The translations under genes and the position numbers were made by a program. A stretch of 64,000 bases of DNA from assembly GCA_947174635.1 (NCBI GenBank), contig CAMWJS010000002.1:62001-126000 (forward strand), written 5' to 3'. How positions within the stretch are numbered: the stretch's first letter is position 1; each line of letters begins with the position of its first letter. Under the pieces are notes generated by a model. It did not search any database and had not been told where the DNA came from. It saw nothing but the letters and a program-made list of their open reading frames with translations. Below, piece after piece: positions 1-64,000 of the stretch. The DNA comes from an uncultured Muribaculaceae bacterium (lineage in GTDB: Bacteria > Bacteroidota > Bacteroidia > Bacteroidales > Muribaculaceae).

Positions 1-106
1 GCTATGGCAAGGGCGAGCCTTATTGCGCTATAAATCCTATAAGATTTATAATTTGTATAATTCTTATATCCTGTATATCTGTTTGGCATCGGATCTGTTT
101 TTTGGT

Positions 107-1846
107 CTATAAATCTTCGCGATCGCCGGTGGTCTTGTTTATTCTGGCTTCTTTGCCGGTAGGTTGGCCGGTGTTGTCGTATTCGCGGAAAATATAATGG
201 GTCGGCGATTCGGTGGTTATGTAAAATTTGCCGCTTTCTCTGTCCCATGATTCCACCGGCAACCTGAGACTGTTGTCAGCGTTTTTGTATGTAATGGCAC
301 TGTTGGGCGCATATACTATTGACGAGTGGTCGCTGTTGTGCTGCAGCCTGCGGTCTCCGTCTCGGTCTTTGCGGTAATCGGTCTGTGTTGTTTCGTTGAA
401 CTGTGTGACGGACCGGGTGCTGCAGTTGGAATCGTTGAGGTCGATGCTGACGAAGTTGCTGTTGACACGACAGCCTGCGTTGTCCTTGAGCCAGATCTCG
501 GCGTTGGCCATGGTGCCGTCAGTGGTGTAGTGCACGGCATAGTAGTCACCGAGCTCGTCCTCATACTTCCATTCAGGCAGTTCCTTGCCGTACTTGTCGA
601 GATATTTCTGAAAGTCGACAGGCACTTTGAGATTGCCGTCACTGTCTTTTTCAAGATATACCATCAGGTCGCCAGTTTCGTCGAGAGGCAATCCCAGCGG
701 GGCATCAATTTCGACAGAGCTATATGGCTGTATGTCAAGCTCCACCTCTACGTCGTATGGCGCGCGCCTAACGCGGTAATGGTAATGGTTGTTGCGGCGT
801 AGGTCGAATATCTCCCCCTCCTTAAGGCCTGGTACCGAACCGTAATTTTTGAAGTCGACGTAAAAAGTCTCGCCGTCGTTATAACGCACCGCTATGCGTG
901 CTGGATTTGTGTCGGTGTCCGTGTTGTCGTATTCAGGCACATAGATGATGTAGGAATACTTGTCGGCCCGATTGGCTGCGAACGGTATCTGCTGCTCTAT
1001 CACTTTGGCCGACGCCGGTATCGAGACTACTTTCCCGAAATCAGTCTGCCAGCTTCCGGTCGCATAGTCACCGTGGTCGCGCACGCCGTAAGGCGCCATG
1101 GCGCTACGGTCGGTGTATCGCTCCATGCTCACTGCCGAGATGCGCTGCTTGCGGCCTTCCATTGCGTTTCTGTCGGTGACTTCCACCTTGGCAAACGCGC
1201 GGAGCAGATGCAGTGTGCCCAGGTTGTAGGTCACGCCATCTTCAAGGCGTATGCCTTCGTATCGGCGTATGCCGAACATCGGTATGCGGTTTTCTTCACT
1301 GAGTTCGGTGAAGGGTGTGTAGATGAATTCGGCCGATGTGTCGTGCAGCATCTCGTCAAGGTTTCTGCCGACTGTTCCCGCGGGATATCTGCGCCAGTTA
1401 GCCAGCATAAGCACCTTGACCGAGCGTCCGTTGAGCAGCGGATAGAGGGCGCCGTCGACATATAGGTCAAGCGCGTAGCGGCGGTAATCGTCGGCAACGG
1501 CCGCTATGCGTACCTTCATGTCGACAAATTCGTGGATAATCTCGTCGGTCACCTCGTCGACAAGGTATATTCTCAGGTCAGGGCGGTTGTCCCCGGCTCC
1601 AAGGCTTATGTAGTTCTCAAATGCGTTGCCCGGGGTATAGGAGCCATCGTCAGGCAACGCTCTCGACACACAGCGCATGCTGGCATCGTCGACCTCAATC
1701 TGAAGGCTCAGGCTGAAATTGCCTTCGGTAGCGTGGCTGTCGGGCTCCTCGGCAGTCGAACATGACGCCAAAGACATGCCTATGACCGTCGTCAGGACTG
1801 CCCGGGCTAAGGTTTTGGTATTGCGTATGTATCGGGTTATATGCAT
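107..1846 (-). CDS. Fimbrial-locus lipoprotein (Mfa/FimA-like accessory or tip subunit)
   Basis: Signal peptide with lipobox (MSLASC); fimbrillin-like composition; co-directional, directly downstream of Mfa1-like and Mfa2-like genes. Confidence 0.65.
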   Translation of the reverse strand: MHITRYIRNTKTLARAVLTTVIGMSLASCSTAEEPDSHATEGNFSLSLQIEVDDASMRCVSRALPDDGSYTPGNAFENYISLGAGDNRPDLRIYLVDEVTDEIIHEFVDMKVRIAAVADDYRRYALDLYVDGALYPLLNGRSVKVLMLANWRRYPAGTVGRNLDEMLHDTSAEFIYTPFTELSEENRIPMFGIRRYEGIRLEDGVTYNLGTLHLLRAFAKVEVTDRNAMEGRKQRISAVSMERYTDRSAMAPYGVRDHGDYATGSWQTDFGKVVSIPASAKVIEQQIPFAANRADKYSYIIYVPEYDNTDTDTNPARIAVRYNDGETFYVDFKNYGSVPGLKEGEIFDLRRNNHYHYRVRRAPYDVEVELDIQPYSSVEIDAPLGLPLDETGDLMVYLEKDSDGNLKVPVDFQKYLDKYGKELPEWKYEDELGDYYAVHYTTDGTMANAEIWLKDNAGCRVNSNFVSIDLNDSNCSTRSVTQFNETTQTDYRKDRDGDRRLQHNSDHSSIVYAPNSAITYKNADNSLRLPVESWDRESGKFYITTESPTHYIFREYDNTGQPTGKEARINKTTGDREDL

Positions 1847-1875
1847 TGGTTATGTTGATGATGCCGGGTGATTTA

Positions 1876-2958
1876 TCAGTCGAGATCTATGTTCGACAAT
1901 ACTATATGCCAGCTGTGTATCAATATAGATGCGCTGAGCCATTTGTTGTTGCGGTCAAGGAAGAAGGTGAGCACATACTCGTCCTCGCGGTCGAGAAATT
2001 CCTGATCGGTCATAGGGTGGCGGTAGGCCTCCTCATAATATGTTTTAGACAGCAGGGCATAGTCTATTACCGGCACGCGGGCCACAACCTCACCTTCGTC
2101 ATTGGTTATGGTGAGTTTCATCTTGCGTTTGTGATCGGCCATCATGCGGCTGACTGTGAAGTCGGCTATGGCGCCTTTGACGCTGATGATTGCGCGGCTA
2201 CGGGCATCGTCGATATCGTCCTTGCCTACACCTGCTGTGCCTGATGTCGTGGCCCAGGGACGGTAGGTTATGCTGTTGTCGGCAATGATTGAATTGTCGT
2301 GGGAGAGATATCCGTTGTCATCTTCAAGGGTGAAGGTGAAGTCGTCGGCATCGAGGTCTTCGCCCGAGAGGTGCTGGAGTATGATGCGTATGTGGTTGGT
2401 GTCCTTGGTCAGAGGCATGGTGTAAGTGTAGTCTCCGCCGTCGTCATTGGCAGGAAGGCTGACATTTATGCGGCCGTGGAACATGAAGTCGAGCCTGCGC
2501 CGGCTCGAGTGGTTGCCGTCAGCGTCGATGTCACGCCTCATGCGGTTGGTGAGCTCATCGATTGTGGTGCGGCCAATAGTTGTATGCGGTATTTCAAACG
2601 ACTCTTCAGACGACTGTGGATTGTAGAGACCGCACCATGCGACAAGCTCATAGTCGCCTGCCGGAAGGTCAAGCACCATGTTGTAGCCGTCTGTGGCGAG
2701 AGCTTCGCCGCTGTCGCTTTTCTCCCACACAAGTATCCCGTCAAGGTCGAATGCATATACGTTTACCGAATTGACTTCGCTTGCAAATGCGTCGGCCCAT
2801 TTCAGGTTCATGTCATACCTGAATTTGAGCCTGTAGGTCACCGAGCAGTCTCCCTCGTCGTCATATATGGCATTGTCGCATGATGACAGGGCCATGAGTG
2901 AGTTAATCATTATGGCTGCTGCGAGTCCGTGGATCCTGATATATTGTAAAAGCTTCAT
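1876..2958 (-). CDS. FimB/Mfa2 family fimbrial anchor lipoprotein
   Basis: Lipobox (ALSSC); Mfa2/FimB-type N-terminal pattern (VNVYAFDLDGILVW...LPAGDYELVAWCGL); position after Mfa1-like gene. Confidence 0.8.
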   Translation of the reverse strand: MKLLQYIRIHGLAAAIMINSLMALSSCDNAIYDDEGDCSVTYRLKFRYDMNLKWADAFASEVNSVNVYAFDLDGILVWEKSDSGEALATDGYNMVLDLPAGDYELVAWCGLYNPQSSEESFEIPHTTIGRTTIDELTNRMRRDIDADGNHSSRRRLDFMFHGRINVSLPANDDGGDYTYTMPLTKDTNHIRIILQHLSGEDLDADDFTFTLEDDNGYLSHDNSIIADNSITYRPWATTSGTAGVGKDDIDDARSRAIISVKGAIADFTVSRMMADHKRKMKLTITNDEGEVVARVPVIDYALLSKTYYEEAYRHPMTDQEFLDREDEYVLTFFLDRNNKWLSASILIHSWHIVLSNIDLD

Positions 2959-3259
2959 ATAGGCCGTCTGTTCTTGTATTTGGCGTTGGTGGAATATATA
3001 TTTTGGTGACCGTAGGGTCAGATTGTTGTCATAGTTATAGTGAAGTGGTGCCCTTTCGGGGCTGCGGAGGAGCCTTCCGGACTGTGAAATGACAGTTCGG
3101 ATGTGGTTGATATCGAAAGTGAAAAAAATAGACGGGCGGCAGTCTCGGCTCGTGGCGGAGATACTTCCGCCCGTCGTTGGTACTATGTTAGATTGGTGTT
3201 CGGATAGGATTAAATCAGGAGGTTCAGGTTAGTTTTGGATTATATCTGTATTATTATGG

Positions 3260-4915
3260 TTATTTCCAGTCAAGGTCGATGTCCTGATAGACATAACGCC
3301 ATGAAAGGATATTGATGCGTGCGGCGATATAGGTGCCGTCGTTTTCGGGCTTCTCGGGATAGATTGTCTGGTCGGGGTCATAGACCGGAGTGCCGAGACC
3401 GTTGAGGGTGTTGATTACGGCGTCATAGAGGTGGTTGCGCACCACGCCGATGTTGCCTGTCTCGCCGGTGCCTATATGCTGTATGTCGAAGTAATAGTAG
3501 GTGTATCCTTCCTCCCACACCTGGGCTGCGCCAAGGTCTTTGAGCACTTTGTCGGCGTCAGTGGCTGGAGTGTCCTTCTCCGATCCCATCTGCCAAGTGG
3601 CTGCCTTTGCCGTTTCGGTGAGCTGCAGATACACGCGGTAACGTCCGGGGGTTTCTTTATCCGCCACACCGAGGGCCTCGGCGGTCACGAGTTCGACATC
3701 ATCGGTTGTGATGGCATTGTATGTAGTCTCGGTTTCGCCGGCAGTCACCTTATAGAGGTTTGAGCTTGCCAGCATGGCTTTCTTCAGATCGGCTACGGAA
3801 TATTTTACTGAAGCCCATTCGCCGAATTCCATCGGCTCTCCCTGCTCGTTGACGAGTTGGGCGGCGATGATGGCTTTTGTAGGATTGACGGGGTTGGCGC
3901 CGGTGTTGAAGTCGCTTGCGGCGTTTTCCTGTATGTATGTCCAGTTGTTGGCGTCGGCGGTTACTTCGAAGGGAAGCATGTTGGCGGCTCCGGCCTCTTT
4001 GTCAAACTTGAAGTAGCCGTAATTGAGTGATGCGGGGTTTACAGCCCAGAACGAACGGAAATAGGGTGAGTAGTTCCAGTCGTTGGTTCCGAAGAGGTTG
4101 TTGGCCCAAGCCGGGTTGATGCTCTTCATCAGGTAAGACTTGTCGGCGGTGGCGGTAACGTTCCATCCGAGGAATTTCACATAGATTTTTTCCCCGTCGA
4201 AGGTGTATTCGTTGCCTGACTTGTCTTTGCCTGTTGAAATGAGGCCGTTACTCTGTATAAGCTCGTCGGATATCGACAGGCGCACTTTGGCTACGACACG
4301 CTCCACGTATATGTCGACGGGGTTCTTGATGGCGTCGGCGGCGCTTGAGCTCAGATGGCCGGCCACGCTTACAGCCTCCATCTTGCTTCCTCCGCGCGAA
4401 TAGACCGAATTGCTCATCACGAACGCGTCGGCGGCGCTGTGGTCGGCCACAATATCATTGAGACCGTCGATGGTGCTTACTGTCTGGTTGAGAAGTGTTG
4501 ACGAGGGATTGACTACGGCGATTACGGATGCGGGCACTTTGTCTCCCTCTTTGGTGTTGATTATCAGAGTTGCGGTGAGTGTTTTCTCGACATTGGGGGC
4601 ATCTCCGGCCTCATCTCCGGCGGGTGTCCAGTCGAGGTAGCTTGCTGTGCCGTTCTTGACAAAAGCGGAGTTGCCGTCGGCATCGAAGAAATAAAAACGT
4701 ACGGTGTTCACTTTGTTCTCGTTGCCTATGCCGTCTTCATAGTTCCCCGCATCGCCGGTGGCGCGACCAATGGGCATAGAGGGAGTGTTTACCAGGTTAA
4801 CTGACAGAAAACTGCTCATGCCCTCCTGCGTGCCGTTGTCTACGGTTGGCTCGTCGCTTGAGCAGCTTGCAAGGACGGCAACCATCATCGGCGCGATAAA
4901 TAATGCTTTTTTCAT
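3260..4915 (-). CDS. Mfa1-like major fimbrillin lipoprotein
   Basis: Lipobox (VLASCSSDEP), fimbrillin-type repeats of VRFYFFDADG and C-terminal WRYVYQDIDLDW; operon context. Confidence 0.8.
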   Translation of the reverse strand: MKKALFIAPMMVAVLASCSSDEPTVDNGTQEGMSSFLSVNLVNTPSMPIGRATGDAGNYEDGIGNENKVNTVRFYFFDADGNSAFVKNGTASYLDWTPAGDEAGDAPNVEKTLTATLIINTKEGDKVPASVIAVVNPSSTLLNQTVSTIDGLNDIVADHSAADAFVMSNSVYSRGGSKMEAVSVAGHLSSSAADAIKNPVDIYVERVVAKVRLSISDELIQSNGLISTGKDKSGNEYTFDGEKIYVKFLGWNVTATADKSYLMKSINPAWANNLFGTNDWNYSPYFRSFWAVNPASLNYGYFKFDKEAGAANMLPFEVTADANNWTYIQENAASDFNTGANPVNPTKAIIAAQLVNEQGEPMEFGEWASVKYSVADLKKAMLASSNLYKVTAGETETTYNAITTDDVELVTAEALGVADKETPGRYRVYLQLTETAKAATWQMGSEKDTPATDADKVLKDLGAAQVWEEGYTYYYFDIQHIGTGETGNIGVVRNHLYDAVINTLNGLGTPVYDPDQTIYPEKPENDGTYIAARINILSWRYVYQDIDLDWK

Positions 4916-4995
4916 TAGATGTTCGATTGTTAAATTGTAAGTAATAAGTTGATTTGTTATTGTTCTTGGTTTGTGTGTCCCGTGGCGGGTGCCGC

Positions 4996-6414
4996 TCAGT
5001 GGCGGGTGCGTTCATTGAGCTCGTCGAGAGTCGCGGCAGCCTGTGCCAGTCCGGCGTCTTTTGCCAATGTCAGATATTTGTGAGCAGTCGCATAATCTTT
5101 GCGGCGTATGGCGATAGCAGCCCGCGCATAGAGAACTTCCGCCGAGGTGCCGGCGTTGTCGAGATAGCGTTCGGCTGTAGTGAAGTCATCGCGGCGTATG
5201 GCTGCATTGGCGGCGTTGAGGTTGGCTACGGGGTCGTCAGGAAACATTTTGACGGCGGTCTCGAATACCTCGGTGAACTCGTCTGTGCCCGGTTCAAGCG
5301 CTCCAGCTGCCACATAAAATTCGTTTTGGTCGAGCTTCTGCGGCGTTTTCTTCATTATCCGGAGTATCTCCACTGGGTCGGAATAAGAGCGTATGACGTA
5401 GCTGACACGATAGTCGGTGTGGCGCAATGCCGGATAGAACTGCTGGAGCATGAATTTGTAGTCGTCGGGATAGAGGCGTTTGATTTTAGCCTCTTTCGCA
5501 TCTGGCTCCATATCGCTGTCAATCAGTGCGATTATGCCGTCGCGGTTGTCAAGGTTGGAGTTGGCGACGAATTTTCGCAGCCCCTTCCAGTCCTCCGGTT
5601 CATAATCGGTGAGCATCTCGACATTATCGAAACGGTATAGCTTGCGGAGATAGTCCGTAAGTGCCTCGGTTCGCCCGATGGCCAGCTCGGTGTTATGGGC
5701 GTATGGGCTTTCGGGAGAGGCATATCCTTTGAGCCATATCGAGTCGATGGTGGCGTCGCGGTCGTTGCGTATGGTGTCGATGGTATGGTTTATGCGTGCC
5801 AGCTCTATGGCGTTGCGGCGGTAGTCTGGATAGATGACGGTCTGGTCGACGGGGAAATCGATGTAGGCGCTTCCCGATAGCGAACGGCGTTTCTCAAGTT
5901 TGCCTTCCGGTTTTAGATAAACCAGTTCGGGGAAGAATAACTCGTTGTAGCGCCCGATGTGTCCGTATCTGTTTAGCGACTGCTTGCGGCAGCACCCTTC
6001 GTCGGTGCGTTGCAGGGTGAGGGTGGCTCCATCCATCCAGTCGCGGTAATCGACAAGTTCGTGGTAATTTATGGAAGCAGGTTTGTCCTTGGCCATGAAT
6101 GTCATCGCGGCAGCTCCCGACATAATCTCGCCGGGATAGTTGCGCTGATAGTAATAATAGCGGCGGCGTCCGTATACTGCCACAGCCGGCAGTGACACGG
6201 AGTCATTTCCGTTGACAAGACGCGGGGTAAGGAGCACGCGCTGGTTTGACGCCACTTTGAGGCTGTCAAGTCCGATCTCGAAATCAAGCTGCAGATAGCG
6301 TCCGTGACGCTCCATGTCATAGCTTCCCACAGTCACGTTGTCGACTATCTCCCGTGCCTGCATGGCGAATATCGGGGCTGCGGCAGCCAATATAGTGATA
6401 ATTAACTTTTTCAT
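4996..6414 (-). CDS. DUF3868-domain protein of fimbrial operon, with C-terminal OmpA-like/TPR-like part
   Basis: N-terminal signal peptide, DUF3868-like start, LARINHTIDTIRND...IDSIWLKGYASPESPYAHNTELAIGRTEAL (OmpA-like pattern), fimbrial context. Confidence 0.75.
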   Translation of the reverse strand: MKKLIITILAAAAPIFAMQAREIVDNVTVGSYDMERHGRYLQLDFEIGLDSLKVASNQRVLLTPRLVNGNDSVSLPAVAVYGRRRYYYYQRNYPGEIMSGAAAMTFMAKDKPASINYHELVDYRDWMDGATLTLQRTDEGCCRKQSLNRYGHIGRYNELFFPELVYLKPEGKLEKRRSLSGSAYIDFPVDQTVIYPDYRRNAIELARINHTIDTIRNDRDATIDSIWLKGYASPESPYAHNTELAIGRTEALTDYLRKLYRFDNVEMLTDYEPEDWKGLRKFVANSNLDNRDGIIALIDSDMEPDAKEAKIKRLYPDDYKFMLQQFYPALRHTDYRVSYVIRSYSDPVEILRIMKKTPQKLDQNEFYVAAGALEPGTDEFTEVFETAVKMFPDDPVANLNAANAAIRRDDFTTAERYLDNAGTSAEVLYARAAIAIRRKDYATAHKYLTLAKDAGLAQAAATLDELNERTRH

Positions 6415-6449
6415 AAATCAGCTTTGATTAAGTAATTCTTACGATTTAC

Positions 6450-7046
6450 TTAGAATATATAGACGATATTGACAGTCGCCTTGGTCAGTCCAACATAGTT
6501 GTGCGGTTGGTTGGCGGCTATCTTCTTGCCGCATCCGGCGCATCTGAAGCGGTCGTAGCGTGTATAGGAGTATCCCACTCCAATCTCGCCCTCGATGTTC
6601 CAGTGCCGGTTGATAATCCAGGCGTAGCCGTAGCTTATGCCTCCGCCGACAAACCAGCCCTGATAGCGGGAGTCTTTAAGCTTGCGGAAATCAGTGCCGA
6701 GCAGATTGATTTTGCCGTCGATACCGCCTATGTTGTATTGGCCTCCATGTGCGTGCATGCCTACGAAATGTCCTGCGAAACGGTCACAGAACCAGTATCT
6801 TGAACCAGGCTGTATGTACCAGTGCTTCCAACGGCGGTCATGGCTTAGGGTCCAGGCATTGAAACTTGCCGGCACATCAATAGTCCATTGGGGTGCTACC
6901 CCGACCTCCACACCGGCATTGACATTCAAAGCCACATCGTCAAGCAGGTTGGTTTTGATAGCTGCGGTTTGGGCGCTGATGCCTGATGCAAGTGCCGACA
7001 AAAATATCGGCAGGCATAGTTTCAGTTTGTATTTTTGTGCTAACAT
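6450..7046 (-). CDS. DUF3575 family protein of fimbrial operon
   Basis: KTNLLDDVALNVNAGVEVGVAPQWTIDVPASFNAW...WKHWYIQPGSRYWFC pattern typical of DUF3575. Confidence 0.85.
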   Translation of the reverse strand: MLAQKYKLKLCLPIFLSALASGISAQTAAIKTNLLDDVALNVNAGVEVGVAPQWTIDVPASFNAWTLSHDRRWKHWYIQPGSRYWFCDRFAGHFVGMHAHGGQYNIGGIDGKINLLGTDFRKLKDSRYQGWFVGGGISYGYAWIINRHWNIEGEIGVGYSYTRYDRFRCAGCGKKIAANQPHNYVGLTKATVNIVYIF

Positions 7047-7154
7047 ATCCTATAGTATGGTTTTCAAGCGTAGATAGTTAGTTGACGATTGAGATTGCCA
7101 GAATCGTACCTAGATTGGAATTAAAATCGTGTCATGATTTTCTCATTGCGGCCG

Positions 7155-7162
7155 CAAAGATA
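7155..7162 (-). promoter_or_regulatory. Putative Bacteroidetes -7 box (TATCTTTG) upstream of fimbrial operon
   Basis: Plus strand CAAAGATA about 100 bp upstream of the DUF3575 gene start; -33 box not clearly seen. Confidence 0.4.
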
Positions 7163-7508
7163 TATATTCTCGACAAAATAAAATAGAAAAAAAATTGTCA
7201 AAAAAATAGACTGAATTTTGCGGGGGCGTAAATGCCTAAAAATTAGTAACATGCAAAGGTGCTTTCCCGGCGCACGATGTCACAATGTTGTTACAGTTTA
7301 AGTGTTGCGCAACCAGTGATGACGCAAAAAAGCAAATTTATCATACAAAGCAGCAATACCAGGAAATTGTTATTCCCGTATATTAACGCCCGGAATATGC
7401 AACCAAACGGCCGGACTGAGGGTGGTGCATCGCTAAATATCCGGTCCTGCACTGATATAATATCTGGAAGTTCTGCAGCACCTCCGCCATACACAAATGG
7501 CAACTGCT

Positions 7509-8792
7509 TTAAAAAAATCTGCAAATACTTATTGACAGCGGGTGCAGCCGCAGGCAGTTGAGCAACTGCCCTCCCATCAGTATGAGCACGGCAGAAGTCG
7601 GCAGCATCAGTCGCCCGAAGTCATTTTGTGCGTAAAGAAACAACGACAGCAGGCTCCCTCCGCCAATCATAAGAGTCAGGAAATTGAGGAGCGAGAACTT
7701 TCGCAACTTTATCCAGACGATGATGAAAAATATCGTGTAAAGCGTCACCACCAGATAGTTGCACAGGTTCTTGATTGCCGGCCCTCCTATGAGGCTGTCA
7801 GCGATGCGGCGCCCGATATATCCGTACCACAAGCCGGGATACTCCTTTTTCATAGCCATGGCATAGTCGTTCATCTCCGGATAGCTCATGATATGGTTCT
7901 CCTCAATCTCGGTTATTTCGGCCCATAGCTTGAGCAGATATTCGAGCGACAGCCTGTCGCCCTCCTTCTGATGGCGGCGCATCACCTCTATGGCCTCGGG
8001 ATTGTCGGGGAGCAGTTCGGGGAATATATCATTATATTGCCGCGCCATGTAGTAATTGTTGTAGACCGACACCACTGAAATTGTAGGCATTCCCGACAGC
8101 CGCTCCATTTCGTCCACATACACCTTGTAGACGATACCGGAAGGAATCAGTGTCAGCAGCAGGAGCAGCACGCTCCGGCGGTAATGCCGGATAAACACAC
8201 CGGCCACTGCGAGGCCGACTATTGCCATGGCAAGGATAAGCAGCGACGGGCGCAGCATGATTTCAGTCACCGTAAGCAGCGCGATGCCGATGCCGTAGCT
8301 CCAGCGGGCGCGTTGGAGAAAACGCCAGACGCAGTACACCCACAGTGAAGTCAGGCTGAACGCCAGAGCCTCCGTGCCGAGCACATTGAGCATGTTTATT
8401 ATGGGATAGAAGATGAAATAGAGCAATACCGTAAACCATGCCGCGCGGCGGTTAGATATGACTCCGAATATCATCTTGCTGAATGTCAGGCCGCAGCCAT
8501 AAAACACTATGATCTGCACCAACGTGGGGAAAACGCCCCAGTAGTCGGCTCCGAAAAGCTGTCGGCCGATGCCTATGAGCACCGGATAGACCGGAGTGCG
8601 GAATAGGTCGATTTCTCCATGGCTGTAACATTCGTTCCAGGCACTTACGTAAGAGGCGGTGTCGGCGTTATACACCACAGTCCCTTTGAGATATATGACG
8701 GCGGCCAGCATCAGCAGGCTGAGGGCAATTATCACGCACATCGGATTGAAACCATGTAGAAAATCGGCGGTGTGTATATTTTTTCGGTCCAT
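7509..8792 (-). CDS. Polytopic membrane protein, glycosyltransferase-family-39-like
   Basis: About 10 hydrophobic segments; YNADTASYVSAWNECYSHGEIDLFRTPVYPVLIG resembles GT-C N-terminal loop. Confidence 0.5.
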   Translation of the reverse strand: MDRKNIHTADFLHGFNPMCVIIALSLLMLAAVIYLKGTVVYNADTASYVSAWNECYSHGEIDLFRTPVYPVLIGIGRQLFGADYWGVFPTLVQIIVFYGCGLTFSKMIFGVISNRRAAWFTVLLYFIFYPIINMLNVLGTEALAFSLTSLWVYCVWRFLQRARWSYGIGIALLTVTEIMLRPSLLILAMAIVGLAVAGVFIRHYRRSVLLLLLTLIPSGIVYKVYVDEMERLSGMPTISVVSVYNNYYMARQYNDIFPELLPDNPEAIEVMRRHQKEGDRLSLEYLLKLWAEITEIEENHIMSYPEMNDYAMAMKKEYPGLWYGYIGRRIADSLIGGPAIKNLCNYLVVTLYTIFFIIVWIKLRKFSLLNFLTLMIGGGSLLSLFLYAQNDFGRLMLPTSAVLILMGGQLLNCLRLHPLSISICRFF

Positions 8793-8833
8793 TATGTTGT
8801 TGTTGAGGTATTACGGAGTTTTATGGGGTTCGG

Positions 8834-9808
8834 TCAGGCATTGATTGCCAGATATGTGATATAGCTGACGTAGCACAGGGCGAACAGTGCGCCCTCGCCG
8901 CGGGTGATAGTGCGTTTCCCCACGAGCCACCCGCAGGCAAGAAACAATACCGAGGCGGCTGTCAGTATCAGCAGGTCGACATTGCCGATAGTGCCGAAGG
9001 CCAGGGGATGCACGGTGGCGCTGGCGCCCAGCACAAGAAATATGTTGAATATGTTTGAGCCGATGACATTTCCTACGGCCATCGACGTGCGGCCTTTGCG
9101 TGCCGCCACTATCGATGTGGCGAGCTCGGGCAGCGATGACCCGGCCGCGGCTATTGTCAGTCCGATTACCGCGTCGCTGATGCCCGCCATTGAGGCTATC
9201 CCCGAAGCGCCTGCTACGAAGCGGTCGCCGCCGACAACGAGCATGGCAAGTCCGCCGATGACCCATAGCACGGCTTTGGCAGGCTTGAACTGCCCTTTGC
9301 CCGAGGCGTTGACGCTGACCGGTTCGTCGGGTGCGGCATTTTTTGATGTAGCGAAAGTGTACCACATGAATATACCGAAAAACACCAGCAGTATCAGGCC
9401 GTTGCTGCGGGTCAGCATTGACGCGCCCCCTCCGTCGAGCAGTCCGGTATTACCCATCACGAGAAGCACGAGCGACGAAATCAGCACCATCGGTATCTCA
9501 CGCGTCATAACCGACCGCTCTATGACTATGGGGCGGACCAGGGCGGTGATGCCGATGATTGCGAAAATGTTGAAAATGTTGGAGCCGACCACATTCCCGA
9601 CTGCAAGTCCGGTGTTGCCCTTCACTGCCGACAGCAGCGAGATGACAAGTTCGGGGGTCGATGTGCCGAATGCCACCACGGTAAGCCCGACCACGAGGTC
9701 GGAGATGCCGAAGCGCCGGGCTATGGCTGAAGCGCCGTCAGTGAGCGCATTCGCACCCACGAGTATGAGCACCATGCCGGCTACGAGATATACGATGTCA
9801 AGAATCAT
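8834..9808 (-). CDS. Calcium/sodium antiporter (YrbG-like CaCA family)
   Basis: Two alpha-repeats: GANALTDGASAIARRFGISDLVVGLTVVAFGTSTPEL and GDRFVAGASGIASMAGISDAVIGLTIAAAGSSLPELATS. Confidence 0.93.
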   Translation of the reverse strand: MILDIVYLVAGMVLILVGANALTDGASAIARRFGISDLVVGLTVVAFGTSTPELVISLLSAVKGNTGLAVGNVVGSNIFNIFAIIGITALVRPIVIERSVMTREIPMVLISSLVLLVMGNTGLLDGGGASMLTRSNGLILLVFFGIFMWYTFATSKNAAPDEPVSVNASGKGQFKPAKAVLWVIGGLAMLVVGGDRFVAGASGIASMAGISDAVIGLTIAAAGSSLPELATSIVAARKGRTSMAVGNVIGSNIFNIFLVLGASATVHPLAFGTIGNVDLLILTAASVLFLACGWLVGKRTITRGEGALFALCYVSYITYLAINA

Positions 9809-9821
9809 ACGGGCCGATTGT

Positions 9822-10442
9822 TTATTGTCCGGACTGTGTTTTCGGTTTCGCCGGATGCCAGCAGATGTCGGCCACGCCGGCTATATGGTTGCAATGCCGG
9901 CTGAGTATGAACAGGTAGTCGCTCAGGCGGTTGATATATTTCAACACGTTGCTGTCCACGCCGTGCAGGGCGGTGTTACCCTCCTCTGCGGCATGCGCTG
10001 CAAGCTCATCGTTGAATGTCAGTATGCAGCGTTCGGCACGGCGTGCCACTGCTCTTGCCACATGTGCTGCGGCCGCCGACGGCGCGCCCTGCGGCAGTAT
10101 GAATGTGTTGACCTGCGGCACCTCGCTGTCAATGACGTCTATTGCATCCTCAAGCGCCTGCAATGATACTTCAAGGTCGGGGGTAAGTCTTTCCGACATT
10201 TCGGCATTGCCCGAGGCGAGATAGCTGCCTATGTCGAACAGGCGCGCCTGTATGTCGGTGAGCAGTGTACGGTCGGCCTCGGTCAGCGGCTCTGATGCTA
10301 TCAGAACTCCTATGAATGAGTTGAGTTCGTCGACAGTGCCGTAGGCTTCTATTCTCACACAGTTCTTGTGTGTGCGCGTTCCGTCGACAAGCGAGGTCAT
10401 GCCCTTGTCGCCGGTGCGGGTGTAGATCGGAGATTTTTTCAT
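9822..10442 (-). CDS. Cob(I)yrinic acid a,c-diamide adenosyltransferase (PduO type)
   Basis: YTRTGDKGMTSLVDGTRTHKNCVRIEAYGTVDELNSFIG signature; RRAERC motif. Confidence 0.93.
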   Translation of the reverse strand: MKKSPIYTRTGDKGMTSLVDGTRTHKNCVRIEAYGTVDELNSFIGVLIASEPLTEADRTLLTDIQARLFDIGSYLASGNAEMSERLTPDLEVSLQALEDAIDVIDSEVPQVNTFILPQGAPSAAAAHVARAVARRAERCILTFNDELAAHAAEEGNTALHGVDSNVLKYINRLSDYLFILSRHCNHIAGVADICWHPAKPKTQSGQ

Positions 10443-11719
10443 TGTTCGGTGTTTTCGTCCCCCATCTCTTTCACACCGATTAGTTCGAGGCGTGTGGCGC
10501 TCTTTCGGAGTATTTCAAAGCGCAGGTTTTCAAGTATGATTACCTCTCCCTCCTCGGGTATGGCTCCCGTGGAGTGAAGGATATAGCCCATGAGGGTCTG
10601 GTATTCGTCGTCCTCGGGTATGTCGAGATGGAATGTGTCGTTGAGGGTGGTGATTTCGATGCGGCCGGAGAACTCGTATGAGCCGTCGGGAAGGCGTCGT
10701 GCGGTCAGGCGTGCATGGTCATGCTCGTCCTGTATGTCGCCGAAAATTTCCTCCACGAGGTCCTCGAGCGTCACCATGCCTGATGTGCCTCCGAACTCGT
10801 CGACTACTATCGCTATGGAACGTTTTTCCGACAGCAGGCGGCGCATCATCTTGTTGGCGAGCACTGTCTCGGGGGAGAATATCACCTCCTTGAGCCGTGT
10901 GCGCCAGTCTATGTCGGTGTGAAACAGTTCCGACACATGGATATATCCAAGGATATTGTCGATATCCTCCTTGTATACAATCAGTTTCGACCGTCCCGAC
11001 GAGGTGAACAGACGGCAAAGCTCCTCGCGGTCGACGCGGTCGATGTCGACGGCGAATATCTCGTTGCGCGGAGTCATGCAGTCGCGCAGGTGTGTGCTTG
11101 AGAAGTCGAGGGCATTGTGGAATATCTTTACTTCGTTCTCGATGGTCTCCTTCTTTTCCTCCACATCGTCGATGGTGCGTTCGAGATACTGGTTGAGGTC
11201 GCCTACCGAGAGGAGTCCCGACGCTGCCTGTTCGTCGCTTACGCCGAATAGCTTCATCATAGCTCTCGACAGCCATGTCGTGAACAGTGATATGGGGTAG
11301 AGTATCGCGTAGATGGCGAGCATCGGAAGCGCGAAAAATTTAATCGACGCGTTGGGATTGATGCGGAATATTGTTTTAGGGAAAAACTCTCCGGCGAGCA
11401 ATATCACTCCGGTCGATACGAGTGTCTGTATCAGAAGCACGGGAAATTCGCCGACACCGGCCTCGATAAGCGGTTCCTCGAGAAATTTAGCGAATCCCAT
11501 GCCATAGATTACGAGGGCTATGTTGTTGCCCACGAGGATGGTCGAGATGAAAAACTCGGGATGCCGGTAAAAGATGTTGAGGGCGCGGCTGATAGGTCCT
11601 CCCATCTTTACATCAAGCTCGGTGCGCACACGGTCGGAGGTGACGTATGCGATTTCGACACCCGAAAAGAGCGCCGAGAATATGAGTGAGACAAGGGTGA
11701 TGATTATCCAGGTGACCAT
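10439..11719 (-). CDS. Hemolysin/CNNM-CorC family transporter with CBS pair
   Basis: DUF21 N-terminus, CBS region (MTPRNEIFAVD...IDNILGYIHVSEL), C-terminal TTLNDTFHLDIPEDDEYQTLMGYILH; overlaps the adenosyltransferase start by 4 bp. Confidence 0.9.
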   Translation of the reverse strand: MVTWIIITLVSLIFSALFSGVEIAYVTSDRVRTELDVKMGGPISRALNIFYRHPEFFISTILVGNNIALVIYGMGFAKFLEEPLIEAGVGEFPVLLIQTLVSTGVILLAGEFFPKTIFRINPNASIKFFALPMLAIYAILYPISLFTTWLSRAMMKLFGVSDEQAASGLLSVGDLNQYLERTIDDVEEKKETIENEVKIFHNALDFSSTHLRDCMTPRNEIFAVDIDRVDREELCRLFTSSGRSKLIVYKEDIDNILGYIHVSELFHTDIDWRTRLKEVIFSPETVLANKMMRRLLSEKRSIAIVVDEFGGTSGMVTLEDLVEEIFGDIQDEHDHARLTARRLPDGSYEFSGRIEITTLNDTFHLDIPEDDEYQTLMGYILHSTGAIPEEGEVIILENLRFEILRKSATRLELIGVKEMGDENTEQ

Positions 11720-11727
11720 ATTTTATC

Positions 11728-12624
11728 TTATTTCATTTTGGATGGGTGTTGAGCGGGTACAGCTTTTTCTTCCGAGAGTCTGACTTCCTGTATCTCATTG
11801 ATTGCCTTTACGCGTTCGAGGGAGCCCGGTACCGGAGTGCGTTGCTGCGGATTTGCCTGACGGGTGTTGCGGCTGCCGGGGATGTGTCCTCCCGGAGTTA
11901 CCGGCGCCGGCGCCGGTGTCGGCGTGTAGCCGTTGCGTGGCCTGGGCGGACGGCGGCGTGCCACTCCCGTTGCCATGGAATCGGCCGGGGCGGCTGCCAC
12001 ACTGTCGGGCTCGGCTTCCGTTTCCGCGTTGCGGTCGCGGTTCAGTTCGCTCGCAGGTATTATCATCGACGGACGGTGCACCACATAGTCCGATATGCGT
12101 TCATCAGATATGAAACCGTAGCCTTCGATTATGCGGTCCGATTTCTCGATGTGTATGAACGAGTCGGAGTACATCTTGTGGTCGGCCGTGTTCCAGAAGA
12201 GATGCTGGGTGAGAAACCTGTCGCCATATTCGTTGTTGATGCGCACGTTGCCCACAAGTTCCCATAGCTTCTGTACGCTCAGGTATATCGCCGAGTCGCA
12301 TTCAAACGTGGCGACAACACCCATGTCGTTGTCAAACTTCTCGCCGTACAGACCCTCGGGAAATTTCCAGTTGGGCTCTTTCGCCTCGTCAAACACATAC
12401 CACTGCGTTGTCTCTATGTAATAGCGCGTGTATCCGGAGTCCGACACATAGGAAGTGGCGTCGGAGGTATACATCGTTGGGGTTGTCTCCGGGTCGTAGT
12501 CGACAGGTGTGGCGGTCTCCTCCTCTTTCTTGCCGGTAGCAATCATGACGCCGATGGCGGCAATCACGATAAGTGCCCACCAGCGTTTTTTTTGCGGCAA
12601 AAATTTTTTGAAGGATTTCGACAT
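11728..12624 (-). CDS. lptC: LPS export ABC transporter periplasmic protein LptC-like
   Basis: N-terminal TM plus LptC-like beta pattern (YIETTQWYVFDEAKEPNWKFPEGLYGEKFD...LVGNVRI); Pro-rich tail. Confidence 0.75.
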   Translation of the reverse strand: MSKSFKKFLPQKKRWWALIVIAAIGVMIATGKKEEETATPVDYDPETTPTMYTSDATSYVSDSGYTRYYIETTQWYVFDEAKEPNWKFPEGLYGEKFDNDMGVVATFECDSAIYLSVQKLWELVGNVRINNEYGDRFLTQHLFWNTADHKMYSDSFIHIEKSDRIIEGYGFISDERISDYVVHRPSMIIPASELNRDRNAETEAEPDSVAAAPADSMATGVARRRPPRPRNGYTPTPAPAPVTPGGHIPGSRNTRQANPQQRTPVPGSLERVKAINEIQEVRLSEEKAVPAQHPSKMK

Positions 12625-12664
12625 GCCTGCTGCAGTTTCGTTTATGCGATGCTCTTCGTGCCGG

Positions 12665-13933
12665 CTACTGAATCTTGTTCTGCCAGAACCAGAGTTCGTT
12701 GAAGTTGATGCCCAGTGTTATCTGGAAATAGTTCTCTGTCACGAGTTTGACAGGCGATGACTGACGGCGGCGGTATTCGAATCCGAGGTTCACCACAGTC
12801 TTGGTGTAGCGGTTGACGGGAGTGGGCAGTCCGAAACCGAATGACACGCCGATATCATTGACATTGTTGTCGCCTACCATGATATAATCGCGGTTGTAGA
12901 GCACACCCGCACGGTAGCGCACGCGTTTGAGATAGCTGCCGCGGGGGTCGGGCATATACTGGAGTCCGAAGTTCACTTTCCAGCGGTTGTCGAATTTTGT
13001 CGCCTCGAAGCCATCGAGCACAGCTGTCTTGGCATCGCGCCACGGCTGGTATGTGAAGTCGATTTCGGCCATCAGCCGGTTGTTCCACTGATAGTTGAGG
13101 CCGGCGCCAAATGTCGCCGGACGCGAATAGTTGCCTTTCAGATGGGTGTATCCCACTGTGTCGGGCTTGTTTGAAGTCGTGGTCACGTCGTAATATACGC
13201 CGTAGGTCTTGCCGCGGAAATCCTTGCCGGGAGAGTAGACCACACCGAGAGTAGCGCGGTGCTTCGACCCTATGTTGACCGAATACTGAGCACCGAACCG
13301 CAGGTCGTAGTCACGCACCTCGAGCACTCTCTCGAATAGTGTGGTCGAAGAGTTGTCGGTGGTCAGATATGTATCGTTTATAAGATTGCCGAACAGGTAT
13401 GAGACGTTGGCGCCGACAGTGAATCCTTTAAACAGCTTGCCGCTGACTCCTACATAAAGCTCGTTGATTGAGCCGCTGCCCTGATGGGCCTCTTCGCCGT
13501 TGACAATCTCTTCGCCGAAAGCATATCCCACTTCGGAGTAGGGGAGGAAACCGACGCTTCCGCCCATGTATTTGCCAAGAGGAAACTGTATCGACAGATA
13601 GTCCAGACCTCCGGTGAGCTTGTTGCCCGACTCATTGCCCTGCTTGAGATTGACGCTTTTCAAGTCAACGCCCATGTCGAAGAGGAATGTCAGGGTGTCG
13701 ATGGCAGCATATGATGCGGGGTTCATTGAGTTGATCTGGCGACCGTTGTTCATGGCGTAACCAATCCCTCCCATAGCGCGCTGCGTGGAGGACGCATGGT
13801 CGTTGAGCGTGCCGTAGCCGAAGCGGGAGTAGGGCGACACAACATTGTTCTGGGCCGTTGCAGAGCCTGCGCAGATTGATGCCAGCGCTACGGCCAGGGC
13901 CATAAGTACCGTGTTAAAGCGGATTTTTTTCAT
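12665..13933 (-). CDS. Outer membrane beta-barrel protein (FadL/OmpP1-like)
   Basis: Signal peptide; SPYSRFGYGTLNDHASSTQRAMGGIGYAM...; alternating beta strand composition. Confidence 0.7.
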   Translation of the reverse strand: MKKIRFNTVLMALAVALASICAGSATAQNNVVSPYSRFGYGTLNDHASSTQRAMGGIGYAMNNGRQINSMNPASYAAIDTLTFLFDMGVDLKSVNLKQGNESGNKLTGGLDYLSIQFPLGKYMGGSVGFLPYSEVGYAFGEEIVNGEEAHQGSGSINELYVGVSGKLFKGFTVGANVSYLFGNLINDTYLTTDNSSTTLFERVLEVRDYDLRFGAQYSVNIGSKHRATLGVVYSPGKDFRGKTYGVYYDVTTTSNKPDTVGYTHLKGNYSRPATFGAGLNYQWNNRLMAEIDFTYQPWRDAKTAVLDGFEATKFDNRWKVNFGLQYMPDPRGSYLKRVRYRAGVLYNRDYIMVGDNNVNDIGVSFGFGLPTPVNRYTKTVVNLGFEYRRRQSSPVKLVTENYFQITLGINFNELWFWQNKIQ

Positions 13934-14642
13934 TATATTGCAATATTCTGTTTAGACCTCTGTTTACAAGCAGCGGGCAAAGTTGCGCGTCAAAGTCGAG
14001 AGCCTGCGCGACCCGCTCGCTCCAGCCTCCGGTGAGCAGGGTGAGCCCTTTGCCCTCCATCAGCGAATGATAATATGCCACCTCGGCGACAACGCCGTAG
14101 AATGCGCCCGAACGCATGGCGGTGGCGGTCGATGTGCCGCATCTCGGCGTATCGCCTACGCTTGCCACTTCCGGGAGCGCTTTGGTGAAGGTATGCATGG
14201 CACGCAGGCGCATGCCTATGCCCGGAGCTATGTTGCCTCCGATGAAGTTGCCCTCGGCATCGATGCGGTCGTAGGTGACGCAGGTGCCTATGTCTGCCAC
14301 GAGAAGCTCGCGGCCGGGGTAGAGGGTATGCGCGCCGATGGCGGCTGCGATGCGGTCTACGCCCAGAGTCTCGGGCGTGGCATACATGTTGCCGGTCGGA
14401 AGCGGAGTCGATGCGGTCAGCGTCAGCAGCCGGATGCCGCGTTGGCCGAGCATATCCTCAAGTCCGTCAATCGGACCGGCCACCGAACAGATTGCGGCGC
14501 GGTCGAATGTCAGTTCTCCGATAGCCCGGAGAAGAGTGCCGTTGTCGGCATTGAATAGTGTCGATGTCGATGTCGGCTCCGTGCCCTCCCAGAGCACCAG
14601 CTTGGTCGTGGTGTTGCCTCGGTCGATGGTGAGATTTATCAT
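13914..14642 (-). CDS. coaX: Type III pantothenate kinase
   Basis: IDRGNTTTKLVLWEG; VDRIAAAIGAH; DIGTCVTYDRID; GGNIAPGIGMRLRAMH. Confidence 0.93.
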   Translation of the reverse strand: MINLTIDRGNTTTKLVLWEGTEPTSTSTLFNADNGTLLRAIGELTFDRAAICSVAGPIDGLEDMLGQRGIRLLTLTASTPLPTGNMYATPETLGVDRIAAAIGAHTLYPGRELLVADIGTCVTYDRIDAEGNFIGGNIAPGIGMRLRAMHTFTKALPEVASVGDTPRCGTSTATAMRSGAFYGVVAEVAYYHSLMEGKGLTLLTGGWSERVAQALDFDAQLCPLLVNRGLNRILQYNEKNPL

Positions 14643-15017
14643 TGATGTTTTCTATTATACACACTGTGGCAGTGTGTTATGAACCGGCTCCCGTCAGGAA
14701 GCCGCAGGCGAATGTGACAAATTCAAATTCAACCGACAAAGTTAATAAATTGAATGATACCTTTCCAAAAAAAATCGTTAATAATATCAAAGTATCCGCA
14801 TTTCCCTCTTTTTCTCAATAATTCTTTGTGGATTTGCGTATAAGCTCTGTAATAAAGCGCAAATATAAGACTTATATATACCATCCCGGTGAAAAATATT
14901 TGTTTTTAGGGAGAAAGTTAACGTAAGTTGTTGTATCTTTGTATGATATTTCCGTTTGCAGGCCGATAGTGATTATTGGCGCGGCGGATTTCCTTAAAAA
15001 ATAAAAATTTATACAAA

Positions 15018-16778
15018 ATGACATTTGAAGAATTAGGAGTAAGCGAGCCGCTGTTGAAGGCTGTTGAAGAACTTGGTTTTGAGCAGCCGATGCCGGTGCA
15101 GGCGCAGGTGATACCCCATCTGCTCAGTAAAGAGGGTGACGTCGTGGCGCTGGCTCAGACCGGTACGGGCAAGACCGCCGCATTCGGATTGCCGGTGCTA
15201 CAGCGCATCGATCCGACAAAACACACGCCGCAGGCTCTTATCCTCGCCCCGACGCGTGAACTGTGCCTTCAGATAGCATCTGACCTGGCCGACTTCTCCA
15301 AGTATCTTCCCGATGTCAAGGTGCTGCCTGTCTACGGCGGTTCGAGTATCGAGAGCCAGATGCGCTCGCTGCGTGGAGGCGTGCAGATCATAGTCGCCAC
15401 CCCGGGACGTCTCATTGACCTTATCAAGCGCGGTGTCGCCAAACTCGGCGACGTCCACACCGTCATACTCGACGAGGCCGACGAAATGCTCAACATGGGC
15501 TTTCTCGACTCAATCAACGAAATCCTTGACCATGTGCCTTCGGAGCGCAAGATGCTGATGTTCTCGGCAACGATGCCCGCCGAAATCGGAAAGATAGCTA
15601 AAAAATATATGCACGACCCGGTGGAATTTGTCGTAGGCACACGCAACGAGGGCGCCACTAATGTGAAGCACGTCTACTATATGGTCAACGCGCGCGACAA
15701 ATACCTCGCGCTCAAACGCATCGTCGACTATTCGCCCAATATCTACGGCATCATCTTCTGCCGCACCCGCCGCGACACTCAGGAGATTGCCGACCGCCTC
15801 TGTCAGGAGGGTTACAATGCCGAGGCGCTGCACGGCGACCTTTCGCAGCAGCAGCGCGACATCGTGATGAAGAAATTCCGCGACCGCGTGGTTAGGATAC
15901 TTGTAGCCACCGACGTGGCTGCACGCGGACTTGATGTAGACGACCTGACCCACGTCATCAACTACGGACTCCCCGAGGATACCGCCGTCTATACCCACCG
16001 CTCCGGACGTACGGGCCGCGCAGGCAAGACCGGCGTGTCGATAGCCATAATCCACTCCCGCGAGAAGGGACGCCTGCGCGACATCGAGCGCATCATCGGC
16101 AAGAAGTTCGAACGCAAGGAGGTGCCGACTCCCGAGCAGATTATCGAGAAACAGCTCTATTCGCTTGCCGACCGCATCGAGAAAGTGCAGGTCAACGAGG
16201 CCGAGATGGAGCGATATCTTCCCGGTGTCATCAAGAAACTTGGCTGGCTCACTGCCGAGGACCTCATCCGCCGTGTGCTTTCACTTGAGTTCCAGCGCCT
16301 TCTCGACTACTACAAGGATGCTCCTTCCATCGATTTCATCGACGAGAAGCCTGCCAGGAAAGAGAAAAAAGAGAAAGCCGCTCCCCGCACCGACAAGGAG
16401 AAGGACCGCCGTACCGCCGAAAAGGGTATGGAGCGCGTCTACATCAATCTCGGCAAGAACGACGGTTTCTACGCCGGCAATCTCATCGACATGCTCAACA
16501 AGACCATCGAGGGCGCGCGTGTCGATGTCGGACGCATCGACCTCATGCCGGGCTATTCGCTGTTCGACATAAAGAAGAAAGACGCCCAGCGGGTGGTGCA
16601 TGCGCTCAAAGGGCTTGACTTCATGGGAAAACGCGTGTATAGCGAAATCGCTGAGGCTGACAAAGACTATGCGCGTGCCGCCACACGAAAGGCGCGTGAG
16701 AGCCGAAACGGTGACGCTCCCAATCCCTTCTTCGATAAAAAAGGGAAAGGCGCAGGTAGGAAATCCCGAAAAAAATAA
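15018..16778 (+). CDS. DEAD/DEAH-box RNA helicase
   Basis: Motifs AQTGTGKTAA, DEAD, SAT, HRSGRTGRAG; C-terminal RNA-binding (DbpA-like) region. The ORF track starts at TTG 14976; ATG at 15018 is preferred. Confidence 0.95.
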   Translation: MTFEELGVSEPLLKAVEELGFEQPMPVQAQVIPHLLSKEGDVVALAQTGTGKTAAFGLPVLQRIDPTKHTPQALILAPTRELCLQIASDLADFSKYLPDVKVLPVYGGSSIESQMRSLRGGVQIIVATPGRLIDLIKRGVAKLGDVHTVILDEADEMLNMGFLDSINEILDHVPSERKMLMFSATMPAEIGKIAKKYMHDPVEFVVGTRNEGATNVKHVYYMVNARDKYLALKRIVDYSPNIYGIIFCRTRRDTQEIADRLCQEGYNAEALHGDLSQQQRDIVMKKFRDRVVRILVATDVAARGLDVDDLTHVINYGLPEDTAVYTHRSGRTGRAGKTGVSIAIIHSREKGRLRDIERIIGKKFERKEVPTPEQIIEKQLYSLADRIEKVQVNEAEMERYLPGVIKKLGWLTAEDLIRRVLSLEFQRLLDYYKDAPSIDFIDEKPARKEKKEKAAPRTDKEKDRRTAEKGMERVYINLGKNDGFYAGNLIDMLNKTIEGARVDVGRIDLMPGYSLFDIKKKDAQRVVHALKGLDFMGKRVYSEIAEADKDYARAATRKARESRNGDAPNPFFDKKGKGAGRKSRKK

Positions 16779-16862
16779 TCATATTTGCAAACATAACCCG
16801 CCGACGGCGTCCAGTGGAGGTAATTCCCCGGACGTCGGGCGGACTAACGATAAAATTTAACG

Positions 16863-17495
16863 ATGTTACGGTTTCTTATTTCATTGGTTGCCCTGTTGGG
16901 CGTTGCTTCGATGTCGGCGCAGATGACGCCGCGCAGCGTTGTGACTACCGCTCCTGAAAAAGTGTTGCTCACAATCGATGCTTCCACCCTTCTCGACATG
17001 CTTGACTATTATGAGAACGGCGTGGCGCGTACGGTCAGGAACAAGATGGGTGAGGACGCTGTAATCACCGAAATGACAGGCTCTACCGTCACTATCGCTA
17101 CCGGAGAGGCCCATAGCATCACGTTTGCCATTCTGCCGTACGGAAAATCGTCGGTAATCATGGTAATCGACCGTGTCGACACTCCCGATACCGATGCCGT
17201 AATATCGTTCTATGACTCACGCTGGAAGCCGCTTGACTCACGCAAGCTGCTGCGCACTCCCGCACTTGCCGACTGGGTCGGCAAGGTTTCTGCCGAACGT
17301 ATGCGCGAGATTGAGAATGCGCTTCCGTTCCTGATGGCCGACGCGCAGTACAATCCTGACACGGCCACACTGTCCTTTACGCCGCAGACCTCGGGATATG
17401 TGTCGGTCGAGAATGCCGATAAAGTGAAAGAGGCTCTTGCACCGCGGCTCGACTATGTATGGTCGGGCAAATCATTCAAACCGGTGAAGCGATGA
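16863..17495 (+). CDS. DUF3256 family protein
   Basis: Signal peptide; small protein of the type found directly upstream of xseA in Bacteroidales; stop overlaps xseA start (ATGA). Confidence 0.65.
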   Translation: MLRFLISLVALLGVASMSAQMTPRSVVTTAPEKVLLTIDASTLLDMLDYYENGVARTVRNKMGEDAVITEMTGSTVTIATGEAHSITFAILPYGKSSVIMVIDRVDTPDTDAVISFYDSRWKPLDSRKLLRTPALADWVGKVSAERMREIENALPFLMADAQYNPDTATLSFTPQTSGYVSVENADKVKEALAPRLDYVWSGKSFKPVKR

Positions 17496-18835
17496 GCCAG
17501 TTACCCCGCAATACGGAAATTGTTGCTGCCGACGGACATGCCGACGGCAAGTCGATGACGATATCGCAGCTGTGCGTCCTCCTGCAGAAACTTGTCAAAG
17601 TGCCTCAGGTCACCGACGTATGGGTCGTCGGCGAGCTGTCTGACTTCGGCCTGCGCGGTGGCCACTGCTATGCCGACCTTGTCGAAAAGGACGACGAGGG
17701 GCGTCCCCTTGCCAAAATACCGCTGCGCATCTGGAACTACCTGTTCAACAGTCTTAACGCCAAGTTTCTCGGCGGCACAGGGCAACCGCTCGCCAACGGA
17801 CTTAAAGTCAAAGTCTGCGTCGCTCCGAGCATTCACAAACTCTACGGACTTTCTGTAATCGCCTCGGACATTGACCCGGCCTATACCATGGGCGACCTGC
17901 TGCGACGCCGCAAAGAGATTATCGACCGCCTTACCCGCGAGGGGGTAATCGACCTGAACCGGAGCCTTGCATGGCCCGACGTGCCTACGCGCCTCGCTGT
18001 CATATCTTCGCCCAACGCCGCAGGCTACGGCGACTTCCTCAATCAGCTTTACGGCAATGAGCCGCACATTCGTTTCACGGTCAAGCTCTTCGAGGCTATG
18101 ATGCAGGGAGAGAAGGCCCGTCCGACCATCCTTGCGGCTCTTGAGCGCATCGCCGCCGAGGCCGACCGGTGGGACGGTGTCGTCATCATCCGTGGCGGCG
18201 GAGCGTCGCTCGACCTGCAATGCTTCGAGGACTATGACCTTGCCGCAGCAGTGGCGCAGTTCCCGCTGCCCGTTATGATAGGCATAGGCCACGAGCGCGA
18301 CATCACCGTGCTCGACTACGTGGCCAACCGCCGCGTCAAGACCCCTACTGCGGCAGCCGAATGGTTTATCAAGCGCGGCGAGTCGCTTCTCAACCGTCTC
18401 AACTCCATCGGCAGCGCTCTGCTGCAGCGCGCCACCGACCTGATGGCAGCCGAAAAGGAGCAGCTGAGCTATTTCGAAGGCGTCATCTCGGTGTTCCCGC
18501 TCAATGCCTTGCGTCATGCCGACGCACGTCTCGGTGCGAGCATAAGCGCCCTGTCAGGTATCACCGCGCGACGCATACTTCCCGCCATAGAAAAAATCAA
18601 CGCCACAGAGGCGCAGCTGGCACGTGCTGCGGAAATGGCCGTGGCGAAACAGCGCGACCGTCTTGACGCCGACAGCCGCCTGCTCAGGGCGCTGTCGCCG
18701 CAGGCCGTACTCGCCCGCGGATACTCAGTGACCCGTTGCGACGGACGCATACTGACCGACGCCGCAACAGTGGCGAGCGGTACACGTCTGACCACGCAAC
18801 TTGCCTCAGGCGAAATAACATCAATAGTTGAATAA
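17492..18835 (+). CDS. xseA: Exodeoxyribonuclease VII large subunit
   Basis: VWVVGELSDF; FLNQLYGNEPHIRFTVKLFEAMMQGEKA; RGGGASLDLQCFEDYDLA; GHERDITVLD. Start chosen at ATG 17492 (ATGA overlap). Confidence 0.93.
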   Translation: MSQLPRNTEIVAADGHADGKSMTISQLCVLLQKLVKVPQVTDVWVVGELSDFGLRGGHCYADLVEKDDEGRPLAKIPLRIWNYLFNSLNAKFLGGTGQPLANGLKVKVCVAPSIHKLYGLSVIASDIDPAYTMGDLLRRRKEIIDRLTREGVIDLNRSLAWPDVPTRLAVISSPNAAGYGDFLNQLYGNEPHIRFTVKLFEAMMQGEKARPTILAALERIAAEADRWDGVVIIRGGGASLDLQCFEDYDLAAAVAQFPLPVMIGIGHERDITVLDYVANRRVKTPTAAAEWFIKRGESLLNRLNSIGSALLQRATDLMAAEKEQLSYFEGVISVFPLNALRHADARLGASISALSGITARRILPAIEKINATEAQLARAAEMAVAKQRDRLDADSRLLRALSPQAVLARGYSVTRCDGRILTDAATVASGTRLTTQLASGEITSIVE

Positions 18836-18839
18836 CAAA

Positions 18840-18875
18840 AGCAGGGATACGATACATTGTGTCCGCATCCCTGCT
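18840..18875 (+). terminator. Hairpin between xseA and xseB
   Basis: AGCAGGGAT...ATCCCTGCT 9-bp perfect stem plus inner pairs. Confidence 0.5.
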
Positions 18876-18890
18876 CTATAAAATTGCAAT

Positions 18891-19112
18891 ATGGAAATAT
18901 CGAAAACCGACGTAAAGGAAATGTCATACCGCGATGCCGTCAACGAACTCGACGCCATACTGCGCGAAATGCAAAGCGACAACTGCGACATCGACAAACT
19001 CTCGGCGATGACACGCCGCGCCACCGAACTGATAGCCGAATGCCGCAACCGCCTGACCGCCACCGACGAGGAGCTCCGCAACATCCTCGCCTCCCTCACC
19101 CCCAAATCATAA
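18891..19112 (+). CDS. xseB: Exodeoxyribonuclease VII small subunit
   Basis: SYRDAVNELDAILREMQSDNCDIDKLSAMTRRATELIAECRNRL typical XseB coiled coil; adjacent to xseA. Confidence 0.9.
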   Translation: MEISKTDVKEMSYRDAVNELDAILREMQSDNCDIDKLSAMTRRATELIAECRNRLTATDEELRNILASLTPKS

Positions 19113-19113
19113 C

Positions 19114-19171
19114 CATCCCCACAATCTCCGGCAACTGCGCCAAGCCAGCAAAATCATCCCCACAATCTCCG
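19114..19171. repeat. Direct repeat pair CATCCCCACAATCTCCG (19114-19130 and 19155-19171)
   Basis: Two identical 17-bp copies, 41 bp apart, between xseB and the 9-bp array. Confidence 0.85.
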
Positions 19172-19172
19172 T

Positions 19173-19217
19173 CCGACCTGTCGGACCTGTCTGACCCGTC
19201 TGACCGGTCTGACAGTA
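19173..19217. repeat. 9-bp-period degenerate tandem array (CCGACCTGT CGGACCTGT CTGACCCGT CTGACCGGT CTGACAGTA)
   Basis: Five consecutive 9-mers, TCNGA core recurring every 9 bp. Confidence 0.85.
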
Positions 19218-19361
19218 TTATATGAGTCAGCTGTCTCTGTGCTGTTTCCGCCCCTCTTGTCGTAGTCAGTGGCAAGCGGTGAAAAGCTCCAGAGATAATG
19301 AGTCGTGTTGTCGATGGAAGGGCCTACGGATTCGGCCGTCAGCGCGGTGTTGGCACTATGT

Positions 19362-19844
19362 TTACAGAGCTTTGATTAGCAGGGCGGTGGCCTGGGAGGC
19401 GATGCCTTCCTTGCGTCCTGTGAAGCCGAGGCGCTCGGTAGTGGTGGCCTTGACCGATACGCGGTCGGCGCTGATGCCGAGGTCGTCGGCGAGAGTGGTT
19501 ATCATCTGCGGGATGTAGGGGAGAAGTTTGGGTGCCTGGGCTATGATGGTGACATCGACATTCGATATCGAATAGCCGCGCTCCTCAATCATGCTGACCA
19601 CCTTGCGCAGAAGCACGCGCGAGTCGACACCGCGGTATTCCTCGGCCGTGTCGGGAAAATGGTAGCCGATATCGCGCAGAGCGAGTGCGCCGAGCAGCGC
19701 GTCGCATAGCGCATGTATCGCCACGTCGGCGTCGCTGTGGCCCAAAAGTCCGAGCTCAAATGGTATTTTTACTCCGCATAGCCATAGTTCCCGCTCCGGA
19801 GCGAAGCGGTGCACGTCAAATCCGTTTCCTACGCGTATATCCAT
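19362..19844 (-). CDS. ispF: 2-C-methyl-D-erythritol 2,4-cyclodiphosphate synthase
   Basis: [41 protein letters not shown]. Confidence 0.96.
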
Positions 19845-19914
19845 AGTTATGATTTATGATGCTATAAAAAATTGTACAATAATACTTGTCGGATTGTGAT
19901 TTAAGCAGAGTTGA

Positions 19915-19948
19915 CCGGGGCGGGGGCGTCTCGCCCCCGTGGTATTAT
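19915..19948. repeat. Half copy of the GGGGCGGGGGCGTCTCGCCCCCG element
   Basis: 34/34 identical to 34047-34080. Confidence 0.95.
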
Positions 19949-20029
19949 CCTTTGCTACTTAAAATCACTGAGTCTGTTGCAGAACCTAACATGTTAAGGC
20001 ATGTCGGAGACATGCTGATTGTGATGAAA

Positions 20030-20170
20030 GGGGGTGTTGCAGAACTCCAAAACGTAGGGACGCACGGCTCGTGCGTCCGCAAAACAGTGCTGATTATTAA
20101 CCTTTTACCGGACGCACGAGCCGTGCGTCCCTACATCGCAAACCGAAATTTTGGAGTTCTGCAACACCCT
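20030..20170. repeat. Nested inverted repeat element: outer GGGTGTTGCAGAACTCCAAAA/TTTTGGAGTTCTGCAACACCC, inner GTAGGGACGCACGGCTCGTGCGTCCG/CGGACGCACGAGCCGTGCGTCCCTAC
   Basis: Arms read directly in sequence; each inner arm is itself a palindrome GGACGCACG-NNN-CGTGCGTCC. Confidence 0.95.
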
Positions 20171-20262
20171 CAGGCTAAGTATAAACACATTAGCCTCGGA
20201 GAGGCGTCATTGTTATTATTAGCGCAAATTTTGATTATGATGTCGGCGTCCCTGCCACTAAA

Positions 20263-21474
20263 CTATCTGCGTTTGCCGAGTATCTCCCGCAGGCCGTCCA
20301 TATCGAATGTCAGCGAGAAGCGGAGTGTCTGGTCGAGCGGCGACTGCTGCGCGGTGGCTATCATGTATGAGGCGTCGAGACGGAGCACATTGAGCGAGAA
20401 GCCTGCACCGATGCCGAAATACTGGCGGTTGCCTTTGAACTGGCTTTCGTGATAGTAGCCCGCACGCAGGAAGAACTGCTGGTTGTAGGAATATTCTGCA
20501 CCGAGCGAATAGGTAATCTCGCGAAGCTCTTCCTTGAAGCCGCCGGGGGCATCGGAGAATGACTTGAATATACCGGAGATAGGCGACATGTCCTGCCATT
20601 CCTGAAGCGCGTCGAGATATTCGCGTTCGCCGTCGGAGTCGTCGGCATAGTCGCTTTCACGCGGACGTGCCGGCACGAGCAGTTTGTTAAGATCGAGCGA
20701 TATGGCGAGGTTGTGGTAGTCGGCCAAAGGGAACATGAATGTGGTGCCGAGTCGCAGGTTGGTCGGGAGGAATGCGGGGTCCTCGCCGTTGTTGTAGTTG
20801 ACTTTCGTACCGATGTTCGATATATTCCAGCCCCATGACCACTGGCACTCGTTGCGCCCTACAATGGGGTAGGTGGTGTAGTAGCCCGAGATGTCGGCCG
20901 AGAATGCCGATGCGCCCACGGTCTGGTCGCCGGCGTATGAGTTGGAGAAACCGAGGTCGGAGTAGATGTAGCGGAATACGACACCCATCGAGAATTTCTC
21001 CGACAGCTTGCGCGAGTAGCCCACGTCGACGGCGAGCTCGTATGGGTTGAGGCTCTGTGTGGTGATGCCCGAGGGGTCGTTGGTATTTACTTCGCCGAGT
21101 GAGAAATAGCGCAGCGTGGCCGATACCGCCTGGTTGTCGTTGGAGCCGAGTTTCCAGTAGCCCGACACGTTTGCAAGAAAGATGTCGTTGACGAGTTTGC
21201 GGAGCCACGGAGTGTAGCTGAGCGAGACTCCGCCCTGCGAATAGGCGAATGCGTATTTCGACGGATTCCAGAACTGGGAGTTTGCATCAGGGTCGGTGGC
21301 GGCACCGATGTCGCCCATCGAGGCGCCGCGGGCGTCGGGCGCTATGGAGAGCGAGGTTACACCTGTCTCTATAGGGTTGAACTCGTTCTTGATATTGTCG
21401 TCGGCGCGAGCCTCTCCTGCCAGGAGCAGGCAGACGGTGCCGAGGATTACCGGTTTGATGAGAGTCGTTTTCAT
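20263..21474 (-). CDS. porV: Type IX secretion system outer membrane protein PorV (LptO)
   Basis: GVTSLSIAPDARGASMGDIGAATDPDANSQFWNPSKYAF start and beta-barrel; adjacent to porU. Confidence 0.93.
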   Translation of the reverse strand: MKTTLIKPVILGTVCLLLAGEARADDNIKNEFNPIETGVTSLSIAPDARGASMGDIGAATDPDANSQFWNPSKYAFAYSQGGVSLSYTPWLRKLVNDIFLANVSGYWKLGSNDNQAVSATLRYFSLGEVNTNDPSGITTQSLNPYELAVDVGYSRKLSEKFSMGVVFRYIYSDLGFSNSYAGDQTVGASAFSADISGYYTTYPIVGRNECQWSWGWNISNIGTKVNYNNGEDPAFLPTNLRLGTTFMFPLADYHNLAISLDLNKLLVPARPRESDYADDSDGEREYLDALQEWQDMSPISGIFKSFSDAPGGFKEELREITYSLGAEYSYNQQFFLRAGYYHESQFKGNRQYFGIGAGFSLNVLRLDASYMIATAQQSPLDQTLRFSLTFDMDGLREILGKRR

Positions 21475-21574
21475 ATATTACTATAACTCCAAATCACAAA
21501 ATTTATTGTAATAGAGGGGATAAATTTGCATTTTATCCCCTCCTGAAAAGTATGTGCCGCCTGTCGGTAGGCTT

Positions 21575-24500
21575 TTACGGCTTCTGTATGACGATTATGT
21601 CGGTTTTAGGCGTGTGGCCGTGCAGGCTGCCTCCTGTGCAAATGGCATAAGCTCGGTAAACGCCGTCCTTGACAAGATTGCCCGACATGTCGGTCAGATC
21701 CCATTCGAAGGGGAAGCTTACATCGGCACGCGAGAACACGGTGTTGCCTTCGGCGTCCTCTATAATGAGGCGTCCGGTAGGGGTGTCGGTGAAGTTGTGG
21801 TTGAGCGAGATGGTGGCCTGAATGCGCGCTGGCTGCTCTTCAATGGCCAGAGTGGCGTTCGCTCCGGTGTTGTTGATGACGAACTCTATGGTGCGCGAAG
21901 CGCTGTTTCCGGAGTTGTCGGAGATATAGAGCGTCAGTGAGTGGCGTCCGTCGCTGAGCGATGTGAACGGATACTCTATGTTCACCGAGCCGTCGCCGTT
22001 GTTGGTCATTGCAGTGCCTACCACAGGATAGTTCATGGTGTTGTCGATGCTTATGCGGCAGGTGGGACCGACGGTGCCGGTGGGATTGTATATGCCGCTG
22101 CCATTGTCGATTACGGTGGCATACAGTATGAAATTCTGGCTTGTGATGTCGCCGTTGACAAATTGCGGGGTGTTGATGTACATTTCTGTGATTTCGGGCG
22201 CTTCAGTGTCTGACGGTGTCTGCGGTGCGGCATTGATGTCAATCGCCAGGGCGTTTGTATAGGTGGTGGCCACTTCGCTGTTGTCAGGAAGCACTGCGGT
22301 GATGGTGGCGCGGTTGAAGTCGCCTGTGCGTACCGGCATAGGGGGAGTGAGTCTGACGGTAAATTTACCGTCTACGACTTTGGCTATGGCTTCGACAAGC
22401 AGGTCTTCGTCGGTGTAGACACTTTTTGCGGTGTCTCCGGCCAATGTGACGAGGTTGCGCACGATGGGCGATTCATAGAGCGACAATATTACGTTGCCGT
22501 TGAATGTCTTCCAGTGGGTGCCGGAGTTCGACGGGTCCTCGACATATCCGGTAATGGTGTTTTCGACAAGGGGCGTTATCGGATGTCCGGCCTCCTGAGC
22601 ATTGTATGCCTCGCCGTTTACACTTTCTATTGTGATTTTGTGGCTCGGGAAGAAGAGCGGTATTGCGGGGTCGCCACAGAGGTTATAGCACGAAGTGTTG
22701 ACCATCAAGCCGTTGTCGCCTGATGTCTTGTTGAGAAGAAGTTCATTGCGTGCCAGGCGCAATATGTCGCCGGTAGTGGTGCCTTTAGGCGATTTTGCGA
22801 ATATGTCGGCCATGGTCTCCGACAATTTCTGATTGCGGACCTGATATACTTCGCGGCATGCGGCCACTACTCCGATCATACCGCCGTTGTTCTGCATTAC
22901 CATCTCTTGGGCAAGCGACAGCTCGAGGCGGTCGAAGGTATAGGCCTGGCAGGTGGCGAGCATTGCGAACGGGAAGTAGTCGTAGCGTGTGTCGTGCACA
23001 TCCGAAATGTGGTACAGATTTGACGAACCGATGTAGTCGGGCTTGCCGTGGCCGGTGTAGTTTACATACATCACGCCTCTTTTAAGGGCTTGCTTTATGA
23101 CGTTTTTGGCGGGTATTGCCTTGCCGTTTTTCAGAGGGTAGAGGCCGCTGTATCCTTTGATGAGGGTCATGCCGGGATTGTTGGCAAGGAATGACTTTCC
23201 GGTGACTTCACCGCTCGTGAAGTGCTGGTGGTTGTCTCCGTGGTCGGTAATGATGAGTGCGCGCTGGTATATGTCTGACGAAGGTGTATAGGTCAGATAC
23301 TGGTATATTTTGTCGACGGCCTTGGCTGCCTGTGTGGCGTCGAGCGCGGGGATGCGGCCTACATTTATATGCTGCACGCTGTTGATGAATTCTAAGGTGG
23401 GAGGGGTGTCGCCGAGCATGCCGAAGTAGGCGTCGCAGGAGTATCCCGTGGTGACGAGCGACATCGACGCATGGTAGGGTGTGCCGTAGTTGAGCAGCAG
23501 CACGCCGCGTTCCTTGAATGCCGCTCCGGTGGTGGTGAGGCCGCGGTTGTCGTAGAATGAGCCTCCGAACAGCAGCAGGTGTTTCATCTTGGACGGATTG
23601 CGGTCGTAGAACATCTTCATTGCCTTTCGTATGCCCCACAATGAAGGTGTGCCCGACGAAAATTCGTTGAATATTTCCTCCTGCTGCAATACTATGACGT
23701 CGTGTCCGAGAAGGTCGCGGTGTATCTGGGCCAGACGTTCGGCCTGGTCGACGAATGCGTCGGCCGACAGAATTACGAGATCGGGCACGGCGTACGAGTG
23801 TATGTTCTGATTTGAAACCTCGCCGGCATATTCAACCGGAAGATGGTCTTTTGTCGGGTTGAATGCTATGGCGCGGAAAGCCTTGTCGGTCGATTTGGAT
23901 ATGCTGTAGGTTTCGTCGCTGGCGAAAACCAGCGTGCGGCCGCCGTAGTTGTAGCTTGACTCGTACTGGCGCACGTTGTATGCTCGGTCGACATTCCAGA
24001 CTATTACTTCGGGGTCGGCGTCGGCGACTTCTATTACCTGGCCGCTCTTCAGCGCGCTGTCACACATCAGCAATGACGGGTGTGCTCCGATTTTGTTGCT
24101 GCGGGGATAGGCCAGAAGCATTCGGTCGACGGCCGCGTAGTTGAATGTGGATTTGCTGGATTTTGACAGTGTCACGTCGAATGACGTGGATGTGCCGGGT
24201 ATAGGCAGCTGCTGATATGAGTCCGACAGATTGGCATTGGTGTTGAACGCTGTGTATTTGCTGTTGCTGTTGAGGTTGATGGTCTTGTTGATTATCTCTC
24301 CACGGCGTGGATGCGTGAGCAGAAACGACATGTTGTTGCCTGACCCGACAAGTATGTTGTGGAACACCACATTGGTGTATGTCAAGGTGGAATAGAGGTC
24401 GTTGAGCGGGAACGAGAATTTCAGCGTATCGCTGACCTGCGATATGTCGGGCCCGAAGTAAAGCTGTCCCTGGCGCGTCGGATTGGTCGCTTCCTCTTCA

Positions 24501-25036
24501 ATCATCGAGATGCTCCAGTGCTTGCGCAGGAACGACGTCGTGGCAATCGGCTTGTAGCGTATGATTTCAGTCTGCTTCACCGGCTGTGAGTCGGTGATGA
24601 AATAATATCCGGCGTCGGCAACATGGTTTCGTTCCACGTCCGGGCATGCGGTGACCTGTGTCGGTTTTGACGAGGCGTACACAAGGTTCGGACGGTAGTT
24701 CGATTCGCCGTAGAAAAGCAGACGGTCGTCGCGGTATACGACCGGTTGCTGCGGGAGGTCGTCGGGGATGCTCTCGTCGAGCAGTTCCGGCACTCCGGCC
24801 ACACCGCCGAAGCCGAATACGGTCACGGCCGACGGGTCATCAAAACCCCATTCGCGCAGCTGTTCGTTGGTAATCTGCTGTATGCCTGACTCGTTGACGC
24901 GTATTTTCACCCAGCGTCCCGATGATAGAACGGATGATGATGCGTAGTGCGAGGCATCGACTGCCGATGACGAAAGGGCTCCTATGATGGCGCAGAGCAG
25001 AGATACGTATATACGTGTTTTCATTCTGTATGGCAT
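21575..25036 (-). CDS. porU: Type IX secretion system sortase PorU (C25-like)
   Basis: 1153 aa; gingipain-like catalytic motifs NYTGHG and LATCQA; VGRIPA; C-terminal T9SS-type region; adjacent to porV. Confidence 0.93.
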   Translation of the reverse strand: MPYRMKTRIYVSLLCAIIGALSSSAVDASHYASSSVLSSGRWVKIRVNESGIQQITNEQLREWGFDDPSAVTVFGFGGVAGVPELLDESIPDDLPQQPVVYRDDRLLFYGESNYRPNLVYASSKPTQVTACPDVERNHVADAGYYFITDSQPVKQTEIIRYKPIATTSFLRKHWSISMIEEEATNPTRQGQLYFGPDISQVSDTLKFSFPLNDLYSTLTYTNVVFHNILVGSGNNMSFLLTHPRRGEIINKTINLNSNSKYTAFNTNANLSDSYQQLPIPGTSTSFDVTLSKSSKSTFNYAAVDRMLLAYPRSNKIGAHPSLLMCDSALKSGQVIEVADADPEVIVWNVDRAYNVRQYESSYNYGGRTLVFASDETYSISKSTDKAFRAIAFNPTKDHLPVEYAGEVSNQNIHSYAVPDLVILSADAFVDQAERLAQIHRDLLGHDVIVLQQEEIFNEFSSGTPSLWGIRKAMKMFYDRNPSKMKHLLLFGGSFYDNRGLTTTGAAFKERGVLLLNYGTPYHASMSLVTTGYSCDAYFGMLGDTPPTLEFINSVQHINVGRIPALDATQAAKAVDKIYQYLTYTPSSDIYQRALIITDHGDNHQHFTSGEVTGKSFLANNPGMTLIKGYSGLYPLKNGKAIPAKNVIKQALKRGVMYVNYTGHGKPDYIGSSNLYHISDVHDTRYDYFPFAMLATCQAYTFDRLELSLAQEMVMQNNGGMIGVVAACREVYQVRNQKLSETMADIFAKSPKGTTTGDILRLARNELLLNKTSGDNGLMVNTSCYNLCGDPAIPLFFPSHKITIESVNGEAYNAQEAGHPITPLVENTITGYVEDPSNSGTHWKTFNGNVILSLYESPIVRNLVTLAGDTAKSVYTDEDLLVEAIAKVVDGKFTVRLTPPMPVRTGDFNRATITAVLPDNSEVATTYTNALAIDINAAPQTPSDTEAPEITEMYINTPQFVNGDITSQNFILYATVIDNGSGIYNPTGTVGPTCRISIDNTMNYPVVGTAMTNNGDGSVNIEYPFTSLSDGRHSLTLYISDNSGNSASRTIEFVINNTGANATLAIEEQPARIQATISLNHNFTDTPTGRLIIEDAEGNTVFSRADVSFPFEWDLTDMSGNLVKDGVYRAYAICTGGSLHGHTPKTDIIVIQKP

Positions 25037-25172
25037 TGGTGTTGTTGCAGTTTGATGGTTGAAGAAATGTATTTCCTGAAGAGATGATGGTTGCAGATAT
25101 ATTAACGTTGTATGTCCGCACTTATTGTGTCGCAGCTGTTGCCGACGTGGGGTGCGGGCTGTTGATTCTATT

Positions 25173-25739
25173 TTATTTTATGTTGAATTTTAATACTTCC
25201 GTTCCGTTGACCGAGGCCTCGATGCGGTCGCCGATGTTCACTTCGCACGAAAAGAGGGGGGAGGGGGGGATGATGATGTCGCCGGTCTTTATTATCATAT
25301 CCTTGCTCAGGAGTTTAAGCGCTTTGGTTGCCGGAGTGATGACGTTGGAGAATGTGATGCTTTGCGGGGAGTTGATGTCGACGGTCTTTATTGGGGAGCA
25401 GTCGGTCCATGAGCCTATGGCGAGTGCTCCGTCAAATGCCGTGGCCCACGGAGTCCAGTTTTCGGCGCTGTTCTCGTCGGGCGACACTATGTCGACCGGA
25501 ACAAAGCGCACGCATAGCGTCATCATGTCGTAATAGCGTGGCGCAAACCGTTCGGCTATCGATTTCCCGAGGCGGCTTATGAGATAGGCCACAGAGAAGT
25601 CGCAGCGCCAGCGGCGAGATATTTCAGGCAGGAATACCGGACGGTTGTCGCGGATTACCGACGAGTCGGTGGTGAGAATAAGCGTAGGCAGCGAAGCGTT
25701 GTCCTTGCTGCCGAAATCCCTCAGCTCAAGTATTTTCAT
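25173..25739 (-). CDS. Fumarylacetoacetate hydrolase-fold-like protein, apparently lacking the metal-ligand motif
   Basis: MKILELRDFGSKDNASLPTLILTTDSS...; FSNVITPATKALKLLSKDMIIKTGDIIIPPSP..VNIGDRIEASVNGTEVLKF resembles FAH C-terminus. Start at 25739 overlaps the rex stop (ATGA). Confidence 0.55.
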   Translation of the reverse strand: MKILELRDFGSKDNASLPTLILTTDSSVIRDNRPVFLPEISRRWRCDFSVAYLISRLGKSIAERFAPRYYDMMTLCVRFVPVDIVSPDENSAENWTPWATAFDGALAIGSWTDCSPIKTVDINSPQSITFSNVITPATKALKLLSKDMIIKTGDIIIPPSPLFSCEVNIGDRIEASVNGTEVLKFNIK

Positions 25740-26407
25740 GACGGATGTTCTTCTAAACGTTTCTGGGACTCGAGGCGGTTGTACATCACTGCCAGATGGG
25801 CGTATATCGAAGTGTTGGTGATTACAATGCCGCGTGGAGCCCTTATGCGGTAGGGCGTGAAATTCCACAGAGCCTTGACGCCGGCTTTTATAAGACGGTC
25901 GGCACCCTCCTGAGCATGGTCGACCGGGAGGGTTATTATGCCCACTTCGACGTTGAGGCGCGTTATTGTCGTCTCCAGCGACGAGATGTCGAGAATGGGG
26001 ACTCCGCATGCGGTCTTGCCGACGATGCTCTGGTTTATGTCAAAGCCGGCAACTATGTTGAGCCCGTAATTGGCGAGGCCTGAGTCATGTATCAGCGAGC
26101 CTCCGAGCGAACCTACACCGAGCACAACGGCGTTGTGGCGGCGTTTGAAACCCAGAAATTCCTGTAGCTCATGGCACAGGAGCTTCACCTCGTAGCCTAT
26201 GCGCGTCTTCCCCTTGACGTTGAGGAACGACAGGTCTTTGGCTATCTGCGACGCATCGACGTTGAGCTCTCGCGATATGGCTGTCGACGACACGTATTCG
26301 ATGCCACGCTCGTCAAGCAGCGTGACATAAGCCAGATACCACGGCAGTCGGCGCAGAGCCGGCTCCGGTATCATCGCTTTGTCGTTGTTTTTTATTGTCG
26401 TTGCCAT
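25736..26407 (-). CDS. rex: Redox-sensing transcriptional repressor Rex
   Basis: Winged-helix N-terminus (ALRRLPWYLAYVTLLDERGIEYVSSTAISRELNVDASQIAKDLSFL), GVGSLGGSL Rossmann motif. Confidence 0.94.
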   Translation of the reverse strand: MATTIKNNDKAMIPEPALRRLPWYLAYVTLLDERGIEYVSSTAISRELNVDASQIAKDLSFLNVKGKTRIGYEVKLLCHELQEFLGFKRRHNAVVLGVGSLGGSLIHDSGLANYGLNIVAGFDINQSIVGKTACGVPILDISSLETTITRLNVEVGIITLPVDHAQEGADRLIKAGVKALWNFTPYRIRAPRGIVITNTSIYAHLAVMYNRLESQKRLEEHPS

Positions 26408-26572
26408 AGTTTTTCAGCACGCAAAGATACAAAAAATTATAATAACAGGACTTTAACCCGGCTAAATTTATGTTAATAATACAATGTGGCCGTGCGTGTG
26501 ATGCATGCGTGCGGCGGTGGCGCCACGCTTGCACCCTGATGTGCCGCAGGGGCGCCCTTCCCTCGAATATTA

Positions 26573-26616
26573 CAGCGCCGCTCCTGTTTTCACAAACCGG
26601 GGCGGCGCTGGTTTTA
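26573..26616 (+). terminator. Strong GC-rich hairpin followed by GTTTT
   Basis: CAGCGCCGCTCC-T-GTTT-TCAC-AAAC-C-GGGGCGGCGCTG then GTTTTAACG. Confidence 0.6.
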
Positions 26617-26776
26617 ACGTTTAAAACAATAGCTTCTTGTATAATTATCCGATGCAAAATTACTTCAACTTCATAGATGCCCAAATACCTAAAAGTAGGT
26701 ATTTTTACGGCGTTGCCGCATCGGTCGGCTCCCGCAGGCTCCAATTGAAAAAATATCGTAAAATTGGTGGATTTAG

Positions 26777-26808
26777 TTTTGACATAATCAAAAAAAAAGT
26801 TATCTTTG
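26777..26808 (+). promoter_or_regulatory. Bacteroidetes-type promoter for ppiD-like gene
   Basis: TTTTG, 19-nt spacer, TATCTTTG; consensus -33 TTTG / -7 TAnnTTTG. Confidence 0.75.
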
Positions 26809-26894
26809 TGCGCTTCAACGCAGTAGTGCCTTGCGGGCATCATCTGCCTGCAATCGATACCAATCATTAAAATAAAAATAAACACAAATCATAA

Positions 26895-28988
26895 ATGTCA
26901 GCATTAGAACACATTAGAAAACGGCCGGCCTTGGTGATATCTATCCTCGGTCTGGCTCTCGTATTGTTTATCATTACCGCAGTTTCCGATAACATTACCT
27001 CGTTTTTCGGCGACCGTGACACCGCAGTGAAAGTCGATGGCGAAAAATTGAAATATGACAAGTGGAAACGCACAGCAAGCCAGATTTCCGACCAGATGCG
27101 TCAGTCGGGTCAGGAAGATGTCGATTTTTCGTACGCCGACGAGATGGCTCTCCAGCAGATTGTCGACGAAGAGCTCTTCAACAAAGAGCTTGACCGTCTC
27201 GGCATCCGCGTCACCGACGAGGAGATGGAAGCATATCTTTTCGGTCCGGCTTCTGTTGCCGCTGCCGAAGCTCAGCGCTACGGATTCCCCTCTGCCGAGG
27301 ATTTCTATTCCTATGCTTACTCAAACGAAAGCGGCTCGGAAAACGCCCGCGCTCTCTGGCAGGATATGGAAAACCGTATCCGCCGTCAGGTCATGACTGC
27401 CAAATACCAGATGCAGCTCGGCGCCATCACCGCCAACAAACTCGATGCGAAAGCCTACTATGACGAAAACAAAAATGTCACTCTCAACGTGGCAAAAGTC
27501 GACTACGTAAGTCTCGCCAACGATGACTACAACGTCACCGACGCCGAAATCAAAGAGCGCTACAACAAAGAAAAAGAAAACTACCGTCTTGACACCGAAG
27601 TCCGCCTGGTCGACTATATTCTCGTCACCCCCACCGCTTCGGCTCAGGATGCCGCCGCTGCAAGCGATGAAGTGGTCAACGCTATCAGCCGTCTGAAATC
27701 AACCCCCGGCACTGAAGCTATCGCCGGCAACTATGCTTTCGAGACAGCAGTCCACACCGGAAGCGCTTCTTCACTTCCCGCCTCGCTCCGCAACTCAATC
27801 GAACGTATCGCTGCCGACACTGTAGTGATGCTCAGCTTCAACGGCTCTGCCTACAATATCGCAAAGCTTCTCAATGCCAAGACCGGTATCGAGAAAGCCG
27901 ATGTTGACTTCTTCATCACCGACAACGCCAATCTTCCCGTCGACTCTATCGTTGCCGCGGTAAGCGCCGGTGACATCGCACAGTATGGCGACAGCATTCA
28001 GAAAGTAAGCCAGAAAGAGCTGAAACTTATCGACAACGCCCTTCTTGCCGGCTATGCCGACAATTTCATCAATGCTCCGCAAGGCGCCAATGTCGTGACT
28101 GATAATGATTTCAAGGCAAACATCCTTTCAGCTCTCTTCGGCGGCCAGGTAGACCCCGCCCGCATGGACATGGATGCTATCGGTGTATGCTATAAGGTGA
28201 ACAGCGTGGAAGAGCCGCAGACAATCTACGAAGTCGCTGCCATCACCCGCCCGCTTGTTCCCTCTGAAGAAACAATCAACACGCTCCGCAAAGAGCTCGT
28301 TGACTATAGCGTCAAGAACGCCAATGCCGAGGCTTTCGCCAAGAATATCGGCTCTTCAAGCTTCCATATCGAAAAGGGACGCATAAGCCCCGACCGTTTC
28401 GCAGTAATCGGTCAGAACGGACAGCGTATCCCCCAGACAGTATCTCTCGTACGCTGGGCTATGGACGAAGCCAAGAAAGGCGATGTATCGGAAGTGGTCG
28501 ATGCAGGTGACTCATTTATCGTGGTTGCCGTGTCTGACATCTACGCCGACAACTACGTGCCCGCTACCGACGCTACCGTAGCCGAACAGCTCGCCAATGA
28601 ACTGCGCGCCGAGAAGAAAGGAGCCAAACTTGTGGGCGACTACGCAGGCAAAGGCAAGAGCGTAGACGAATACGCCGCAGCAATGGGCACTCAGCCCGTC
28701 ACTGTCCGCGCCAACTACGCGCAGAACGACGGTGGTATTCTCCGTGCCGACTCTAAATTCCTCGCAGCCGTAGGTGCTGCACAGAAAGGCCAGCTCGTAG
28801 GTCCGGTCGCTACCGGTTCGGCTGCCGTGGTATTCGAGGTTGTCGATGTTGACAATGCCGGCGGTGAATTTGTCTTCGAGCAGGTTGCCCCCATGGTATC
28901 GCGCATGTTCCAGTTCAACGTGAACCAGGCGCTTCGTGCCAACAAGGACATCAACTACAAGGCGCTTCGCTTTGAAACCCGTGAATAA
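26895..28988 (+). CDS. SurA N-terminal/PpiD-like periplasmic peptidyl-prolyl isomerase
   Basis: N-terminal TM anchor (IRKRPALVISILGLALVLFIITAV), SurA_N-like DEELFNKELDRLGIRVTDEEME, rotamase-like C-terminal segments. Confidence 0.85.
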   Translation: MSALEHIRKRPALVISILGLALVLFIITAVSDNITSFFGDRDTAVKVDGEKLKYDKWKRTASQISDQMRQSGQEDVDFSYADEMALQQIVDEELFNKELDRLGIRVTDEEMEAYLFGPASVAAAEAQRYGFPSAEDFYSYAYSNESGSENARALWQDMENRIRRQVMTAKYQMQLGAITANKLDAKAYYDENKNVTLNVAKVDYVSLANDDYNVTDAEIKERYNKEKENYRLDTEVRLVDYILVTPTASAQDAAAASDEVVNAISRLKSTPGTEAIAGNYAFETAVHTGSASSLPASLRNSIERIAADTVVMLSFNGSAYNIAKLLNAKTGIEKADVDFFITDNANLPVDSIVAAVSAGDIAQYGDSIQKVSQKELKLIDNALLAGYADNFINAPQGANVVTDNDFKANILSALFGGQVDPARMDMDAIGVCYKVNSVEEPQTIYEVAAITRPLVPSEETINTLRKELVDYSVKNANAEAFAKNIGSSSFHIEKGRISPDRFAVIGQNGQRIPQTVSLVRWAMDEAKKGDVSEVVDAGDSFIVVAVSDIYADNYVPATDATVAEQLANELRAEKKGAKLVGDYAGKGKSVDEYAAAMGTQPVTVRANYAQNDGGILRADSKFLAAVGAAQKGQLVGPVATGSAAVVFEVVDVDNAGGEFVFEQVAPMVSRMFQFNVNQALRANKDINYKALRFETRE

Positions 28989-29050
28989 TAAAATGTAAGG
29001 TACTCTATAACGATATAATAGAGGATATCATTCTACTTAATCCAACAATA

Positions 29051-29083
29051 AGAGCGGAGTCGATGTGCTATCGGCTCCGCTCT
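29051..29083 (+). terminator. Terminator-like hairpin downstream of ppiD-like gene
   Basis: AGAGCGGAGTCGAT-GTGCT-ATCGGCTCCGCTCT. Confidence 0.65.
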
Positions 29084-29200
29084 GCTTTCTGCTATTGAAC
29101 ATTATACCGTAAATTCGATTATATTTTATACCTTTGCAAGCGTTTGGCTGAGTCCGTTGAACGGCATTTGGATGCGCCGTCCCTGCAAAAACTGGAAAAA

Positions 29201-32200
29201 ATGATGAAACTTACAGATATAGAGAAACTGTTTGCTTCCGGAGCTCGTTCGGAAGCCATAGCGGCACTCGTAAAGGATAAAGGTTCGCGACGTTTCAATG
29301 TGGTGAACGCCGCCGGCTCGTCACTGTCGATGATGCTTGCACAGCTGCCGCGCATGAAGCATCCGGTGGTTGTTGTGGGCGACAGCGCCGACGATGCAGG
29401 CTACATTTACCACGACCTCTCCCGTCTTGTCGGCGAGGAGGCGGTGGCATTCTTTCCCTCGGCCTATAAGCGGGATATCAAATACGGCAAAATCGACCCG
29501 CCGTCCGAGATACTGCGCACCGACGCGCTGTCGCGCTGGCACTCCGACAAGCGCCTCCGTTTTGTCGTGACATCGCCGAAAGCACTTGCCGAACGCGTTG
29601 CCCCGCGCGAGAACATCGACAGTTCCACGCTTCACATATCGAAAGGCCGCGAGTACGACCTCGTTGAGCTTCAGAAATGGCTTCGCGACAACGGTTTCAC
29701 GCGTCAGGACTACGTCTATGAGCCGGGTCATTATGCGGTGCGCGGCTCCATACTCGACATTTTCGGGTTCAGTTTCGAACTTCCCTACCGCATCGACTTT
29801 TTCGGCGACGAGGTCGACTCTATCCGCACCTTTGACATCGAGACACAGCTCTCGCGCGAGAAGCTCGATGCCGTGGCGATATCCTCCAATGTGGCGATAT
29901 CCTCGTCAGGCGACTCTCTGCTCCGTTTCATCGACCCATCCACGCTACTCTGCTCGCGTGCTCCCGGCGATGTTGTCCTTGCCGTGCGTGCCATCGCTTC
30001 CGAGGAGTTCTCGCAGTCTTCACTGCTCGCCGACGAGGGTGACCGCGACGCCATGAAGCAGGTGGTCGATGCCGACGCTTTTGCCGGTGATTTCGAAAAA
30101 TTCAGGCAGATAGCGTTTACGGCCGGCGCGGTGCCCTCGTTCAAGGCCGCTCCGACGGTCGACTACAACTGCTCTCCCCAGGCAATCTACCATAAGAATT
30201 TCGACCTGATAGCCGAGTCGTTAACCTCGTTTCAGAACGACGGCTATGAAATATATATCCTCAGCGACAGCGCCCGGCAGCAGGACCGCCTGCGCGCCAT
30301 CTTTGACGACCGCGGCGACAAAATCAGCTTCATCTCAGTCGACGCCACCCTCCACGAGGGTTTTATCGACCACTCTGGCAAGAGGTGCATATTCACCGAC
30401 CACCAGATATTCGACCGCTTCCACAAATACAGTCTGCGCAGCGACCGTGCCCGCTCCGGCAAGCTCGCCATGTCGCTCAAGGAGCTCGGCGCCATCGAGC
30501 CGGGCGACTATATCGTGCACATCGACCACGGCATAGGCAAGTTCGGCGGACTGCTCCGCACCAGTGTCAACGGCAACCCGCAGGAGATGATAAAACTTAT
30601 CTACAAGAACAACGATTTCATCTTCGTGTCGATACACTCGCTCCACAAACTGTCGAAATATCGCGGCAAGGAGGGTGTCGAGCCTACGCTCAACAAACTC
30701 GGCACCGGCGCCTGGAACAAAATCAAGGAGCGCACCAAGACGCGCCTCAAGGATATTGCCCGCGACCTCATAAAGCTCTATGCCGCGCGCAAGGAGCAGA
30801 AAGGATTTCAGTTCTCGCCCGACAGCTACATGCAGCATGAGCTGGAGGCATCGTTCATCTACGAGGACACTCCCGACCAGGTCACGGCCACAGCCGCCGT
30901 CAAGGCCGACATGGAGAGCGACCGCCCTATGGACCGCCTGATATGCGGCGACGTCGGTTTCGGCAAGACCGAAGTCGCCATCCGCGCCGCCTTCAAGGCC
31001 GCGGCTGACGGCAAACAGGTGGCGGTGCTCGTGCCTACCACGGTGCTCGCATATCAGCACTACAACACATTTAAAGACCGCCTGCGCGACTTCCCCGTGC
31101 GCGTCGACTATCTCAGCCGCGCACGCACAGCGAAACAGACACGCGAGATTATAGCCGACCTCGCCGAGGGCAAGATTGACATCCTTGTAGGCACCCACAA
31201 GCTGATAGGGAAAAATGTCACATTCAAGGACCTTGGGCTTCTTATCGTCGACGAGGAGCAGAAATTCGGTGTCTCTGTAAAGGAGAAACTGAAACAGATG
31301 AAGGTCAATGTCGACACGCTGACTATGTCGGCGACCCCGATACCGCGCACCCTGCAGTTCTCGCTCATGGGTGCCCGCGACCTCTCGGCCATACAGACGC
31401 CACCCCCCAACCGCTATCCCGTTGTCACATCTGTCGACTCGCTGACCGACGAACTGCTCTCCGAGGCGGTCAACTTCGAGCTGTCGCGCAACGGACAGGT
31501 ATTCATCGTCAACAACCGCATCGAGGGGCTCGACAATCTCAAGGCCATGATTACGCGCCTCGTGCCCGACGCACGCGTGCTTATTGCCCACGGACAGATG
31601 CCTCCCGAACGCCTCGAACAGGCCATCATCGACTTCGCCAACCGCGATTACGACATACTACTCTCCACCACCATCATCGAGAGCGGCATCGACATGCCCA
31701 ATGTCAACACAATCATCGTCAACAACGCGCAGAATTTCGGTCTCTCCGAGCTCCATCAGCTGCGCGGACGCGTAGGGCGTTCCTCGCGCAAGGCATTCTG
31801 CTACCTGATGGTGCCCCCCGGAGTGCCACTCACACCCATAGCGCGCCGCCGTCTGCAGGCCATAGAGAGCTTCTCCGACCTCGGCAGCGGCATCCATGTC
31901 GCCATGCAGGACCTCGACATACGCGGTGCCGGCAACCTGCTCGGTGCCGAGCAGAGCGGCTTCATAGCCGACCTTGGCTACGAGACATACCAGAAGATAC
32001 TGAAAGAAGCCGTAGTCGAACTCACCACGCAGGAGTTTGCCGACACGGTCACCGCCGACAACGATGTCACCGGCACTGACGACTTTGTGGCCGACTGCGT
32101 CATAGAGAGCGACCTCGAGGTGCTGCTTCCCCCCGACTATGTGCCGCAGGAGAGCGAGCGCATCAGCCTTTACCGCGAGCTTGACGGCATCACGCGCCGC

Positions 32201-32551
32201 GATGACCTCGACGCATTCGCCTCTCGCCTGCGCGACCGTTTCGGAGCCATTCCCCCCGTGGCGCAGGAGCTGCTGCTGATACCGATGCTGCGCAGCAATG
32301 CACGCCGTCTCGGCATAGAGAAAGTGGCCCTGAAGCAAGGCATAATGTACATCTATTTCGTCGACGAAAGCAACAAGGCCTACTACCAGTCGCCCATGTT
32401 CGGCCGTCTGCTCAACTACCTGCAGCGCAATCCCCAGCGCGTGGCAATCCGTCAGCGCGACCAGCGCCGCTCATTCGCCATCAAATCTGTAGCGACAGTA
32501 GCCCAGGCCAACGCCATCCTCGAAGAAATCCTCACCCTCGAAAGCATCTGA
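29201..32551 (+). CDS. mfd: Transcription-repair coupling factor
   Basis: UvrB-like N-terminus, CarD-like RID, helicase motifs GDVGFGKTEVA, DEEQKFG, TATPIPRTL, GRVGRS. ATG 29201 preferred over upstream 29144. Confidence 0.96.
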   Translation: MMKLTDIEKLFASGARSEAIAALVKDKGSRRFNVVNAAGSSLSMMLAQLPRMKHPVVVVGDSADDAGYIYHDLSRLVGEEAVAFFPSAYKRDIKYGKIDPPSEILRTDALSRWHSDKRLRFVVTSPKALAERVAPRENIDSSTLHISKGREYDLVELQKWLRDNGFTRQDYVYEPGHYAVRGSILDIFGFSFELPYRIDFFGDEVDSIRTFDIETQLSREKLDAVAISSNVAISSSGDSLLRFIDPSTLLCSRAPGDVVLAVRAIASEEFSQSSLLADEGDRDAMKQVVDADAFAGDFEKFRQIAFTAGAVPSFKAAPTVDYNCSPQAIYHKNFDLIAESLTSFQNDGYEIYILSDSARQQDRLRAIFDDRGDKISFISVDATLHEGFIDHSGKRCIFTDHQIFDRFHKYSLRSDRARSGKLAMSLKELGAIEPGDYIVHIDHGIGKFGGLLRTSVNGNPQEMIKLIYKNNDFIFVSIHSLHKLSKYRGKEGVEPTLNKLGTGAWNKIKERTKTRLKDIARDLIKLYAARKEQKGFQFSPDSYMQHELEASFIYEDTPDQVTATAAVKADMESDRPMDRLICGDVGFGKTEVAIRAAFKAAADGKQVAVLVPTTVLAYQHYNTFKDRLRDFPVRVDYLSRARTAKQTREIIADLAEGKIDILVGTHKLIGKNVTFKDLGLLIVDEEQKFGVSVKEKLKQMKVNVDTLTMSATPIPRTLQFSLMGARDLSAIQTPPPNRYPVVTSVDSLTDELLSEAVNFELSRNGQVFIVNNRIEGLDNLKAMITRLVPDARVLIAHGQMPPERLEQAIIDFANRDYDILLSTTIIESGIDMPNVNTIIVNNAQNFGLSELHQLRGRVGRSSRKAFCYLMVPPGVPLTPIARRRLQAIESFSDLGSGIHVAMQDLDIRGAGNLLGAEQSGFIADLGYETYQKILKEAVVELTTQEFADTVTADNDVTGTDDFVADCVIESDLEVLLPPDYVPQESERISLYRELDGITRRDDLDAFASRLRDRFGAIPPVAQELLLIPMLRSNARRLGIEKVALKQGIMYIYFVDESNKAYYQSPMFGRLLNYLQRNPQRVAIRQRDQRRSFAIKSVATVAQANAILEEILTLESI

Positions 32552-32615
32552 CAGCGGTAATTCTGCCGCGAGAAATTGCCCGGGAAAATATAGAGAGGTT
32601 GTTGCAAAACCAAAC

Positions 32616-32698
32616 TTTCCGCGGTTAAAAAGCGCGGCTACTACCAAATAGCCCATGATTGGCAGAAGTGTAGTAGCGGCGGTTTTTAACCGCCGAAA
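32616..32698. repeat. Intergenic palindromic element, CCGCGGTTTTTAACCGCGG family (divergent copy)
   Basis: TTTCCGCGGTTAAAAAGCGCGGCTACTAC / GTAGTAGCGGCGGTTTTTAACCGCCGAAA; flanked at 32600 by GTTGTTGCAAAAC. Confidence 0.9.
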
Positions 32699-32725
32699 TA
32701 AAAAAGGTTCCGCCACTTAAGTAAA

Positions 32726-32761
32726 CAGCATTGGGCTGCACCAGTGTGCAGCCCAATGCTG
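32726..32761. terminator. 16-bp perfect stem hairpin between convergent mfd and acyltransferase
   Basis: CAGCATTGGGCTGCAC-CAGT-GTGCAGCCCAATGCTG. Confidence 0.6.
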
Positions 32762-32818
32762 GGTGGAGATTACGATATTCATACGTAGATAAGGTGGGAG
32801 CCTATATGCCTGGTCCTA

Positions 32819-33883
32819 CTATCCCACCACCCACTTTGAGCCGGGGATGAGGGAGATAAGGCGGGTTATTATGGCGCAGGCAAGGAATGTGGCGGTGCCA
32901 ACGGCGAGGATTGCCGGAAGCGTAGACAGGTGCGGGGCGATAAGCTGCTGCATGAAGCCGAGCACGAAGATGTGCATCAGGTAGATGCCGTAGCTGATTT
33001 TCGATACGCTCTGTACCGGTCCGTAGAGCCACTGCCCGGAGTAGTTGACGTGGCGCAGTATCAGGAATGTTCCGGCTGTCATCATGGCAACGTTGAACGT
33101 GCAGAAATACCATGACTGCTCTGCGTAGGCGTAGTCGGTCGATTCCATCGAGTGGGTGTAGAAAAGTCCGGCGGTGAATGCAAATCCTACCAGTATTAGC
33201 GGCACGCCTATGGCCACGCTTTTCTTCAGCGACCAGTTGACATATTTGCGTATATAGTGGGCGAGCACGACATATCCTATGTAGCCTGAAAAGTAATACA
33301 GCGCGTGGAATTTGTTCCAGAATACTTCGCCCCACACATAGCCTGTCAGCGGGCGCAGGTAGCCTGTAAAGGTCGTCAGGAACCATATCGCGAGGAATAT
33401 CTCCTCGCCGCGTCGCGACACTCGGCTCAGCCAGGGTGATATGATGGGCATTGCGAGGTATACGCCTATGAGCATGTAGATGAACCACAGGTGGCCGCTG
33501 TCGGCATTGGCGGTGTAGAGTATGTTGCTGACGCGCTCGGCGATATCTCCGTCAATCGCTCCAGTTATGACCGGCACCACGGCATAGAGCAGCGACCAGA
33601 TGACGAACGGCACGAACACGCGCGAGAACCGCCGCTTGAAGAATACCGTGGAACTCGTTGTCAGCGGCAGCAGAAGGAATGACGAAGCCATCACAAACAA
33701 CGGTACTGACTGCCGGAATGCGCCGTCGATTATCGAAACCCAGAGTCGGTCGGTGTCGTTGGCGAGTATGACACCTGTATCCGTGCAGTAGTAAAATTCG
33801 CAGGCGTGTACCAACACTACCATAAAGCAGGCGATTACACGCAGATAGTCAAGAAATACGATGCGGTTTGTCTTTTCTTTCAT
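32819..33883 (-). CDS. Acyltransferase family 3 (OafA/YrhL-like) membrane protein
   Basis: FLDYLRVIACFMVVLVHACEF...; LWFIYMLIGVYLAMPIISPWL; SYGIYLMHIFVLGF. Confidence 0.9.
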   Translation of the reverse strand: MKEKTNRIVFLDYLRVIACFMVVLVHACEFYYCTDTGVILANDTDRLWVSIIDGAFRQSVPLFVMASSFLLLPLTTSSTVFFKRRFSRVFVPFVIWSLLYAVVPVITGAIDGDIAERVSNILYTANADSGHLWFIYMLIGVYLAMPIISPWLSRVSRRGEEIFLAIWFLTTFTGYLRPLTGYVWGEVFWNKFHALYYFSGYIGYVVLAHYIRKYVNWSLKKSVAIGVPLILVGFAFTAGLFYTHSMESTDYAYAEQSWYFCTFNVAMMTAGTFLILRHVNYSGQWLYGPVQSVSKISYGIYLMHIFVLGFMQQLIAPHLSTLPAILAVGTATFLACAIITRLISLIPGSKWVVG

Positions 33884-34020
33884 TTCAAGTTGCGGTGTTA
33901 TGATTGGTTTTGTTCTGTAAAATTAGCATATTCATCGCAATTTAAATAGAAGATATGTTGCATTATTTGTAAGATTTTCAACACGTGCGACAAGTCAGAT
34001 AAATCATTCATTTTATTACC

Positions 34021-34126
34021 GACGCATGTTGCGTCAGGGGCGGTAGCCGGGGCGGGGGCGTCTCGCCCCCGTGGTATTATTTAATACTATAACGGGGGCG
34101 AGACGCCCCCGCCCCGGCTACCGCCC
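34021..34126. repeat. Giant palindrome: 35-bp perfect arms (34038-34072 / 34092-34126), preceded by GACGCATGTTGCGTC
   Basis: GGGCGGTAGCCGGGGCGGGGGCGTCTCGCCCCCGT / ACGGGGGCGAGACGCCCCCGCCCCGGCTACCGCCC with palindromic centre GTATTATTTAATAC. Confidence 0.97.
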
Positions 34127-34164
34127 AAAGTAATTGACATTGTATTGAGCGTCGGGTCCGCGGC

Positions 34165-34212
34165 AAAAAAAATCCTGCTGCCCCGACATAATCGGGCAGC
34201 AGGATTTTTTTT
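34165..34212. terminator. Bidirectional rho-independent terminator downstream of efflux operon
   Basis: A-tract, AATCCTGCTGCCCCGA..TCGGGCAGCAGGATT, T-tract. Confidence 0.88.
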
Positions 34213-34235
34213 GTTATTGTCAGAGTCGGGGAGGG

Positions 34236-35621
34236 TTATCGGCCTCCGCCGAGCGACTGGTAGAGGTTGATTACTGCCTGGGCTTTGGCAAGCTCGCAGT
34301 TGAGTTGCGACATCTGAGCAGAAAGCAGGCTCGACTGAGCGGTCAGTATCTCAAGATAAGTTGCTCCCGCGGCTGCGAAAAGCTCCTTGGTGTAGTATTC
34401 CGCTTTTTGGAGATTGTCGACCTGCTCGGCGAGCAGAACGCTTTTCTCATTGTTCTTGTCGTAGGTGGTGAGAGCGTCCGACACCTCGGCAGTAGCGCTC
34501 AGCAGGGTGTACTGGAAAGTGTTCATTGCCTGCTGCTGGCTTGCCTTGGCAGCTTCGAGGCGGGCGATGTTCTGTCCGCGCGAGAAGATGGGCGCCACCA
34601 GAGTGCCGGCCAATGATGCAAACCAGTCGCCGGGGTTCTTGATGAACGAGCCGAATGAGTTTGTGAAGCCGTAGTTGGCAGTGATGGACAGACCCGGGTA
34701 GAAAGCTGCACGGGCAATGTTGGTGGTGTAGTAGGCCTGTGCGAGAGCTTCCTCTGCGGCGCGCACGTCGGGACGTGCTGCGAGTTCGCGCATCGGCACA
34801 CCGTCGCGGTAGATGGCCGGAGCCATCAGTCTTGCTTCGGGCGACACTTCCCATATCTGGGGAAGCGTGTTGAGCAGCAGCGACATGGTGTTGTTGGCTT
34901 TGTCAAGAGCGACCTCGATGTCGGTGATTGATGACAGGATGCTCAGATAGTTGGCCTGGCTCTGTACTACGGCAGCCTCGTTGGTGCGTCCGGCGAGCTT
35001 GTAGTCCTTCATTGTCTGAACGTTCTCGCCCCAGATTACGGCAGTCTCGCGCGAAAGCTGCAGCTGAGACTGGAGTATGGCGATGCTGTAGTAGCAGTTG
35101 GCTACAGCGCCTATGATCTGTGAGCGCACGGCCTGCTCATAGTCCTTGGCCTGAGCTTCTGCCGACTCGGCGAGGCGCTTGTTGTTGAGCAGTTTGCCGA
35201 ATATGTCGACTTCCCATGATGCCGACAGGGGTATGGTGTAGTTCCATCCGGTCAGTTTGCCGTTGCTCACCGATGACGCGCCTCCTGTGGGGGTGAGTGT
35301 CAGCGAGGGGAAATAGCTCATGCGGGCGCCGCGCAGATTGGCGTGGGCGATGTCGACATTGAGTTTGGCATTGGCAAGGTCCACGTTATTGGCGAGCGCG
35401 CGGTTGATGAGGTCGGCAAGCATCGGGTCGGTGAACACATCCTGCCATTGGAGATTGCCGAATGCGCGGGCATCGCCTTCCTGAGCCTTGGCCTCGACAT
35501 ATTCCTGCTGGAGCGGGGTGTCGGTCGGCATCTCGAATTTTTTATACAGTCCGCAGCCGGAGAGCATTGCCACTGCGAGAGTGGCAACGACCGGACGTGC
35601 TATGGTTTGTATTTTAATCAT
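34236..35621 (-). CDS. RND efflux outer membrane lipoprotein (OprM/NodT type)
   Basis: Lipobox MLSGC; AFGNLQWQDVFTDPMLADLINRAL; SWEVDIFGKL; start at 35621 preferred. Confidence 0.92.
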   Translation of the reverse strand: MIKIQTIARPVVATLAVAMLSGCGLYKKFEMPTDTPLQQEYVEAKAQEGDARAFGNLQWQDVFTDPMLADLINRALANNVDLANAKLNVDIAHANLRGARMSYFPSLTLTPTGGASSVSNGKLTGWNYTIPLSASWEVDIFGKLLNNKRLAESAEAQAKDYEQAVRSQIIGAVANCYYSIAILQSQLQLSRETAVIWGENVQTMKDYKLAGRTNEAAVVQSQANYLSILSSITDIEVALDKANNTMSLLLNTLPQIWEVSPEARLMAPAIYRDGVPMRELAARPDVRAAEEALAQAYYTTNIARAAFYPGLSITANYGFTNSFGSFIKNPGDWFASLAGTLVAPIFSRGQNIARLEAAKASQQQAMNTFQYTLLSATAEVSDALTTYDKNNEKSVLLAEQVDNLQKAEYYTKELFAAAGATYLEILTAQSSLLSAQMSQLNCELAKAQAVINLYQSLGGGR

Positions 35622-35674
35622 AACTGATGTTTTTTTGACTTTAATACTGTATTGTCGCAAGAGTGAATACCGTA

Positions 35675-38600
35675 TCAGCGTGAATATTGTTCAATCTCTG
35701 AGTTGATGCCTTCGTTGTCGGTGTCCTTCCACTTGAGCGGAGAGATTTTTTCATGTATCTTCTGGAAGATGACGAACAGAGCCGGAACGAAGAATATCTG
35801 GAGTACCATACCGATCAACATACCGCCGATGGCTCCTGTGCCGAGTGTGCGGTTGCCGACAGCGCCTACGCCGTGGGCAAACATCAGCGGCAACAGACCG
35901 ATGACGAGTGCCAGCGATGTCATCAGGATAGGACGCAGACGGGCTGCGGCACCCTGGATGGCGGCGTTGAAGATTGACATGCCGGTGCGGCGGCGTTCGA
36001 GCGCGAACTCGATGATGAGGATGGCGTTCTTGGCCAGAAGACCGATAAGCATGATCAATGCAATCTGCAGGTAGATGTTGTTCTCGACGCCGAAGATATT
36101 GGCGAAGATGAATGTGCCCATGAGGCCGAACGGTATTGAAAGAAGCACTGCGAAGGGCAGGATGTAGCTTTCGTACTGCGCCGACAGGAGCAGGTAGACG
36201 AAGAGCAGACAGAGGCCGAAAATCATGGCGGTCTGGTTGCCCGACTGGTTGCCTTGCTCGCGGGTCATACCCGAGTATTCAAAACCGTAGCCGGTGGGAA
36301 GTGTCTTGGCTGCGACGCGCTCTACGGCTTCAAGGGCCTGTCCGGATGAGAAGCCTGCGTTGGGTGAACCGGTCACGGATATCGACTGGAACATGTTGAA
36401 ACGGTTGAGAAGGTCAGGACCGTAGACACGTTCGAGGGTGACGAAGTTGTCGATTGAAGCCATCTCGTTGCCGTTGCGTATCTTGATGCTTGAAAGAGTT
36501 TCGGGCGATACGCGTGATTCGGGATTGGCCTGCATCATGACGCGGTAGATTTTACCGAAGCGGTTGAAGTTTGACACATACATACCTCCGTAATATCCCT
36601 GGAGTGTCGACAGTATGGTCTGCGGGCTGAGGCCTGCCTGCTTGGCTTTGGCGGCGTCAATGTCAATCAGATACTGCGGGAAAGTGGGGTTGAAGGTGGT
36701 ATAGGCCATCTGTATCTCGGGCTGCTGGTTGAGCTCTGCGAGAAATCCCTGCACCACGGCGAAGAAGTCGTTGATGTCGCCGCCGGTCTTGTCCTGCATC
36801 TTGAGTTCGAAACCGTTGGTCATTGAGTAACCTGAGATCATCGGGGGCGCGAATGCTACCACGCGTCCGTCAGTGATGGTCTGGGCGGTGATGCCGTAGA
36901 TGCGTTTCACGATGTTGTCGACGCTCTCTTCTTCACTGCGCTCCTCCCAGTCCTTGAGCTTGACGATAAACGTACCGTAAGTGGCGCCCTGGCCGGCAAG
37001 GAAGCTGTAGCCTGCGATTTTCTGGCTGTATCTTACACCGGGGGTAGCCTGGATGATATGGTCGACCTGGTCAAGCACTTCCATTGTGCGCTCCTGCGAC
37101 TGGCCCGGAGGCATGTCGACCATCACGAACAATACGCCGGTGTCTTCGTTGGGCACGAGTCCGGAAGGCGTTTTGCCCATAAGTATTACCAGAAGCACCA
37201 TTGTGCCGCCTACTACGGCGAGTGACACCCATTTGAGTTTGCTGAAGAATGTGATTATGCCGCGGTAGCCGGTGAGAAGGCCGCTGTAGCCCGACTCAAA
37301 CCCTTTGTGGAAACGGGGACTGAAGATACCGAACACTGTCAGTATCGCTACACCTATCGCCACGATGAGTTTCCAGGTCTCTTCGGAGTTGAACCAGCCG
37401 AGAATCATGAACAGGATGGTGGCGATGACGAAAATCAGCGTCAGCAACGGATGGAAGTTGATGGTGAAACGGCGGCGGTAGCCATTGGCCACTGTCTTGC
37501 CGGCTTCGGAGATTGCCTCGCCGATGCGTTCCTTGACGGGGCGGTTGTCGTCGTGGGCCTTGAGGAACACGGCGCAGAGTGCCGGCGAGAGCGTAAGCGC
37601 GTTGAGCGCCGAGAAGCCGATCGCTATAGCCATCGTAAGACCGAACTGCTGGTAGAACACACCCGATGTGCCCGACATGAACGACACGGGGATGAACACG
37701 AGCATCATGACGAGGGTAATCGATATAAGCGCTCCGGCTATCTCACTCATGGCGTCGATTGATGCCTTGCGCGAACTCTTGTAGCCCTGGTCGAGCTTGG
37801 CGTGCACCGCTTCGACGACCACAATGGCGTCGTCGACCACAATAGCGATGGCGAGCACGAGAGCCGAGAGGGTGATGAGGTTGACTGAGAAGCCGATGAG
37901 CTTCATCACGAAGAATGTACCGACAAGTGCCACGGGGATGGCGATGGCGGGTATGATGGTGGAGCGGAGGTCCTGAAGGAAGATGTACACCACGAAGAAC
38001 ACCAGCACGAACGCTTCAAGCAGCGTCTTGATTACCTCATGGATTGATGCGTAGAGGAAGTCGTTGTTGTTCATCGTGATATCGAACTCCAGACCCGGGG
38101 GAAGGTCGGCTTTCAGCTTGTCGACCTCGGCGAGACAGTCGTTGATGATCTGTGTCGCGTTGGAGCCTGCGGTCTGGAAGATGATAGCCATAGTGGCTAC
38201 CTGGCCGTTGAGCGTACAGCCGAAACCGTACTGCACCTTGCCGAGCTCTACGTCGGCAACGTCGCCCAGACGGAGCACCTGGCCGTTGGAGTCGGCGCGG
38301 ATGACGATGTTCTCGAACTCTTCGGGCTGCGACAGACGGCCGCGATATCTCATCGTGTACTGGAATGTCTGGTTGCCTTGTTCGCCGAAGGCGCCGGGGG
38401 CGGCTTCGATGTTCTGCTCGGCAAGCGCGGCGGCCACATCCGAAGGCATCAGGTTATACTGAGCCATGACTTCAGGCTTGAGCCATATACGCATTGAGTA
38501 GTCGGCGCCGAAACTCATGACGTCACCTACACCATGCACACGCTGCAGCACGGGGATGACGTTTATTTTCATGTAGTTGTCGATAAATTCAGCCGAATAG

Positions 38601-39049
38601 TCAGCTCCGGGCTGAGCGGAGAGGGCGACGCCGAGCAACATCGATGTCTGGCGTTTCTGCGTCAGCACACCCACGCTTGTTACTTCAGCGGGGAGGAGGT
38701 TCTGGGCTTTTGCCACGCGGTTCTGCACGTCGACGGCAGCCATGTCGGGGTCAAAGCCCTGTTCAAAGTATACTGATATGTCGGCTGAGCCTGAGTTGGT
38801 GGCGGTCGACTCCATGTATGTCATGCCTTCCGCACCGTTGATGGCCTCCTCGAGAGGGGCAATCACGGAGTTGAGCACGGCCTGCGCGTTGGCTCCGGTA
38901 TAGGTGGTGGATACACGGATTGTCGGAGGTGCGATATCGGGATATTGGGTGACAGGCAGAGATGTCAGTCCGATGAGACCCAACAGCACGATGAATATTG
39001 AAATCACCGTCGATAGCACCGGACGGTTAATAAATGTATCAAGCTTCAT
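35675..39049 (-). CDS. RND efflux inner membrane transporter (AcrB/HAE1 family)
   Basis: FINRPVLSTVISIFIVLLGLIGLTSLPVTQYPDIAPPTIRVSTTYTGA; AIAIVVDDAIVVVEAV; 1124 aa. Confidence 0.96.
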   Translation of the reverse strand: MKLDTFINRPVLSTVISIFIVLLGLIGLTSLPVTQYPDIAPPTIRVSTTYTGANAQAVLNSVIAPLEEAINGAEGMTYMESTATNSGSADISVYFEQGFDPDMAAVDVQNRVAKAQNLLPAEVTSVGVLTQKRQTSMLLGVALSAQPGADYSAEFIDNYMKINVIPVLQRVHGVGDVMSFGADYSMRIWLKPEVMAQYNLMPSDVAAALAEQNIEAAPGAFGEQGNQTFQYTMRYRGRLSQPEEFENIVIRADSNGQVLRLGDVADVELGKVQYGFGCTLNGQVATMAIIFQTAGSNATQIINDCLAEVDKLKADLPPGLEFDITMNNNDFLYASIHEVIKTLLEAFVLVFFVVYIFLQDLRSTIIPAIAIPVALVGTFFVMKLIGFSVNLITLSALVLAIAIVVDDAIVVVEAVHAKLDQGYKSSRKASIDAMSEIAGALISITLVMMLVFIPVSFMSGTSGVFYQQFGLTMAIAIGFSALNALTLSPALCAVFLKAHDDNRPVKERIGEAISEAGKTVANGYRRRFTINFHPLLTLIFVIATILFMILGWFNSEETWKLIVAIGVAILTVFGIFSPRFHKGFESGYSGLLTGYRGIITFFSKLKWVSLAVVGGTMVLLVILMGKTPSGLVPNEDTGVLFVMVDMPPGQSQERTMEVLDQVDHIIQATPGVRYSQKIAGYSFLAGQGATYGTFIVKLKDWEERSEEESVDNIVKRIYGITAQTITDGRVVAFAPPMISGYSMTNGFELKMQDKTGGDINDFFAVVQGFLAELNQQPEIQMAYTTFNPTFPQYLIDIDAAKAKQAGLSPQTILSTLQGYYGGMYVSNFNRFGKIYRVMMQANPESRVSPETLSSIKIRNGNEMASIDNFVTLERVYGPDLLNRFNMFQSISVTGSPNAGFSSGQALEAVERVAAKTLPTGYGFEYSGMTREQGNQSGNQTAMIFGLCLLFVYLLLSAQYESYILPFAVLLSIPFGLMGTFIFANIFGVENNIYLQIALIMLIGLLAKNAILIIEFALERRRTGMSIFNAAIQGAAARLRPILMTSLALVIGLLPLMFAHGVGAVGNRTLGTGAIGGMLIGMVLQIFFVPALFVIFQKIHEKISPLKWKDTDNEGINSEIEQYSR

Positions 39050-39133
39050 TTCGTGTGGAATGTTTCCTTGTTAATTGGTTTTAATTTAAAATGCATAGGG
39101 GGCGTCCGGCTGACTGTTGCCGGCGAGGCGCCC

Positions 39134-40312
39134 TTATTGTTGCGCTGCCTGAGCGGCTGCAGCGGCTTTTTGAGCTGCATCCACCGGTGAGATTTCCATG
39201 TTGGGGCGCAGTGTGTTGCCCACTCCCTCCACGGCTATCACGTTGCCCGGTTCGAGACCTGAGGTGACGACATAGATTTTGCCGTCGTTGATTTTTGAGA
39301 TTGTGATGGGGGTGGAGATGACTTTGTTCGAGTCGTTGACAACGTAGACAAATTTACGGTCCTGGAGCTCGAAGGTGGCCTTCTGCGGTATGACGATGGC
39401 GTTCTTCTCCTGCATCGGTATGACAATCTGGCCTGTCGAGCCTGAACGGAGCATGCCGTTGGGGTTGTCGAAAAGGGCTCTTACGGTTGCGGCGCCTGTG
39501 CCTGTGCCTATCACACCCGACACGGTGGCCACTTTGCCTTCGATGGGGAACATGGAGCCGTCGGCGAGCTGCAGTTTGACTGCCGGCATCTCGGCAATCT
39601 GCTGCTGAAGGGGCTTGGCGCCGTTTTCGGTCATGTTGAGGATGTCTTTTTCAGTGAGCGAGAAGTAGGCGTAAACCTGAGAGTTGTCGCTCACGGTGGT
39701 CAGAGGCTGAGCCATCGAGGGGGAGGCCAGTGAGCCTTCACGGAATGGAATTGAGCCGATGACGCCCGAGCTGGGAGCTGTCACTACGGTGTAGGCAAGA
39801 TTCTTGCGTGCCGAAGTCAGCGATGCATTGGCTGTGGCCAGATTTGACTTGGCGTTGGCAAGGTCGTTCTTTGCAAGCTGGTTCTCGTATTCCGAGATGA
39901 TGTTCTTGTCAAAAAGGGCCTGCTTCTGGTCGGCTGTCATCTGTGCCGATTTGACTGCGGTCTGTGCTGCGCTTACGGCTGCTGCCGCCTGGTCTACGGC
40001 TGCCTGGTATTGAACCTGGTCGAGCACAAAGAGGGTCTGGCCTTTATTTACGTGCTGGCCTTCGTCTACGAGTACCTTAGTGATGAATCCCGACACTTGC
40101 GGACGGATTTCAATATCTGTTTTTCCTTTGATTGTTGCGGGATAGGACTGCGACAGGTCGACGTCGCTGTAGCTGATTGTCTGTGTCCCGATAACTGGGG
40201 CCGGCATCTGCTGCCGCGCTGCCTGGTCATCGTTCTTCGAACATGACACAGTTGTCACTAATGCCACGGCCATCAGTGTGGCGGTTGCTTTGGTTGTGAT
40301 TAGTCGTTTCAT
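39134..40312 (-). CDS. RND efflux periplasmic adaptor subunit
   Basis: IEIRPQVSGFITKVLVDEGQHVNKGQTLFVLD; APSSGVIG; operon with RND pump. Confidence 0.94.
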   Translation of the reverse strand: MKRLITTKATATLMAVALVTTVSCSKNDDQAARQQMPAPVIGTQTISYSDVDLSQSYPATIKGKTDIEIRPQVSGFITKVLVDEGQHVNKGQTLFVLDQVQYQAAVDQAAAAVSAAQTAVKSAQMTADQKQALFDKNIISEYENQLAKNDLANAKSNLATANASLTSARKNLAYTVVTAPSSGVIGSIPFREGSLASPSMAQPLTTVSDNSQVYAYFSLTEKDILNMTENGAKPLQQQIAEMPAVKLQLADGSMFPIEGKVATVSGVIGTGTGAATVRALFDNPNGMLRSGSTGQIVIPMQEKNAIVIPQKATFELQDRKFVYVVNDSNKVISTPITISKINDGKIYVVTSGLEPGNVIAVEGVGNTLRPNMEISPVDAAQKAAAAAQAAQQ

Positions 40313-40550
40313 TGCTTTTCTTTATCTTTTCTCTTATTGTTATTTCCCTTTTTACTTCTTGTCCCTATTGTCGCGTCGTATGTTGCGTTATGATGTGTCC
40401 GTATGTCGGACTGATTGCGCTTTGTTCACTTAAAATGTAGCATATCAGTGATATCGGATTTCGCGTCTTTATATAATTATGTGCAAAAATACTAACAATA
40501 ACGTCTCAATCGGGCTAAAAATGGTTAAAATATGTGACTGTTAACTTTTA

Positions 40551-41534
40551 TTAGTAAGTGGTTCCGATGTTGTCGATCCAGAATGTCAGGCCCGGGGTGC
40601 CGGTGTATGCTTCTCCTGATGCCGCCGATGCCATGACGATGATGTGGGTGGGAGTGGCGTCGCTGCTGTCCCATCCGGTTTCTGTCACCGGCACCATTTT
40701 CCCTTTGCTGTTGCGCGCGTGGTAACTTTTGTCGGCGGGGATGAGTCCCATGTATGGCCGGTAGGCGGCATTGGAGGTGATGTCGCCGTACATCACCGGA
40801 AGGCGGTAGCCGTTGACCCAGCCTGAAGTCGATTTGTCAAACCGTATGCGTGCCGTGCCCACTCGCTTGGCATACAGGTTGCCGTCGCTGTCCTCCCATC
40901 TGCGCTGCAGGAGCACCATCACTTCGGCACTCTCATGTCCCGGTAGCTCTTTTTTCTTTCCGAAACCGCTTGAATATATGCGCGTCGCATTCTTCGGTAT
41001 GCTGAGCTTGTAGTCGAATACAAGGGCTTTCGGGCGGCGTGTGAACGGTATGCCCATCTCCATCTTGCTGTATGGATTGGATGTGGAGCCTATCGGTTCG
41101 AGCATCTCACCAAGAAATATCGAACCGGCCACCATTACGTCGATGTTTATGATGCCGACAGCCTTGCAGCGCTCTATGATTGAGGTGAGTTTGGCGCATT
41201 TGTCGGAGCCGGAACGTGTGTCGGGCGTCACGGCGCAGCTTCCCTTCGATATGCCCATCACTTTGGCGTAGACATTGGAAGTGGCCCACGGAGAGTTACC
41301 GAGGTTTTTGTAGGCTTTGGCGCCGTCGATAGTGCGTGACGGGCCGATTTCGTAGAGGGTCTTTATGTTTCCTCCGATGAGCTGCGACTCAGGTATGTTG
41401 CGTGTAATCCAGCTGTTGAAATCACCGTATTCGAAAACCTCTGCTCCCGGCTGAGCGCCCGAAGCAGTTGATGCCGAGGTGAATATTACAATTGCTGCAA
41501 GGCATTTCCATATAGCCGCAGTATATCTTCGCAT
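40551..41534 (-). CDS. PCMD (putative carbohydrate metabolism) domain protein, secreted
   Basis: Signal peptide; FEYGDFNSWITRNIPESQLIGG...SNVYAKVMG...FTRRPKALVFDYKL...LTFWIDNI pattern. Confidence 0.7.
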   Translation of the reverse strand: MRRYTAAIWKCLAAIVIFTSASTASGAQPGAEVFEYGDFNSWITRNIPESQLIGGNIKTLYEIGPSRTIDGAKAYKNLGNSPWATSNVYAKVMGISKGSCAVTPDTRSGSDKCAKLTSIIERCKAVGIINIDVMVAGSIFLGEMLEPIGSTSNPYSKMEMGIPFTRRPKALVFDYKLSIPKNATRIYSSGFGKKKELPGHESAEVMVLLQRRWEDSDGNLYAKRVGTARIRFDKSTSGWVNGYRLPVMYGDITSNAAYRPYMGLIPADKSYHARNSKGKMVPVTETGWDSSDATPTHIIVMASAASGEAYTGTPGLTFWIDNIGTTY

Positions 41535-41676
41535 TGGATCTCTTTTTACGTCTGATTGTTGATTTTGACTGCAAATATAAGTAATTTATGACAAAAATTA
41601 TCCTTAACGGCTCCATGTAAGACATTTCCCCTACATTTGTAGAAAATATGACTATTTTTAGATATTTCGGAAAAGG

Positions 41677-41718
41677 CAGACAGGCTGCGCCGGCATATTT
41701 GCGGGCGCAGCCTGTCTG
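41677..41718 (-). terminator. Terminator hairpin downstream of M13 peptidase
   Basis: CAGACAGGCTGCGCC / GGCGCAGCCTGTCTG perfect 15-bp stem, CCTTTT on the minus-strand 3' side. Confidence 0.7.
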
Positions 41719-41750
41719 AATTTCTGTGTTATGGCTTATGCTATGTAGGA

Positions 41751-43796
41751 TTACCAGATTACCACCTGTTCGTCTGCCGGACGGAACATCTTGTCGCCTG
41801 ATTTTATCGAGAATGCCTCGAAGAAGGGGGTGATGTTGCGCAGGGTGACATTGACACGGTTCTTGCCCAGGGAGTGTACGTCGCCTATTGTGAGCTGGCG
41901 CATTGTCTCGGGGCGGGTGTTGTTGGCCCATACGTTGGCGTAGTTCATGTAGAACACCTGCATCGGGTCGAACCCGTCGATTTTGGCTTCTTCCGAAGTG
42001 ATGTCGACACCTTTGGCTTTCTGGGCATCGAGGAATGCTGTGCGTGCCACGCGCAGGCCGCCCTGGTCGGCGATGTTCTCGCCAAGTGTGTACTGGCCGT
42101 TGGCGTTGAGGCCGGGGAGCACTTCAACCTCGTCGAACTGTGCTATGAGGCCTTTGGCAAGGGCGTTGAATGCTTCGGTATCCTCGGGAGTCCACCAGTC
42201 GACCATGTTGCCTTCGGCGTCGAAGTTGCGGCCCTGGTCGTCAAATCCGTGGGTCATTTCGTGGCCGATTACCACGCCGATAGCGCCGTAGTTCTCGGCG
42301 TCTGATGCCTCGGGATCGAAGTAGGGTGCCTGGAGTATGGCGGCGGGGAACACGATTTCATTGGCCATGGGGTTATAGTAGGCGTTGACGGTCTGCGGTG
42401 TCATGCCCCACTCGGTCTTGTCGACCGGCTTGCCCCATTTCGAATAAGTCTCTTTCTGATGCCACATGCCTACGTTGTGCATGTTCTCGTAGAACGACAG
42501 GGCGGGGTCGATAGTGAGTTCCGAATAGTCCTTCCAGGTGTCGGGATAACCGATTTTCACGGTGAAGGCGTTGAGTTTCTTGATGGCGTTGAGCTTTGTG
42601 TCGTCGCTCATCCAGGGGAGGTTGATGATATGTTTGCCAAGTGCACGACGGAGGTTTTCGACCAGTCCGAGCATATAGGCCTTTGACGATTCGGGGAAAT
42701 ATTTTTCGACATAGAGCTGGCCGATGGCTTCGCCCATGCTGCCTTCTACGGCACCGAGGGCGCGTTTCCAGCGCGGACGCTGTGTCTGGGCGCCTGAAAG
42801 CACTTTGCTGAATTCAAATGCGGCGTCGGTGAAGCTGTCGGAGAGCGAGCCTGAAGCCTGGCGCACGTAGTTCCAGAGGTAGTAGTCTTTTTTCTCGCGG
42901 TCGGTGAGCGACGCCATCAGGTTGTCGGCCTGCTTTACGGTGTTGATTTCGGTCACAATCACTGACTCGGGTGAAATGCCGTTCATCGTCTCGGGGAAGA
43001 AGCGGTCCCAGTTGATTGAGGGATACATCTCCTTGAGCTGTGCGAACGTGCGGGGATTGTACATCGCGGGTATGTTGCGGCTCTCCTCGCGGGTCCAGGT
43101 CGAATCGGCGAGAGCAGTCTCGATTTTCATCACGTTTTTCACGATGCGGCGGGCATCTTTCTTGGAATAGCCTGCGAGAGTCATCCCTTTCTCGATGAGC
43201 TTCTTGTAGGCCTCGCGTACCTTCACGTTCTCCTTGTCGTCGCTCAGGTAGTAGTCGCGGTCGCCGAGGGTGAGGCCGCCACCGCCCACATACATGGCGT
43301 AGGCGTTGGAGTTGGCGAGGTCGGGCTGAATGCCGGCCGAGAAGAAGGGGCTTGCGAAGTTGCCGTGCATCCAGAAGAAAAGGTCTTCCATCTCTTCGGG
43401 TTTCGTGTTCTCGATGCGGCTCAGGTCGGCCTTGATGGGGGCTGCGCCCTCGTTGTTGCGGCGCACTGAGTCCATTGCCTGCTCATAGATGGTGGCTACC
43501 TTGAATGCCACGGTGCCCGGCTCGGGGTTGGTGGCGGCAAGTCCGGTTACGATTTCCTTGACGCGGTCGCGTGCCTGCTCGGCGAGCACGTCGAACTGGC
43601 TGTAGCGTGAATACTCCGGTGTGAGCGGGTTGGCTTCCATCCATCCCTTGTTGACGTGGGTGTAGAAGTCGTCGCCGGCCTTGACGCTGTTGTCAATGTA
43701 GCCGGGGTTGAGGCTTTTGAGGTGCTCTTCGGCCGACATTGCGGAAATGCCGCCGAGTGTGAGGGCACAAGCCAATGCAAGTTTGATTGATTTCAT
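41751..43796 (-). CDS. M13 family metallopeptidase (PepO/neprilysin-like)
   Basis: VIGHEMTHGFDDQGRNFD zinc motif; ENIADQGGLRVA; C-terminal MFRPADEQVVIW. Confidence 0.95.
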   Translation of the reverse strand: MKSIKLALACALTLGGISAMSAEEHLKSLNPGYIDNSVKAGDDFYTHVNKGWMEANPLTPEYSRYSQFDVLAEQARDRVKEIVTGLAATNPEPGTVAFKVATIYEQAMDSVRRNNEGAAPIKADLSRIENTKPEEMEDLFFWMHGNFASPFFSAGIQPDLANSNAYAMYVGGGGLTLGDRDYYLSDDKENVKVREAYKKLIEKGMTLAGYSKKDARRIVKNVMKIETALADSTWTREESRNIPAMYNPRTFAQLKEMYPSINWDRFFPETMNGISPESVIVTEINTVKQADNLMASLTDREKKDYYLWNYVRQASGSLSDSFTDAAFEFSKVLSGAQTQRPRWKRALGAVEGSMGEAIGQLYVEKYFPESSKAYMLGLVENLRRALGKHIINLPWMSDDTKLNAIKKLNAFTVKIGYPDTWKDYSELTIDPALSFYENMHNVGMWHQKETYSKWGKPVDKTEWGMTPQTVNAYYNPMANEIVFPAAILQAPYFDPEASDAENYGAIGVVIGHEMTHGFDDQGRNFDAEGNMVDWWTPEDTEAFNALAKGLIAQFDEVEVLPGLNANGQYTLGENIADQGGLRVARTAFLDAQKAKGVDITSEEAKIDGFDPMQVFYMNYANVWANNTRPETMRQLTIGDVHSLGKNRVNVTLRNITPFFEAFSIKSGDKMFRPADEQVVIW

Positions 43797-43923
43797 AATA
43801 AAGATATGTTTGTTGTTTTACTATATTCCGTTATATGCAGTCGTGATGTAAGGAAAAATCAGGTGGCTGTAAGTAACGCCCCTTCATCTATACGCATGAA
43901 GAGCCTGTTTGCAACATCGCTTG

Positions 43924-44994
43924 TCAGGTAAGCCGCAGCACAATCACTCCCGTCGAATCGAAGCGCGGAAGTGCGCTCACCTGCACAGGTGCGTTGCGCG
44001 ACTCGATGCTTCCCGAGCCGTCGCCGGCCTCGATGCCTATGTCGCGTAGCGCCGTGTCGACGGCAGTCAGTGCAGTTTCGGGGGTGTTGTTGTCGTTTGA
44101 CAGGTGGCAGAGAAAGATGTTGAGGAGCGACGGAGAGTATATCTCTTTGAGATATGATGCGGTGGCCTCGTTGTCCATGTGTCCCCTGGCAGCCATTATT
44201 CTGGCTTTCAGATATTCCGGATAGCGGCCGTTGAGGAGCATATTCCGGTCGTAGTTGGCTTCTATCATCAGGTGGTTGGCCTGGCGGATGTAGAAGTCGG
44301 CGCGTTCGGTCACCACACCCATGTCGGTGGCCACTACAAAACGGTGGTCGCCTGCCGAGATGAAGAACCCCACGTTGTCACTTCCGTCGTGCGACACTTC
44401 AAACGGCGTGATGGCGAAGTCAGACAGATGGAAGGGGAATTCCTTGAATACCGGCTGGTGGTAATCCTTGATGCGCCGTGATATGTTGTGGCGGCGCAGC
44501 ATGCCGTTGAGGGTGGCCGGAGTGCAGTAGATGCGTATGTGGCGGTTGCGGCGCACTATGGTATAGGCATAGCGCACGTGGTCGCCGTGGTCGTGGGTGA
44601 GGATGATGCCTCCGATGGTGCGTATGTCGATGCCGTTGCGGTCGAGTTCGGCGTAGATTTTAGAGGGGTCGACGCCGGCGTCGATGAGTATGCCGAAACG
44701 GTCGTTGCCCAGATAGGAGCAGTTGCCCGAACTGCCGCTGCCGAACGATATAAAACGCAGTGTCTTTGCCGGCACGGTCGATGTCAGCGGCTCAATGCCG
44801 TCAGGCAGAGGGATGGCAGTCTCGTATTCGCCGCCGCTGAGGCCGCGCTCACTGCTCTTGCGTGGACGGCCGCGGTTGCTTCCGGTTTTCCTGACAGGCT
44901 CGGCCGATGCGTCCTGCTCCTCTTCCGGAAGCAGCTCGTCGAAGAGCCCCGGAAGGTAGCGGGTGTCGAATGTTATTTTTTTTATTCGGGCCAT
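43924..44994 (-). CDS. MBL-fold metallohydrolase (YycJ/WalJ-like) with N-terminal extension containing RGRPRK
   Basis: SFGSGSSGNCSYLG; ILTHDHGDH; ILLCHLSNDNNTPE-type ending; basic linker NRGRPRKSSERG. Confidence 0.85.
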   Translation of the reverse strand: MARIKKITFDTRYLPGLFDELLPEEEQDASAEPVRKTGSNRGRPRKSSERGLSGGEYETAIPLPDGIEPLTSTVPAKTLRFISFGSGSSGNCSYLGNDRFGILIDAGVDPSKIYAELDRNGIDIRTIGGIILTHDHGDHVRYAYTIVRRNRHIRIYCTPATLNGMLRRHNISRRIKDYHQPVFKEFPFHLSDFAITPFEVSHDGSDNVGFFISAGDHRFVVATDMGVVTERADFYIRQANHLMIEANYDRNMLLNGRYPEYLKARIMAARGHMDNEATASYLKEIYSPSLLNIFLCHLSNDNNTPETALTAVDTALRDIGIEAGDGSGSIESRNAPVQVSALPRFDSTGVIVLRLT

Positions 44995-45052
44995 GACCGG
45001 TGTTTTTTAGATTTACTTAAAAAAGATGTTGTCTGCTGACGGCAATCCCGAT

Positions 45053-45781
45053 TTATTTATATAGCAGGAATATCGCCGGTATTTTGTCGTAGTCGAGTGC
45101 CTGTTTGCGCCATTGTGCCAGAGTGAGCGTTGTGATTCTCTGGCCGGGACCGGTGAGGTCGGTGGCCACACACAGGCGTGTTGTCGCGGGGAGGGCTGCT
45201 ATGATGTCGGCAATCATCTTGTTGTTGCGGTAGGGGGTCTCGATGAATATCTGCGTGCGGTTGTTGCGCATTATGTCGGCATGCAGCTGTTTGAGGGCGG
45301 CAGTGCGTTCGGCAGCGTGAATCGGCAGATAGCCGAGAAACGTGAAGCTCTGCCCGTTGAAGCCCGAACCCATCAGCGACAGCAGTATGCTCGACGGTCC
45401 CACCAGCGGCATCACCCTGTAGCCGCGGCGGTGTGCCTCGGCCACTACAAGTGCGCCCGGGTCGGCAACAGCGGGGCAGCCTGCTTCCGAGATGATGCCC
45501 ATGTCGTGCCCCTGTTGCATCGGTGCCAGCATGGCGGGTATCGCCGCCGGGTCGGTATTGACGTCGACAACCGAGAATGTCAGTTCGTCGATGTTGATGT
45601 CGCGGTTGCATTTTTTGAGGAAACGGCGCGCGGTGCGTACGTTTTCCACTATAAAATGTTTTACCCCCGATATCAATTCGATATTGACCGGGGGGAGTAC
45701 TTCGCTAACCGGGGCTTCGCTCAGATTAGACGGAAACAGATATAGAGCAGGTCGGTTGTCTTCCATCTTTATGTGGCTCAA
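45053..45781 (-). CDS. SAM-dependent tetrapyrrole methylase family protein, RsmI-like
   Basis: MGIISEAGCPAVADPGALVVAEAHRRGYRVMPLVGPSSILLSLMGSGFNGQSFTFLGYLP. Confidence 0.9.
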   Translation of the reverse strand: MSHIKMEDNRPALYLFPSNLSEAPVSEVLPPVNIELISGVKHFIVENVRTARRFLKKCNRDINIDELTFSVVDVNTDPAAIPAMLAPMQQGHDMGIISEAGCPAVADPGALVVAEAHRRGYRVMPLVGPSSILLSLMGSGFNGQSFTFLGYLPIHAAERTAALKQLHADIMRNNRTQIFIETPYRNNKMIADIIAALPATTRLCVATDLTGPGQRITTLTLAQWRKQALDYDKIPAIFLLYK

Positions 45782-45858
45782 TGATGCTGTGTCTTGGCGT
45801 CCTGGCTGTGTTTTTAGTGTTTATTATTAATGATGCCGGCGTCTGGCGGCGCCGTTTG

Positions 45859-46668
45859 TCAGTCTTCCCATTTGAACACCACAATGCCCGAGCGTGGCGC
45901 GGTGTCGTTTGATGCCCGCTTGAATCGGCATCGTTCGGCCGCTTTCTTGCAGGCGTTGACGGTGGCGGTGTTGGTGGCTGCGTTGCCGCTGCCGTTGAGC
46001 AGCTGCGCAGAGCCGGGTTTTACCACGCCCCCTTCAAGCACTACCACGCCGATGCGGATTGTGCCGAGCTGGCTGCTTCGCGGACGTTCGTCGACCGAAG
46101 CCGAGTAGGTGAGCGGTTCGTTGCCGCCGGGGCCGTTGTTGTCCTTGGTGCCGTCGGCCTTGGAGTCGGTTTTACCGCCGTCACCCTTGCCTGTGCCTGA
46201 AAAGCGGTTGGCAAGCTTGTTGTCGATATTCTTTTTGGCTTTCTGCTGGCGTTCGGCTTCGAGGCGTGCCGAGTCGTCGGGCTTTGCGGTGCCCTCCTTG
46301 ACGGTTTTCTGCTGCACGGGCGACTCTTTGGATGCGGATGTCAGGTTGGCGTGATGCCCCTGTTGCTCACCGCCGTTGTTGAGGTCGTACGAGGTCTGGG
46401 TATCGGCGTCAGAGTCTACATCCGATGCGCCGGGGTCATCGGTCTCGGCCTGTTCCTCCCATATATCGTCGGCAGCCGACGAGTATGTGCTCACAAAGGT
46501 CTCCGGGTCCTCAATCTCCTCGGCTATGACCTCGAAGTCTTTGACCGGAGGCCATTGTTTCCCTTTGTGCGCGTTCACGCTCAGTTTCCATGACACGAGC
46601 AACGCAATAATCAGTATTGCGAGTGCGGCGGTCACGATGCCTGATATTATTTTGGGTCGGTTGTCCAT
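45859..46668 (-). CDS. TonB-like energy transducer
   Basis: Single N-terminal TM, long polar/acidic linker, TonB-like C-terminus; adjacent to ExbD and ExbB. Confidence 0.75.
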   Translation of the reverse strand: MDNRPKIISGIVTAALAILIIALLVSWKLSVNAHKGKQWPPVKDFEVIAEEIEDPETFVSTYSSAADDIWEEQAETDDPGASDVDSDADTQTSYDLNNGGEQQGHHANLTSASKESPVQQKTVKEGTAKPDDSARLEAERQQKAKKNIDNKLANRFSGTGKGDGGKTDSKADGTKDNNGPGGNEPLTYSASVDERPRSSQLGTIRIGVVVLEGGVVKPGSAQLLNGSGNAATNTATVNACKKAAERCRFKRASNDTAPRSGIVVFKWED

Positions 46669-47112
46669 TTATCTGTTGTCGGAGGTGCTGTTGTTGCTTG
46701 AACGTATAGGTTTGGTGGCGAGCACGATGGTGACATCGGCGTCAGCTCCAATGTTGAGTATCTTGACTATTTCGCCGTAGGCTGCGTTCTCGTCGGCGTA
46801 AAGAGCCACGGTGGCCTCTTCTGACGACTGCTCTTTGGCGAGCATGAGCCATGTCTTGAGCTCGTCGGGCTGCATCGGCTGGCGTTCGGCGTCGCCCATC
46901 GCTGTCGATATGTTGCCCTCGGCGTCGAGCGCAATGCGTATTGTCGGCTTTTTGGAGGTCTGTTGCGACGACTGTGGCAGGTTGACCTCCAGCGCCGTGG
47001 GGAATATGTAGGTCGATGTGACCATAAAGAATATGAGCAGCAGGAATATGACATCGGTCATCGATGCCATCGAGAATGCCGCCATCATATTGTTTTGTCG
47101 CTTGAGAGCCAT
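46669..47112 (-). CDS. ExbD/TolR family biopolymer transporter
   Basis: FSMASMTDVIFLLLIFFMVTSTYIFPTALEVNLPQS. Confidence 0.93.
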   Translation of the reverse strand: MALKRQNNMMAAFSMASMTDVIFLLLIFFMVTSTYIFPTALEVNLPQSSQQTSKKPTIRIALDAEGNISTAMGDAERQPMQPDELKTWLMLAKEQSSEEATVALYADENAAYGEIVKILNIGADADVTIVLATKPIRSSNNSTSDNR

Positions 47113-47126
47113 GATTTTGCGGGGAA

Positions 47127-47882
47127 TTAGGCGGGTTCGTTGAGAAGGTCCATGAACTCCATAGTCTTGCCTTCGAGCGAGGTCATGACGTTGTTGATTT
47201 TGGCTACAAGGATATTGTAGGCGAAGAGAGCCACGATGCCGACAATCAATCCGGCGATAGTGGTGACAAGAGCCGTGTAGATGCCGCCCGAGAAGGTGGC
47301 GATGTCGGCGCTCGAGCCTTGTGCCGATATGTTGTAGAAAGCCTGTACCATGCCGATTACGGTGCCGAGGAAGCCGAGCATCGGGGCGCCTGAGGCTGTG
47401 GTGGCAAGCCAGGGGAGTCCTTTCGACAGCTTGGCGATTTCGATGTTGCCGGTGTTCTCGATTGCTACGAGCACATCGTTCATGGGGCGGCCTATGCGCG
47501 AGATGCCTTTGCCGATGAGGCGGGCATAGGGCGTGCCGACGTTTTTGCAGAGGTTGAGCGCGCTCTCGATTTCTCCTTCGTGGATGTAGTCTTTGATGCG
47601 TCGCATGAACGTGTCGTCCTGACGGTTGGCCGAACGGATCACAAGCCAGCGCTCAATGAAGAAATATATGCTGAAAAGCAGCAGTATGCCAATCGGTATC
47701 ATGAGTATGCCGCCCTGTGTGCAGAGTTCCCAGAAAGAAAGAGACGCTGCGGTGGCGGTATCAGCTGCCGCGTCGGCGGCTGCTGAGGCGTTGTCGGCGA
47801 TAGCCGCTGTCGTATCTGACGCCGCTGAGGCGAGAGTGTCAACGAATTCGTTGTTGGCGGTGGGGATGGTAAGTGTAAGCAT
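47127..47882 (-). CDS. MotA/TolQ/ExbB proton channel family protein
   Basis: TTASGAPMLGFLGTVIGMVQAFYNIS...GIYTALVTTIAGLIVGIVALFAYN. Confidence 0.95.
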   Translation of the reverse strand: MLTLTIPTANNEFVDTLASAASDTTAAIADNASAAADAAADTATAASLSFWELCTQGGILMIPIGILLLFSIYFFIERWLVIRSANRQDDTFMRRIKDYIHEGEIESALNLCKNVGTPYARLIGKGISRIGRPMNDVLVAIENTGNIEIAKLSKGLPWLATTASGAPMLGFLGTVIGMVQAFYNISAQGSSADIATFSGGIYTALVTTIAGLIVGIVALFAYNILVAKINNVMTSLEGKTMEFMDLLNEPA

Positions 47883-47951
47883 TATCGGTTGTTACTTCGT
47901 GGTTTTATGGGTTGACTGATTTATCGGATAAGAGATTGGAGGCGTAGTGTT

Positions 47952-47987
47952 CTGAGAACTCGGAGTGCTCGGAGAACTCAGAGTGCT
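47952..47987. repeat. 9-bp-period degenerate tandem array (CTGAGAACT CGGAGTGCT CGGAGAACT CAGAGTGCT)
   Basis: Four 9-mers, or two 18-mers 16/18 identical; TCNGA core every 9 bp. Confidence 0.85.
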
Positions 47988-48021
47988 GTGCTCCGAAAAC
48001 CCCGGGCATGAGCTGCCGCCG

Positions 48022-48741
48022 TTATTTCGCCAGGCAGTCCTTGTAGCTGCGTATGGTTTCGGCGAGACCCATGTAGAGGGCGTCGCATATAAGCGCGTGG
48101 CCGATCGATACTTCGTTGAGGAACGGTACCGACTGTGCGAAATATCTGAGGTTCTGCAGGCTGAGGTCGTGGCCGGCGTTGACGCCGAGCCCGGCCTTGT
48201 GGGCCGCGCGTGAGGCTTCGACAAAGGGAGCGACGGCTTTCTCCGGATTGGCGAAGAATGCGTCGGCATACGGTTTGGTATACAGCTCCACGCGGTCGGT
48301 GCCGGTCTTGGCTGCAAGCATTATGTTGTCGATGTCGGTCGATACGAATATCGAGGAGCGTATTCCGGCTTCATGCAGAGCGTTGACAATCGAGGTCAGG
48401 AAGTCGAAATTGTCGGCTACGTTCCATCCGGCGCTCGAAGTGAGCGCGTCGGGGGCGTCGGGCACCAGAGTCACCTGTGCGGGCTTCACCTTGAGCACAA
48501 GGTCCATGAATTCGGGCGACGGATAGCCTTCGATATTGAATTCCGATTTCAATGCCGGACGCAACTGGAACACGTCGTTGCGCTTGATGTGGCGCTCGTC
48601 GGGGCGCGGGTGGACGGTTATGCCGTCGGCACCGAAACGCTCGCAGTCAAGCGCTACTTTGAGCAGGTCAGGGTTGTTTTCGCCCCGTGCGTTGCGCAGC
48701 GTGGCTATTTTGTTGATGTTGACACTCAGACTCGTTGTCAT
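48022..48741 (-). CDS. pdxJ: Pyridoxine 5'-phosphate synthase
   Basis: [73 protein letters not shown]. Confidence 0.96.
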
Positions 48742-48905
48742 AGCCGTCTAACTTAAAAATAAATAAAAATTATCTACAATTACGAAAATTTATCGGGTGT
48801 TAGCGATTTTATTCGTAAATTTGTAAATCGAAATCTGACTACAAATTTAGTCAGAATAGGCTATAATTCAAAATATATCTTTTAAAATTTAACCTTTCTT
48901 GGCAA

Positions 48906-49244
48906 TTGGATTTGGATAAAGACATACTTTTCCCTCATTCGCCTGACGCATCATCGCTTGTGGTGACCTGCAGGCCGCAGGATTATTCGGCTTCGGTGAT
49001 AGCAAGGGCGGTGGAGGACTGCGACGCGCATGTGGTCAATCTCAATGTCCTTGCCGGGCGCACCCCCTACGGCGAGCTGCAGGTGGCGCTGCGTGTCGAC
49101 CACCGCAACGCTTCTGCTGTGGCGCGTTCGCTCGGGAGATTCGGCTATGAGGTTGTCAGCATCGAGTCGCCCGCTGAGGCAGACCCCGGAGCAGAGCAGG
49201 CGCGCAGCCGTGCCAACGAGCTTCTGCGCTATCTTGAAATCTGA
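48906..49244 (+). CDS. Small ACT-like domain protein, non-ATG (TTG) start
   Basis: LVVTCRPQDYSASVIARAVEDCDAHVVNLNVLAGRTPYGELQVALRVDHRNASAVARSLGRFGYEVVSIE has beta-alpha-beta-beta-alpha-beta character; upstream of nadK. Confidence 0.55.
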   Translation: MDLDKDILFPHSPDASSLVVTCRPQDYSASVIARAVEDCDAHVVNLNVLAGRTPYGELQVALRVDHRNASAVARSLGRFGYEVVSIESPAEADPGAEQARSRANELLRYLEI

Positions 49245-49326
49245 CCGCATGCCGCCTTGATGTCGTGCTTATGCAGGTTATGCAAGGTGTAATTATGAAT
49301 ACTTTATAAATTTTTTTTAAAACCGG

Positions 49327-50217
49327 ATGAATATGAAGGTCGCACTCTATGGAAGCCGTCATCAGCACTCTCACGTAGGCGATATAGCGAAGCTTGTGGT
49401 CAGACTCATCGAGAATGGTGATGCAATAGTCATACACCGCAAACTCTACGACTATCTCGTGTCAAATATTGGCGAGACTTTCGCACGTGCGACTGCCTCG
49501 GTCGAAGTCACTTCCGAACCGGTGCTCGCGGCCGATGTGGCTCTCAGCATAGGTGGCGACGGCACATTCCTGCGTACCGCACAGTGGGTGGCCGACTCCG
49601 AAATCCCCATCATCGGTGTCAATACCGGCCGGCTCGGCTTTCTCGCTCCCTTCACAATCGGGGATGCCGCCGACGCTGTCATTGAACACCGGCTCGCAGG
49701 CTATGAAATCGAATGCCGTTCGCTGCTTCGTGTCGACCTTGTGGGCGGTTCGCTCGACACATGGCCTTATGCCATCAACGAGGTGGCGGTGTTGAAAAAA
49801 GATACAGCCTCGATGATTACCATCGACGCGCGCATCGACCGCGCTCCGCTTGCCGACTACCTCTGCGACGGCCTGATAGTGTCGACTCCGACTGGCTCTA
49901 CAGGCTATAACCTGTCGGTCGGCGGCCCGATAGTGCAGCCGCGTTCGCCGAGTTTCATATTGTCGCCGGTGGCGGCGCATTCGCTCACGATGCGCCCCCT
50001 CGTGGTCGACGATTCGTCGCTGCTTGTGCTTAAAGTGTCGTCGCGCACGCCTTCTTTCCGTATAAGTCTCGACGGCCGGTCGGTCAATCTGCCGTGCGGC
50101 ACCGACATCTATCTGTCGCGCGCTCCGTTCGTGGTGAAAACAGTGTGCCGCCCGGGGCATAATTTCTTCGATACGCTGCGCCGCAAGCTGCTATGGGGTG
50201 CGTCGGCTATCGACTGA
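49327..50217 (+). CDS. nadK: NAD kinase
   Basis: SIGGDGTFLRTA; GVNTGRLGFL; STPTGSTGYNLSVGGPIV. Confidence 0.95.
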   Translation: MNMKVALYGSRHQHSHVGDIAKLVVRLIENGDAIVIHRKLYDYLVSNIGETFARATASVEVTSEPVLAADVALSIGGDGTFLRTAQWVADSEIPIIGVNTGRLGFLAPFTIGDAADAVIEHRLAGYEIECRSLLRVDLVGGSLDTWPYAINEVAVLKKDTASMITIDARIDRAPLADYLCDGLIVSTPTGSTGYNLSVGGPIVQPRSPSFILSPVAAHSLTMRPLVVDDSSLLVLKVSSRTPSFRISLDGRSVNLPCGTDIYLSRAPFVVKTVCRPGHNFFDTLRRKLLWGASAID

Positions 50218-50960
50218 CAGTTAAATCTAATTTAGGGAAAGCAGTGCAGAAAGTATTTACTCATAGCGAATTGGGTGAGGTGCTTGTGAAATTCAAGCCA
50301 AACGCCCGCCGTTTTATCGCCCGGTGGGGCAGAGGGCGCGTTGACCTCACGGCTCCCGCTCTGGCTTCGGAAAGGGATGCGCTCGAAGCGCTCGACCGCC
50401 TTGCTCCGCGGCTGCTCGCTTCAGGGCGGCCCGACTGCCTGCGTTTCCATGAAGGGCAGAAAATATTCATTGGACCGCTGGAGGTGTCTATCATACGGCA
50501 GAGTCTCGCGTCGTCAAAGGTGTTCGTGTCACAGAAAGAGGCAGATTTCGCATTGATATCGGTCGGCGATGATTACGACTTTGACAACGAGGCGACAACG
50601 GCGGTCGTGTCGAAAGCGCTAAAGACCATCGCGCGCAAGAATGCCCCCGAGATATTGTTGCCGCGCGCCAGAGAGCTTGCCGCGCTTCACGGATGCCATC
50701 CGTCGGGGTGGCAGATTTCGTCGGGTTGCCGCATCCTCGGGCAGTGCGATGCTTCCGGCATAATAAAACTGTCATATATGAACCTGTTTTTCCCTGACGA
50801 ACTGCGCGACTATGTGATATGCCACGAACTGGCGCATCTGTCGGAACTTAACCATAGCCCGCGTTTTCATCAGCTGTGCGACTTCTATCTCGGCGGACGT
50901 GAAAAAGAGCTGATGGTAAAGATGAAAGCGTTCAGATGGCCGATAGAGAGAAAAATCTGA
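50193..50960 (+). CDS. M48-type metallopeptidase (YgjP/DUF45 family)
   Basis: LRDYVICHELAHLSELNHSPRFHQL zinc motif; overlaps nadK end by 25 bp. Confidence 0.88.
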   Translation: MGCVGYRLTVKSNLGKAVQKVFTHSELGEVLVKFKPNARRFIARWGRGRVDLTAPALASERDALEALDRLAPRLLASGRPDCLRFHEGQKIFIGPLEVSIIRQSLASSKVFVSQKEADFALISVGDDYDFDNEATTAVVSKALKTIARKNAPEILLPRARELAALHGCHPSGWQISSGCRILGQCDASGIIKLSYMNLFFPDELRDYVICHELAHLSELNHSPRFHQLCDFYLGGREKELMVKMKAFRWPIERKI

Positions 50961-51082
50961 ATTAAAACCTGATTTAAAATCAAGATATACAACTTTTTTT
51001 GTACATTTGCGGTTGATTAGAAGGAGAAACGCGTCCCGTTTCCCCTCCGTTGTGTATATAATAGAGTAATATATAGCCTGTT

Positions 51083-53434
51083 ATGATAAAAAACCTCGTT
51101 ATAGTAGAGTCTCCCGCAAAGGCAAAGACAATAGAAAAATTTCTCGGCCCCGACTACAAGGTGATGTCGAGCTACGGTCATATCCGTGACCTGAAGAAAA
51201 AGAACTTCAGTATTGATGTCGACAACAATTTTGCGCCGCTCTACGAAATACCGTCCGACAAGTCACAGCTTGTGGCCGAGCTCAAAAAGGCTGCCTCACA
51301 GGCCGAGACCGTATGGCTCGCTTCCGATGAGGACCGCGAGGGAGAGGCTATAGCATGGCATCTTTTCGAGGTGCTCAAACTCGATCCGGAAAAGACCCGC
51401 CGCATCGTGTTTCATGAAATCACCAAAAACGCCATCCTCAACGCTATTGACAATCCGCGCGGCATCGACATCAATCTTGTCGACGCCCAGCAGGCGCGCC
51501 GCGTGCTCGACCGCATCGTGGGCTTCGAGCTGTCGCCCGTGTTGTGGAAGAAAATCAAGCCGGCACTTTCGGCAGGCCGTGTACAGTCGGTGGCCGTGCG
51601 CCTGATAGTGGAACGAGAGAATGAGATAAAGAATTTTGTGCCTGAGCAATACGTGCGCCTCACCGCCGATTTCATGGCCGGTGACAAACGTCTGCGCACC
51701 GAGTTCTCCCACCGTCTTCCCGACCTTGAAACGGCAGAACACTTCCTCAGGGCCTGCGCTGACTCCGACTTCGTGGTCGGTGACATCGCAGTCAAGCCGC
51801 TTAAGAAATCGCCGGCGCCTCCGTTCACTACCTCCACGCTCCAGCAGGAGGCTGCCCGCAAGCTTGGTTTCACCGTGTCGCAGACCATGATGATAGCGCA
51901 GCGACTCTACGAGGCCGGTCACATCACCTATATGCGTACCGACTCGGTCAATCTGTCGTCGCTCGCCATCAGCACCATATCAAAGGAAATCACCGAAAAT
52001 ATCGGAGCCGGCTATCTCAACGTGCGCCATTACCACACCTCGTCGAAAGGCGCCCAGGAGGCACACGAAGCCATCCGTCCCACCTACATCGACCGCCACA
52101 CCATCGACGGCACCGCGCAGGAAAAACGTCTCTACGGACTTATCTGGAAGCGCACCATCGCATCGCAGATGGCCGACGCGCTTCTTGAGAAAACCACTGT
52201 CGACATCGACCGCCGTCCGCGTGCGGGCGCTTCGGAAAACGCATCGGTAGACGGACGTTTCGTCGCTACAGGCGAAGTCATCAAGTTTGACGGCTTCCTG
52301 AAAGTATATATGGAGGGTCGCGATGACGAGGAGTCGGACAGCGAGCAGTCGACGCTTCCGGCAGTCAAGGGGGGCGAACTCCTCACTCCCGGCGACATGA
52401 CGGCGGCCCAGCGCTTCACGTCACAGCCTCTGCGCTACACCGAGGCCTCGCTCGTCAAGAAGATGGAGGAACTCGGCATAGGACGTCCGTCGACCTATGC
52501 GCCGACAATCTCAACCATACAGCAGCGCGAATATGTCGAACGCGGCGACCGTGCAGGCTACCGTCGCGACGTCACCGTGCTCACACTGCGCGACGGCAAA
52601 ATCTCGAGCCGCACTGTCACCGAGACAGCCGGAGCCGAGAAGGGCAAGCTCATACCTACCGACATAGGTATGGTGGTCAACGATTTCCTCACCGAGTATT
52701 TCCCCGATATCCTCGACTATAATTTTACGGCGAAAATAGAACAGAAATTTGACGATATCGCCGAGGGCCAGCTTGTATGGAACGATGAAATAGCAAGCTT
52801 CTACAAGGATTTCCATCCGGTGGTCGACAATGCCATGTCGATGCGTCTCGAACACAAGGTCGGCGAGCGGGTGCTCGGCATCGACCCCGTGTCGGGCAAG
52901 CCGGTAAGCGTCAAGATCGGCCGCTTCGGACCGCTCGTGCAGGTAGGCGAGGGCGACAAGGAGGAGAAGCCACGCTTCGCATCGCTTCTGAAAGGGCAGT
53001 CGGTGCAGACCATCACACTCGAGGACGCGCTCAAACTCTTTGAATTCCCGCGTCTTATCGGTGAATACGAGGGTGCCGACGTCACCGTGGCGGTGGGACG
53101 TTTCGGCCCGTATATCAAGCATGCCGGCGCTTTCACCTCCATTCCGAAAGATATCGCGCCCGAGGAAATCACCATCGACCAGGCCATAGAACTTATCAGC
53201 GAAAAGCGTTCGGAAGCGCTCCGCCGCATTGTCAAGACATTTGACGAAGACCCCGACGTGCAGATTCTCAACGGCCGCTACGGCGTCTATATCGCCTGCA
53301 ACAAAAACAATTACAAGATACCCAAGACTGTGACTGACCCCGCCGCGCTCACTCTTGAGGAATGCCGCGAGATTATCGCCGCACAGGATGCCGCACCCAA
53401 AAAGGCTCCGCGCCGCGCCTCCCGCAAAAAATAA
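51083..53434 (+). CDS. topA: DNA topoisomerase I
   Basis: NLVIVESPAKAKTIEKFLG; ASDEDREGEAIAWHL; HITYMRTDS; C-terminal TopA repeats. Confidence 0.97.
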   Translation: MIKNLVIVESPAKAKTIEKFLGPDYKVMSSYGHIRDLKKKNFSIDVDNNFAPLYEIPSDKSQLVAELKKAASQAETVWLASDEDREGEAIAWHLFEVLKLDPEKTRRIVFHEITKNAILNAIDNPRGIDINLVDAQQARRVLDRIVGFELSPVLWKKIKPALSAGRVQSVAVRLIVERENEIKNFVPEQYVRLTADFMAGDKRLRTEFSHRLPDLETAEHFLRACADSDFVVGDIAVKPLKKSPAPPFTTSTLQQEAARKLGFTVSQTMMIAQRLYEAGHITYMRTDSVNLSSLAISTISKEITENIGAGYLNVRHYHTSSKGAQEAHEAIRPTYIDRHTIDGTAQEKRLYGLIWKRTIASQMADALLEKTTVDIDRRPRAGASENASVDGRFVATGEVIKFDGFLKVYMEGRDDEESDSEQSTLPAVKGGELLTPGDMTAAQRFTSQPLRYTEASLVKKMEELGIGRPSTYAPTISTIQQREYVERGDRAGYRRDVTVLTLRDGKISSRTVTETAGAEKGKLIPTDIGMVVNDFLTEYFPDILDYNFTAKIEQKFDDIAEGQLVWNDEIASFYKDFHPVVDNAMSMRLEHKVGERVLGIDPVSGKPVSVKIGRFGPLVQVGEGDKEEKPRFASLLKGQSVQTITLEDALKLFEFPRLIGEYEGADVTVAVGRFGPYIKHAGAFTSIPKDIAPEEITIDQAIELISEKRSEALRRIVKTFDEDPDVQILNGRYGVYIACNKNNYKIPKTVTDPAALTLEECREIIAAQDAAPKKAPRRASRKK

Positions 53435-53452
53435 GAAATAAAACCACTTCTG

Positions 53453-54373
53453 ATGAAGCCACTTAAAGCAAAACCGGGAGCGGAGCGTCGTCGCTTCACT
53501 CCCGATGTAATCGAGTCATATACCCCCGCTGAGGAGACACGTCTTCTTGAGTTCCTGTTCGCGTCGATGCCGCAGCGCAAGCGCACCACTGTCAAGGAGT
53601 TGCTCCGCCACAATCAGGTGAAGGTCAACGACGAGGTCGTCACCCAGTTTGACATCCCGCTCACCGCCGCCGACACTGTCCATGTCAATCTCACCCGCGA
53701 GTTCCCTCGTTTCTACAACCGCCGCCTCAAGATAGTGCATGAGGATGGTGATATCATCGTTGTCAACAAAGGCTACGGGCTGCTCTCCATGGGCAACGAC
53801 AAGGTGAAGGAGGGCACGGCCTATTCCATCCTCAAAGAGTATGTGAAATGGGTCGACCCCCGACAGAAAATATTCATCGTGCACCGTCTCGACCGCGACA
53901 CATCAGGATTGATGATGTTCGCCAAAAACGTAGAGTCGAAAGAGTCCATGCAGCACAACTGGAACAACATGGTGCTCAACCGCACGTATGTGGCTGTCGT
54001 CGAGGGTAATGTCGAAAACGACGAGGGTGTGATACGCACATACCTTGCCGAGAACTCCAAGTATGAGGTCTACGTGACAGAAAACCCCGAGGAGGGACAG
54101 CTCGCAGTGACGCGTTACAAGGTGCTGCGCCGCAAGAACGGCTACACCCTGATGGAACTTGAACTCGACACAGGCCGCAAGAACCAGATACGCGTGCACA
54201 TGAAGCACATAGGCCACCCGATAGCCGGCGACCGCCGCTACGGAGCGAAATCGAGCCCTATACACCGCCTCGCGCTCCATGCACGTACGCTTCGTTTCGT
54301 GCATCCGATTTCACGCCGGGAAATGAATTTCTCCACTCCCGTGCCGGCATCTTTCCAGAAGATGGTCAACTGA
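53453..54373 (+). CDS. RluA family pseudouridine synthase with S4 domain
   Basis: LLRHNQVKVNDEV S4; FIVHRLDRDTSGLMMFAK; GRKNQIRVHMKHIGHPIAGD. Confidence 0.94.
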   Translation: MKPLKAKPGAERRRFTPDVIESYTPAEETRLLEFLFASMPQRKRTTVKELLRHNQVKVNDEVVTQFDIPLTAADTVHVNLTREFPRFYNRRLKIVHEDGDIIVVNKGYGLLSMGNDKVKEGTAYSILKEYVKWVDPRQKIFIVHRLDRDTSGLMMFAKNVESKESMQHNWNNMVLNRTYVAVVEGNVENDEGVIRTYLAENSKYEVYVTENPEEGQLAVTRYKVLRRKNGYTLMELELDTGRKNQIRVHMKHIGHPIAGDRRYGAKSSPIHRLALHARTLRFVHPISRREMNFSTPVPASFQKMVN

Positions 54374-54414
54374 CACGAATACCCGACAACACACTAATCT
54401 CATAATTTGAACCG

Positions 54415-56094
54415 ATGAAAACATTACACATTCTTGCAGCCGCTGCAATAGCTGTCGGCATTGCCTCCTGCTCAGGACGGCCTGAAATCAGTTACATGCC
54501 AGCCGTTGCCGAAGGCGACCAAAACTGGGGACTTATCGATGCCGGAGGCGAGTTCCTTTTCACCGACGAGTTCGAAAACCGTCCGTCGGCTGTTGTCAAC
54601 GGATATTTCTTTGTCGAAGAGGGCGATGGCTATTCTGTTTACAAAGCCGAAAAGTCTCCGCGTCCGGTGGGTGACCTTACCGGTCTGAAAGACTGCGGTC
54701 TTTTCAACGAGGGTGTGATGCCTGTGGTGCATCCCGGAGAACATATCACGTTTGTCGACGGCAAGGGTAACGTGAAATTCACTCTTGATGATGTCGACGG
54801 CGTTTCAGTTGATGCTGCCGCCAATATGTTTGTCAACGGTCGCTGCGCATTCCGCACTTCCGATGATAAATGGGGTGCTGTCGACGCTCAGGGCAACGTT
54901 GTCATCGAGCCGAAATATGAATATAATATGATTTTTGTTTCCGATGAGGCTCTCGTAAAAGATATTAATTCCGGCAAATGGGTCATAATCGACCGCAACG
55001 GAAATGAAATAGCCGAAATCAAGAAAGATGTAAAGGCGTCAGGTTTTTTTATCGACGGTTACACCTGTGTGCAGATTGAAGACGACGATGATGATTCCCG
55101 ATATGCCATGGTGGATACGAAGGGTGAGCTGACGATGCTTCCGCGCTCGGTGCGTGAAGTCTATGTCTGGAATGACCGGTATGTAGTGTTTGCCAACAGT
55201 GACTATAAGGCCGGTGTCATGACATTTGACGGCGAGACAAAAGTGCGTGCCAAGTATGACGGAATTGAATTGCTTGCCAATGGGAAATTTCTCGCGGAGC
55301 GTGACGGCAAGGTAATGTATGTCAATGTCAACGGAGATGTTGAAAGACTCCGTGACAAAACGGAGCCCGCGCTCAGATATACCTATGCTTTGAGCAAAAT
55401 CTTCGATTTCAAGTTCGAACTTATCACAGGCGACAGTGATGGCGACGAATATGAAATGTGTGACTATTCAGGCGAGACGCATGGCGATGATATGGAGAGA
55501 TACAAAGGACGTGTGCATCTGAATATGGTCTATTCCGATTATTACGATTATGAGGCTGTCACACGCAATCTGCTCAGCCTGTTTGACGCCAATGGTCTGA
55601 GCGCATATCCGTTCGGATCACTGATGAGCCGTTATGTCGATTCGTCGCGTTCTACCGAATGGTATCGCGGCGACCGTTCGCTCAGTGTCGATATGAGTAC
55701 TGACTTCCGGTATTTTTATGTGTCATCGCTCACACTGGGCTCTGACCGCAATATCGTGTATGATTCCACTCCCTATGCATCATATTACACCTGGAGCTTC
55801 AATCCCGAATCGCGTGTCGACTCCTTCACTCTTGCATTGAAATTCTATTCCGGCAAATACCGCGAAGACCTGCCCGAGCGTCTGGCGGCCGCCCTAAGCT
55901 CGAAATATGGCGTTAGTTTTGGCGGCGACAACAGTGTGACCGGCAACGGCTACGATACAATTACTGTCAGGATAACCGGCAGCGGCTGGGGACTTGCGCC
56001 CGCGTCGCAGGATTTCGAGGCCGTTGACTCCGCCGCTGTAGACACATGTTTCGTTGAAGATGTAGCATGGGCCGCTGACTCTTGTGCCATGTAA
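54415..56094 (+). CDS. WG-repeat-containing lipoprotein
   Basis: Lipobox (GIASCSGRP); repeats NWGLIDAGGEFLF, KWGAVDAQGNVVIEPKYE, KWVIIDRNGNEI. Confidence 0.8.
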   Translation: MKTLHILAAAAIAVGIASCSGRPEISYMPAVAEGDQNWGLIDAGGEFLFTDEFENRPSAVVNGYFFVEEGDGYSVYKAEKSPRPVGDLTGLKDCGLFNEGVMPVVHPGEHITFVDGKGNVKFTLDDVDGVSVDAAANMFVNGRCAFRTSDDKWGAVDAQGNVVIEPKYEYNMIFVSDEALVKDINSGKWVIIDRNGNEIAEIKKDVKASGFFIDGYTCVQIEDDDDDSRYAMVDTKGELTMLPRSVREVYVWNDRYVVFANSDYKAGVMTFDGETKVRAKYDGIELLANGKFLAERDGKVMYVNVNGDVERLRDKTEPALRYTYALSKIFDFKFELITGDSDGDEYEMCDYSGETHGDDMERYKGRVHLNMVYSDYYDYEAVTRNLLSLFDANGLSAYPFGSLMSRYVDSSRSTEWYRGDRSLSVDMSTDFRYFYVSSLTLGSDRNIVYDSTPYASYYTWSFNPESRVDSFTLALKFYSGKYREDLPERLAAALSSKYGVSFGGDNSVTGNGYDTITVRITGSGWGLAPASQDFEAVDSAAVDTCFVEDVAWAADSCAM

Positions 56095-56133
56095 GACTGA
56101 ATGTCGGTCAAATAATATAATTATTGATATCTG

Positions 56134-57849
56134 ATGAACGAACGTCTGCGGATATGGCTGATGGCTGCGGTTGTGACTATAACATTTTTTATCAACAACC
56201 GCACGTTGCAACCCGACATCATGGAGTCGCGCAACCTTGTGACGGCGCGCGAGATGGTGGAGACGGGCCAATGGCTCGTGCCGACCATGAACGGCGAGCT
56301 GCGTCTTGAGAAACCGCCGTTGCCCACCTGGGTGTCGGCCGTGGTCGAGAGCATAAGTCCCGACGACATCGCGGCGCAGCGTGCCGTGGCATCGCTTTTC
56401 GGCGTCATGCTGGTGGTGTTCTTCTACCTGCTGTGCCGCGATATCTTCAAGGTCGACCCGGTCATTGCTGTCATATTGCTGTGCACCTGCTACCAGTTCA
56501 TGCTGATGGCGCGCACCGTGTCGTGGGATATCTACACCCACGGTTTCATGCTTGGCGCGATATATTTCATGGCGATGGCTGTCAGGGAGCGTGGCCGTCA
56601 GTTGGGACGTTTCTGTCTTGCCGGCGTTTTTGCCGGACTGTCGGTGATGAGCAAAGGCCCGGTGTCGCTGTTCGCCCTGTTTCTGCCCTTTGTCATGGCA
56701 TGGGGACTGTTCGGACGTCAGTCAATGCGCGGCAAATGGGGCTCAGTCGGTGTGATGGCGCTTGTCACCATAGTGGCAGGCTGCTGGTGGTATGCATATA
56801 TCCATATATTTCATGCCGATGAATGGCAGGCCGTCATGGCTAAGGAGACAGGCTCGTGGCTCAACCGCAATGTGCGTCCGTGGCATTATTACTGGAAATT
56901 TTTCCTTGAGGCGGGAGTGTGGGCGCTGCTGCTCGTGACCGCCACAATAATGGTGCTCCGCCGTGGATTTCGCGGCGACAGGAGCCGTTTGGTGTCTGTC
57001 ATGTGGATGCTGTTCTGCCTGCTGCTGCTTTCATGCATGCCTGAGAAAAAAACGCGCTATCTGCTGCCGCTGCTCATTCCTGCTGCGGTGGTGATGGCTC
57101 AGGCCGTAGGTATGTGGTGCGCGTCGTTCGCCGCACGCAACAGTGCCGATCTGTCGCTTTACCGGCACAACGGCGGAGATGAGCCGGCGTGGCCTTTCTG
57201 CCTCAATGCCGGATTGCTTGCGACGGTGTGTCTCGCCATACCCGTGATATCGTTTCTGCTGGCCTTCCGCAAGGATGTCATGACGCTGCCCGCATGGTGC
57301 GCGGTGGCAATTGTTTCGCTTGGCGCGGCGTGGCTTCTGGTGCGCGCGGCAATCAGGCTGCGTCCGCTGACGATGGTATATACTGTCGGCGGCTATTACT
57401 CGCTGCTTGTGCTGTTTGCGTTTCCTGTTGTCGGCAGCTTCATCAACGGCACGACGATGCAGACTATAACCGCCGCGGTCAACACGCCGCAGATGAAGCA
57501 ATATCCGCTCTATTCGCCCGAAGGGGAGGAGTTGCGCATCGAGATGGTCTATCAGGCGCGCCGCAATATACGTCCGCTCGCTCTCGACTCGGCCGATGAG
57601 GTGATGTCGCGGCTGCCTATGATACTGATGACGCATGAATATGCCGGCGAACGTCTGCCTGCAGAGGTTCTTAACCGGGTCGACACTGTGGCGCTCGGCG
57701 AGTTTGACTGCAACAAGCGTCCGAAAGGCACACGCAGACATTCCCCTCTGTTTGTCTACAGACTGACTCTATTAAAGCACGCGACGGAGCGTGCCGACTC
57801 TATAACCAATCTTACCGATAATGTTTCTGCAACCCAACAAAACAGGTGA
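56134..57849 (+). CDS. Glycosyltransferase family 39/ArnT-like membrane protein
   Basis: NLVTAREMVETGQWLVPTMNGELRLEKPPLPTWV; multi-TM. Confidence 0.9.
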   Translation: MNERLRIWLMAAVVTITFFINNRTLQPDIMESRNLVTAREMVETGQWLVPTMNGELRLEKPPLPTWVSAVVESISPDDIAAQRAVASLFGVMLVVFFYLLCRDIFKVDPVIAVILLCTCYQFMLMARTVSWDIYTHGFMLGAIYFMAMAVRERGRQLGRFCLAGVFAGLSVMSKGPVSLFALFLPFVMAWGLFGRQSMRGKWGSVGVMALVTIVAGCWWYAYIHIFHADEWQAVMAKETGSWLNRNVRPWHYYWKFFLEAGVWALLLVTATIMVLRRGFRGDRSRLVSVMWMLFCLLLLSCMPEKKTRYLLPLLIPAAVVMAQAVGMWCASFAARNSADLSLYRHNGGDEPAWPFCLNAGLLATVCLAIPVISFLLAFRKDVMTLPAWCAVAIVSLGAAWLLVRAAIRLRPLTMVYTVGGYYSLLVLFAFPVVGSFINGTTMQTITAAVNTPQMKQYPLYSPEGEELRIEMVYQARRNIRPLALDSADEVMSRLPMILMTHEYAGERLPAEVLNRVDTVALGEFDCNKRPKGTRRHSPLFVYRLTLLKHATERADSITNLTDNVSATQQNR

Positions 57850-58561
57850 TTACGATTTTACGATAATCGTACCCGTATATAACGAGGAGGACAACATGGC
57901 GGCCGTCGAAAAGCGTCTGGCCGACTATCTTCCGACAGCTTCACGACGCGCATGCGTGCTGTTTGTCAACGACTGCTCGACCGACAATTCGCTCGCGCTG
58001 ATAAAGGATATCTGTGCGCGCAACGACCATTTCTATTACATATCGTTTGTGCGCAACGGCGGACTGTCGGCGGCTCTCAAGGCTGGTATCGACTATGCCT
58101 GGTCGCCGCTGGTCGGTTATATCGACTCCGACCTGCAGACCGCTCCGGAGGATTTCAATCTGCTGCTGGAACGTGCCGATGAGGCTGAACTCGTCACCGG
58201 CATACGTGCCGACCGAAAGGATTCCGGTTTCAAGAAACTCCAGTCGAAGATAGCCAACGGTTTCCGCCGCTCCATGACCAACGACGGCGTGGCCGACACC
58301 GGCTGTCCGCTTAAGGTGATGCACACCGACTATGCCAAGCGTGTGCCCTTCTTCACCGGAATGCACCGTTTCCTCCCTGCGCTGATAAAGCTGCAGAACG
58401 GGCGCGTCATCCAGATGCCGGTGCGTCATTTCCCGCGTGTGGCCGGCAAGTCGAAGTATCATCTGTGGAACCGTCTGGCCGGTCCGTTCAAGGATTGTTT
58501 CGCCTACCGCTGGATGCGCAAGCGCTACATCAACTACGACATCGACGGCGCCAACCTGTAA
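57821..58561 (+). CDS. Glycosyltransferase family 2 (DPM1/ArnC-like)
   Basis: DFTIIVPVYNEEDNM; GYIDSDLQTAPEDF; overlaps GT39 end by 29 bp; no obvious C-terminal TM pair. Confidence 0.9.
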   Translation: MFLQPNKTGDYDFTIIVPVYNEEDNMAAVEKRLADYLPTASRRACVLFVNDCSTDNSLALIKDICARNDHFYYISFVRNGGLSAALKAGIDYAWSPLVGYIDSDLQTAPEDFNLLLERADEAELVTGIRADRKDSGFKKLQSKIANGFRRSMTNDGVADTGCPLKVMHTDYAKRVPFFTGMHRFLPALIKLQNGRVIQMPVRHFPRVAGKSKYHLWNRLAGPFKDCFAYRWMRKRYINYDIDGANL

Positions 58562-58575
58562 CAGATGGAGGCGTT

Positions 58576-58658
58576 TTTCCGCGGTTGAAAACCGCGGCTA
58601 CTAAGCGCAGCATCCTGACAATCAGTAGCGTAGTAGCCGCGGTTTTTAACCGCGGAAA
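58576..58658. repeat. Intergenic palindromic element, CCGCGGTTTTTAACCGCGG family
   Basis: TTTCCGCGGTTGAAAACCGCGGCTACTA / TAGTAGCCGCGGTTTTTAACCGCGGAAA; flanked by GAGTTTTGCAACACCCTC (58668-58685). Confidence 0.95.
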
Positions 58659-58708
58659 GATAAGAATGAGTTTTGCAACACCCTCGTCCCTGATTTAAAA
58701 TATTTCAA

Positions 58709-59515
58709 TTGAAACGATATTTTATAAAACTGAGTTATGACGGAGCGGCTTATCATGGCTGGCAGGTGCAGCCGGGAGCCGTGACGGTGCAGCAGTGCAT
58801 CGAGGAGGCGCTGGGCAAAGTGCTGAGGCGCCCTACGCCTATCGTGGGAGCCGGACGCACGGATGCCGGAGTCAACGCGCGGCTGATGGTGGCGCATGCC
58901 GATATGCCCGAAGAGCTTGTCGAACGGGACAAAGCGAAGTTTATACGTTCGCTCAATTCGTTGACGGCCCGCGACATCGCCATCCATGACATTGTCGAGG
59001 TGGCTCCGGACGCGCATGCCCGTTTTGATGCGCGCCGCCGCACCTACCGCTACTTCGTGCACCACGGATGCGACCCGTTTCTGCGCCACTATTCGCTGAA
59101 TATCGCGCCGCTTGACTACACGGCCATGAACGAGGCGGCTGCTTTGCTGATTGAAGTGGAGGATTTCACTTCCTTTGCCAAGCTGCATGCCGACACCCGT
59201 ACCAATATATGCAGTGTCGATACTGCACGGTGGATGAAAGTGCCGACGGCACTGCACGCGGCAGCCGGAATGACCTCCTGCGACGGCATTATCGCTTCGG
59301 GAACGGGAGAGCCCGGATGCCAGTATTACTTTGAAATCAGCGCCGACCGCTTCCTTCGCAACATGGTCCGCGCCGTTGTCGGCACACTCGTAGAGGTAGG
59401 CCGCGGCAAAATGTCGATAGATCAGTTCCGCGACGTCATAGCGCGCCGCGACCGTTGCGAGGCCGGCACATCAATGCCCGGCAACGCCCTATTCCTCTGG
59501 AACGTGGAATACTGA
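58709..59515 (+). CDS. truA: tRNA pseudouridine(38-40) synthase TruA
   Basis: FIKLSYDGAAYHGWQVQPGAVTVQQCIEEAL; GAGRTDAGVNA; RFLRNMVRAVVGTLVEVG. Confidence 0.96.
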   Translation: MKRYFIKLSYDGAAYHGWQVQPGAVTVQQCIEEALGKVLRRPTPIVGAGRTDAGVNARLMVAHADMPEELVERDKAKFIRSLNSLTARDIAIHDIVEVAPDAHARFDARRRTYRYFVHHGCDPFLRHYSLNIAPLDYTAMNEAAALLIEVEDFTSFAKLHADTRTNICSVDTARWMKVPTALHAAAGMTSCDGIIASGTGEPGCQYYFEISADRFLRNMVRAVVGTLVEVGRGKMSIDQFRDVIARRDRCEAGTSMPGNALFLWNVEY

Positions 59516-59550
59516 CACAGCCCATTACAAATATTGAAACAGAGTAAACG

Positions 59551-59589
59551 CGGCTCAATGCTCATTATGAAATAGCATTGAGCCGTTTT
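59551..59589 (+). terminator. Terminator downstream of truA
   Basis: CGGCTCAATGCT..AGCATTGAGCCG then TTTTCC. Confidence 0.75.
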
Positions 59590-59616
59590 CCTGCCCATGT
59601 GGTGCAAATCAAGTTG

Positions 59617-60225
59617 TTATGGCCGGCGGTACCAGAGCATGAGGTTGCGGGTGTAGGCTATTAGGCCTACGCTTTGGCCGAGGATGAGGACGGGGTCGTG
59701 GCGGAAGATGGCGTAGCTTACTATTATCAGGCTGCCTGTGAGGGATATTATCCAGAAGCCTCCGGGGAGTTCCGATTCGCCGCGGCGGCGCGAGTAGAGC
59801 CATTGGTAGATAAAGCGGAAGGTGAATATTACCTGGCCGGCAGAACCGTAGATGACCATCCACAGCGGAATGTCGTCATTGCCGAAGAAGCGGTCGACGG
59901 CGGCATGCGCGTCGTGTGCCACGGGTATTATCAACGCTAATGGCAGCAGGAGGATGACGGCTCGCAGCAGTGCGGGCACTTTATGCCATACCCCCTTGAT
60001 GCTGAGGTTCCAGATGTAGATGTAATAGGCGATGACCTGTCCCATGACTATGGCGAAATCGTCGCGCAGCCAGCCGTAGAAGCACAGCATGCATGAGGCT
60101 ATGAGCGACAGCACCCAAAAAAGGGTGGGAGAGAGCACACGGCGCGCTCTCTCCGACATTATCCATTGCACCAGTACGCGTGCTGAAAACAGCGCCTGTG
60201 CCAGAAATCCTACTACGAATACCAC
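59617..60225 (-). CDS. LAB_N (lipid-A-disaccharide synthase N-terminal-like) membrane protein, two repeats
   Basis: FLAQALFSARVLVQWIMSERARRVLSPTLFWVLSLIAS and GQVIFTFRFIYQWLYSRRRGESELPGGFWIISLTGS, internally duplicated. Confidence 0.88.
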   Translation of the reverse strand: MVFVVGFLAQALFSARVLVQWIMSERARRVLSPTLFWVLSLIASCMLCFYGWLRDDFAIVMGQVIAYYIYIWNLSIKGVWHKVPALLRAVILLLPLALIIPVAHDAHAAVDRFFGNDDIPLWMVIYGSAGQVIFTFRFIYQWLYSRRRGESELPGGFWIISLTGSLIIVSYAIFRHDPVLILGQSVGLIAYTRNLMLWYRRP

Positions 60226-60262
60226 GTTTTACGGTTTTTTGTGATGCGAATATTATCCGTGT

Positions 60263-60339
60263 ATCCAATTCAGTAGCCGCGGTTTTTAACCGCGGAAACG
60301 CCAATTCCGCGGTTAAAAACCGCGGCTACTGAATTGGAT
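60263..60339. repeat. Perfect 35-bp inverted repeat with CCGCGGTTTTTAACCGCGG cores
   Basis: ATCCAATTCAGTAGCCGCGGTTTTTAACCGCGGAA (60263-60297) / exact reverse complement (60305-60339), 7-nt spacer. Confidence 0.97.
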
Positions 60340-60353
60340 GTAGTAAACTTTAG

Positions 60354-62252
60354 TTAGCGTTCGAGGTAGGTGTAGCCGTAGAGGCCCGAGCGGTAGGTCG
60401 ACAGAAATTCTCGTCCCTCTTCGGGGGATATCTTGCCGGCTTTCATCGAGGAGGTTACCCAGGTCTCGACGTTGCGCACGAGTTTCTTGGGGTCGAACTG
60501 CACGTAGTCGAGCACCTCGGCCACAGTTTCGCCGTCGATTATCTTGTCGATCTCGTAGCGGTCTTTGTACACGCTGATGTGCACGGCGTTGGTGTCACCG
60601 AAGAGGTTGTGCATGTCGCCGAGTATTTCCTGATAGGCTCCGGCGAGGAACACTCCCAGATAGTAGGGCTCGCCCTGTCGCAGCGGGTGGAGCATCAGGA
60701 AGTCGGAGCTGCCTCCCTGTACGGATATGAAGTGGGCGATCTTGCCGTCGGAGTCGCATGTCATGTCCTGCAGCGTGGCCATGCGCGTGGGTTTCTCGTC
60801 GAGGCGCGACAGCGGCATGACGGGGAACAGCTGGTCGATGGCCCAGTGGTCGGGCAGCGACTGGAAGAGTGAGAAGTTGCAGAAATATTTGTCGGGGAGC
60901 ATGCGCGACACTTTGCGGAGCTCTTCGGGGGCATGCTTCATGGTCTGGGCTATGTCGCCCACCTCGCGGGCTATCGACCAGAAGAGTTTCTCGACCATGG
61001 CACGTGTGCGCAGGTCGATGAGTCCGAGCGAGAAGAGGTCGAGAGCCTCCTCGCGTATCTGCAGGGCGTCGTGCCAGCTCTCGAAGAGGCGTGGCTGCGA
61101 CAGCTTGTCCCAGATGTCGTAAAGTTCGCGCACGAGTTCATGCTCGTCGGCATTGATTTCCTCGTTGTCTTTCCATTGGGGGAGGGTAGTGGTCTCGAGC
61201 ACCTCGAATACGAGCACCGAGTGGTGGGCGGTCAGCGAGCGGCCGCTTTCGGTGATGATGTTGGGCTGTTTGAGGCCGTTTTTCTCGCATGCGTCGACAA
61301 GCGAGTAGACGGCGTCGTTGGCATATTCCTGTATGGCGTAGTTCATCGATGACTCCGACGCCGAGTTGCGGGTGCCGTCGTAGTCGACGCCCAGGCCGCC
61401 GCCTATGTCGACGAAGTCGATGTCGAAACCGCTCTTAGAGAGCTGCACGTAGAATTGCATTGCCTCGCGGAGCGCGTTCTTGATGAAGCGGATTTTTGTT
61501 ATCTGGCTGCCGATGTGGAAGTGGATGAGCTTGAGGCAGTCTTTCATGTCGCGGCGTTCGAGGTAGTCGAGCGCTTCGAGCAGTTCGGATGAGTTGAGGC
61601 CGAACTTTGAGGAGTCGCCGCCCGAGTCTTCCCATTTGCCGGCGCCGGTGCTCGAGAGCTTGATGCGTATGCCTATGTTGGGGCGAATCTTGATGCGGCG
61701 CGATATGTCGGCTATGAGTTTGAGCTCGTTCATCTTCTCGACCACGAGGTAGATGCGTCGTCCCATCTTCTGGGCGAGCAGTGCGAGCTCCACGTAGTTT
61801 GCATCCTTGTAGCCGTTGCAGATGATGAGGGCGTCGTCGGCTATGTTAGTGGCGAGCACGGCGTGCAGCTCAGGCTTTGAGCCGGCTTCGAGTCCGATGT
61901 TGAATTTCTTGCCGTGGCTGACAATCTCCTCGACCACCTGGCGCATCTGGTTGACCTTGATGGGGTAGACGATGAAGTTCTGCGCCTTGTAGCTGTATTG
62001 CTCTGCCGCGCGCTTGAAACAGTTGGAAATCTTTTCGACACGGTTGTCGAGAATGTCGGGAAAACGGAGCAGCACGGGGGCTGTGATGTCGCGCAGCTGC
62101 AACTCGTCCATCACCTCTTTGAGGTCAACGGAGGCGTATCCCTCTTTCGGAGTGACGGCAACGTGACCGCGCTCATTGATGGTAAAATATTGGCGTCCCC
62201 AGCCTTTGATGTTGTACAGCTCGGCGCTGTCTTCAACTTTCCACTTTCTCAT
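60354..62252 (-). CDS. speA: Biosynthetic arginine decarboxylase
   Basis: YPIKVNQMRQVVEEIVSHGKKFNIGLEAGSKPEL; FVDIGGGLGVDYDGTRN; ESGRSLTAHHSVLVFEV. Confidence 0.96.
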   Translation of the reverse strand: MRKWKVEDSAELYNIKGWGRQYFTINERGHVAVTPKEGYASVDLKEVMDELQLRDITAPVLLRFPDILDNRVEKISNCFKRAAEQYSYKAQNFIVYPIKVNQMRQVVEEIVSHGKKFNIGLEAGSKPELHAVLATNIADDALIICNGYKDANYVELALLAQKMGRRIYLVVEKMNELKLIADISRRIKIRPNIGIRIKLSSTGAGKWEDSGGDSSKFGLNSSELLEALDYLERRDMKDCLKLIHFHIGSQITKIRFIKNALREAMQFYVQLSKSGFDIDFVDIGGGLGVDYDGTRNSASESSMNYAIQEYANDAVYSLVDACEKNGLKQPNIITESGRSLTAHHSVLVFEVLETTTLPQWKDNEEINADEHELVRELYDIWDKLSQPRLFESWHDALQIREEALDLFSLGLIDLRTRAMVEKLFWSIAREVGDIAQTMKHAPEELRKVSRMLPDKYFCNFSLFQSLPDHWAIDQLFPVMPLSRLDEKPTRMATLQDMTCDSDGKIAHFISVQGGSSDFLMLHPLRQGEPYYLGVFLAGAYQEILGDMHNLFGDTNAVHISVYKDRYEIDKIIDGETVAEVLDYVQFDPKKLVRNVETWVTSSMKAGKISPEEGREFLSTYRSGLYGYTYLER

Positions 62253-62544
62253 TTCTAACTTATTGCTTTGCTTTTTATATTATATGTTTAACAATCGGAG
62301 CGCAAATTTAGCAAAAAAAAGAATGTAAATTTCAAAACGCCTCATAAAAATGAGGATATGGCGGCATGCCGGGGCGTGAAGTTCTCAAACTGACCGTAAT
62401 ATTGGAATTTATGACCACTGCGCCTGTCGAAAGCGTGGCGTCGGCCGGAATTGCTGAAACGGTGTGTGCGTAACGGTTTTGTAATACGCACAGTCCACTG
62501 TTTAAACGGATAATGAGCCTCGTTAAGAAATTTTTACATTTGCG

Positions 62545-62577
62545 TTTGATTAAAAATCGCAGTTATTAGTAATTTTG
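62545..62577 (+). promoter_or_regulatory. Bacteroidetes-type promoter upstream of acpP (distal)
   Basis: TTTG, 21-nt spacer, TAATTTTG. Confidence 0.6.
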
Positions 62578-62612
62578 CACTACAAAAAGTAGGTCATTTA
62601 CAACAAAATGAT

Positions 62613-62620
62613 TAACTTTG
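62613..62620 (+). promoter_or_regulatory. Possible second -7 box upstream of acpP (TAACTTTG)
   Basis: TAnnTTTG match 59 bp upstream of acpP ATG; -33 weak. Confidence 0.45.
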
Positions 62621-62678
62621 CAGCGCAAAAAAGTAAATAGAAACTATTAATATTTTTTTAAATTTAAAATTTACGACT

Positions 62679-62912
62679 ATGTCAGAAATTGCATCTCGTG
62701 TTAAATCAATAATTGTAGACAAACTCGGTGTTGATGAAAATCAGGTAACAGAAGCTGCAGCTTTCACTACCGACCTCGGTGCTGACAGCCTTGACACTGT
62801 AGAGCTCATCATGGAGTTCGAAAAAGAATTCGGCGTAACAATTCCCGATGATGAAGCAGAGAAAATCGCTACTGTAGGCGACGCTATCAGCTACATCGAA
62901 AAAGCTCAGTAA
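62679..62912 (+). CDS. acpP: Acyl carrier protein
   Basis: [31 protein letters not shown]. Confidence 0.98.
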
Positions 62913-62978
62913 TCGGCATGCCCGGATTATTGTCTGAGATATAATTATTGCTAACACAATTTTATACAATATAGAATA

Positions 62979-64000
62979 ATGGAGTTAAAAAGAGTTGTAG
63001 TGACAGGTATGGGTGCCATCACTCCTATTGGCAATGACGTCGAAACGGCGTGGACAAATGCCAAGAACGGTGTGTCGGGAGCCGGCCCTATCACGCATTT
63101 CGACGCTTCAAAGTTCAAAACCCAGTTTGCCTGCGAAGTAAAAAACTTTGACGGCAACGCCATCTTCGACCGCAAAAAGGTCCGTACGCTCGACCTTTAC
63201 GCGCAGTATGCCATCGCTGCTGCACGCCAGGCTGTCGAAGATTCAAAAATCGAGGAGGATCCTGAAGTAAATCGCGACCGTATCGGTGTGATTGTAGCGG
63301 CAGGTATCGGCGGTCTTCACACATTTGAGGAAGAAGCCGGCTACTATGCCCTCAACCAGGAGAAAGGCCCGAAATTCAATCCCTTCTTCATCCCCAAGAT
63401 GATTGCCGACATTGCATCGGGACATATCTCGATGGAATATGGCTATCACGGCCCCAACTTCGGTACCGTATCGGCCTGTGCATCATCTAACAATGCCATC
63501 ATCGACGCATTCAACCTTATCCGTCTGGGCAAAGCCGACGCTATCGTTACCGGTGGCGCTGAGGCTGCGATTTTCCCTGCCGGTGTAGGCGGTTTCAACT
63601 CGATGCACGCATTGTCGACCCGCAACGACTCTCCCGAAACGGCTTCGCGTCCGTTCAGCAAGAGCCGCGACGGTTTCGTGATGGGTGAGGGTTCGGTAGT
63701 CCTCGTGCTTGAAGAACTTGAACACGCATTGGCCCGCGGAGCCAAGATATATGCAGAGGTAGCCGGTGGCGGTCTGTCGGCCGACGCTTACCACCTCACT
63801 GCCACCCATCCCGAAGGACTCGGTGCTATCCTGGCAATGCGCAACGCTCTCGAAGACGCCAACATGAAGCCTGAGGATATTGACTACATCAATGTTCACG
63901 GTACTTCTACCCCTGTAGGTGACATCTCCGAGATCAAAGCCATCGTGGAAGTGTTTGGCGAACATGCCTACGACCTCAATATCTCATCGACCAAATCGAT
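62979..64000 (+). CDS. fabF: Beta-ketoacyl-ACP synthase II, truncated by window end
   Basis: MELKRVVVTGMGAITPIGNDVETAW...; VSACASSNNAIIDAF; no stop before 64000. Confidence 0.95.
   Translation, partial: MELKRVVVTGMGAITPIGNDVETAWTNAKNGVSGAGPITHFDASKFKTQFACEVKNFDGNAIFDRKKVRTLDLYAQYAIAAARQAVEDSKIEEDPEVNRDRIGVIVAAGIGGLHTFEEEAGYYALNQEKGPKFNPFFIPKMIADIASGHISMEYGYHGPNFGTVSACASSNNAIIDAFNLIRLGKADAIVTGGAEAAIFPAGVGGFNSMHALSTRNDSPETASRPFSKSRDGFVMGEGSVVLVLEELEHALARGAKIYAEVAGGGLSADAYHLTATHPEGLGAILAMRNALEDANMKPEDIDYINVHGTSTPVGDISEIKAIVEVFGEHAYDLNISSTKS

Follow-up and report, generated by a model that had tools for sequence, protein, structure and literature searches.

The 89-nt palindrome at 34038-34126 of a Muribaculaceae genome as a probable REPIN of a RAYT-linked repeat family

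The palindrome and its repeat family

What kind of element is the long GC-rich palindrome that lies between genes at 34038-34126 of the window, the 64,000-nt stretch analysed here (C2:62001-126000 of a host assembly of 2.9 Mb in 123 contigs, 99% complete)? Read directly, it starts at 34038 with the arm GGGCGGTAGCCGGGGCGGGGGCGTCTCGCCCCCGT and ends at 34126 with the exact reverse complement, 19 nt lying between; counted over 44-nt arms around 1 nt, the complementarity is 93%. As single-stranded DNA this sequence has a folding energy of -59.5 kcal/mol, where shuffled sequences give -21.9 +/- 2.4 kcal/mol (z = -15.7), a stability far above chance. The giant palindrome with 35-bp perfect arms described in an earlier note is therefore real. 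It is in all probability a REPIN, a small non-autonomous element that is likely mobilised in trans by a transposase, RAYT-A, encoded elsewhere in the genome. The features of the locus, and of one related site in the window, are as follows.

34038-34126, unstranded: REPIN of family A, two inverted REP-A units whose GTAG feet point outward, with perfect arms of 35 bp and a centre of 19 nt
34043-34046, plus strand: GTAG foot of the left REP-A unit, mirrored by CTAC at 34118-34121
34046-34071, plus strand: REP-A core GCCGGGGCGGGGGCGTCTCGCCCCCG of the left unit (C2:96046-96071)
34093-34118, minus strand: REP-A core of the right unit (C2:96093-96118)
34165-34212, unstranded: intrinsic terminator that follows the outer-membrane efflux gene and is distinct from the REPIN
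19914-19939, plus strand: single REP-A upstream of ispF, absent in seven genus relatives

Full and half copies, counted over the whole genome, come to 27-29 copies of REP-A with seven inverted pairs, the figure varying with the mismatch limit. The 26-nt core occurs 27 times with up to three mismatches, 15 times forward and 12 times reverse, and the reversed control pattern does not occur in the genome; the 19-nt core occurs 29 times. The seven pairs (units within 160 bp) take up 14 of the 29 copies and are all of one polarity, GTAG outward, and the remaining 15 copies are single under that criterion. The spacing within pairs is variable (47-134), unlike that of families B and C described below. 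The half copy at 19915-19948, which the earlier note had matched to the palindrome, is an exact match over 34 of 34 positions. Its supposed fixed orientation does not survive the genome-wide count, since forward and reverse copies are balanced (15 plus against 12-14 minus); it is a lone REP that has lost its GTAG foot, with GTTGACCGGGG in place of GGTAGCCGGGG.

The REP-A unit can be written GGGC-GGTAG-CCGGGG-CGGGGGCG-TCT-CGCCCCCG-TGG. The consensus of the 27 copies is GGGcGgtagCcGGGGCGGGGGCGTCTCGCCCCCGtggt, and GTAG stands at the foot position in 18 of them. It precedes the perfect 8-bp stem by 10 nt and so does not sit at the stem foot itself; CC/GG pairing beside GTAG is possible, yet it is not part of the predicted optimum.

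Fold-back synthesis would be expected to produce perfect arms, and contig ends in this assembly often coincide with REPs. An origin of the palindrome in local replication fold-back or misassembly is nonetheless barely conceivable, for the same sequence recurs throughout the genome with constant unit boundaries and is found in two other species whose assemblies are independent.

A local role calls for closer scrutiny. The hairpin is very stable and intergenic, effects of E. coli REPs on mRNA have been reported in the literature, and the palindrome might serve the neighbouring genes as an attenuator, a second terminator, an mRNA-stabilising hairpin or a protein site. A structural or regulatory element of this kind is, however, very unlikely. 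The flanks of 34038-34126 contain no T run, and the upstream gene has a terminator of its own at 34165-34212, past which the palindrome lies at a distance of 38 bp. REP-A is present in many copies, at unrelated places and in both orientations, and the matching site in relatives showed no copy of it. On these grounds termination or attenuation was rejected as the main role, in agreement with the earlier note, which had thought termination improbable. That note had also taken single-copy conservation at this exact position as the mark of a local function; what was found is a repeat of 27-29 copies and, in the readable relatives, a site lacking the element. The copy at 34038-34126 presumably has no host function, and it may have been co-opted for a local effect.

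Next to the REPIN, at 34021-34035, lies the small palindrome GACGCA-TGT-TGCGTC, which the earlier note had called odd. It belongs to a class of palindromes with 34 members in the window, compared with 9-14 in mononucleotide shuffles; with so many of the same format in the window, it is ordinary.

Transposases and the other repeat families

A Y1_Tnp search of the host genome returned five genes, two of which lie between REP repeats.

C32:24242-24862 (L033:1743-2363): RAYT-A, 206 aa, with REP-A REPINs on both sides within 60 nt
L034:576-1238: RAYT-B, 220 aa, 40% identical to RAYT-A, with family B on both sides

The family-A REPINs that flank RAYT-A occupy about L033:1566-1743 and 2410-2533. RAYT-A scores 45.9 bits against Pfam Y1_Tnp (cut-off 23); its closest NCBIfam model is REP_Tyr_transpos (REP-associated tyrosine transposase), at 67.9 bits and under the cut-off of 80. 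A profile of five RAYTs matches IS200-type structures and 4ER8 (E = 7.5e-4). The best PDB match of the AlphaFold model of RAYT-A (pLDDT 88.6) is likewise 4ER8, the E. coli RAYT with a REP hairpin (E = 5.6e-6), with a TM score of 0.46-0.56 and an rmsd of 10 A over the whole alignment. The model thus places the two proteins in the same family, with a superposition that is not close.

Residues N122, H123, H125, W162 and Y183 of RAYT-A are invariant among 30 homologues. They include the HUH motif, NHVH at 122-125, and the Y motif, YIENNP with Y183. The WQ motif is absent from RAYT-A and its two closest orthologues, which have W162-M163; it is present in RAYT-B, and Q is the majority residue among the 30 homologues. 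By the motifs given in PMC6006769 (NHVH, YIENNP), RAYT-A is nearest to RAYT subclass 2.4, WM replacing WQ. In the surroundings of 63 RAYT homologues taken from a wide range of phyla, GTAG ranks 16th of 256 tetramers by a k-mer method that counts any tetramer inside repeats and so says little about GTAG enrichment.

Three further Y1-type genes (C4:52148-52585, C59:11456-11707 and C1:134739-134936) encode long RAYT-like proteins in frames of 280-341 aa; those on C59 and C1 have no GTAG hairpin close by. A separate IS200-type TnpA is encoded at C46:5604-5939.

In three species the gene that the family-A repeats enclose is of the Y1 HUH type and not one for a DDE transposase, and this bears on a further alternative, the classical MITE. 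Such an element would be an internally deleted IS of the type that transposes as double-stranded DNA, bounded by terminal inverted repeats and flanked by target-site duplications; dispersal, nearly perfect inverted repeats and recent gain would all fit it. It is nevertheless highly improbable, since at the one site read no direct repeat adjoins 34038 or 34126, the units occur single as well as paired, and they carry a GTAG or GTGG foot. The suggestion in the earlier note of a mobile element with a Y1/HUH transposase as its likely agent gains support, transposition itself being a matter of inference.

The REPIN reading of 34038-34126 is carried by the copy number, the pairing, the GTAG foot and the REPIN-flanked RAYT and, across the genus, by a matching distribution, a different REP beside a diverged RAYT, and empty sites. 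Points against it include the 10 nt between GTAG and stem, the variable pair spacing, the W-M dipeptide, the sharing of some copies between species and the incompleteness of five of the genomes compared. The TnpA_REP protein of E. coli is able to bind and cleave single-stranded REPs with a GTAG foot (reviewed in PMC6006769 and PMC3733652), and the unit that moves is considered to be the REPIN, single REPs being remnants (PMC3116915). RAYT-A, a TnpA_REP of the Y1/HUH single-strand transposase type, would likely mobilise family-A REPINs in trans. By analogy with the E. coli enzyme and IS200/IS605, it would bind the REP hairpin when the strand is single, use the GTAG tetranucleotide as a guide and nick with its catalytic tyrosine, and the REPIN copy would be joined elsewhere with no target duplication. 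Both the catalysis and these steps are assigned to RAYT-A by that analogy.

The same window holds members of two other families.

32619-32695, unstranded: REP-B pair (GTAGCCGCGGTTTTTAACCGCGG), GTAG feet inward
58579-58655, unstranded: REP-B pair, GTAG feet inward
60263-60339, unstranded: REP-B pair with 35-bp perfect arms, GTAG outward, the sole B pair of that polarity
20054-20134, unstranded: REPIN of family C (GTAGGGACGCACGGCTCGTGCGTCC), inverted pair with GTAG outward, sharing its spacer with the single REP-A

The pair at 60263-60339 is a second palindrome in the window with 35-bp perfect arms, from a REP family different from that of 34038-34126. Family B (GTAGCCGCGGTTTTTAACCGCGG) has 78-80 copies in the host genome and family C (GTAGGGACGCACGGCTCGTGCGTCC) 156-159, mostly exact; in both, GTAG stands directly at the stem foot. 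GTAG faces inward in 18 of 19 B pairs, mostly at a spacing of 54; of the 31 C pairs that the 100 listed exact copies form, 30 have it outward, mostly at a spacing of 56. Pair polarity is thus opposite, inward at spacing 54 in B and outward in A and C.

Relation to known REP systems

REPIN-RAYT systems are already known as a kind, and REP-A is a new family of that kind in a Muribaculaceae species. The nearest counterparts are the GI-GIII REPINs of Pseudomonas fluorescens SBW25 (PMC3116915) and the E. coli REPtron, with which the host shares dispersed intergenic inverted REP doublets with a GTAG foot, several families per genome, a single-copy RAYT flanked by its own family, and lone REPs as remnants. 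The REP sequences and the host phylum differ from those systems, as does the variable pair spacing of family A. Excision intermediates have been reported for the SBW25 REPINs.

Resemblance to RAYT subclass 2.4 (group 4 of Bertels), which occurs in Cyanobacteria, Bacteroidetes and other phyla (PMC6006769), extends to NHVH, YIxNNP and long REPs with a GT[AG]G foot close to the gene, and the 206 aa of RAYT-A may be compared with a median of 194 for the subclass. RAYT-A departs from it in having M after W162, where group 4 mostly has W-Q, in the 10 nt between the GTAG of REP-A and the perfect stem, and in that no REP insertion was seen inside the RAYT-A gene. With the GTAG REP superfamily (PMC3733652), REP-A shares a terminal GTAG tag, a palindromic unit, occurrence as singles and inverted dimers, and the link to a tyrosine transposase. 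In that 2013 survey the GTAG repeats belong to Proteobacteria, Cyanobacteria, Chloroflexi and PVC, and Bacteroidetes appear with CGTC repeats alone; by 2018, subclass 2.4 with GT[AG]G REPs had already been placed in Bacteroidetes (PMC6006769). The literature search found nothing relevant on RAYTs in Bacteroidales or on palindromic repeats of Muribaculaceae.

The TnpA proteins of IS200/IS605 elements (IS608, ISDra2) have in common with RAYT-A the Y1/HUH fold and, as expected features, hairpin recognition and the absence of a target duplication. Unlike them, the RAYT is single-copy and has no IS200-type ends, and what would move is the REPIN. A single known mechanism would explain all three families of conspicuous GC-rich palindromes in the window, and well-resolved REPIN-RAYT pairs are extended to gut Muribaculaceae.

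Repeats and transposases across the genus

Eight draft genomes, one per species, were compared (n = 8; the host is G000); the relatives are recorded as Muribaculaceae, one of them as Barnesiella sp. RAYT-A has orthologues in G001 (80% identity), G005 (79%) and G007 (54%), and none was found in G002, G003, G004 or G006; completeness is only 69-88% for G002, G003, G004, G005 and G006. The REP-A 19-mer occurs 29 times in G000, 28 times in G001, 47 times in G005, once in G002 and not at all in the others. REP-A is therefore abundant only in the three genomes that have RAYT-A at 79% identity or more, with 0-1 copies in the other five (Fisher p = 0.018, n = 8). The RAYTs of G001 and G005 have family-A REPINs alongside and the same neighbouring genes as in G000, and the RAYT-A gene has thus stayed in place. 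These REPINs were recognised by direct reading; perfect-stem detection found no hairpin beside either gene.

The more distant RAYT of G007 is flanked by a different repeat, CGTGGTGGGGCCGTCCYCGGCCGCAC, with GTGG at the stem foot; G007 contains 91 copies of this hairpin, and the seven other genomes contain no copy. Such a change of REP sequence between RAYT orthologues within one genus is the most interesting part of the comparison, and is in line with the reported co-evolution of RAYT and REP. For the study of RAYT-REP recognition the genus offers natural matched pairs: three species have REP-A and RAYT-A, and in one both the RAYT and the hairpin have changed.

The rule that a family goes with its own RAYT holds for B and C as well, that of B being present in the host and that of C found only in a sister species. 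Family B has 78 copies in G000, which has RAYT-B, two in G002 and none in the others. Family C has 173 copies in G005, where a third RAYT (RAYT-C, L063:1195-1791) has C pairs on both sides. In G001 it has 20 copies, two of them exact, and RAYT-C was not found there; nor was it found in G000, despite 156 family-C copies. RAYT-C of G000 may lie in an assembly gap or have been lost recently. Family-C copies stand no more than 5 nt from the ends of contigs C14, C17, C19, C24, C37, C38, C42, C44, C47 and C66, so the assembly is fragmented at REP copies and RAYT-C is perhaps hidden there. More generally, since REPINs coincide with contig ends, adjoining genes, RAYTs included, can drop out of draft genomes. 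It is tempting to go further and suppose that the REP-recognition code of the RAYT has been rewritten within the genus, where RAYTs of 54% identity go with hairpins that are not related to each other (the GTAG-footed REP-A of three species and the 91-copy GTGG repeat of a fourth), and that a non-cognate RAYT may mobilise family C in the host, whose copies are mostly exact although no RAYT-C was found there; this combined proposal is at present doubtful.

The sites themselves are compatible with gain in the host lineage. Beside the outer-membrane efflux gene (34236-35660 in the window) no REP-A is present in G003-G007, nor in the stretches readable before the contig end in G001 (about 220 nt) and G002 (about 70 nt). 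The recent gain proposed in the earlier note is borne out to the extent that the element is missing from the matching site in readable relatives, and the near-perfect arms of 34038-34126 fit it. An exact alignment of the insertion point is not possible at the level of single bases, because the neighbouring genes differ: in G005 and G006 mfd lies directly beside the efflux outer-membrane gene, the acyltransferase gene being missing there, and the neighbours differ again in G003, G004 and G007. In the window an acyltransferase gene (Acyl_transf_3, 32819-33883) lies between mfd and the efflux operon. Several relatives have a T-flanked hairpin of different sequence after the efflux gene and no REPIN, so the terminator is distinct from the REPIN.

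A second and cleaner empty site is found at ispF. The spacer between ispF and the next gene measures 418 nt in G000, where it contains the single REP-A and the C REPIN, compared with about 6-50 nt, free of repeats, in seven of seven relatives; on the simple reading, these repeats were gained in the G000 lineage. Not all REP-A copies are recent, since some are common to several species: for instance, the flanks of the pair at C44:10123 and of the copy at C29:23996 match in G001 and/or G005.

Two further repeats were observed. The sequence GGTGTTGCAGAACTC forms an outer inverted repeat (20033-20047 and 20154-20168) around the family-C REPIN of the window. It also encloses a C REPIN beside RAYT-C in G005 (L063:1921-2061), and a one-mismatch copy at 58668-58682 adjoins a REP-B pair. 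With four matches in the window against 0.09 expected, it looks like another dispersed repeat. On the 3' side of the efflux gene in G007 (L071), where the window has the REPIN, there is an inverted pair of GCGGGGGTCTCCTGACCCGCGC and its complement, which is possibly another REP family.
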